Position numbers and translations under genes: made by a program
Shown: piece after piece, positions 1-39,329 of the stretch
Numbering within the stretch: the stretch's first letter is position 1
Layout of the letters: each line of letters opens with the position of its first letter
The notes under the pieces: generated by a model
What the model was told of the DNA's origin: nothing
The model's database searches: none
The model's input: only the letters and a program-made list of their open reading frames with translations
IMG/VR virus record: IMGVR_UViG_3300022602_000216
Span: 1-39,329 of that record
DNA length: 39,329 nt
Reading direction: 5' to 3' (one strand)
DNA from: a virus

Positions 1-805
1 CTAATACATCTTCCCGGCTAATGCTATAGTGTAAAGTTGGACGCACACCGCGCCAGCTATCAACAACCTGTTTAACACGATCGCTACTAGCATCGATGTA
101 CTCTCCTTCTCGGATGAAATGATGATGAATATCCAGTACGATAGGAACGACATCAGCAAGCTCAAGGCAATCATCTAACCCCCATGCGTTTTCTTCGTTT
201 TCGATAGTAATACAGTTACGTGCTTCTGGGCTTAGTTTTTGATAAGCCTTGCGAATACCGTCAGGACCTTGTTTACCTGAGATATGTACGTTAATTTTAA
301 GGTCCTGAAACTTCTTACCATAGCCCATCCATCGAGCCATGTTGGTGTGGTATTCGAATTCTTCTATTGACCGTTCCACGATACCAGGATTATCTGAAGC
401 AAGAACAGTGAACTGGCCAGGATGAAAAGACAAACGTATGTTATGTGTACGAGCAAGATCCCCAACTTCTCCAAACCGCTTCTCCAATGCTGACACAACT
501 TCAGGTTGTCGCCAGAAATCTCTAAACTCATCATGAGTATAAACAGGAAGCAGATCACTGCTGATACGTAACATACGGAGTGGTTCATCTAGGGTACCTA
601 CCTTTTCTACAAGTTTGCGGGTAGCTTCGATGTTTTGTTCCATCAAGTCCCAAAGTTTTTGTTCAGCTACATCTCGTGACTGGCGGCGAAGCCATGCCAC
701 AGTTGTAGTACCTGTGTTGTATTGTTTAGCGTCATCTGTTAGTTTGATGCCAACAACTTGATGTGGATGATCAATCCACTTACAGGCAAACCCAATTTTT
801 TTCAT
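1..805 (-). CDS. uvsE: UV damage endonuclease (UvsE/UVDE), 3' end cut by the window edge
   Basis: The first 268 residues are visible and the frame stays open to the window edge. The protein reads as the TIM-barrel UVDE family, which nicks DNA 5' of UV photoproducts and starts an alternative excision repair. Supporting stretches are the N-terminal KIGFACKWID, then RISSDLLP, SFHPGQFTVL, NVHISGK, ITIENEE and VLDIHHHF, which carry the conserved His, Glu and Asp metal ligands of the barrel. The start at 805 follows closely on the DUF2693-type gene. Phages of sunlit waters often carry repair genes, which fits, but the role here is inferred from the family. The C-terminus lies outside the window. 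Confidence 0.9.
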   Translation of the reverse strand, partial: MKKIGFACKWIDHPHQVVGIKLTDDAKQYNTGTTTVAWLRRQSRDVAEQKLWDLMEQNIEATRKLVEKVGTLDEPLRMLRISSDLLPVYTHDEFRDFWRQPEVVSALEKRFGEVGDLARTHNIRLSFHPGQFTVLASDNPGIVERSIEEFEYHTNMARWMGYGKKFQDLKINVHISGKQGPDGIRKAYQKLSPEARNCITIENEENAWGLDDCLELADVVPIVLDIHHHFIREGEYIDASSDRVKQVVDSWRGVRPTLHYSISREDVL

Positions 806-806
806 G

Positions 807-1271
807 TTAATCTTTCTTTGATAACTGCCAGGCACCATTGCCTAAATCTTTCCAAATCAACGTATCATTTTCTTTCCAGCCTTGAAGCTCTAACAAATCT
901 TGCGGCAATGGAAGAACAAGATCGCCACTACCGTCATTGGCTTCTTCTACAGTAACGGTCCATCGTTTTGGTTCTTCGTAGGGTTTGATAGAAATTGCGT
1001 TCATAGTTTTGAAACTACGCCAAGCAAAGTCTTCTGTGCTCCAGATAGAAAATGTTTCGTAATTGATTACACGAGTTTGATGAAACTCTTCTTTTTCTTT
1101 CTGAGGTAAAAGGTCAGAATCGAGCGTAACGGTCATTACACGTTTCTCGCCATTCTTTTTAGTAAATTCTAGTGTAGCCAGTTGATGCTCTCGCAAGAAC
1201 TGACTAATCATTCTATAGCGGTCTTCCGCTGTAGCTTCGGGGAATTGTTCAAATAGGATTTCTGTTGTCAT
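807..1271 (-). CDS. DUF2693-like SH3-fold protein fused to an AbrB/MazE-like domain
   Basis: This 154-aa protein seems to have two parts. Residues 1-95 resemble the DUF2693 SH3-barrel proteins of T4-like phages (FTKKNGEKRVMTVTL, then WRSFKTMNAI). Residues about 110-152 resemble a SpoVT/AbrB or MazE swapped-hairpin domain (LPLPQDLLELQGWKENDTLIW). Such a domain usually binds DNA, so a regulatory role is possible but unproven. The ATG lies only 5 nt after a TATAAT box, so the mRNA is probably leaderless. It heads the transcript that runs into uvsE. Confidence 0.6.
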   Translation of the reverse strand: MTTEILFEQFPEATAEDRYRMISQFLREHQLATLEFTKKNGEKRVMTVTLDSDLLPQKEKEEFHQTRVINYETFSIWSTEDFAWRSFKTMNAISIKPYEEPKRWTVTVEEANDGSGDLVLPLPQDLLELQGWKENDTLIWKDLGNGAWQLSKKD

Positions 1272-1276
1272 AATAT

Positions 1277-1305
1277 ATTATAACAAAGAAATTGGTAAAA
1301 GTCAA
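1277..1305 (-). promoter_or_regulatory. sigma70-type promoter for 807..1271 and uvsE
   Basis: Read on the minus strand: -35 TTGACT (1305-1300), 17-nt spacer, -10 TATAAT (1282-1277) preceded by TG one base upstream (extended -10). The start codon at 1271 is only 5 nt downstream. The -35 overlaps the stop codon of the UXS gene. Confidence 0.85.
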
Positions 1306-2234
1306 GCAATTTGTTCAAAATAGGCAATAGTTTTCTTAAGGCCTTCTTCTAAATCAATGGTCGGTTCCCATTGTAAATGATTCTTGGCTTTTGTAATATC
1401 TGGGCGTCTTTGTTTTGGATCGTCTTGCGGAAGAGGTTGTTGTAATATAATGCTTTCGGAGCCTGTTAATTTAATAACTTTTTCCGCCAATTCCATCATG
1501 GTAAATTCTCCAGGGTTGCCTAGATTGTACGGACCAATAATATCATCACTCGAATCCATCATTTTCATCATACCATCAATTAGATCGTCGACATAACAAA
1601 AACTACGAGTTTGTAATCCACTGCCGTAAACTGTTACCGGTTTATTGCTTAAAGCCTGCACAATAAAATTACTTACTACACGGCCGTCATCTGTCATCAT
1701 TCTAGGACCATATGTATTAAAAATGCGAACAATTTTAATATTAACAGAATGTTGACGCCAGTAATCCATAAACAATGTTTCTGCGGCACGTTTACCTTCA
1801 TCGTAACAGCTTCGAATACCAATGGTGTTTACATTACCCCAATATTCTTCTGCTTGAGGATGTACCTCTGGATCACCGTAAATTTCGCTTGTTGATGCTT
1901 GTAGGATTTTAGCACCTGTGCGTTTAGCAAGTCCTAGTAAATTATAAGCCCCTAGAACGCTGGTTTTCATAGTTTGGATAGGATCCCATTGATATGCACC
2001 GGGACTAGCAGGACACGCTAGGTTATAAATTTCATCTACTTCAACATACAATGGAAAACAAATATCCTGTCGAATAACTTCAAAGTTTTTATAATCTAAT
2101 AGATGTTCAATATTCTTTTTACTGCCTGTGAAATAGTTATCGACACATAGTACATGGTGTCCTTCTTTTACTAACCTCTCACAAAGGTGCGATCCTAAAA
2201 AACCGGCACCGCCAGTTACTAATATTTTTTTCAT
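1302..2234 (-). CDS. UDP-glucuronate decarboxylase (UDP-xylose synthase), SDR family
   Basis: This 310-aa extended short-chain dehydrogenase has the NAD-binding GGAGFLG at residues 8-14 and the catalytic Tyr144/Lys148 pair in CYDEGKR. The stretches [15 protein letters not shown] and [16 protein letters not shown] are typical of UXS enzymes, which convert UDP-glucuronate to UDP-xylose in the cytosol. The product would feed glycosyltransferases such as those at 15.3, 19.9-22 and 22.6-23.5 kb. The start overlaps the end of the upstream oxygenase gene by 4 nt (ATGA), so translation is probably coupled. A UDP-glucose 4-epimerase lies at 14.1-15.1 kb. Confidence 0.9.
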
Positions 2235-2971
2235 GTTTGGTCCTTTAATCTTATTCTAAACACCACTGCATATCGCATTTCCTTAGCCCATGTTGCAGTA
2301 GGTTTAGTAGTGTGCAATGTTCTTCCGTCATATAATACTACTCTTCCGGCTACAGGTGGCACAATGGCAAAAGGATAACCGATTCCAAACCCTCTAGACT
2401 GTCCGTGTCCTTTTTGGAATTGTTGAGTATCGCCAGTTGTATCATCGTCGGCATAGAATACATTTTCAGCCATCCATGTTGGGTACCATTCGGGATTGGC
2501 CATATATAACAAAGTAAAATTCTTTTCTTCGTTTAAATCAACAGTATCTCTATGAATACCGTGACTACGTTTAATTGTTTCTTCTGGTTGTGCATTTACA
2601 TACACTCGGGCATATTGGAATTTGAGATCTGCAATTCCTTCCATATCTCCACGGATAACAAATTTATTATCAAAGTGTTTATTGATAGATTTCCACAGTT
2701 CAAATATTACAGGATGATGTACTGCTATTTCGTTTTCCGTGTTACCAAAAACAGTGCGATGCATATATTGATTATTATAGCTAGGTATATTAGTATCAAG
2801 GTATTCCTTTTTATTATCTGCTGGAACGTAATGTATAATCGATCCGGGGTTAGGGTATGCTACATCTTTTCGGGTAGCGTGAAAACTTTGATGTTGAATA
2901 TAGTCCCACACCCGTGATCTAAGATCATCGGGTATAAGATTATCGTATGTTTCAACTTTATATGTTTTCAA
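2231..2971 (-). CDS. 2-oxoglutarate/Fe(II)-dependent oxygenase-like protein
   Basis: This 246-aa protein has the 2OG-Fe(II) signature: HRD in [10 protein letters not shown], a distal His in [10 protein letters not shown] and an Arg in MRYAVVF about ten residues later, as in prolyl-4-hydroxylase-type double-stranded beta-helix enzymes. Such enzymes hydroxylate proteins, nucleic acids or small molecules; the substrate is not predictable. The only plausible start is TTG at 2971, just after the stop of a small membrane-protein gene, with an AAGG about 12 nt upstream. It is one of nine oxygenase-like genes in the window. Confidence 0.75.
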
Positions 2972-2972
2972 G

Positions 2973-3146
2973 TTACCAGTGCCTTATCACGCCTGCAATA
3001 ATAAAGATGTTTGTTAGTATATATGATAGTACAATTAAAGTTCGAATAAAAGCGATTCTATCCGATTCTTCATTTGTACTGCCTGATTTTTCACCTAGGG
3101 CTTTTACCCAAAGCCTCCAAACATATTTAATGATTCCGTTTTCCAT
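2973..3146 (-). CDS. small single-span membrane protein, unknown
   Basis: A 57-aa ORF starts at ATG 3146 and ends at TAA 2973. Its N-half is charged and its C-half is a hydrophobic span (LIVLSYILTNIFIIAGVI) with a short basic tail. It overlaps the end of the cupin gene by 20 nt and ends directly before the TTG of the oxygenase, filling what would be the only gap in this operon. I do not recognise it; that it is a real gene is inferred from fit and composition. Confidence 0.5.
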   Translation of the reverse strand: MENGIIKYVWRLWVKALGEKSGSTNEESDRIAFIRTLIVLSYILTNIFIIAGVIRHW

Positions 3147-3468
3147 CAAACACGCAATTGAACAACAAGTTCATTTCGCCATCGTTAATCACACGATGAA
3201 ACGCACCGTCTGGAATTAGAACGATGTCACCAGCACTGACATAAAATGGTTCGTCAGTTTCATCACCCACAATCATTTGTCCGTGACCCTGCACAAAAAT
3301 ATAAACTTCTTCTTGTCCAGGATGACGATGTCCTCGTGTCTGTTGACCTACTCGTAATAGTGTGCTACTCAATACTAGATTGTTTAATGTTTTATTGTCT
3401 TTTAATAGGTAAGTTTCATTATCCTTAATAACTTCCCCACCCACGTCTGTCATATGATATTTTTTCAT
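3127..3468 (-). CDS. cupin-domain protein
   Basis: A 113-aa single cupin domain. Motif 1 is visible as G-x-RGHRHPGQEEVYIFVQGHG (His, His, Glu metal ligands) and motif 2 as AGDIVLIPDGAFHRV (distal His), so metal binding is likely intact. Single-domain cupins of this kind include isomerases, dioxygenases and sugar-modifying enzymes; the function here is open. I take ATG 3468 as the start rather than an upstream in-frame one, because it has AAGGAT before it and directly follows the queD stop. Confidence 0.75.
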   Translation of the reverse strand: MKKYHMTDVGGEVIKDNETYLLKDNKTLNNLVLSSTLLRVGQQTRGHRHPGQEEVYIFVQGHGQMIVGDETDEPFYVSAGDIVLIPDGAFHRVINDGEMNLLFNCVFDGKRNH

Positions 3469-3469
3469 T

Positions 3470-3994
3470 TTATCCTTCGTACGTAGCCGAATTTGCACCA
3501 TGTTCAAATACTTCAACTGATTTGACCCTTACTGTTGGATTAATTGGATAGCGCATGTCGCCAGATGCTAGAAGTTCAGCCATTTTGTCATAGCACATTT
3601 TGGCAAACATTTCACAGCCTACAGCAGGAACAATACGTAAATCACATATAGCACCTCTTTCAAATGGTTTACCTTTTGGTAAATCACCTGTACCACTGGG
3701 AGGAGGGTTTCCTAGGTTAGACATTTGTTTAAAGAAATTTAAATGGGGGTCGTCTTCTGCAACTACCAGCGTGTGATCAAACATATGATCTGCCCATGCT
3801 TTAAATTCTTTGAGTCCGCCAAAGTCCATACACCAATTTTTATCATCTAGTGTATCACATTCAAATACCAGTTTAATACCAATTGAGTAGCCGTGTAGTG
3901 TTGAGCAATGGCTGTGTGTGGCACGCCATTGTCTAAAACAGCAAGATAGTCCTCTATCATTGCCGTAAGTTTTTGTTGAATAAAATTTTGCCAT
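3470..3994 (-). CDS. queD: QueD-like 6-pyruvoyl-tetrahydropterin / 6-carboxytetrahydropterin synthase
   Basis: A 174-aa T-fold protein of the QueD/PTPS family, which makes 6-carboxy-5,6,7,8-tetrahydropterin on the route to 7-deazaguanines. The active-site region reads HSHCSTLHGYS, with Cys30 and His34; the second His of the usual HGH zinc motif is Tyr here. MDFGGLK, MFDHTLVV and a C-terminal EHGANSATY Glu match the family. Phages use this pathway to make 7-deazaguanine DNA modifications, but no queC, queE, folE or transferase gene is visible in this window. A promoter and a structured leader lie upstream. Confidence 0.85.
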   Translation of the reverse strand: MAKFYSTKTYGNDRGLSCCFRQWRATHSHCSTLHGYSIGIKLVFECDTLDDKNWCMDFGGLKEFKAWADHMFDHTLVVAEDDPHLNFFKQMSNLGNPPPSGTGDLPKGKPFERGAICDLRIVPAVGCEMFAKMCYDKMAELLASGDMRYPINPTVRVKSVEVFEHGANSATYEG

Positions 3995-4063
3995 CTTGTT
4001 TTTCCTCTAAGATGACACGCAGAGTTTATAATGCGGGATGAGCGTCTAAGTCCGCATCGTATT
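3995..4063 (-). promoter_or_regulatory. structured 5' leader of queD, possible pseudoknot
   Basis: The predicted transcript carries about 65 nt before the queD ATG. It can form a 6-bp stem AUGCGG/CCGCAU (4057-4052 with 4036-4031). The loop ACGC (4045-4042) can pair with GCGU (4020-4017) downstream, giving an H-type pseudoknot. A four-codon ORF (ATG CGG ACT TAG) starts 6 nt after the -10 box. The Shine-Dalgarno AGAGG precedes the start. The preQ1-I consensus is not evident, so a riboswitch is only a hypothesis. Confidence 0.35.
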
Positions 4064-4093
4064 ATTATATACAGTCTTACTTATCTTTGTCAA
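4064..4093 (-). promoter_or_regulatory. sigma70-type promoter of queD
   Basis: Minus strand TTGACA (4093-4088), 18-nt spacer, TATAAT (4069-4064). It sits just after the stop of 4095..4409 and drives the queD-cupin-oxygenase-UXS group. Confidence 0.8.
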
Positions 4094-4094
4094 C

Positions 4095-4409
4095 CTACCT
4101 AGTCAAATTTTTTACTTCTTTTTGGATTTCTCGAATACACTCAACTACATCGTTGAATAATTCTACTTCTTCTTTTTGGTGTTGTATAAGTTCTCTTATT
4201 AGACGCATAGTCCAATACCACCATAAGACCGAAACTAATAATCCGGCAGAAACAATGACCCACATAATATGTAGATCTTCTATAGTTGCCCAACTGAATA
4301 TGATTTTACCTACTGCGATTGTTACAAGTGCGCTGAGTATCAGCCACGTTTTACGTTGTCTGTCAAATGCCTGTAATGCCTGTTGATGTTTATATACTTT
4401 TCTTTCCAT
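4095..4409 (-). CDS. two-span membrane protein, unknown
   Basis: A 104-aa protein with a basic N-terminus, two hydrophobic segments (about residues 21-42 and 47-67; WLILSALVTIAVGKIIFSW and MWVIVSAGLLVSVLWWYW) and a charged, coiled-coil-like C-terminal tail rich in Glu and Lys. This suggests an inner-membrane hairpin with a cytoplasmic helical tail. It follows the tail-fibre-like gene and precedes the queD promoter. I do not recognise the family. Confidence 0.7.
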   Translation of the reverse strand: MERKVYKHQQALQAFDRQRKTWLILSALVTIAVGKIIFSWATIEDLHIMWVIVSAGLLVSVLWWYWTMRLIRELIQHQKEEVELFNDVVECIREIQKEVKNLTR

Positions 4410-4458
4410 AATGATTCTCCCATAAGCAAAATTATTTACTTAGGGAGTAATGGAAGTT

Positions 4459-5541
4459 TTATGCTGATATTTGTCCGAACGGTTTCCAAAGACCTGGATT
4501 ACCGGCGGCAACACAGATCCAACCTACCCAACCAGTTGGCATTGGACTTGCGTTCCATACTACGTCGCCTTGCATGTATGAGCCACTTGTTGGAGGTTCT
4601 GTACCTGTCGTAAACAGTTTATTATTGAATCGAATATCTCCTGCAACTTCTAATTGTGCAGTAGGTTTGTTAACACCAATACCAACAGTGCCAAACATTT
4701 TGATCACTGTACTATCGCGTAGTGGTTGGCCTAGTGTAATGTTGCCGTTTGTTTCAATACTAATACGTACTTGGTCATCAGTAACGACATCAAGTGCCTT
4801 TGTATTAAATGTTCCAAATACTCCACGTCCAGTAGGTGTACCGTCAAGAATAATTTCGATATCGTTGGTGCTATCGTAGACGCTAAACAATGCTGTTGGT
4901 TGTGCGTTGCCGATACTTAGTTTGCCAGATGCACTGTCAAAGAATACAATATCTGCAAAATTTACATCACCTGTAACATTTAGTTTTGTTAAATTTCCAA
5001 GTGTCTTTAATGAACTATTAACAATACCGTTGCCTAACGAAGTACTGTTTAGTACTAATAATCCGCCGATTAGATAGCTCTTATCTGGAGCAATATCTAC
5101 GCTCTCTGTCATGAAGAATCTATCTGGATTATTTCTATAAACTAATTGCTTGTTATAGGAATCGCTAGGCCATAGTAAGCCTGTACCTACATTAGTACCT
5201 TGCTCATTATCTATAGCAAATTCGATATATTGTTTTTCGTAACGTTGATTTGTGATAAGTTCTGTAGTTCTTACAAAACCTGCATCTAAAACACCATAAA
5301 CTTTAAGGTCGCCTCTAACAGTTGTATTACCTGTTATAGTTGGTGCTGTAATGCTAGCAACACTGATGTTTCCGTCGGTTACTACAAGAGCTGTTGTAGT
5401 AGCGTTATCTTGTATACCTGTGCTGGAAAAGTGGGTGATTGTTCCACCATCAATTAAATTTCCACTTAATTCACCAGGGAGTAGATTTAAACTCTGGGCT
5501 GTGATTCCAGTTAAGTTCTGGCCGTCAAATGTTTTTACCAT
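4459..5541 (-). CDS. tail-fibre-like structural protein
   Basis: A 360-aa protein dominated by short beta-rich repeats of the kind seen in phage tail fibres (TGNTTVRGDLKVYGVL, KLNVTGDVNFADIVFF, VGIGVNKPTAQLEVAGDIRFNN). It ends in a distal domain with GDVVWNASPMPTGWVGWICVAAG. The repeated V-x-G-D-hydrophobic pattern suggests a trimeric fibrous shaft. It probably forms a virion fibre or a fibre accessory. The start codon lies inside a long hairpin, described separately. Host-range function is inferred from family resemblance. Confidence 0.75.
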   Translation of the reverse strand: MVKTFDGQNLTGITAQSLNLLPGELSGNLIDGGTITHFSSTGIQDNATTTALVVTDGNISVASITAPTITGNTTVRGDLKVYGVLDAGFVRTTELITNQRYEKQYIEFAIDNEQGTNVGTGLLWPSDSYNKQLVYRNNPDRFFMTESVDIAPDKSYLIGGLLVLNSTSLGNGIVNSSLKTLGNLTKLNVTGDVNFADIVFFDSASGKLSIGNAQPTALFSVYDSTNDIEIILDGTPTGRGVFGTFNTKALDVVTDDQVRISIETNGNITLGQPLRDSTVIKMFGTVGIGVNKPTAQLEVAGDIRFNNKLFTTGTEPPTSGSYMQGDVVWNASPMPTGWVGWICVAAGNPGLWKPFGQISA

Positions 5542-5593
5542 GGTTATGCGTTCCTAAATAGATACTAATAGCACTATTTAGCATAACCATGGT
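5537..5593 (-). promoter_or_regulatory. hairpin enclosing the tail-fibre start codon
   Basis: Perfect 12-bp arms (5537-5548 and 5582-5593, core ACCATGGTTATG) enclose a second 8-bp stem, CTAAATAG/CTATTTAG (5554-5561 and 5574-5581), with a 5-nt bulge and a 12-nt loop. On the mRNA the 3' arm contains the ATG of the fibre gene, and the AGGA ribosome site lies at the stem/bulge junction. The structure could hide the start in read-through mRNA or end clpP transcription. CTAAATAG also resembles a late-promoter core. Confidence 0.6.
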
Positions 5594-5601
5594 TCTAACG
5601 T

Positions 5602-6225
5602 TTAAGGACGGTTTTCGACTACTTTGTCAGCAAGTCCGTATTCAACTGCCTCTTTTGCAGACAAGAATGTATCAAATTTCATAACTTCATACATTTCATC
5701 ATAGGTCTTACCTGCCGTATTGTGTTTAACATACAGTTCAGTTAGACGTTGATTAATACGAACTGATTCTTCGAAACTGCGTTTAGCATCTTCGAATTGT
5801 AAATCCTGTACGTGTACGCTACCGCTTGTACCTGGCGTACCAGAACTTACACGATGGATCATAGTACGACTTTCTGGCAATACATATCGCTTACCAGGAG
5901 CTCCTGCTTGTGCTAAGAAACTGCCCATTGAGCAGGCTTGACCCATAACATAGGTAGCGACATCTGGTTTAACAAACTGCATTACATCATAGATGCTCAA
6001 ACCAGCTGTAACTAACCCGCCCGGACTGTTGATGTAAAAGTGAATATCCTGTTCGCTATTTTGACTCTCAAGGTGTAGAAACTGTGCAACGATAATGTTA
6101 GCACTATAGTCGTCTACCGGCCCGTTTAAGAACACGATACGTTCGTTTAACAAACGACTGTATATGTCAAAAGCACGTTCGCCTGTGCTTGTTTTTTCGA
6201 TTACCATTGGTATTAGATTGTTCAT
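5602..6225 (-). CDS. clpP: ClpP-family serine protease
   Basis: A 207-aa ClpP homologue of normal length with an intact catalytic triad: Ser99 in GQACSMG, His124 in RTMIHRV and Asp185 in MKFDTF. The family forms a double-heptamer barrel that degrades proteins with an AAA+ unfoldase, or performs prohead or other maturation proteolysis in some phages. No phage Clp ATPase is visible here, so it may use host ClpX/ClpA or act alone. Its start overlaps the end of the upstream oxygenase gene by 4 nt. Confidence 0.95.
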
Positions 6226-6863
6226 TTTATATCCTTAAATGTTTGTAAATTTAAACTAAGAACCCACCGATCCTTGTCTGACTGCGATGCTTCTGTGCTA
6301 TGCCTAAAAAATGGAGCAAAGAAATAAACCTTATTGTCCTCTACGGGTAGCCTATAACCTCCATTCATGTGTGTTTTTCTAAAAGCAGGGTAACCTTCCC
6401 AGATAGGTTCCAGGGGATCTTCTAAAATAAGATGTCCGCTTTTTTCATCTGCTTGAAAATAAGCCGCAATTGATAAATGAGCATGATGATGAATGTGCCA
6501 ATTGGTCCATCCTCCTTTTCTATGCCGGTTAACCCAACTGTTAGTAACTGCAATTCTGTCAAAGTCAAATTCCCAAGTTTTTAAAATTTGAGAAGCGTTT
6601 TGACCAACCCATGTCATAAATTTAGATAGTTCTGGCCATGTGTGAGGTTGTCCTTGCTGTAGTTGTATATCGTTAGATGAGTTGCCGTACTGTCCTAATG
6701 CTGTAGTACCTGCATCTCCTATTTCGATATTTTGAGTTGTGCTGTTAAAGCCGGGTGTGTTGTTTGCTAACTCCTCACACCTAGCAATTACAGCCGGCTT
6801 ATCAAACGTAAACGTGTCTTCAAATACCAACGGAGCTCCTAATCTAATAGGAATTAAACTCAT
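6222..6863 (-). CDS. putative 2OG-Fe(II) oxygenase (TIGR02466/PF13759-like), copy 1
   Basis: A 213-aa protein with the layout of this phage oxygenase family: [24 protein letters not shown], then [21 protein letters not shown], then [17 protein letters not shown] and a final RWVLSLNLQ. The His cluster near residue 130, the later His and the Arg are the presumed metal and cosubstrate ligands. The gene at 7281-7895 is a clear paralogue with the same motifs in the same order, so a local duplication is likely. The substrate is unknown. Confidence 0.7.
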
Positions 6864-7279
6864 CGATAGTCCTTGTCTAGTTTAACGCTGGCAAGTCCGG
6901 CAACTGTTTGAAATTTTTCCCATGCTGACTTAGCGGCCTGATTGTGTTCGAGTTCGCTACTTGGCAAGACTGCTTCTAGCCAAATTTCTGGCCGACGTGT
7001 TGGGTGACCTCCAAATTTACGCGGCTGATGAAATTTACCCGTTTGCCATAGTTCAATACTTACGTCACGAAACTTTTGTTCGTCCTCGTCGGCATAGTTA
7101 ACCCATTCTGGATTACTCCAAGGGCTGTATCCGTGATAGCCTGCCCAGATGCTTGCCCACTGCTCATCGATGTTTGGGTCAAAATCTGTACGAGCAATAA
7201 TAACAAGTACGTCATCGATGTCTACCACGCCGTCTACGATATCACGAACACACCGGCTATAACTTAATCCAATTTTCAT
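6860..7279 (-). CDS. conserved-looking phage protein, unknown
   Basis: A 139-aa soluble acidic protein sandwiched between two paralogous oxygenase genes, with ATGA coupling to the downstream one and 1 nt from the upstream one. The sequence has an aromatic-rich centre (WAGYHGYSPWSNPEWVNY) and FGGHPTRRPEIWLEAVLPSSE. The placement suggests a shared role with the oxygenases, but I see no catalytic motif and do not recognise a named family. Confidence 0.6.
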   Translation of the reverse strand: MKIGLSYSRCVRDIVDGVVDIDDVLVIIARTDFDPNIDEQWASIWAGYHGYSPWSNPEWVNYADEDEQKFRDVSIELWQTGKFHQPRKFGGHPTRRPEIWLEAVLPSSELEHNQAAKSAWEKFQTVAGLASVKLDKDYR

Positions 7280-7280
7280 T

Positions 7281-7895
7281 TTAGTCTCTCATTATATTTA
7301 GGCTAATAACCCATCTATCTACGCTTGTTTGATTCTTTGCTGTTGCGTGTCTAATAAACGGAGCAAAAAATATTACCTTGTTGCTAACTACCGGAACTTT
7401 TGAAGTACACGGTAATACATTATTTCTAGTGGTTCTCATTCCAAACCAATAGTTTTCTAAAGGATCAACCATATACAAATCTCCACTACCCGGAAATGCC
7501 TGTACATAGGCCGCCAATACCAAATCTACATTTTCATGAATGTGCCAATTGGTCCATCCACCTGTAGAATGTTTGTTAACCCAACTTCTATTAATTTTAG
7601 GTTCTTCTGATGGGATGCCCCATTCATTAAAAATCTCTTTGGCACATTTAACTACCCAATCGGAAAACTCTTTCAATTCTGGAAGATTGTGTGGAAACAG
7701 TTCAGTGGTTTCTTCAAACGCTGTACTACCTGCATCTCCTAGTTCTAATCCAATCGAAGCACCTCCGAAGTTTTTAAATTTAGGATTCTTAGCAAGTTCC
7801 TCAAACTTTGGAATCAAAATTTTAGGATCAAACTGAAATGTACTTTCATATACAATAGGAACACCTAAATATTTTGCTTGTAAGTTACCGCTCAT
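7281..7895 (-). CDS. putative 2OG-Fe(II) oxygenase (TIGR02466/PF13759-like), copy 2
   Basis: A 204-aa paralogue of the 6222-6863 product. Shared motifs are [58 protein letters not shown] and RWVISLNI. The two also share the opening (LGVPIVYESTFQFD against [14 protein letters not shown]) and GDAGSTAFEET against GDAGTTALG. It probably hydroxylates a phage or host target; the pair may act on different substrates. Confidence 0.7.
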   Translation of the reverse strand: MSGNLQAKYLGVPIVYESTFQFDPKILIPKFEELAKNPKFKNFGGASIGLELGDAGSTAFEETTELFPHNLPELKEFSDWVVKCAKEIFNEWGIPSEEPKINRSWVNKHSTGGWTNWHIHENVDLVLAAYVQAFPGSGDLYMVDPLENYWFGMRTTRNNVLPCTSKVPVVSNKVIFFAPFIRHATAKNQTSVDRWVISLNIMRD

Positions 7896-8459
7896 TTAGG
7901 CACCGTTTGGAGAACCAAACATTAAGTTATCTTTAGTAATCTCGCCGCTCTTAACTTTTTCAGCCAAATCAGCTAATGCTAGATTAATATAATCGTTTAG
8001 CGTGATGCCACGTTCGTGAGCGGCCAAAGCGGCCTGCAAGATGGTATTGTTATCTAAGGTAAGAGGCATCAACACTCCTGTGTCATAGTCTTCACCGTTT
8101 CTAATAGCAAGTGACTTGTCAATGAAATCATTATCAACTTCTAGATCTACGTAGTTAACATCGTCCCATGCTTCATTTAAGTTAATCCCACGAGCTAGAG
8201 ATTCTTTACGATGCTTTGCCTGCTTGTTCTCTGCAATCATACGATAAGCACGATTACGAGTATAGTCGCATACAGTGACTTCATATACCTTTTGTGTCTT
8301 AGTGCTGAATATAATATTAAAACTATATCCTCCCTTGCCATGAACACCATTCCAACTACTTAAATCATAAGCATTTGGTCCATAACATTCCCAGCAATAA
8401 TCATTGCCTTCAGTGATCTTATAGTCTACTAGTTCCATCCATTGTTGCATTGTAATCAT
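7896..8459 (-). CDS. unknown phage protein with a possible ribbon-helix-helix tail
   Basis: A 187-aa protein. The N-half carries WECYGPNAYDLSSWNGVHGKGGYSF and FSTKTQKVYEVTVCDYTRNRAYRMI, apparently a compact alpha/beta fold. Residues about 140-175 (ILQAALAAHERGITLNDYINLALADLAEK) look like an Arc/HicB-type helix pair, which often binds DNA or mediates dimerisation. It starts at 8459, overlapping the upstream zinc-ribbon gene. The function is not known. Confidence 0.6.
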   Translation of the reverse strand: MITMQQWMELVDYKITEGNDYCWECYGPNAYDLSSWNGVHGKGGYSFNIIFSTKTQKVYEVTVCDYTRNRAYRMIAENKQAKHRKESLARGINLNEAWDDVNYVDLEVDNDFIDKSLAIRNGEDYDTGVLMPLTLDNNTILQAALAAHERGITLNDYINLALADLAEKVKSGEITKDNLMFGSPNGA

Positions 8460-8641
8460 TCTAATTCCTTTATATCATAACATTGTAGCACCATGTCGTG
8501 CATTGATGCAAGGCAGGTTGGACAAAATGCAACAGGCAATATACCAAAGTATCCTATCGTTCCGCCTTCATCATCTGTAAAATCGCAACTGCAAACATTA
8601 CATTTGTGATCTTCGCCTATATGTTCAAAATCTTTAATCAT
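8456..8641 (-). CDS. small zinc-ribbon-like protein
   Basis: A 61-aa protein with two Cys pairs (CNVCSC near the N-terminus and CPTC about 22 residues later), consistent with a zinc ribbon. It overlaps both neighbours by 4 nt, so the three genes are translationally coupled. No named family is recognised. Confidence 0.6.
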   Translation of the reverse strand: MIKDFEHIGEDHKCNVCSCDFTDDEGGTIGYFGILPVAFCPTCLASMHDMVLQCYDIKELE

Positions 8642-9819
8642 TTAAATACCTTTAACAATACTATGTCTTCGTTCAATCTACCGTTCATTACAGTCTCTGT
8701 AGTTTTGATTTTAGTAAACCAAGTCTCCACACGCTTTTGTGTATTTTGTTCCTTGAACTCTTTGATCTGCTCTTCGGGTTTACGCAAGGTCTTTTGGCTA
8801 GACTTCTCAGTAAAGTTAATGATACTTGTACCTTTAACACTTAGCCCTGCACTTGTTTTAGCATGGTAATAGCCAATTTTACGAGTCTTGGTGTTATACA
8901 CTACAATACCTTGCGAGCCTACAATCTGTGCTGGAGGTACACTTACAACACCCAACTTGTCGTCGACTGTTTTGAATTTAAGTTTAGCTACCAACTTGTC
9001 TGCAGGTACAATTTTCTTAGCACGAGGCTTCTTGAGAATCTTTGCTTCTTGTGCAATTTGGTCGCATGCACTCATAATGCTTTCATAAAACTCAATTAGC
9101 TTTTTAACATTCTTGCGGCTAACATGACTGTATGCTTCACGCAATTGATCATCTGCGTTACCACTTGCAAGCTCGGCCAATTCTTCTTGACCCTTTACAA
9201 AGAAACCTTTGATGTAACGTGCTTGGGCGGCTTTAGCACCTTTACCACGCAACAGGTTAATCATCTTAAAAGCCTTTGGATCAAACGCTTCTGGGTCTGT
9301 GATCCAGCTATCAATAGCCGCATCAATTTCGTCACTCATAGCAACTGCTTGATCACGAATACGATCTTGGATATTAGGAACCACAACTACTGGTTTCTCG
9401 GCCTTGACTTCTATTTCTTCTTCAATATCGTTTTTACCATCTTGAACAACACCTGCAATTGACTTCTTCAGCCATTCTGCAGAATTTTTTCCATTGTTAA
9501 AGTCTGGACGTTGTTCTGGCATACCACGGAGCAAGCAACTAGCAATAGCTCCCATAGTAAGGTTGCAACGCCAATCCTTGGTCTTTTTAAACTCTTGAAT
9601 TTGTTCTTTAGTGTAGTCTGCTGTGTGCATCCACTCAATTACTTTAGCCTTGAGATCTTTACCGTTGTAATCTAAACGATAAAATTTCATTGCTTCTTGA
9701 AAGTGTCGTGAAAATTCTACTCCAGACATTTCACTAGAACCTTCCCAACGTGGGCTATGGTCCTTTTTTGCGTTTTCTCGAATTGTTTGTGATGTCACAC
9801 GCTTTGTTGCTGTAGCCAT
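8638..9819 (-). CDS. large unknown phage protein (393 aa)
   Basis: A mostly helical, charged protein. The N-terminus (residues 1-30) is rich in Lys, Arg and Ser. A central acidic linker (EEEIEVKAEKPVVVVPN) separates an N-domain with SGVEFSRHFQEAMKFYRLDYNGKDLKAKVIEWM from a C-domain with KKPRAKKIVPADKLVAKLKFK and VVYNTKTRKIGYYHAKTSAGLSVKGTSI. The strong AGGAG site before ATG 9819 and the consensus promoter upstream suggest high early expression. No enzymatic motif is visible. DNA or RNA binding is possible from its charge, but this is inference. Confidence 0.65.
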   Translation of the reverse strand: MATATKRVTSQTIRENAKKDHSPRWEGSSEMSGVEFSRHFQEAMKFYRLDYNGKDLKAKVIEWMHTADYTKEQIQEFKKTKDWRCNLTMGAIASCLLRGMPEQRPDFNNGKNSAEWLKKSIAGVVQDGKNDIEEEIEVKAEKPVVVVPNIQDRIRDQAVAMSDEIDAAIDSWITDPEAFDPKAFKMINLLRGKGAKAAQARYIKGFFVKGQEELAELASGNADDQLREAYSHVSRKNVKKLIEFYESIMSACDQIAQEAKILKKPRAKKIVPADKLVAKLKFKTVDDKLGVVSVPPAQIVGSQGIVVYNTKTRKIGYYHAKTSAGLSVKGTSIINFTEKSSQKTLRKPEEQIKEFKEQNTQKRVETWFTKIKTTETVMNGRLNEDIVLLKVFK

Positions 9820-9850
9820 TTCTGCTCCTGTGTTTTAACTGTATGTATTA

Positions 9851-9879
9851 ATTATACAGTCAAAGTTCTGGTTTGTCAA
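9851..9879 (-). promoter_or_regulatory. consensus sigma70 promoter with palindrome over the -10
   Basis: TTGACA (9879-9874), 17-nt spacer, TATAAT (9856-9851). The -10 lies in a palindrome with perfect 7-bp arms ACTGTAT...ATACAGT separated by 9 nt (9838-9860). The same arrangement recurs at the 29.5-kb promoter, so a shared operator is possible. Confidence 0.9.
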
Positions 9880-9887
9880 GAAAGGTT

Positions 9888-10166
9888 TTACCAATTTTCC
9901 AGCTTGGAAACCTTGTCTTTTCCTAAGTATTCTGAATATTTTAGTAAAAACATAGTGCGTTTTGGCTCGTTGTAGAAGTCCAATCTAATATCGGAAGTCT
10001 TATACAAAATTGAATCTTCTCTCCATGCCTGATATTCACGTACGGTAAACCCTAATTTTTCCTTCATCTTCCAACTAATCATTATAGTGCTACGGCTATA
10101 ATCTTTATAAAGTTGATTTTTAAGCTTCTCCCATTCAGAATGGGTTAACACAATTGGCTTACTCAT
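9888..10166 (-). CDS. small unknown phage protein (92 aa)
   Basis: A charged protein rich in Lys, Trp and Tyr (HSEWEKLKNQLYKDYSRSTIMISWKMKEKLGF) without recognised motifs. Its start overlaps the end of the next upstream gene. It is the last gene before the 9.85-kb promoter. Confidence 0.55.
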   Translation of the reverse strand: MSKPIVLTHSEWEKLKNQLYKDYSRSTIMISWKMKEKLGFTVREYQAWREDSILYKTSDIRLDFYNEPKRTMFLLKYSEYLGKDKVSKLENW

Positions 10167-10695
10167 CGTCTTCCCACTCTACAGCGGCCCATCCTAATCG
10201 TTTCAAATCTTCACGGATTTCATCAGTGACTACACCTTCTGGTACATAATTTGAAGTTTTTACTTCTTCATCATTTTGAATGCCAGAGCAATACCAATCA
10301 ATATAATCTCCCTTTTCTTGCATGTCAGCAATGATACCGCCACTATGGCGCCACGAACAAGACCAGCGTTGATCTTTTAAAATAGGCATAACATCTAATT
10401 TGATGAACTGCATGTTACACATGGCCGCATACAAGTTTTGGGCATAGACATTGCTAGCCTTTACCTTATTGCAGATCCATTCAGTACTACGAAGATCGTA
10501 CTCTAAGTTATCCTGTTGCCATTCTGGATCTACAATATCGGCTTCATCCTGCTTGCGGAAAGTTTCGTACATTTTAACATAGTCAGGATTTGGCTCTTTA
10601 CCCTTTTCCTCACATCGTTTAATGTACCCGTCCTTTTGAAATGTATGTCTTTCGGGACTACTTGCTACCTTTAGCTTCTTTGAATTTTTTGACAT
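10159..10695 (-). CDS. unknown phage protein (178 aa)
   Basis: A basic N-terminus (MSKNSKKLKVASSPERHTF) is followed by an acidic domain with WSCSWRHSGGIIADMQEKGDYIDWYCSGI. Cys, His and Trp are clustered there, but I see no clear metal-binding pattern. Its 5' end overlaps the upstream gene by 38 nt in another frame. Function unknown. Confidence 0.6.
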   Translation of the reverse strand: MSKNSKKLKVASSPERHTFQKDGYIKRCEEKGKEPNPDYVKMYETFRKQDEADIVDPEWQQDNLEYDLRSTEWICNKVKASNVYAQNLYAAMCNMQFIKLDVMPILKDQRWSCSWRHSGGIIADMQEKGDYIDWYCSGIQNDEEVKTSNYVPEGVVTDEIREDLKRLGWAAVEWEDDE

Positions 10696-10999
10696 CCGTA
10701 ATTGCTTTCTTTAGTGTTTCGGAATAATTAAGAGCTTGTTGCTCAGACATAAGAATACTAGCCTCATATTCGATATAACCTTTAGTCAACAATGTCCAGA
10801 TAATTTGTAAGCGGTTTAAACTCCACCACTTGGTTTTTTGTTGTGTATATGTAGTAATGGTAACGTTTAGATCGTCTGCTTCTACCCATACATCATGCTC
10901 ACAATCACTCCCACAGCATTGACAAGTAACTGTGTATATTTTTGCATCTCCGTAGTCTTTACGAAGTAATATACCTTCTGCAGGAGTTTGTGATTTCAT
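10658..10999 (-). CDS. zinc-binding-like phage protein (113 aa)
   Basis: The motif TCQCCGSDCEHDVWVEADD near residue 25 supplies three closely spaced Cys plus Cys and His, like a small metal-binding loop. The remainder is helical (WWSLNRLQIIWTLLTKGYIEYEASILMSEQQALNYSETLKKAI). The start overlaps the upstream gene by 4 nt. Not recognised beyond that. Confidence 0.6.
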   Translation of the reverse strand: MKSQTPAEGILLRKDYGDAKIYTVTCQCCGSDCEHDVWVEADDLNVTITTYTQQKTKWWSLNRLQIIWTLLTKGYIEYEASILMSEQQALNYSETLKKAITDVKKFKEAKGSK

Positions 11000-11247
11000 T
11001 GTAACTCTCTTCCTTGACCGTCTTCGTCATTTAGTGCTTTAAGAACAGCAAATGCTACATCTGGATCTTCATCGATTAGATCATCAATGTCGACAGTTTG
11101 ACTCATTGACAAGATTTCCTCAGGAGTTTTATTTTCAAACATTGATGTAATCTCGGCCATCAATGCATCAAGTTCTTCTTGAGTACCTTCAAATGAATCA
11201 AATGCGCCAGGCGCAAATTCAATTTTAGAGATTTTCTTTTCAGTCAT
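10996..11247 (-). CDS. small acidic phage protein (83 aa)
   Basis: Very acidic, with EELDALMAEITSMFENKTPEEILSM and DIDDLIDEDPDVAFAVLKAL, probably a helical bundle. It overlaps both neighbouring genes by 4-8 nt. No known function. Confidence 0.6.
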   Translation of the reverse strand: MTEKKISKIEFAPGAFDSFEGTQEELDALMAEITSMFENKTPEEILSMSQTVDIDDLIDEDPDVAFAVLKALNDEDGQGRELQ

Positions 11248-11635
11248 TTACTTTCTTCTTTCTTTCTAGGTTATGTTTATCGCACAATACTTTAATCCAA
11301 CCGCCATGGCGAATCTCGCCTGGTTCTCCGCATTGTTCACAAGTAACTTCAGTTATAGCTTCTGCCATGCTTACAAGACCTGCAACGTAATCATCGCCGC
11401 CGGTGTAATAAAATCGAAGTCCCCCAAATTTTTCTTTAACTTGCAATACTTCAACCTGAGGACATTCTTTATGCCAATCGAGATAACTCTGTATATTTCT
11501 ACACAATAGATTCAGAATATTAAACCATCCGTCGCCGCAACTAAAACCATAATACATAGGTTCGTCTTTGTTGCTACGATTTTCAAACAGTTTTGGATAT
11601 ACTGTACACAGGTAATTATCGTTTTCGTCTTTCAT
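11240..11635 (-). CDS. phage protein with C-terminal zinc-ribbon-like motif
   Basis: 131 aa from ATG 11635, which overlaps the upstream stop as ATGA; an in-frame GTG two codons earlier is less likely. It contains KEKFGGLRFYYTGGDDYVAGLV and TCEQCGEPGEIRHGGWIKVLCDKH, a CxxC...CxxH arrangement. I recall this type of protein from T4-like and other large phages, without an assigned function. Confidence 0.65.
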   Translation of the reverse strand: MKDENDNYLCTVYPKLFENRSNKDEPMYYGFSCGDGWFNILNLLCRNIQSYLDWHKECPQVEVLQVKEKFGGLRFYYTGGDDYVAGLVSMAEAITEVTCEQCGEPGEIRHGGWIKVLCDKHNLERKKKVND

Positions 11636-12459
11636 GTCCACAAGCTCTGTCTAATTTTAATCAGACGAATCATCATAGCTTCGTCTTCTTTTTCATAAGC
11701 CGCTTCGATCTTGCGAAGCTCTTTCAATGCCATCTTGCTTGCTTTTTTCATTTCGGGAGTTTTATCTGCTCCAAAACTCAAACGCCCGCCATTTTGCAAA
11801 CGGCTTAGTTCACAGTAAGCAGTCCAACCACTTGCGTCCATTGGATCAGGACGATTACGATATACAGTAGTCCACCAAATATAAAGTTCTTTAATTTCCT
11901 TTGCGGCTTTGGCTTGATAGGTCGGAACTGCTTCGTTCTTCTTATCATCGTCAAGAAACTCTTCATTAGTAAGAGTGCTAGCCCAATCCAAGTAAGCAAG
12001 GCCTGCTTCCGGCGAACGCCATGTACGCCAGCGTAACCAGCCACTGCGCCACCATGGTACATCGAATTTCTTACGGGCTTCAGCATCCCACATACAAGTA
12101 TGCCATGCTTGTTCTATTTCCACAAAATCCACAAGTTCGTTAAAAAGACAAGGAAGAAACCGATTTCCCACGTCACTCCAAGTGCCAGGCTTAATGTCCC
12201 TAGGATGGGCAGTAAGGGCATGACTCTTAGAAACCCAGCGGTTGTTAATGTAATACCTAACATCATTTAATCTCTCCGGAATGTAAAGGAAGAATCCTTG
12301 AATAGCATCAAGTGCTTCTTCCGCAATCCAATATCTTACTGGATTGTACTGCTCGGCTTCAGTGCGCCAACTATCCCAATCTTCGCTGGTTTTCGCGCCA
12401 CCTTTAGGCGTACCACGAACCCAGTCTGCAAATTTAGTGCATGACCAATAATTTCTCAT
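11632..12459 (-). CDS. unknown phage protein rich in tryptophan (275 aa)
   Basis: A long soluble protein with many Trp/Arg clusters (WWRSGWLRWRTWRSPEAG, IQGFFLYIPERLNDVRYYINNRWVSKSHALTAHP). No catalytic motif is recognised. It overlaps the small gene upstream by 4 nt (TGA/ATG) and the zinc-ribbon gene downstream. It is probably conserved among related phages, judging by its regular composition. Confidence 0.65.
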   Translation of the reverse strand: MRNYWSCTKFADWVRGTPKGGAKTSEDWDSWRTEAEQYNPVRYWIAEEALDAIQGFFLYIPERLNDVRYYINNRWVSKSHALTAHPRDIKPGTWSDVGNRFLPCLFNELVDFVEIEQAWHTCMWDAEARKKFDVPWWRSGWLRWRTWRSPEAGLAYLDWASTLTNEEFLDDDKKNEAVPTYQAKAAKEIKELYIWWTTVYRNRPDPMDASGWTAYCELSRLQNGGRLSFGADKTPEMKKASKMALKELRKIEAAYEKEDEAMMIRLIKIRQSLWT

Positions 12460-12593
12460 TTTTCTACCTTATCTATTCCGTAAAAACTTTGAAATGGTAT
12501 ATTGTACACAGAATAACGAAGTGCTTCGCTTATAGTTTCGAAGTACTTTACTATCATTCTACCATCACCTTCATAATACCTTAATTTGTACAT
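12456..12593 (-). CDS. 45-aa small protein, probably leaderless
   Basis: An ORF of 45 codons (MYKLRYYEGDGRMIVKYFE...) starts 7 nt after the TATAAT of a consensus promoter and ends in a TGA that overlaps the ATG of 11632..12459. Its opening resembles the 67-aa protein at 32036-32239 (MYKVKYKEYEAEF), which is also leaderless. Its size suggests a short beta-hairpin regulator, but the function is unknown. The ORF could be a leader peptide for the large gene. Confidence 0.6.
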   Translation of the reverse strand: MYKLRYYEGDGRMIVKYFETISEALRYSVYNIPFQSFYGIDKVEK

Positions 12594-12597
12594 TACA

Positions 12598-12921
12598 CTA
12601 ATTATACACGGAATTCTTGGTGTTGTCAAATTTTAAATAGTATTCTGAGAGTTTTTTTGCTTCCATTTCGGCAACAATCACATAGGTGTAGCCGTATGTC
12701 ATCGGATCTAAATGTCTATGCCAAGTGTGACTTTCTTTAATCCCATTCTCCATAACATATTTCCCAGCAGGTGTTTGTTGCCACCTCCAAATAGGATCAG
12801 CTACCATTAGGTCTGGATCTTCTACATCACTCATGTGTATTTTATGAAATACTTTTTTGTGTATTTCTAAAACTTTCTCTTGTCCGTTTTCTCGAACAAT
12901 TTGATATCTTATCGATCCCAT
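12598..12921 (-). CDS. unknown phage protein (107 aa)
   Basis: Contains WHRHLDPMTYGYTYVIVAEMEAKKLSEYYLKF and DPDLMVADPIWRWQQTPAGKYVMENG. It has no recognised motif. It overlaps the upstream gene by 13 nt, and its 3' end carries the -10 and -35 of the next promoter. Confidence 0.6.
   Translation of the reverse strand: MGSIRYQIVRENGQEKVLEIHKKVFHKIHMSDVEDPDLMVADPIWRWQQTPAGKYVMENGIKESHTWHRHLDPMTYGYTYVIVAEMEAKKLSEYYLKFDNTKNSVYN
12601..12629 (-). promoter_or_regulatory. consensus sigma70 promoter
   Basis: TTGACA (12629-12624), 17-nt spacer, TATAAT (12606-12601), with TG one base before the -10. It overlaps the 3' end of 12598..12921. The first ATG is only 7 nt away. Confidence 0.88.
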
Positions 12922-13232
12922 ATTAGATAGTATAAAGTTATAAATTTTTCAGCATCATGCTTCTTTTTAAACTTCCACATAGAGTAGGCCATTCTAGTAC
13001 AATTATCCCATTTAGATAGTTCGGCTGTAGCCCAATCTACTCGCTGATCGAGATTGTTCAAATCTGAATATCTATAGTTAACAGATTGTGGAGTAACTTC
13101 TTCAAGTTCTATCATCCAACCACTGCCTGACTTAGATAACATAGGTTTAATCACTGATCCTTGTTCCATAAATTCTGCTAACTCATCATACTCAGGAACT
13201 TGTTGTTTCAGAAAAGTTAGCCATTCATTCAT
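12909..13232 (-). CDS. unknown phage protein (107 aa)
   Basis: A soluble protein (LEEVTPQSVNYRYSDLNNLDQRVDWATAEL, KKKHDAEKFITLYYLIW) of the same length as its downstream neighbour but without obvious similarity. The ATGA overlap with 13229..13732 suggests coupling. No family assigned. Confidence 0.6.
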   Translation of the reverse strand: MNEWLTFLKQQVPEYDELAEFMEQGSVIKPMLSKSGSGWMIELEEVTPQSVNYRYSDLNNLDQRVDWATAELSKWDNCTRMAYSMWKFKKKHDAEKFITLYYLIWDR

Positions 13233-13732
13233 ACAGCTTTCTTCTTTTTAAAATACTTACGTTTCGGTTTAGCAGTAGCAGGTCTATGAACTAGGCTTGG
13301 ATGCTTTGTTGAATCTTGGCTTGCTTGTATAGCCGCATGAATTTGTTCTGGAGTTGGTTCGTCTTCTTCAGAATAGTCTGGTTCAAACATATCAGGTGCT
13401 GGTTCGGGAATATACCCGTCAGCAGGAATGACCCCATCTTCGTTTGGAATGATCATTCCTAAACGCTTTAATGCTCGTTGTTCCATGCGTGTTTTTGTTT
13501 TACGGAAAAGGTTAATTGGGCCTTTAGCATCTGGACTAATTTGTTCAAATGTGCGTACTTCATAAATGTCTTCGATACCTGTTTTAAGTTCGATGACATA
13601 TAATTCATTCTTTGGATCATGTCCTTCATCCAAGTGCTCAAGGTCAATAATTTCTACCACACGACCTTCGCTTAATTTTCTTTCTCCGATGTGAATCCAC
13701 ACCTTGTCTTTAATTTCATATTCGTTTTTCAT
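13229..13732 (-). CDS. unknown protein with SH3-like N-domain and basic tail
   Basis: 167 aa. The N-terminal 65 residues (KDKVWIHIGERKLSEGRVVEIIDL...YVIELKTGIEDIYEVRTFEQI) look like a small beta-barrel of the KOW/SH3 type. The middle is acidic and proline-rich (PEPAPDMFEPDYSEEDEPTPEQI). The C-terminus is strongly basic (KPKRKYFKKKKAV). This layout suggests nucleic-acid contact, but it is inference. Confidence 0.6.
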   Translation of the reverse strand: MKNEYEIKDKVWIHIGERKLSEGRVVEIIDLEHLDEGHDPKNELYVIELKTGIEDIYEVRTFEQISPDAKGPINLFRKTKTRMEQRALKRLGMIIPNEDGVIPADGYIPEPAPDMFEPDYSEEDEPTPEQIHAAIQASQDSTKHPSLVHRPATAKPKRKYFKKKKAV

Positions 13733-13733
13733 T

Positions 13734-14099
13734 TTACATCATAGCCCAAGCTATGCCTATATAAGTTAATTGATGCAACATTTGATCTAATCCTAAATGT
13801 GCCCAAAATGCTTTTGTTTTAATATCACGATTGCCCCAATTCATTTTGGCCCAATCTATGTGATAATGTAGGAAAGCATCAATAATCCCTAGGATAACTG
13901 CGTAGACAAAGTATGTCCAACCTGTAACCATTAACAGGCAAATTGCAGTTCCTACTCCCTGTTTTACGCTATGCTTTATGCCTAGCCAATCTTTATAAAT
14001 TCCCTTGTGTGCAACTTCTTCATCTGTTTGATTGATAAAGTCGATGTACCAATGTTTAAATTGCAGTAGTACTAATGCTAAGAGTATTGAGGTACCCAT
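13734..14099 (-). CDS. DUF3307-like integral membrane protein
   Basis: A 121-aa protein with three or four hydrophobic spans and the polar intramembrane pattern of DUF3307: KHWYIDFINQTDEEVAHK near the start, IIDAFLHYHIDWAKMNW in the middle and FWAHLGLDQMLHQLTY at the end. The conserved His, Asp and Gln residues suggest a metal or proton-related role in the membrane. The function of the family is unknown. It overlaps the end of galE by 44 nt. Confidence 0.7.
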   Translation of the reverse strand: MGTSILLALVLLQFKHWYIDFINQTDEEVAHKGIYKDWLGIKHSVKQGVGTAICLLMVTGWTYFVYAVILGIIDAFLHYHIDWAKMNWGNRDIKTKAFWAHLGLDQMLHQLTYIGIAWAMM

Positions 14100-15090
14100 T
14101 TAATAATTCCTTATATGTGTTACTGTTATACCAATTTAACGCATCCTTTACGATATTGTAAGGATCACTGATTTTAGGTTGCCAACCTAGAACTTTTTTA
14201 GCTTCAGATACATCTGCAAAATTAATAGGAATATCGCCTGGTCTTCTTGGACCGTATTCTACATTTAGACTAATGCCTAATTGTGTTTCAAATTCTTTGA
14301 GAATTTCTAATACGCTGTGTCCCTTACCGGCACCGATATTTATCGAAGTGGTCTTCCCACCAGATTCTAAGTAATGTAAAGCATTAATATGAGCAGAAGC
14401 AATATCCCAGACATGTGCATAGTCACGTACAGCAGTACCATCGCTTGTAGCATAATCGTTACCATTTATAAAAAACTTACTTCTACGACCTTCTAACACT
14501 GCCTGAATGCTAGGAATTAAATGAGTAGGTTCTTTACGCCATTCTCCAATCTTACCGTCGGGGCTCGCACCGCTGGCATTGAAATAACGTAAACTAACAG
14601 AACGAATGTTGTGTGCAACATCTGCATCACGCAACATATTTTCTACAGTCCATTTACTACTACCGTAACTTGTAGTAGGGTTTTTAGGATAGTACTCACA
14701 GGTTGGTAGTCTACTAGGATGCACTTCACCGTATACTGCACTTGTGGAACTAAACACAATTTTATCGCATCCGTTTCTACAACAAGCATCTAGAACCTGC
14801 ATAGATCCGTAAACATTATTTTCATAATATTCTAACGGGCGAGTTACACTTGGGCCAACTTCACTGCTTGCGGCAAGGTGAATAACAGCACCAATTTTAT
14901 TATCTTCGAAAATTCTATCAAGAGCCCATTTATTCTTGATATCATTTGAAATTGAATTCCAGCCTAGGTTAGACCAGGAATTCAATTTTGCCATCTTATC
15001 AACAACTACTGGTGTGTAGCCGTGTTCGTAGAGCATTTTAGCAACATGGCTACCGACATAGCCACTGCCGCCAGTTACTAATACTTGCAT
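14056..15090 (-). CDS. galE: UDP-glucose 4-epimerase-like SDR enzyme
   Basis: 344 aa. The NAD site GGSGYVG lies at residues 7-13, SSTSAVYG precedes the catalytic Tyr132/Lys136 pair in SYGSSK, and RYFNASGA plus RDYAHVWDIA are hallmarks of GalE. The enzyme interconverts UDP-glucose and UDP-galactose (or the GlcNAc forms). The ATG at 15090 overlaps the stop of a 52-aa gene (TGATG); a TTG one codon earlier is less likely. It supplies nucleotide sugars, probably for the nearby glycosyltransferases. Confidence 0.9.
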   Translation of the reverse strand: MQVLVTGGSGYVGSHVAKMLYEHGYTPVVVDKMAKLNSWSNLGWNSISNDIKNKWALDRIFEDNKIGAVIHLAASSEVGPSVTRPLEYYENNVYGSMQVLDACCRNGCDKIVFSSTSAVYGEVHPSRLPTCEYYPKNPTTSYGSSKWTVENMLRDADVAHNIRSVSLRYFNASGASPDGKIGEWRKEPTHLIPSIQAVLEGRRSKFFINGNDYATSDGTAVRDYAHVWDIASAHINALHYLESGGKTTSINIGAGKGHSVLEILKEFETQLGISLNVEYGPRRPGDIPINFADVSEAKKVLGWQPKISDPYNIVKDALNWYNSNTYKELLNGYLNTLSISTTAI

Positions 15091-15248
15091 CAATGAGCCT
15101 GTGCTTCCTTAGTTTCTAACAAGTCTTTAACAAATTTTAAAGCCTTACGAGTTGTGTCGTAAACGTATTCTTTATCGTCATCGTCCTCTGTGCGAATAAT
15201 AACGATAATTCCGTTTTCGACTTTACGCATTTCAATGCTCTCGAACAT
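15090..15248 (-). CDS. 52-aa small acidic protein
   Basis: A complete ORF (MFESIEMRKVENGIIVIIR...) with an acidic DDDDKE stretch and helical end (ALKFVKDLLETKEAQAH). It begins at ATG 15248, 9 nt after the glycosyltransferase stop, and its TGA overlaps the galE ATG. It is a plausible conserved small phage protein; its role is unknown. Confidence 0.65.
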   Translation of the reverse strand: MFESIEMRKVENGIIVIIRTEDDDDKEYVYDTTRKALKFVKDLLETKEAQAH

Positions 15249-15257
15249 AGTAGTCCT

Positions 15258-15968
15258 TTATTGTGGTACTGATAAGTTATAGTTAAAATGGAAGATACCA
15301 ATGTGCGCTACCTCCCGACTTAATTCCTGATCACACCAAATTTCATAACCTGCCTTTTGAGCCTGTTGACAGAAGAAAATATCTTCGCCAATTTCCAAAT
15401 TTAACTCTGGAATGAACTCTTGCAAGTAGTGTGGTTGAGGAATCTTCTCATACACTGAACGATGTACCAATACACAACCGTGTGGTAGAACATCAATCAA
15501 TTCCATTGGAGGACTTGCATCAGTAGTTTGAAATTCTGAGAATTGACCGCTTGTACCCTTCATACCTGTAAAGTTAGGATTAGGGAAACGACGTCTACGA
15601 TAGTTAACGCCTACAATTGGTTTGTTACGCTTCAACAAGCGTAGTGGAGCATCGATAGGAAACTTCATATCGCTGTCGACCCACCAAATATAATCGAAAT
15701 CGGATTTCAAGAAAATATCTGTTAAATTTCTACGTGCAATAGTAATAACAGATCCGATATTGAAAGCACAATTGATCTTAATACCGTTAGCAACTAGATT
15801 TGCCGCGCTCATCGCTAAATGCTGTGCAAATTCAGCATTGACCATTTCCATCGCTGGAACTGCGATCATAATGCTTGGCGCTCTGCCCGCTTGTCCTGTT
15901 GTTGCAGGAGTTGATGCTTGTGGCTTTGGCTGTTGCGCCTTCACATTAAACTTTGGTTTACCCTTCAT
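15258..15968 (-). CDS. GT-A-fold glycosyltransferase-like protein
   Basis: 236 aa. After a low-complexity, Pro/Gln-rich N-terminus (residues 1-30), the domain has IMIAVPAMEMV, INCAFNIGSVITIARRNL and the metal-binding DSD in YIWWVDSDMKFP, followed by VGVNYRRRRFPNP and GCVLVHRSVY...GEDIFFCQQAQKAG. These are typical of small GT2-like transferases found in phages. It probably adds a sugar to a phage or host target using UDP-sugars made by GalE or UXS. An imperfect promoter (TTAACA-18-TATAAG) may lie just upstream. Confidence 0.75.
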   Translation of the reverse strand: MKGKPKFNVKAQQPKPQASTPATTGQAGRAPSIMIAVPAMEMVNAEFAQHLAMSAANLVANGIKINCAFNIGSVITIARRNLTDIFLKSDFDYIWWVDSDMKFPIDAPLRLLKRNKPIVGVNYRRRRFPNPNFTGMKGTSGQFSEFQTTDASPPMELIDVLPHGCVLVHRSVYEKIPQPHYLQEFIPELNLEIGEDIFFCQQAQKAGYEIWCDQELSREVAHIGIFHFNYNLSVPQ

Positions 15969-16037
15969 ATTTTATCCTTTGTAAAGTGGTTTCTTATAAT
16001 TATCAGTTATTTTGGGTGTTAACGGCAAATGTGAATG

Positions 16038-16634
16038 TTACTGTTTAGCCTGTTTAAGAACTTCGGACGCAGTTTCGTCTACTGACTTTCCTGCTACTCG
16101 GTTGCTTAGTTTGACCTGTTTGTTTTGATCATACGCAGATGCAAGTGCTTGTACATCTTGTTGACTGATTTTGAGCATAACAAAAACACGATAGTTATTC
16201 AACTCAGGATTGAAAATAACCATTTTCTTTTCAATACCGTAAGTTCGTAACACATTTTCTGCGATCAAATTAACGATAACATCTTGTGCCTGTTGGTCAC
16301 CTTGAGGACGATCTACACTTCCACTTTCTTGATATCTGATAGTGGTACGGTTATTCATCTCTCCGTTTACTCTGTCTGCAATTTTAGCCTTGGCCTTGAG
16401 TGTGGCTTTTTTAATTGCCATCTCCATGCTTGGGCTAACGTCTTCGGCAACTGCATAATACATACCTTCGCGATCCCAAGGCTTATACCATGCTTTCATT
16501 TCCGAACCGACATCTTCGTGGTCTAGGTACCATTTAGGTACTTGACGCTTATCAGTGTTTTCGGTTTGTAGTTGTGTCATAGACGAGCATGCTGTCAATG
16601 ATGCTACAAAACAAATTAAGAGAAACTTTTTCAT
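16038..16634 (-). CDS. LPP20-like outer-membrane lipoprotein
   Basis: 198 aa with a lipoprotein signal peptide: MKKFLLICFVASLTAC ends in a lipobox, and Cys16 would be lipidated. The mature part (YYAVAEDVSPSMEMAIKKATLKAKAKIADRV, then VNLIAENVLRTYGIEKK and FRVFVMLKIS-type strands) matches the LPP20 lipoprotein family known from bacteria. The family is unusual in a phage. It may modify the host envelope, help superinfection exclusion or assist lysis. It forms a cassette with four other exported proteins. Confidence 0.75.
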   Translation of the reverse strand: MKKFLLICFVASLTACSSMTQLQTENTDKRQVPKWYLDHEDVGSEMKAWYKPWDREGMYYAVAEDVSPSMEMAIKKATLKAKAKIADRVNGEMNNRTTIRYQESGSVDRPQGDQQAQDVIVNLIAENVLRTYGIEKKMVIFNPELNNYRVFVMLKISQQDVQALASAYDQNKQVKLSNRVAGKSVDETASEVLKQAKQ

Positions 16635-16759
16635 TTTGCGGCCTCCTTAGCAACGCTCTGAACTTTTGTTACACCATTATCAACCATTCGAGCCAATCCC
16701 GAAAAGCCAACGGTACAAATCAAGATACCAAAAATAGTACCTACAATAAACACTTTCAT
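16631..16759 (-). CDS. 42-aa single-span membrane peptide
   Basis: MKVFIVGTIFGILICTVGFSGL is one hydrophobic span followed by a short polar tail (ARMVDNGVTKVQSVAKEAAK). It has an AGAGG-type site and its TGA overlaps the ATG of the lipoprotein gene, so the two are coupled. A phage envelope peptide; holin-like or accessory roles are possible but unproven. Confidence 0.6.
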   Translation of the reverse strand: MKVFIVGTIFGILICTVGFSGLARMVDNGVTKVQSVAKEAAK

Positions 16760-16780
16760 ATGTGCCTCTTTCTGTGTGTG

Positions 16781-17353
16781 TTAAAACTTATCAACTATGA
16801 TCCAATGACCCGGATCGATTCTACAAACAATACCATTGATGTGCGTAATGTCTTTACCATTCCACGCTGTCTCAATGTACCACCTACACTCTTCACCGTT
16901 GTGGTAGAATGAATTAGGAAAATTAGGATGTACTCTAAGAGAGTTGATATTAGTCAATATTGTTCCTACTGCTGGATTCAATAATGGCTTATCTTTGTCC
17001 TTTTGTTCCTTACATACTACTACAGTCTTATTACTAATTGTACTATCAGTTAATGAATTGAGCAAGTCCTTTTTTGCCAAATCTACAGCCGCAATACAAG
17101 CCTGTGTACTAGAACTCTGTCCGTTCCATGTAAAGTCGCCTTTACCTTTACCCCACTTGCCATCTACTCGGCCTTCTAATGTAACGGTGCAAGTTTGTTT
17201 TCCGTTTTTCCATGGAGTAAGATCAGCCTTGACATTTTGAATATCTTTAACTCGACCTAGGTCTGAAGAACTAATAGTATCAGTCATAATACATTCTTGT
17301 GCAGATACTGTCATCGCTGACATCAATAATACTGCTATTAAGATTTTTGGCAT
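16781..17353 (-). CDS. secreted protein of unknown function
   Basis: 190 aa with a clean Sec signal peptide (MPKILIAVLLMSAMTVSA, cleavage after Ala-Gln). The mature protein carries six Cys, suggesting disulfides in the periplasm, and stretches such as CTVTLEGRVDGKWGKGKGDF and CRWYIETAWNGKDITHINGIVCRIDPGHW. The family is not recognised. It overlaps the upstream lipoprotein gene by 16 nt. Confidence 0.65.
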   Translation of the reverse strand: MPKILIAVLLMSAMTVSAQECIMTDTISSSDLGRVKDIQNVKADLTPWKNGKQTCTVTLEGRVDGKWGKGKGDFTWNGQSSSTQACIAAVDLAKKDLLNSLTDSTISNKTVVVCKEQKDKDKPLLNPAVGTILTNINSLRVHPNFPNSFYHNGEECRWYIETAWNGKDITHINGIVCRIDPGHWIIVDKF

Positions 17354-17673
17354 GCTTGATACACCTGTTCTATGTTACGATTAACCCACCAATCAATTTG
17401 GTTGTTGGCAATATAATATCTATCCCTATATCCATCTGTGGCAATAGGAATCATCCTGTTGGTAAAGGCCGCAGATACTTTTTCTGAATATGTGGGACGT
17501 AGCGTGTTGAGCCAAATAATTTGTTGTTCGGCGATACGACAATCTGGAACAAATTCTGCCATACGATCTACACCGTAACTAGGACGATTGCTTGCGCAAC
17601 CAACCAAACTACATAGGCTGACAAACAGTACGCACTTGCCAAATCTTAAACTTGATTGCATCAATGTGGGCAC
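17338..17673 (-). CDS. small lipoprotein, GTG start
   Basis: 111 aa. The N-terminus (MPTLMQSSLRFGKCVLFVSLCSLVGC) ends in a lipobox LVGC. I choose the GTG at 17673 because AGGAGG lies 6 nt before it; an ATG four codons on is the alternative. The mature part is polar with PDCRIAEQQIIWLNTLRPTYSEKV. The 5' end overlaps the upstream lipoprotein gene by 65 nt in another frame, reminiscent of spanin-type gene nesting. Confidence 0.65.
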   Translation of the reverse strand: MPTLMQSSLRFGKCVLFVSLCSLVGCASNRPSYGVDRMAEFVPDCRIAEQQIIWLNTLRPTYSEKVSAAFTNRMIPIATDGYRDRYYIANNQIDWWVNRNIEQVYQACQKS

Positions 17674-17908
17674 GATATTCCTCCTCAGATAACATGGTAG
17701 GTTTTGATTGATGGGACTGTTGATCTAACCAAGATATGATACTAGCTCGGTTTAAACAATCAGTAGGAATATTAGAAACTTCATACGGTGTGATAACACG
17801 GGTAGTTGAGCACCCCGATAGCAAAGCAATCAAAATGTATAGAAGGATGATAATCCCCCACATTGTGGTTTTTGCTTTGTATTTCACGTTTGTAAAATTA
17901 ATGTCCAT
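17609..17908 (-). CDS. small lipoprotein, probably leaderless
   Basis: 99 aa from ATG 17908. A basic N-terminus (MDINFTNVKYKAKTT) precedes a hydrophobic span and lipobox (MWGIIILLYILIALLSGC). The mature part contains YEVSNIPTDCLNRASIISWLDQQ, similar in style to the PDCRIAEQQIIWLN of its neighbour, so the two lipoproteins may be distant paralogues. The open frame extends to 17959 but would cross the promoter. ATG 17908 lies 6 nt after the TATAAT. Confidence 0.65.
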   Translation of the reverse strand: MDINFTNVKYKAKTTMWGIIILLYILIALLSGCSTTRVITPYEVSNIPTDCLNRASIISWLDQQSHQSKPTMLSEEEYRAHIDAIKFKIWQVRTVCQPM

Positions 17909-17914
17909 GCTATT

Positions 17915-17943
17915 ATTATAGCAAGCGATACTGGTTTTGTCAA
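17915..17943 (-). promoter_or_regulatory. consensus sigma70 promoter of the exported-protein cassette
   Basis: TTGACA (17943-17938), 17-nt spacer, TATAAT (17920-17915), directly after a terminator for the previous gene. The ATG follows at 6 nt. Confidence 0.9.
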
Positions 17944-17956
17944 CTATTGATTTTAC

Positions 17957-17986
17957 CAAAAAAAGTCCGGGTCAACCCCAGACTTT
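17957..17986 (-). terminator. Rho-independent terminator
   Basis: On the minus strand a 10-bp stem (AAAGTCTGGG with CCCGGACTTT, one G-U pair) and a 5-nt loop are followed by a run of T. The stop codon of 17972..18310 lies inside the loop. It separates that gene from the next promoter. Confidence 0.88.
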
Positions 17987-18310
17987 GTTGTATTTTTCTA
18001 ATGCTTTCATCCTAGACAATGCTAGTCTTAATTTGATATAATCGCTTAATTCTTCTTGCTCGTCTTCAACTAATTCAATTCGATTACGATTGCGAGCTAA
18101 TACTAAATCGTCATCTATAACGATTTCTTCTGGATTAGGAGGAAGTATTACTAGACTTGACTTCAATCGTAGTTTTGGCTTTCCATGGGCCTGAACGTTT
18201 TTCATCGCAGGCCGCATTTGGACAGCGACAGGAGTAAGTGTATTCGCCATCCCACTTTCCTGGTTTATCATCATAGCGATGATCGTTAAAAACATCAATG
18301 CTCGTTTCAT
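17972..18310 (-). CDS. exported or small helical protein, overlapping another ORF
   Basis: 112 aa. The N-terminus (MKRALMFLTIIAMMINQESGMANT) resembles a signal peptide. The C-half is acidic and helical (EEIVIDDDLVLARNRNRIELVEDEQEELSDYIKLRLALSRMKALEKYNKVWG) and looks like real coding sequence. A GAGG lies 7 nt before the start. Its first 176 nt overlap a second ORF in another frame with a stronger ribosome site; see that entry. Confidence 0.55.
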   Translation of the reverse strand: MKRALMFLTIIAMMINQESGMANTLTPVAVQMRPAMKNVQAHGKPKLRLKSSLVILPPNPEEIVIDDDLVLARNRNRIELVEDEQEELSDYIKLRLALSRMKALEKYNKVWG

Positions 18311-18329
18311 TCCTAGTCCTCATTAACAT
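18135..18329 (-). CDS. 64-aa overlapping ORF with Cys-rich centre
   Basis: Starts at ATG 18329, 5 nt after a perfect AAGGAGG, just below a TATAAT-like box (18344-18349). The peptide has PGKWDGEYTYSCRCPNAACDEKRSGPW, which looks like a folded metal- or disulfide-binding core. Either both overlapping ORFs are translated, or the true product joins this N-part to the C-half of 17972..18310 through a frameshift (programmed or a sequence error) near 18140. Confidence 0.45.
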   Translation of the reverse strand: MLMRTRNETSIDVFNDHRYDDKPGKWDGEYTYSCRCPNAACDEKRSGPWKAKTTIEVKSSNTSS

Positions 18330-18377
18330 AACAACCTCCTTACAGGTGTATATTATATTAACGCACTAGGTATGAAA

Positions 18378-19079
18378 TTAGTTTACACGATTTGAAAGAT
18401 TTTTATAAACTTTTTTAAGCAGTTTCTTTAAAACAGGATGATTAAAGTCGCCCTCAAATGTGTGAACATAAGCCCAAAGGTTTAAACTATCTTTGGTTGT
18501 TACAGTTGATGGCTGTTCTAATTTCAATCTGTAATTAGGACAATCTAACAGTTCTTCAGCAATATTGTAAGCATAAGCATCGACTTCGTCCGGATCGCCT
18601 AGATATAATTGAGATTCAAGTAACTCGTCTTCTGCATAAGCAAAATCCATACGTTCAACTTCTAACCAGTCTCTAGCACGGCTTTGTTTCATATGCTTCA
18701 TTTCGTGTGCTATGCTATCTGCAATTCGTTTAGCAATAACATCAAACTGCTTATCATCTAGCGTTATCATTTCATCGTTTGGATTAGTAATAATATACAG
18801 CTCAATACTTACATCACCTGCTTCGTCTAATCCTGAATCATAATAGGCATTTAAATCTATATCATTCAGATCGACTTCTGGTGCTCGGGCATGTACTATA
18901 TCGACCTTAAACCTCTTGCCTATGAATACTCCGATAATTTCTACAATTTCGTCGACTGTAAAAATACGATTAAGGATTAATGGTTTTAATTCATTAATGA
19001 TAGGTAATATTTGTTTTCTTGAAGGTACTAGTACTTCTTTATCTAGCTTAGGTTTGCAGTTGAATTTTTTTATTTTCAT
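18378..19079 (-). CDS. HExxH metalloprotease-like protein, copy 1
   Basis: 233 aa from ATG 19079, which overlaps the upstream TGA. The zincin signature HEMKHMKQ lies near residue 115, followed about 30 residues later by LGDPDEVDAYAYNIAEEL, which could provide the third ligand or a helix over the site. The N-part carries PIINELKPLILNRIFTVDEIVEII. The next gene upstream is a paralogue with both motifs. Probably a zinc peptidase; the target is unknown. Confidence 0.7.
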   Translation of the reverse strand: MKIKKFNCKPKLDKEVLVPSRKQILPIINELKPLILNRIFTVDEIVEIIGVFIGKRFKVDIVHARAPEVDLNDIDLNAYYDSGLDEAGDVSIELYIITNPNDEMITLDDKQFDVIAKRIADSIAHEMKHMKQSRARDWLEVERMDFAYAEDELLESQLYLGDPDEVDAYAYNIAEELLDCPNYRLKLEQPSTVTTKDSLNLWAYVHTFEGDFNHPVLKKLLKKVYKNLSNRVN

Positions 19080-19801
19080 TTTAACCAATCAGTTGTTTTG
19101 TAGGGCTTGCCTAGTTCTGCATACGGAACATAGTGCATAACTCTCTTTTTTAATTTTTTTATCACTGGGTGGCTGTGTCTATGATCAAACGTTTTGAGAT
19201 ACCAATTGTATGTATCCTTTTTTAACCTCTTATCTGTTTGGTCAAGATTTAAATGTTGAGCAATTATATTATAATCGTTAAATCGATCATACAACTCGCA
19301 GGCAATATTAAACGCATACGCATCTATCTCGTCAGGATCGCCTAGATAGTTTTGTTCTTTTCTTTGTTTGTTATTTTCAGCATAACTAGAAAACCCGGGA
19401 ATTGATTGGAAATTTCTTGCACGGGCTTGTCTCATGTGAATCATTTCGTGCAGTACAACATCGGCAAATCTAACACATAATCTGTTAAATCTATTTCTAG
19501 TAACAGTTAGGGTTGGGTCTAATGGATTGTATGATAGTACAACTTGAATTGATTGATGATTGATTTTATCGCTAATAGTGTGATAAAACCCACCTATGAA
19601 GATATACCCATTTTGGGTTTTGAGGTCTAAGTCTTTAGTAACTTTAACAGGAAGATATGATTTAATATGAGAAGCTAATATTTTTTGGATGGTGGACACT
19701 GGCAGTCGTTGCCCTACAATTTGGTCACTACAAGATTTCATCATATCGATTAATCCCGATCTAGTAACCTTACTCCAATTAAACTTTGCACTGCGAGCCA
19801 T
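19076..19801 (-). CDS. HExxH metalloprotease-like protein, copy 2
   Basis: 241 aa with HEMIHMRQARARNF and LGDPDEIDAYAFNIACEL, the same two motifs and spacing as the downstream gene, plus a similar ending (THSHPVIKKLKKRV-type against NHPVLKKLLKKV). It is strongly basic overall. The pair probably arose by tandem duplication and has since diverged. A late-promoter-like AATAAATA lies about 40 nt upstream of the start (19.84 kb). Confidence 0.7.
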   Translation of the reverse strand: MARSAKFNWSKVTRSGLIDMMKSCSDQIVGQRLPVSTIQKILASHIKSYLPVKVTKDLDLKTQNGYIFIGGFYHTISDKINHQSIQVVLSYNPLDPTLTVTRNRFNRLCVRFADVVLHEMIHMRQARARNFQSIPGFSSYAENNKQRKEQNYLGDPDEIDAYAFNIACELYDRFNDYNIIAQHLNLDQTDKRLKKDTYNWYLKTFDHRHSHPVIKKLKKRVMHYVPYAELGKPYKTTDWLK

Positions 19802-19883
19802 TACCGCTTCCCCTTGTAATAAAACCCACTTTCACTTTATATTTATTTTATTGTTTCAAAGTTGTTAAGTAGGTACTTAACTA

Positions 19884-20822
19884 CTATTTTACTAAATCTA
19901 CCCAGGATCCTACAACTGTTGCCCAGTCATAAGTCCTAGCATGCTCGCGGATTTGATAACATTTTTCTCTGTATTCTTTTGGATGTGCTATGTAATAATT
20001 AAGATGTTCGATGGTTTTACCAACAAATTCTTCTTCTGGAATAGGAACTTCTATACCACCTGCATCTGTGATTCGGTTTTTCCAATGTCCAACTGGAGTT
20101 CCAATTACCAGTTTGCCCGCGGCTCCTGCCTCCATTGCGGGCAATCCTGCACCTTCTTCTGTACTAGGAATAAGCAAACAATCGACATTTTTGTAGAATC
20201 CGGTCATGGTAACAAAACTTCTATGGTAGTGTTCTGCTATCCGGTATTGTAATCCTAGTTTTTCGGCAATTTCTCGTACCAGATATCCACGTTTATGAAA
20301 CTTTGGTTGTGCTAGGTTAGAATTAATTTGTTCTTGAGTAAACGCATTGCGTTCTTCGTATTTGCCTGCGTATCCAATTACACTTAGTTTATCACTAGGT
20401 TCACCTGTAAACATATTATAGTTAATGGCTACGGGAGTTACTTTTGCTTCACGTTGTATGCCCATATCTTTACTTACTTGAGAAAGCCAAGGACTAACTG
20501 CCGCATAGCTGTAAAATCGATCAAAGTCTCCATAACCGTGATAATGAATAACTTCGGCCATATCAATTTTGGCATGTGCTACTACTGCACATTTTTCTGG
20601 AACAGTACAAAGGTAATCGTATCCTAAGAATCTCCAACCGTGCGGTGTAGTTAACCAAAGGTCAGTTACATCGTCTAGCTCTTTCATGGCCTCTCGAGTA
20701 TAGGATTTATTCCAAGGAAGAATCCTACAATCATAACCGTATATACGGAACCACTTCATTAACTCGTTGTGAACTGCTCCAAAGGCCCAATCTGGTTCTA
20801 CATAGAAAACTACACGCTTCAT
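19884..20822 (-). CDS. GT4-type glycosyltransferase
   Basis: 312 aa with a GT-B layout. The N-domain is short; the C-domain has [51 protein letters not shown], with the E-x7-E motif of retaining GT4 enzymes. It overlaps the next glycosyltransferase gene by 4 nt (ATGA). The two presumably act in sequence on a glycan. Acceptor and sugar are unknown. Confidence 0.85.
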
Positions 20823-21967
20823 AGATTACCTGGGAATTTCTTTGCTAACCAATCTAAGTTTGTACGTTCTGGATGGTCTTGATACCAACCTTTGCCGTCA
20901 TATACATCATATACCATTTGGAAATATTCTTCATATAATGTAGCAACTCTCTCCAATGAGAAGTTTGCCACAGCAAAATCTCTACAAACTTTAGGATCAA
21001 TCTTATCAATGTTCTGGGCGGCCCAACAGAATTGATCAAATGTACGACAACGGTAACCGGTCATTCCGTGAATGTTATTTTCACTAAATGAACCCCAGTC
21101 TGTTGTAATAGTAGGAGTACCACTTAACAACATTTCAACTTGAACACCACCAAACGGCTCTACATACATACTGGGTGCAAATGCGGCCTTAGCGCGACTC
21201 ATTAACTTCTTGCGAGTAGGTACATCAGCATATCCAATAAACTCAACGTTATCAGGAGTCTTATCATAGCCCATTGCCTTAAGATTATTCTGACCTGCAA
21301 TCTTTAAAGGAATGTTCAAATGCTTAGTTACTTCGATAGCAATGTTTGTGCCCTTACCTTCATATACACGACCTAGGTACAGGAAGTAATCTTCTTTCTC
21401 TTCCGGTGCATATTCAAAATCGTCTAGGTCAAAGTAATTAGGAATAACTGCATCATACCAATCTTGTTTACAAGTACCAACACCGTCTAGTCCGTAGTAT
21501 GCGTGATAGATTGCATATGATTCAAAAATCTTCCAACGTGCCCAATGTCCGCCTGCATAACCAATGCCTGGTTCAACTGTGATCATATCTGGATGTGCAT
21601 CACATACTGGTCTTACACCTGATCCCCAGAATGGTAAGATAAAATCTTTAGGTTGTTTACGTAGGCCTACTTCTCTGATAGCATTAGCAAAGAAAGTTTT
21701 GTAAGCATGGTCTTCCATGTTGAATTTGAAAAAGTTACTGCGCCAATCGTGGCTACCGTAGCTAATTTCAAAATCTTGATTAGTTAGAACTGTTACATGT
21801 TCGTCACAATCAAGAACGCTATCTTCATGTCCATAATGAATAATGTAATGTCCCCTAGCTCGCATCATTTTTGCAAACTTGACAACCTTTTGAGTGTATG
21901 CACAAGCATTAAATTCTTTACTGGTAACTGTGTGCGGCAGTCCTAGAATGTGAAATCTAAATCCCAT
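20819..21967 (-). CDS. GT4-type glycosyltransferase
   Basis: 382 aa. GT-B signatures are [72 protein letters not shown], again with an E-x7-E type arrangement. An N-terminal HxxxGH-like segment ([18 protein letters not shown]) fits nucleotide-sugar glycosyltransferases. It lies between an oxygenase gene and another GT4 gene, all coupled by short overlaps. Confidence 0.85.
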
Positions 21968-22643
21968 TTTTATCCTTTAATATAATAGGAGTAAATCCTA
22001 AATTAAAAACTTCTGTTTCTTTAACTATAAGATCAAATCCTAACGTTATTCTTTTTTCTGTGTATGTTCCTATGTTATTAACATAGTGCGGGCGTGATCC
22101 AGGTCCTATGTAAATTCTGCCAGGTTTGTTTTTAAGCCGGTATAATTCTTTAGAATCATTTTTCCAATCTAGAAATACAGTTTCCGTATCCTGAGGGTCT
22201 ATACTAACATACCCATGAAGGTCCCATGTATGATCATGTTTTTTTAAAACTTCGTCTGCGTTGTGATTGTTGAGCCAACTTTCCATCCATATCTGTCTAG
22301 GTTTTTCTCGTTGTGTAATTTTGAAATACTTATCGATACAATAAGTTAAGTCTTTATAAATTCTCCAATAATGTTCGCTACCTGTAGTGATATTAAAAAT
22401 ATTGTAAATGCTATACCACCATGTAACATCTTGGCCGGTTAATTCATTGTACTTTTTATTTTTAAGAGAACATATACATTCTTTTATTCTATGGGATGCG
22501 TATTGACTGTGTTCAACAATGCTCTTTTTATTGAGGCGTATGTAGGGTACATCAAAAATGACAAATTGAAATTCTGGATACGCTGTATGAGTAATCGGTT
22601 CAGACGTATCCCAAACTTCCGCATTATAGAACCCAGAAGACAT
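21957..22643 (-). CDS. putative 2OG-Fe(II) oxygenase (PF13759-like)
   Basis: 228 aa. [32 protein letters not shown], followed by [15 protein letters not shown] and [11 protein letters not shown], follows the order of the family: SWLN, H-x-H, distal His, Arg. It sits within the glycosyltransferase operon and overlaps both neighbours, so it may modify the same glycan or glycoprotein. The substrate is not predictable. Confidence 0.65.
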
Positions 22644-23494
22644 TAGTCCTCCAGGCCTGGCAAGAAATCCTTAACAGTATGTTCAGCACCTGGGAGAATA
22701 AAGTCTTTCCATCTATCCATATTCTTAAGAATTGTTTCTGGGAAGTAATCATCTACTTCTACAATCTCAAATCGTTCACCTGGATTATTAGGATTAGTGC
22801 CTTTACGCATAGCAACAAGTTTATCGATGTCTAGGCCGTCTGCGAGCCCAACTGATTCCTGATGTGCAAAGTTTCTTAGTTTGTTTGCGGCATGTTCAGA
22901 GTTACCAAAGTAAGTAAAATGCCATCCGCTATGTTGAATCACATAACTGTCTGCATCTGAATAATCATGCGGTAATGGTGCAAAGCGATGAACCATGTTA
23001 CGAATAGTTTGAGGATCTAATTTGAATCCTGCACGTACTGCCATTGAATTAATCAAGTAAGGATTTGGTTCAATAGCCATGTAGTTTAATTTAAAATAGA
23101 ACATGGGACTGCGACTTGAATATACTTTATAATCTGTATCTCGCATCACGTCAAACGATTCTGCACGAATGATTTCGTCTACATCAGAGATAACAACTAG
23201 GTCATCACCTTGTGCTTCTTGTAAACCACGAGCTAGTGCGTTACGTTGGAAATTTTCTAGTACCCATGCATTGTCATGAGTTGGCATATCGTCTACTTTA
23301 ATATGCACAATTTTATCTGCATAGTCTTTATAGCGATCCCAATTTTGTTCTAATAAAAACTCTTTAGGACGACCAGCGTGTGTTTTGTTTGCTTCAGCGA
23401 TAATAAACTTATCTACCGAATCCCAATGTTCTTGTAAACGTAATTCGAGTAAATCGAACTCGTTATAAAACGTAAAGCAATCGTAAATTTTCAT
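22643..23494 (-). CDS. GT17-family glycosyltransferase
   Basis: 283 aa with the GT17 layout: MKIYDCFTFYNEFDLLELRL, KFIIAEANKTHAGRPKEF, NFQRNALARGLQEAQGDDLVVISDVDEI (DVD as the metal site) and GWHFTYFGN. The eukaryotic family transfers GlcNAc in beta-1,4 linkage; bacterial and phage members probably have other acceptors. It is the first gene of the glycosyltransferase operon, directly after tRNA-Thr. Confidence 0.85.
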   Translation of the reverse strand: MKIYDCFTFYNEFDLLELRLQEHWDSVDKFIIAEANKTHAGRPKEFLLEQNWDRYKDYADKIVHIKVDDMPTHDNAWVLENFQRNALARGLQEAQGDDLVVISDVDEIIRAESFDVMRDTDYKVYSSRSPMFYFKLNYMAIEPNPYLINSMAVRAGFKLDPQTIRNMVHRFAPLPHDYSDADSYVIQHSGWHFTYFGNSEHAANKLRNFAHQESVGLADGLDIDKLVAMRKGTNPNNPGERFEIVEVDDYFPETILKNMDRWKDFILPGAEHTVKDFLPGLED

Positions 23495-23510
23495 AGGTTC
23501 TCTTTTTGAA

Positions 23511-23586
23511 TGGTGCCCCTTGTCCGACTCGAACAGACCACCTACTGATTACAAATCAGTTGCTCTACCAGATGAGCTAAAGGGGC
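23511..23586 (-). tRNA. tRNA-Thr(TGT)
   Basis: All four arms pair; acceptor GCCCCTT/AAGGGGC, anticodon loop TTTGTAA gives UGU, and the CCA end is encoded. It stands apart from the main tRNA array, between two operons. Confidence 0.95.
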
Positions 23587-23636
23587 GTTTGATTTATTTA
23601 ATTAACTACTAGTATAACATCTAGAGAAACTGAATT

Positions 23637-23795
23637 CTACCTACCGCGTCCAGCAGTACGCTTTGCTGGTTTATTTAATCCAACTTGTGGTTTAAATTTT
23701 GCCTGTTGTACTGGTGCTGTTTTTGCGCCCGGTGCTTTTGGTACAGCCTTCATTGCGGCAACAAATGGGTTTTTACTTTTCTTTTCTTCAGTCAT
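23637..23795 (-). CDS. 52-aa basic, Ala/Pro-rich protein
   Basis: Starts at ATG 23795 with AAAGGAG upstream and ends at TAG 23637. The composition (KNPFVAAMKAVPKAPGAK, KPAKRTAGRGR) is basic and disordered, suggesting a nucleic-acid-binding or structural accessory peptide. It lies between an oxygenase gene and tRNA-Thr. Not recognised. Confidence 0.65.
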   Translation of the reverse strand: MTEEKKSKNPFVAAMKAVPKAPGAKTAPVQQAKFKPQVGLNKPAKRTAGRGR

Positions 23796-23797
23796 TA

Positions 23798-24436
23798 TTA
23801 CTCCTTTGGTGTAGTTCTAATCTGAGGCCAATATTGAATTGTAAATCTTGCATCCTTTGGCTCTCCTGTGAAATTAGTTACAGGTGTTACACGGTGATTA
23901 ACTCTAGATGGAAATATAACCACCTGATTATTTTTAAATGGAATTACTTTGGCATCGACTTCTTCTTCCCAAGTACCTAATACAAAGTCGCCACCTTCGA
24001 ATTTTAAGGGCTCTGTAGCCAGCATATAGTTTACTGTAAAGGTCGTAGCATCATCTCGGTGCCATTGGTATAGTCCACCTTCCTCGTACTTACTTAATAG
24101 CATTGTGCTATAGTGACTATATACGGCAGATTGAAATAATGCATCGCCCGTATTTTTAAACTCTTGCTTCATTTGATCAGTCCAAATGGACATTTCAATA
24201 AATTTATCAAGGTCACCAAACTCTGGATGTGTACGGTAAAAACTAAACATCCATAAGTTAGTGTTATTTTTGTATTCTGGAACAACTACAGGTTTCCCGT
24301 CTTTGCCAACAACACCAACTTCCATAAACGGAATCAATAGATCTAAGTCTGCCAATATCTGTTTATTGATATCTTCAGGCATCCAATCTTCTATAATGAA
24401 ATGCTGGACGGGTTTTTTAAAGTATTTTATTTTCAT
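23798..24436 (-). CDS. prolyl-4-hydroxylase-like 2OG-Fe(II) oxygenase
   Basis: 212 aa. YQWHRDDATTFTVNYML supplies HxD, FEGGDFVLGTW follows, and VVIFPSRVNHRVTPV and RFTIQYW give the distal His and Arg. All four elements of the P4H/2OG fold are present. It overlaps the methyltransferase gene by 4 nt. Substrate unknown. Confidence 0.85.
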   Translation of the reverse strand: MKIKYFKKPVQHFIIEDWMPEDINKQILADLDLLIPFMEVGVVGKDGKPVVVPEYKNNTNLWMFSFYRTHPEFGDLDKFIEMSIWTDQMKQEFKNTGDALFQSAVYSHYSTMLLSKYEEGGLYQWHRDDATTFTVNYMLATEPLKFEGGDFVLGTWEEEVDAKVIPFKNNQVVIFPSRVNHRVTPVTNFTGEPKDARFTIQYWPQIRTTPKE

Positions 24437-25170
24437 TGTTTGGGAATCATGTATAACCAGAACATGGTATTAGGACGTTCTTCACAGCACAGCATCATTT
24501 TATCGTAGTCGCTAAAGTCTTGTCTTAGCAATTCGATATGTGGATTTTTAGCACCTTGAGGGATAATATCAATGTCGTGAGTTTTGATGAACCGGTCTAC
24601 TAGTGTTTGCATAATACCGGGTGTGATACAATCGTGTGTTTCTACGAGGATTATAGTTTTAGCTAATTCGGGTAACAGATCTAAATTTAACAGATCAAGC
24701 TCGTTGCCTTCGCAATCCATTACCAATAACGGATTATTTGCTTTTGCAAGATATGGTTGGAAGTTGGCAATAGAACTGTCTGTACTGAACAGTACACGAT
24801 TGAGATTATTTGCACTAGCATTTTCTCTAGCAATGTCTAAAACAACATGCCATGGATCAACTAGTAATGTAGGAGCTCCTGTTCTCATGGCAAGCCCTAG
24901 GCCGTAGAAACCTTCGGCGCACCCTACATTAAGAATCATATCTGGTTTACTAGCAATCGCTAGTTCTACTACAGGATACAACTCATCTTCGTACAAGCCT
25001 AACAATTTTCCTGCGGGATGGCCGTCTCCCCACGCACCTTTGTTTAGGATTTTCATTCCTTTAAACGGCCCGCCAATTACAACACCTTTGGTTCTTTCAA
25101 AAATTATAGAAGTTAAATCTGCTTTTCTTTTAGCGTACCAATGTGCGTAATTGTCAAATGTTTCTTTCAT
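24433..25170 (-). CDS. SAM-dependent methyltransferase-like protein (FkbM-type)
   Basis: 245 aa from ATG 25170; the open frame extends 17 codons upstream into the tRNA-like RNA and is not used. It contains MILNVGCAEGFYGLGLAMRTGAPTLLVDPW (motif I and the acidic residue after beta 2) and PLLVMDCEGNELDLLNLDLLPEL, the D-x-E-G-x-E motif typical of FkbM-type methyltransferases. These O-methylate sugars or small molecules, consistent with the glycan genes nearby. Confidence 0.8.
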   Translation of the reverse strand: MKETFDNYAHWYAKRKADLTSIIFERTKGVVIGGPFKGMKILNKGAWGDGHPAGKLLGLYEDELYPVVELAIASKPDMILNVGCAEGFYGLGLAMRTGAPTLLVDPWHVVLDIARENASANNLNRVLFSTDSSIANFQPYLAKANNPLLVMDCEGNELDLLNLDLLPELAKTIILVETHDCITPGIMQTLVDRFIKTHDIDIIPQGAKNPHIELLRQDFSDYDKMMLCCEERPNTMFWLYMIPKQ

Positions 25171-25191
25171 CTTGTACTTATTGTATGAATT

Positions 25192-25303
25192 TGGTGTAGC
25201 CGGTTGGAATCGAACCAACAAGGAGCATGACTATGTCAGCTTCCCTTCCTCCTCTCCAGACTTTGTGACCGGCGGAGAGCTTTGCCTATTTGCTCACGGC
25301 TAC
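25192..25303 (-). ncRNA. 112-nt tRNA-like RNA with an abnormal anticodon region
   Basis: Acceptor GTAGCCG/CGGCTAC, discriminator A, encoded CCA, T-arm GTTGG-TTCGATT-CCAAC and a D-arm with AGC/GCT and GG in the loop are all canonical. Between D- and T-arm, however, lie two arms: CUCUCC/GGAGAG closing a 16-nt loop, and a long hairpin (AAGG..AGC..UGAC with an AUA loop). No standard 7-nt anticodon loop forms. It may be a degenerate class II tRNA, a tRNA with an insertion, or a tRNA mimic. Its own promoter places +1 at the acceptor. Confidence 0.6.
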
Positions 25304-25309
25304 GAGTAT

Positions 25310-25315
25310 ATTATA
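25310..25315 (-). promoter_or_regulatory. extended -10 promoter of the tRNA-like RNA
   Basis: TGTTATAAT on the minus strand; no good -35 is visible. Position +1 would fall at or next to the first acceptor base (25303). Confidence 0.6.
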
Positions 25316-25329
25316 ACATAGATTTCTTT

Positions 25330-32244: not shown

Positions 32245-32273
32245 ATTATAACATTGAATTTACCAATTGTCAA
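32245..32273 (-). promoter_or_regulatory. consensus sigma70 promoter of the RNA-ligase operon
   Basis: TTGACA (32273-32268), 17-nt spacer, TGTTATAAT with the hexamer at 32250-32245. It lies just after the 3' end of tRNA-Thr(GGT). Confidence 0.92.
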
Positions 32274-32280
32274 GTGTAGT

Positions 32281-32354
32281 TGGTGCTCTCGGAAGGAATC
32301 GAACCTTCATTGCCTCCATACCAAAGAGGCATTCTGCCATTAAATTACGAGAGC
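32281..32354 (-). tRNA. tRNA-Thr(GGT)
   Basis: Acceptor GCTCTCG/CGAGAGC, 4-bp D-stem ATTT/GAAT, anticodon stem CCTCT/GGAGG with loop TTGGTAT (GGU), T-arm GAAGG/CCTTC, CCA encoded. G1-C72 and C2-G71 agree with threonine identity. A 9-nt loop reading UGG (Pro) is less likely. Confidence 0.85.
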
Positions 32355-32355
32355 G

Positions 32356-32430
32356 TGGCCGGGCTTACAGGAATCGAACCCATAACTTTTGTTTCGAAGA
32401 CAAAGATGATATCCATTTCACCAAAGCCCG
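32356..32430 (-). tRNA. tRNA-Arg(TCG)
   Basis: Acceptor CGGGCTT/AAGCCCG, anticodon stem TTTGT/ACAAA with loop CTTCGAA (UCG), discriminator G, CCA encoded. One nt separates it from tRNA-Thr downstream. Confidence 0.9.
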
Positions 32431-32431
32431 A

Positions 32432-33619
32432 TTATTTTTTGAGGTAATTGTATCCGAATTTTTCGTCCATTAATCGCATAGACGTTGGAGTAAAGAACCA
32501 ACCTTTGCCTTGAGTAAGTAAACCTTTCTCGTACAACTCGTTGTATTCCTTAACCATTGTTTGTAACTTTACACTTTTGGCCAATCTATCTTTACCTAAC
32601 TTCGAAGCATAACCCCAAAATTTGGTATTAAATGTTGACCCACCGTGATAAATGTAACTCAACATATCTTCTAGCCCTATTGAACTCAGAACAAATATTT
32701 CATTAACATTTTCAACTGTGCAAGTACCAGGAGATATTAAATGATCAATAAAACTATCAATCAATGAAACATAAATGTAAATTGAACTAGCACTTAGTGG
32801 TTCAAAGAACAATGCTCTATTGCCATTCTTTAATACTCTACCTTCTAATGGAGTTCTGGCATAATATGCTGTAAACTTATATTCAATTAGTTTGGTTTGG
32901 TCTATATCAACATTTAGGTATTTGCCTAGTTCCGCAACGACATCTTCTTTTTTAGACATTGTATCGTTATACAAATATCCATAAGTAGTTCTTGTAGTTA
33001 GGGGAACACCGAACATCCATCCGTGTTTCATAGCAATATGTTCTGTAAAGGATTCCTGATTCTCGGGGGGAACAGAATAAACAACGCAGTGATTAACAGG
33101 GCTACAATCTGACTTGATATATCCGACACTAAGGTCTGGAGGGAAGCCTCTGCAATCTATTACATAGTCAAACTCTTCAGTTTTTCCATCTACTATTACT
33201 TTTGCAGACGAATGACCGGGAATAATTTGACTAACATCGCCGTGTATTTCTTTAAATTTTTGGGGGAATCTTTGATAAAACTTCTTAAAGAAAAATTCTC
33301 TAAGAGCAAAGTTGTTAAAATGTATAGCAAAGCCAGCACCAAACAACGGATTAACAAACTCGTTTTCACGCCAACGTTTGTATTTTGTTCCGAACTTCAA
33401 CGTTGCATCGAGTTCGTGCATATCTTCAACTGTGAATTGTACTGCTTCTTGTAGTACTCTTACAAAGTTAGGGTTAGTGCTTTCCCCAATGCCAAGAATA
33501 GGTTTATTAGGATCATATATACTAACAATGTCCCAACTATTAGTAACCTTTGGTAAAAGATTACCTAATGAAATTAAACCTGCTGTACCAGCACCTACTA
33601 CTGCTATTCTCTTTTTCAT
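32432..33619 (-). CDS. flavin-dependent halogenase (tryptophan halogenase family)
   Basis: 395 aa. FAD site GAGTAG (9-14), second flavin motif GIGESTNP (43-50), Lys75 in TLKFGTKYKRW aligned with the catalytic Lys79 of PrnA, and WMFGVP near 201 in place of the WxWxIP motif. The family makes hypohalous acid with FADH2, O2 and halide and chlorinates or brominates aromatic substrates. It is shorter than PrnA (about 540 aa). Viral members are known from cyanophages. It lies between a dCMP deaminase gene (ATGA overlap) and tRNA-Arg. Confidence 0.85.
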   Translation of the reverse strand: MKKRIAVVGAGTAGLISLGNLLPKVTNSWDIVSIYDPNKPILGIGESTNPNFVRVLQEAVQFTVEDMHELDATLKFGTKYKRWRENEFVNPLFGAGFAIHFNNFALREFFFKKFYQRFPQKFKEIHGDVSQIIPGHSSAKVIVDGKTEEFDYVIDCRGFPPDLSVGYIKSDCSPVNHCVVYSVPPENQESFTEHIAMKHGWMFGVPLTTRTTYGYLYNDTMSKKEDVVAELGKYLNVDIDQTKLIEYKFTAYYARTPLEGRVLKNGNRALFFEPLSASSIYIYVSLIDSFIDHLISPGTCTVENVNEIFVLSSIGLEDMLSYIYHGGSTFNTKFWGYASKLGKDRLAKSVKLQTMVKEYNELYEKGLLTQGKGWFFTPTSMRLMDEKFGYNYLKK

Positions 33620-34044
33620 ACCTGGGAAACTTCTACACCTGACTTTCGTAAGAAGTCTGTGCCTGCGCTATCACGATACTCAGCACCATACCAAACACGC
33701 TTAATGCCAGACTGATAGATGAGTTTGGCGCAGTCCAAGCAAGGAGCATGAGTAATGAAAATATCAGCACCCAAACCGCTATCACTACTTCTAGCCAATT
33801 TTGCAATAGCATTAGTTTCAGCATGTAGTACCTCCGGTTTTGTTTTTAATGTTGTTGTATCATCTGAATGTTGTACTACATCTTCGCAGTTGTTATCCCA
33901 ACCGCTAGGCATACCATTATATCCGATACTGATAATACGGTCATCTTTTACTACGATAGCACCTACATGAAGTCTACGAGCATGGCTAAGTTCTGCAAAT
34001 GTTTCAGCAGTTTTCATGTAGGCTTCTTTTAACTTTTGCTTCAT
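33616..34044 (-). CDS. dCMP deaminase
   Basis: 142 aa from ATG 34044. Zinc motifs HAETNAIAKL and THAPCLDCAKLIYQSGI are intact, and VWYGAEYRDSAGTDFL is typical of phage dCMP deaminases. The enzyme converts dCMP to dUMP for thymidylate synthesis during phage replication. A TTG five codons upstream is less likely as start. It lies just after tRNA-Gly. Confidence 0.93.
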   Translation of the reverse strand: MKQKLKEAYMKTAETFAELSHARRLHVGAIVVKDDRIISIGYNGMPSGWDNNCEDVVQHSDDTTTLKTKPEVLHAETNAIAKLARSSDSGLGADIFITHAPCLDCAKLIYQSGIKRVWYGAEYRDSAGTDFLRKSGVEVSQV

Positions 34045-34062
34045 GTGTCTCTCTATCAATTA

Positions 34063-34137
34063 TGGAGCGGGTAGCGAGAATCGAACTCGCAACTTAACCT
34101 TGGCAAGGTTGTGTGTTACCACTAGCACCATACCCGC
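34063..34137 (-). tRNA. tRNA-Gly(GCC)
   Basis: Acceptor GCGGGTA/TACCCGC, loop TTGCCAA (GCC), discriminator U as in glycine tRNAs, CCA encoded. Its 5' end is 1 nt from the stop of the oxygenase gene. Confidence 0.92.
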
Positions 34138-34138
34138 A

Positions 34139-34912
34139 TTAATGTTTAGTTACAAATTGTTGTTTGAACGCATCGAACTGTTTAATTTCTTCTTCTGTTA
34201 AGTTAATACTATTTAATATCTCTCGATGGCGCTGTGCAGATTTTTCTAAATCATCATAGTTGCCATCATAATGAAATCCTTGTGTAACATGTCTAGTGTC
34301 ATATACATCGACTAGCATATGATATCTATTTTCATTAGATGTGTTACGTGCTTGGTGCATAAGGTTAACCCACATAATATAAGCACTGCCGTCAGCTGGC
34401 ATGTGCAAGTCTATACCTTCACATGAATGTATACATTGTGGATTTGTAATAATAGGTATATGCACCCTAGCCATATATACGTTACTCGGAGCATCTTGAT
34501 GCACTGTTGTACACGCTCCCGGTTGCATGATGCTAACTCTAGCACGTCTAGGTTGCAACCCTAATTTTTCTAGTTGTTCTAATATGCGAACAAACTCTCC
34601 TTTGCATGCCTGAGTTGGCTTATTATGCTCGGGACCTTGTGAAAAGTTTAGATACTTCAATGCACGATAATTAGGTTGACCTTTTGGATATACCAGTTCA
34701 CGAGCTTCACTTTGAGCCACGTGCCCCATTTCCCAACCATCGTGCCAATCACCTGTACGTGATAATAACGTCCAACCTCCGAACCCGTGATACTCTGGTG
34801 TCATAAATTCTTCACCTTGAATAACAGGCGGACCTAGTGATAGCACATGCTCTACTAGGTCTTTTTGTAATTGATCTATGTCAATGTTAATTGGAAGTTT
34901 TTCGTAAAACAT
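34139..34912 (-). CDS. aspartyl/asparaginyl beta-hydroxylase-like oxygenase
   Basis: 257 aa from ATG 34912; the longer frame runs into tRNA-Val and is rejected. RVSIMQPGACTTVHQDAPSNVYMARVHIPIITNP has the H-x-D of the family, GSAYIMWVNLMHQARNTSNENRYHMLVDVYD supplies the distal His and Arg. The N-part (FGGWTLLSRTGDWHDGWEMGH) is characteristic of larger phage members. Substrate unknown. Confidence 0.8.
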   Translation of the reverse strand: MFYEKLPINIDIDQLQKDLVEHVLSLGPPVIQGEEFMTPEYHGFGGWTLLSRTGDWHDGWEMGHVAQSEARELVYPKGQPNYRALKYLNFSQGPEHNKPTQACKGEFVRILEQLEKLGLQPRRARVSIMQPGACTTVHQDAPSNVYMARVHIPIITNPQCIHSCEGIDLHMPADGSAYIMWVNLMHQARNTSNENRYHMLVDVYDTRHVTQGFHYDGNYDDLEKSAQRHREILNSINLTEEEIKQFDAFKQQFVTKH

Positions 34913-34917
34913 AATTA

Positions 34918-34993
34918 TGGTAGGACCTGCCAGGTTCGAACTGACGACATTCTGCGTGTAAGGCAGACGCTCTACCAACTGAGCTAAGGTCCT
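34918..34993 (-). tRNA. tRNA-Val(TAC), copy 1
   Basis: Acceptor AGGACCT/AGGTCCT, anticodon stem TCTGC/GCAGA with loop CTTACAC (UAC), canonical D- and T-arms, CCA encoded. Confidence 0.94.
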
Positions 34994-34999
34994 ATTATA

Positions 35000-35287
35000 T
35001 TAATTTGACTGTTTGTCTTCGTTGTCTTTACGCAGTTGTTCTTCTAACCAATTACTCTGCGCACGTTGAAATTCAGATTCGGACAAACCATGCCATCCGC
35101 AACAATCGCCAGTTGGGCTACGGCCGCAACCACAAGTGCCTTTCTTCATGTCTTTAACTGCTGGTGTCATTTCTTCAATCCTATTTTTCATATATGTAGG
35201 TACTCTTTTTCCAAAGATACCTTCAAAATTATCACTAAAGGTTTCTAGTGAAACACCTAGTGGTCTTGCTCTACTACCTTTACCCAT
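35000..35287 (-). CDS. CDGSH-like iron-sulfur motif protein (95 aa)
   Basis: A conserved-looking centre, CGCGRSPTGDCCGWHGLSE, has the Cys-x-Cys-x2-Ser...Cys...His spacing close to the CDGSH 2Fe-2S motif (three Cys and one His). The rest is polar and helical. AGGAG lies 9 nt before the ATG. The CDGSH assignment is tentative because the Pro-x-Cys-Asp-Gly part is altered. Confidence 0.6.
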   Translation of the reverse strand: MGKGSRARPLGVSLETFSDNFEGIFGKRVPTYMKNRIEEMTPAVKDMKKGTCGCGRSPTGDCCGWHGLSESEFQRAQSNWLEEQLRKDNEDKQSN

Positions 35288-35325
35288 GAGGTAATCTCCT
35301 ATATTAAAATAAGAATAATAAAACT

Positions 35326-35529
35326 TTATTCTAAATCTGGGCTAGTAATGTTACTAGAACGATTTTCAAATGGTTTCTTTTCACGCTTTGGTTGAATCGC
35401 AGACGCAAGCTGTGCGTCAATCATCGCACGTTTCCATTGCCCACGCTGATGTGCATCTTTAAACTTACTAAGTGCAAGTCCTGTTTTAGTGGTCTTGCTC
35501 ATTCTGAAGTTTGCGGTTGGTTTCAACAT
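35326..35529 (-). CDS. 67-aa small basic protein
   Basis: MLKPTANFRMSKTTKTGLALSKFKDAHQRGQWKRAMIDAQLASA... is basic at the N-terminus with a central amphipathic helix. AAAGGT lies 7 nt before the start. It is possibly nucleic-acid binding; the family is unknown. Confidence 0.6.
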   Translation of the reverse strand: MLKPTANFRMSKTTKTGLALSKFKDAHQRGQWKRAMIDAQLASAIQPKREKKPFENRSSNITSPDLE

Positions 35530-35549
35530 AATTTACCTTTTTAAAAACT

Positions 35550-35624
35550 TGGTGGACCGTCCCGGGTTCGAACCGGGGACTGAGGCTTGCAAAGCCACTG
35601 TGTTCCCAACTATACCAACAGCCC
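35550..35624 (-). tRNA. tRNA-Ala(TGC)
   Basis: Acceptor GGGCTGT/ACGGTCC (two G-U pairs, one at the third position; not the G3-U70 usual for alanine in pure form but G3-U70 is present), loop TTTGCAA (UGC), T-arm CCCGG/CCGGG, CCA encoded. Confidence 0.9.
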
Positions 35625-35625
35625 A

Positions 35626-35720
35626 ATTTTATTAAAATACATTTATAGCTTTTGCTTATCTGCCGGTGCTCTGTCCTTACTACCTTAACTATATCAAGGT
35701 TAAATGTATTTTAATAAAAT
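35626..35720 (-). repeat. 20-bp perfect inverted repeat directly 5' of tRNA-Ala
   Basis: Arms 35626-35645 and 35701-35720 (ATTTTATTAAAATACATTTA and its complement) are perfect and enclose 55 nt. The loop holds ACCUU/AAGGU and other small stems. The hairpin ends 1 nt before tRNA-Ala. It contains no ORF. Probably an RNA processing or stability element. Confidence 0.8.
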
Positions 35721-35926
35721 GTCTAGCTACTTACACCACATAAGCCCTAGACTGAGCAGTTACTCTGTCCACAACATTTGTTCTTTTGGAAAGGTATTGT
35801 TCCTTACCTAATGCGTTCCCGGATCTCCTACATGAAGTCGGATGGTCATAGCACTACAAACCTAGCACTCTCTATGGTGACTGCCCCACCCACTTTCATA
35901 ACGTCAAAGTGTAAAACGGGTTTTCT
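35721..35926 (-). other. 206-nt structured non-coding stretch between tRNA-Leu and the inverted repeat
   Basis: No ORF of note. Possible hairpins on the minus strand: CACTTT/AAAGTG near 35890-35911, CATAG/CTATG around 35845-35877, and GUCUAG/CUAGAC with inner CUUA/UAAG at about 35722-35754. GGACAGAG occurs here and again in the neighbouring repeat loop. It could be one or more small RNAs or a degraded tRNA; I cannot choose. Confidence 0.4.
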
Positions 35927-36010
35927 TGGTGCGGGAGGAGAGACTCGAACTCTCACGCCTTTCGGCACTGGCTTCTAAGACCAGCGTGGCTACCATTACA
36001 CCACTCCCGC
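35927..36010 (-). tRNA. tRNA-Leu(TAG)
   Basis: Class II with a long variable arm (TGCCGAAAGGCG); acceptor GCGGGAG/CTCCCGC; loop CTTAGAA (UAG); CCA encoded. Its first 15 nt overlap the 3' end of the upstream coding sequence. Confidence 0.93.
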
Positions 36011-36616
36011 ATTAATCGTTGCTACATCAAAATTTATAATACAACGCTGTGCTATAGTAGGTCCAGAACTTGAATGGTATCTGTTACCGTTAAAAACAAC
36101 TACCCTACCTTTTTTAGGAGTAACTCGTTTATGTATTTTAAATTTTGCCTGTTTAAATTCTTCTGGAGTACCTGCATCGTCGATTGTCTTATCGAACAAG
36201 AAAGTATCTCCGTCTGTATCATTCACATAGTATAAGAATACAGTATGTGGTATCCTCATGTCAACATGAATATTATCATATTCTTTTCGCAATTCCTTTC
36301 TTAAAGGAAAATGCATAAAACTTCTTCCTTGTAAAATCTCTTTACAAGTTAAATTTAATTTAGCACAAGCCGCAAGTACAACAGGCTTGGTTTCATTCAA
36401 TAATTGATGATTACAATAGTTAGGAAACTTTTGAATAATACCTGCTCCAATTCCTGGAGTAAGTTTTTTAACACCTAACCTATTAATTTCATCATCTGAA
36501 ATAGCAACATCTCTAAAAAACATCCACGGTAGTCTACCGTCGAACATAAGCTGTTCTAATCTATCTTGCTGATGCTTTGGAATTACATCATCAATAATGT
36601 GAATGTCATCTATCAT
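35996..36616 (-). CDS. prolyl-4-hydroxylase-like 2OG-Fe(II) oxygenase
   Basis: 206 aa. EYDNIHVDMRIPHTVFLYYV gives HxD, DGDTFLFDKTI follows, and GRVVVFNGNRYHSSSGP with RCIINFDVA gives distal His and Arg. The last five codons (AGVV and stop) lie inside tRNA-Leu, so the mRNA and the tRNA cannot both be made from one transcript molecule after processing. Confidence 0.8.
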   Translation of the reverse strand: MIDDIHIIDDVIPKHQQDRLEQLMFDGRLPWMFFRDVAISDDEINRLGVKKLTPGIGAGIIQKFPNYCNHQLLNETKPVVLAACAKLNLTCKEILQGRSFMHFPLRKELRKEYDNIHVDMRIPHTVFLYYVNDTDGDTFLFDKTIDDAGTPEEFKQAKFKIHKRVTPKKGRVVVFNGNRYHSSSGPTIAQRCIINFDVATINAGVV

Positions 36617-36638
36617 AGTTCTATTTAATAAATTGTCT

Positions 36639-36713
36639 TGGCGGTCCCAACGAGAATCGAACTCGTCCCTACGGCGTGACAGGCCATTGTACTAACCGAT
36701 ATACTATGGAACC
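36639..36713 (-). tRNA. tRNA-Asp(GTC)
   Basis: Acceptor GGTTCCA/TGGGACC, anticodon stem ATGGC/GCCGT with loop CTGTCAC (GUC), discriminator G, CCA encoded. Confidence 0.93.
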
Positions 36714-36722
36714 AAAACTGTG

Positions 36723-36802
36723 TGGAGTAGAGGGTCGGATTCGAACCGACGAATCAACTGGTTTGCAATCAGTGCCATTAAGCCGTGCTCTGGTACCTCT
36801 AC
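36723..36802 (-). tRNA. tRNA-Cys(GCA)
   Basis: Acceptor GTAGAGG/CCTCTAC, loop TTGCAAA (GCA), discriminator U as required for cysteine, CCA encoded. The D-region is longer than usual (80 nt in total), and one anticodon-stem pair is mismatched. Confidence 0.82.
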
Positions 36803-36807
36803 ATAAT

Positions 36808-36927
36808 TCTCCATTGTGAAGTATACTCGTTGCAGGGTTCGAACCTGCTACCAATTACCGGCATTTCGAGCCGGGGCAGTCCCACACTATAACAAGGCCT
36901 TGTTAAAAGTATACTTCACAATGGAGA
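36808..36927 (-). ncRNA. 20-bp inverted repeat enclosing a tRNA-like fold
   Basis: Perfect 20-bp arms 36808-36827 and 36908-36927 surround 80 nt. Inside are a T-arm (GCAGG-TTCGAAC-CCTGC) 4 nt from the stem, an anticodon-like arm CCGGC/GCCGG with loop TCGAAAT (would read GAA, Phe, but with C instead of U at position 33), and a hairpin AACAA-GGCC-UUGUU. There is no CCA. The outer arm contains the CCA end of tRNA-Glu. This is a cloverleaf-like RNA with a 20-bp acceptor, or a decayed tRNA-Phe. Confidence 0.6.
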
Positions 36928-36996
36928 CGCATAGGGGAATCGAACCCCTCTTGCCAGGATGAAAACCTAGTGTCCTAACCGATAGACGAATGCGTC
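36922..36996 (-). tRNA. tRNA-Glu(TTC)
   Basis: Acceptor GACGCAT/ATGCGTC, loop TTTTCAT (UUC), T-arm AGGGG/CCCCT, encoded CCA after a U discriminator. Its last six nt are part of the adjacent inverted repeat, so hairpin folding would hide the 3' end. Confidence 0.9.
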
Positions 36997-37056
36997 ATTG
37001 TGTACAACAAATTTTAAAAGAACGTTTGTTAGTCTTTCCTAACTGTCTAAGTATAT

Positions 37057-37085
37057 ATTGTACAGTCTTTTCAACGACTTGTCAA
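37057..37085 (-). promoter_or_regulatory. sigma70-type promoter inside the tRNA array
   Basis: TTGACA (37085-37080), 17-nt spacer, TACAAT (37062-37057). It drives tRNA-Glu and the genes below. The rest of 36997-37097 holds nothing else I can identify. Confidence 0.85.
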
Positions 37086-37097
37086 CATATTTTTAGT

Positions 37098-37172
37098 TGG
37101 CCCGGCCGCCAGGAATCGAACCTGGATCAATAGCTTAGAAGGCTACTGCACTGTCCATTGTGCTACGGCCAG
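37098..37172 (-). tRNA. tRNA-Arg(TCT)
   Basis: Acceptor CTGGCCG/CGGCCGG, anticodon stem GTAGC/GCTAT with loop CTTCTAA (UCU), discriminator G, CCA encoded. Confidence 0.92.
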
Positions 37173-37180
37173 ATATGTAT

Positions 37181-37268
37181 TGGCGGAGGGACGGGGACTT
37201 GAACCCCGAAGCCGTTTGCACGACCGACAGATTAGCAATCTGCTCCAATACCATTATGGGACCCCTCC
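37181..37268 (-). tRNA. tRNA-Ser(GCT)
   Basis: Class II, 88 nt: acceptor GGAGGGG/TCCCTCC, loop TTGCTAA (GCU), long variable arm with GUCGUGCAAACGGC, discriminator G, CCA encoded. Confidence 0.93.
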
Positions 37269-37273
37269 GAAAC

Positions 37274-37822
37274 TTATAAACTACCTGTGCTTGCAAGTAT
37301 AGCACAAACTTCATCAAATGTAAATGTCCTTGTTGCCAAAGTAATTGCAATTCGTTCTGGACTGCCTGGATCAATTGGCATAACGCTATGAGGCTTGGTA
37401 ACATCAAGTACCCATGCTTCCCCAGGCTCTGCAATGAAACAATCATGATTCCAAATCAAATCTTCTTCATTAAAAATATATCCATTTGTTTGATTCTCAA
37501 TTTGAATCTTATTAGGATTGTTATTTTTTAAACTGTAAAACATTGTCATACAGTTAGATGTTTTGACATAAAAATTAATGGCACAAGTGATTTCGCTATC
37601 AGTGTGCGCTGGAATTGCTCTGTTGATCTTCATTAAAGAAATATCAAACAGCCCTCTGTACTCTGCAGGTATTGTATTAAAAATATCAAAAGCATGTTTA
37701 CTCACAACTTTTCGATATTCAATACCTTGAAATTTGTCATCAACAGTTTCGCCAAATGAAATCAATAGTTCTTTTTCTGTGTATTGCTGAATATCTAAAC
37801 TGTGCTTTAATTTGGCAAACAT
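37274..37822 (-). CDS. aspartyl beta-hydroxylase-like oxygenase
   Basis: 182 aa from ATG 37822, overlapping the upstream TAA (TAATG). FDISLMKINRAIPAHTDSEITCAINFYVK gives H-x-D, GEAWVLDVTKPHSVMPI the distal His, and SPERIAITLATRTF the Arg. This matches the AspH/2OG fold. With its neighbour it forms an oxygenase pair between tRNA-Ser and tRNA-His. Confidence 0.7.
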   Translation of the reverse strand: MFAKLKHSLDIQQYTEKELLISFGETVDDKFQGIEYRKVVSKHAFDIFNTIPAEYRGLFDISLMKINRAIPAHTDSEITCAINFYVKTSNCMTMFYSLKNNNPNKIQIENQTNGYIFNEEDLIWNHDCFIAEPGEAWVLDVTKPHSVMPIDPGSPERIAITLATRTFTFDEVCAILASTGSL

Positions 37823-38388
37823 TATTTGATCCAAGGTGCAAAGATTCCAACAGCGTCTTGCCACTGTAATCTTTCATTTTTCTTTTTGTTGAACAAGACA
37901 TTAGTATAACATACTCTTACGTTATCTGTATCATTATCTACAGAATGAGGAATTCCAGAATTAATTATGCTAGGATTTCCTATAACATGACTCCAGACCT
38001 TAGTACATTCGCTTCTTTCATAAGCAATGTAATTGTATCCAGATTGATTTGCTATTACATCTCGATTCTTACTGTCATTTGGAATCCACCAATCTATCGG
38101 TGAATCATTTCCTACTACCCAATTTATTTTAGTGTCATTGTTTGCCTGTCCTGTATCAATATGTAATGGTAGCATATGATGTGCAGGTGTGCATATAATT
38201 TCACTGTGACTTATTGTCAAGTCTAATGGTTCCAAAAATGCAAGTAATCTTGTATCAACTGTTTTTAAATCTAAATTATATACGCAACATTGCTCTTTAT
38301 AATCGGGATTGTTTCTGTAAAACTGTTCGATAATATCTAGAGACATTTCAAACCCAACGTCTATATCAAAGCAATAGTTATTTTTCAT
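37822..38388 (-). CDS. aspartyl beta-hydroxylase-like oxygenase
   Basis: 188 aa from ATG 38388; the open frame continues into tRNAs and is not used. SEIICTPAHHMLPLHIDTGQANNDTKINWVVG gives H-x-D, PSIINSGIPHSVDN the distal His, and VRVCYTNVLF the Arg. A TATAAATA motif lies 5 nt before the ATG with no ribosome-binding site between, suggesting a leaderless late mRNA. It is coupled to the next oxygenase gene. Confidence 0.68.
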   Translation of the reverse strand: MKNNYCFDIDVGFEMSLDIIEQFYRNNPDYKEQCCVYNLDLKTVDTRLLAFLEPLDLTISHSEIICTPAHHMLPLHIDTGQANNDTKINWVVGNDSPIDWWIPNDSKNRDVIANQSGYNYIAYERSECTKVWSHVIGNPSIINSGIPHSVDNDTDNVRVCYTNVLFNKKKNERLQWQDAVGIFAPWIK

Positions 38389-38393
38389 CAAAA

Positions 38394-38401
38394 TATTTAT
38401 A
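38394..38401 (-). promoter_or_regulatory. T4-type late promoter motif TATAAATA
   Basis: An exact octamer 5 nt before the start codon of the oxygenase gene and 12 nt after the end of tRNA-His. Assigned by motif only. Confidence 0.5.
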
Positions 38402-38412
38402 GAGCACTTAGG

Positions 38413-38483
38413 GGTGACCAACGGGATTTGAACCCGTACTGACAAGGTCACAACATGTAGTGCTACCATTACACTATGGCCAC
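38413..38483 (-). tRNA. tRNA-His(GTG), no encoded CCA or G-1
   Basis: Acceptor GTGGCCA/TGGTCAC, loop TTGTGAC (GUG), C at position 73 as in histidine tRNA, but position -1 is T and the 3' end is followed by CCT. Both G-1 and CCA would have to be added after transcription. Confidence 0.85.
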
Positions 38484-38499
38484 ACCTAAATGTTCTATT

Positions 38500-38573
38500 T
38501 GGTAGTTCCTGAAAGAATCGAACTTTCATCATCGGTATGTAACACCGAGGTTCTTCCATTAAACTAAGGAACT
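38500..38573 (-). tRNA. tRNA-Val(TAC), copy 2
   Basis: Acceptor AGTTCCT/AGGAACT, D-stem GTTT/GAAC, anticodon stem TCGGT/ACCGA with loop GTTACAT (UAC), CCA encoded. The sequence differs strongly from the other Val tRNA. Confidence 0.85.
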
Positions 38574-38577
38574 ATAT

Positions 38578-38669
38578 TGGTACCAGCGGAAGGGATCGAA
38601 CCTTCTCAAGAACGCTAATCTGGCGCTAAAAGGCTTATAAGACCTCTCTGACTTCCAAGTCTCGCTGGC
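38578..38669 (-). tRNA. class II tRNA-like gene, anticodon uncertain (TAT by simplest fold)
   Basis: 92 nt: acceptor GCCAGCG/CGCTGGT, very short D-loop (GACT-TGGA-AGTC), anticodon arm around CTTATAA with wobble closing pairs, long variable arm AGCGC...GCGTT, T-arm GAAGG/CCTTC, CCA encoded. A long variable arm is expected for Leu or Ser, not for Ile(TAU), so identity is open. Confidence 0.55.
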
Positions 38670-38670
38670 A

Positions 38671-39329: not shown

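Follow-up and report, generated by a model that had tools for sequence, protein, structure and literature searches.

A perfect 20-bp hairpin in a viral tRNA cluster and a candidate class of hairpin RNA cassettes in phage tRNA arrays

The hairpin between tRNA-Glu and tRNA-Cys

The window analysed here is a stretch of 39,329 nucleotides of viral DNA (IMG/VR record IMGVR_UViG_3300022602_000216, positions 1 to 39,329). Between tRNA-Glu and tRNA-Cys, a perfect 20-bp inverted repeat encloses 80 nucleotides on the minus strand (Table 1). Only two perfect inverted repeats of at least 14 bp with a spacing of 10–150 nucleotides were found in the whole window; both measure exactly 20 bp, and both are located inside the tRNA cluster, 1.1 kb apart. 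By an arithmetic estimate, a perfect match of 20 bp within 200 nucleotides is expected by chance about 1e-5 times per 39 kb.

Table 1. Features of the two hairpins and of the neighbouring genes.
Feature	Position	Strand	Remarks
5' arm of the 20-bp helix	36908..36927	-	first six bases TCTCCA are the 3' end of tRNA-Glu including CCA
Loop (payload), 80 nt	36828..36907	-	tRNA-like parts
16-nt perfect palindrome TAACAAGGCCTTGTTA	36890..36905	-	small hairpin on the 5' side of the loop; from sequence and fold
Anticodon-like arm CCGGC-TCGAAAT-GCCGG	36858..36874	-	GAA at 34-36, C33
T-arm-like hairpin GCAGG-TTCGAAC-CCTGC	36832..36848	-	
3' arm of the 20-bp helix	36808..36827	-	ends 5 nt ahead of tRNA-Cys
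Upstream tRNA-Glu(ttc)	36922..36996	-	encoded CCA paired into the helix
Downstream tRNA-Cys(gca)	36723..36802	-	
Second cassette, perfect 20-bp helix, 55-nt loop	35626..35720	-	arms 35626-35645 / 35701-35720; directly before tRNA-Ala
Conserved RNA domain, about 205 nt	35721..35926	-	directly precedes the second cassette

The folded minus strand of 36808-36927 reaches -55 kcal/mol, compared with a mean of -33.1 for shuffled sequences (z -5.4; 0/200), and this high stability is due to the 20-bp stem. For the inner 80 bases alone, the stability does not exceed that of dinucleotide shuffles (z -0.23; 181/500). The original prediction had described the 20-bp stem, a T-arm and an anticodon-like arm with GAA and C33, all of which are present on the minus strand, and had also noted correctly that one arm of the stem overlaps the CCA end of tRNA-Glu. 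The stem is stronger evidence than the cloverleaf, in which the T-arm alone stands out.

Several protein genes of the minus strand lie close by. A gene for an aspartyl/asparaginyl hydroxylase (PF05118, 34139-34978) is located between the tRNA genes, and a row of 2OG-oxygenase genes is also present in S-CREM1. Three genes near the tRNAs (27851-28765, 29557-30021 and 30984-32060) encode a pair of RNA ligases from different families and a kinase-like protein with AAA_33, possibly an RNA repair set. A link between the ligases and the hairpins, by circularisation, was considered and rejected because PF09414 was found in just two of the 20 records tested.

The same site in a relative

A relative found by protein search (L016, the same record as L020) encodes a hydroxylase that is 81% identical to that of the window, and around the hairpin both have the local tRNA order Arg-Glu-[gap]-Cys-Asp. 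In the Glu-Cys gap of L016, a helix of 22 positions starts from the 3' end of tRNA-Glu and consists of 20 Watson-Crick pairs, one G-U and one A-C. The sequence of this helix is largely different from that in the window, and it encloses an unrelated loop of 195 nucleotides. According to the original prediction, a close relative that shares the tRNA order but has lost the arms would speak against it; in L016 the helix persists. Judged from the two sequences, the stem is conserved at the Glu-Cys site and the loop is exchanged. The second hairpin of the window has a homologue in L016 that is 82% identical; its stem shows one change that is compensated and one that leaves a wobble pair. A further copy of the 36808-36927 stem in IMG/VR (L225) is located in a region without tRNAs and was set aside as a coincidence.

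tRNA-like parts of the loop

ARAGORN calls a tRNA-Phe(gaa) at 36824-36897 in which positions 1 and 72 are mismatched and the CCA is missing; the 5' acceptor strand of this call is the 3' half of the palindrome. Several features required of a tRNA-Phe are missing from the inner element, which has C33 and not U33, a mispaired 1-72 and no CCA. The Rfam tRNA model RF00005 detected 17 tRNA genes of the region and gave no match to the hairpin even at E<=10. The inner sequence is closest to the T-arms of phage tRNA-Asn, -Pro and -Ala (local score 36), and its best score against tRNA-Phe was 25 with a shuffled maximum of 28, which is the level of chance. With these results and the unrelated loop in L016, the suggestion that the element is a relic of a tRNA-Phe was rejected, since the sequence does not fit.

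More generally, the element could have started as a functional tRNA, for Phe or for another amino acid, that exchanged its acceptor for the long stem and is now degenerating. Its T-arm and the ARAGORN call are consistent with such an origin, and so is the presence of real tRNAs in similarly long stems. The tRNA-His of the window (38411-38483, minus strand) has no encoded CCA, and with its flanks included its acceptor stem counts about 20 pairs, as is also the case in 13 other sequences. In Aeromonas phage AhFM11, tRNA-Asn, -His and -Asp are located within 21-bp extended acceptor stems, and Sinorhizobium phage Phosso carries, within a long stem, an element that resembles tRNA-Pro but has an altered T-loop (L227 984-1079, minus strand), which was missed by ARAGORN and is the nearest analogue of the 36808-36927 hairpin seen. 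These extended-acceptor tRNAs share with the hairpins described below a helix of about 19–21 bp that encloses an RNA in a phage tRNA array; however, what they enclose can be recognised as a tRNA, whose acceptor stem runs on into the helix, and the likeness seen is one of architecture and not necessarily of descent. Decay is made less likely by the chance-level similarity to tRNA-Phe and the missing RF00005 match, by a stem that is perfect and shows no decay, and by the exchange of the loop in L016. We consider a decayed tRNA quite unlikely.

A comparable T-arm was present in just three of 214 loops of such hairpins, with 0.25 expected; tRNA mimicry is rare across them, yet probably real in the member at 36808-36927. 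Selection on this 80-nt loop cannot be shown because it has no homologue in the catalogue of 64 loop families described below, and searches for exact matches to parts of it returned seven unrelated matches and then none.

Hairpins in other phage tRNA arrays

Two conserved pieces, used as patterns to scan IMG/VR, led to about 90 loci, of which most are phage tRNA arrays. An inverted-repeat scan of 89 loci (824 kb), for which the detector of the main catalogue rewards G-U pairs, gave about 93 hairpin occurrences with a score of at least 18 and none in local shuffles. The catalogue from these loci contains 127 distinct hairpins with 64 loop families, counts that are not independent since the records are mostly fragments and the phages share descent.

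Fifty-four of the hairpins are anchored on the 3' end of a tRNA, and in 45 of them all three CCA bases are paired; many hairpins of the class have no CCA anchor. Pairing in the anchored set is near-complete from C74 to +16, somewhat lower up to +19 and lost at +20. From +3 onwards the paired fraction is 0.928, compared with 0.553 when the 3' arms are randomly dealt. A scan with one consensus stem found at least 119 stretches; among the matches listed, there were 133 matches with 97 different loops, 92 of the 133 have their exact start on the CCA of a tRNA called by ARAGORN, and the anchors are mostly tRNA-Lys(UUU) and tRNA-Gln(UUG). The upstream tRNA in the catalogue is Glu(UUC) 19 times (2.1 expected) and Lys(UUU) 17 times (1.1 expected), and this enrichment beside tRNA-Glu, -Lys and -Gln may be partly due to shared descent. 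Scoring all mismatches alike, with G-U unrewarded, we counted 83 G-U and 49 A-C on the tRNA strand; such an excess is expected if the RNA is under selection. The pairing data indicate that the helix of about 20 bp, with its sharp end and its foot often on the CCA of the upstream tRNA, is kept by strong covariation. The hairpin at 36808-36927 has such a helix, which begins at the CCA end of tRNA-Glu, and with high confidence we assign it to this class of hairpin RNA cassettes.

The loops are about 30–230 nucleotides long and their stability is hardly above that of shuffles (mean z -0.29). Dozens of unrelated loops are carried on such stems in other phages, and the loops are exchanged while helix and position persist. 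Several loop families are found again on different stems and in different phages, where they keep invariant motifs and covary internally. Stems that swap loops share the inner sequence AAACACA/TGTGTTT, and one 42-nt loop was found in two outer stems. Such swaps would also be compatible with a mobile cassette acting at the DNA level, in which the repeats serve as ends for recombination or transposition and the hairpin has no use as an RNA. However, G-U exceeds A-C on the tRNA strand, the loop families covary internally, and the hairpins have a fixed orientation and are anchored on the tRNA CCA; in addition, no target duplication or transposase was noticed, although these were not searched for systematically. 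A mobile DNA element is thus very unlikely.

The phages that carry the class are mostly uncultured and largely from freshwater. A T4-like major capsid gene (Gp23) was found in eight of 20 records tested, which are up to 364 kb long; the window is a fragment without Gp23.

The second cassette and its attached domain

With 23 members, the loop family of the second perfect repeat in the window is the largest of all. In 15 sequences of this family with 30 pairs, 97.3% of the cells are paired and 20 of the 30 pairs have changed on both sides, compared with 11.1 in shuffles; sliding of the partners lowers pairing to 27–45%. The RNA domain next to this cassette is found in many phages, has covarying helices of its own and ends in GGACAGAGTAACNGCTCAGTCTAGGGCTNNTGTGGTGNNAGTAGCTAGACA, usually followed by a hairpin cassette. 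It is also present in L020 near position 7981, and among the matches listed its core motif occurs in at least 80 IMG/VR stretches. Rfam 15 does not contain the domain, and its core was found in none of 84,980 prokaryote genomes.

These observations bear on another explanation of the hairpins, a mere processing spacer, in which the helix is a cut site between neighbouring tRNAs and the loop is filler without function. A spacer would account for the high diversity of the loops (64 families, and 97 on one stem among the matches listed) and for their folding, which is no better than that of shuffles. Furthermore, the length of the helix is that of a double-strand cut site, as for RNase III, and in some phages the tRNAs themselves are located within stems of 19–21 bp. 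Filler should not be conserved, however, and loop families do recur with invariant motifs and internal covariation; the conserved 205-nt domain attached to one cassette also argues for more than a spacer. We regard this explanation as somewhat unlikely.

Cultured phages and known RNAs

BLAST searches with the consensus hairpin and the domain of about 205 nucleotides against 50,697 phage records gave nothing significant, and similar hairpins of cultured phages were detected solely by direct scanning of tRNA arrays. T5-like phages have a 120-nt hairpin with a 20-bp stem and an 80-nt loop before tRNA-His, the sequence of which is present in 280 records; in the records viewed this hairpin (L229 4321-4440, minus strand) has no RNA annotation. 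In the tRNA array of Aeromonas phages, a hairpin with a 24-bp stem was found in 27 records (L230 4396-4504, minus strand); it is likewise unannotated and has a constant stem and a variable loop. Thus, stems stay and loops vary in both groups of cultured phages, and their hairpins are similar in architecture, though not necessarily in descent, to the class from uncultured phages. No such hairpins beside tRNAs were present in the arrays of T4, cyanophage S-CBWM1 and Erwinia phage Gravdalen.

Rfam 15, including introns, RNase P RNA, GOLLD and ROOL, had no match to the hairpins. No description of the class was found in Rfam or in the open-access papers searched, a scope that does not establish priority. 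The class is apparently unnamed; GOLLD and the T4 RNAs C and D are known examples of its kind, structured RNAs within phage tRNA arrays. The stable RNAs C and D of T4 (species 1 and 2 RNA) are 119–139 nucleotides long and located inside the T4-like tRNA cluster, and RNA C has a T-arm (CCGGG-UUCGAAU-CCCGG) resembling that of the window loop; however, no enclosing 20-bp helix and no CCA anchoring were found in them. GOLLD and ROOL are, like the class, structured phage RNAs of unknown function often located near tRNA islands, and tRNAs are sometimes present within the GOLLD linker (PMC12286853). They differ in being compact RNAs of hundreds of nucleotides, and their Rfam models do not match here. 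Long helices of leader and trailer also surround rRNAs that are to be released and are cut there by RNase III. The class differs from these processing stems in that it concerns small RNAs in tRNA arrays with a fixed helix of about 20 bp including the CCA, and its cutting would be by analogy.

Bacterial Y RNAs (YrlA) join a stem and a part that mimics a tRNA, and the hairpin might thus be a Y-RNA-like partner of a Ro/TROVE-like protein, possibly encoded by the phage itself. The window does contain a gene (26149-27537, minus strand) for a protein with DUF2828 and DUF7788 that is possibly related to Ro/TROVE, with a marginal, non-significant similarity to TROVE (E 1.4); its single-sequence predicted fold is too poor for comparison (pLDDT 39). 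However, only seven of the 20 records that contain the hairpins or the attached domain have DUF7788, and several records of 160–364 kb lack it. The YrlA model of Rfam had no match at the hairpins, and its weak sub-threshold matches overlap tRNAs. Since the partner is not general, a pairing of Ro protein and Y RNA was rejected and is highly improbable.

Processing and possible function

As a whole, the locus is best explained, with moderate confidence, as a hairpin RNA cassette placed between tRNA genes of large phages. Pairing of a tRNA CCA recurs in a covarying helix (in the 45 of 54 anchored hairpins), and it is therefore reasonable to regard the element as a processing hairpin, as originally predicted; the further idea that a decayed tRNA-Phe was captured in it is not supported.

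How such cassettes might be released can be outlined tentatively. The cassette would be co-transcribed with the tRNA array, and the helix would hold the 3' end of tRNA-Glu in a double strand. This duplex of two turns could then be cut, most likely by the RNase III of the host, as its length suggests; about two helical turns are near the usual minimum for RNase III, and no phage RNase III was found in the 20 records. RNase P would cleave at the 5' ends of the flanking tRNAs. Together these cuts would free the tRNA and release the loop as a small RNA, and in the member at 36808-36927 the loop, which copies the T-arm and an anticodon-like arm of a tRNA, may be offered to tRNA-binding proteins. 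Release by cutting of the two-turn helix is a possible course that we put forward with some reserve.

One of the defences that cut tRNAs acts on the CCA tail (PMC12851939). It is conceivable, but in our view unlikely, that large phages have a modular system of RNA cassettes, in which a common helix about 20 bp long, in many cases formed on tRNA 3' tails, presents interchangeable loops as decoys or inhibitors against tRNA-targeting defences of the host, with the CCA tail perhaps hidden until processing.

A phage tRNA array is commonly treated as a list of tRNAs, and many arrays also bear a recurring RNA element. Its geometry is strict, a helix of about 20 bp that in many cases begins at the CCA of the preceding tRNA, and its repertoire of exchangeable loops is large. 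The element bears on the maturation of phage pre-tRNAs and on the response of phages to defences that cut tRNAs, and since similar hairpins are present in cultured T5-like and Aeromonas phages, its processing and its role can be tested.
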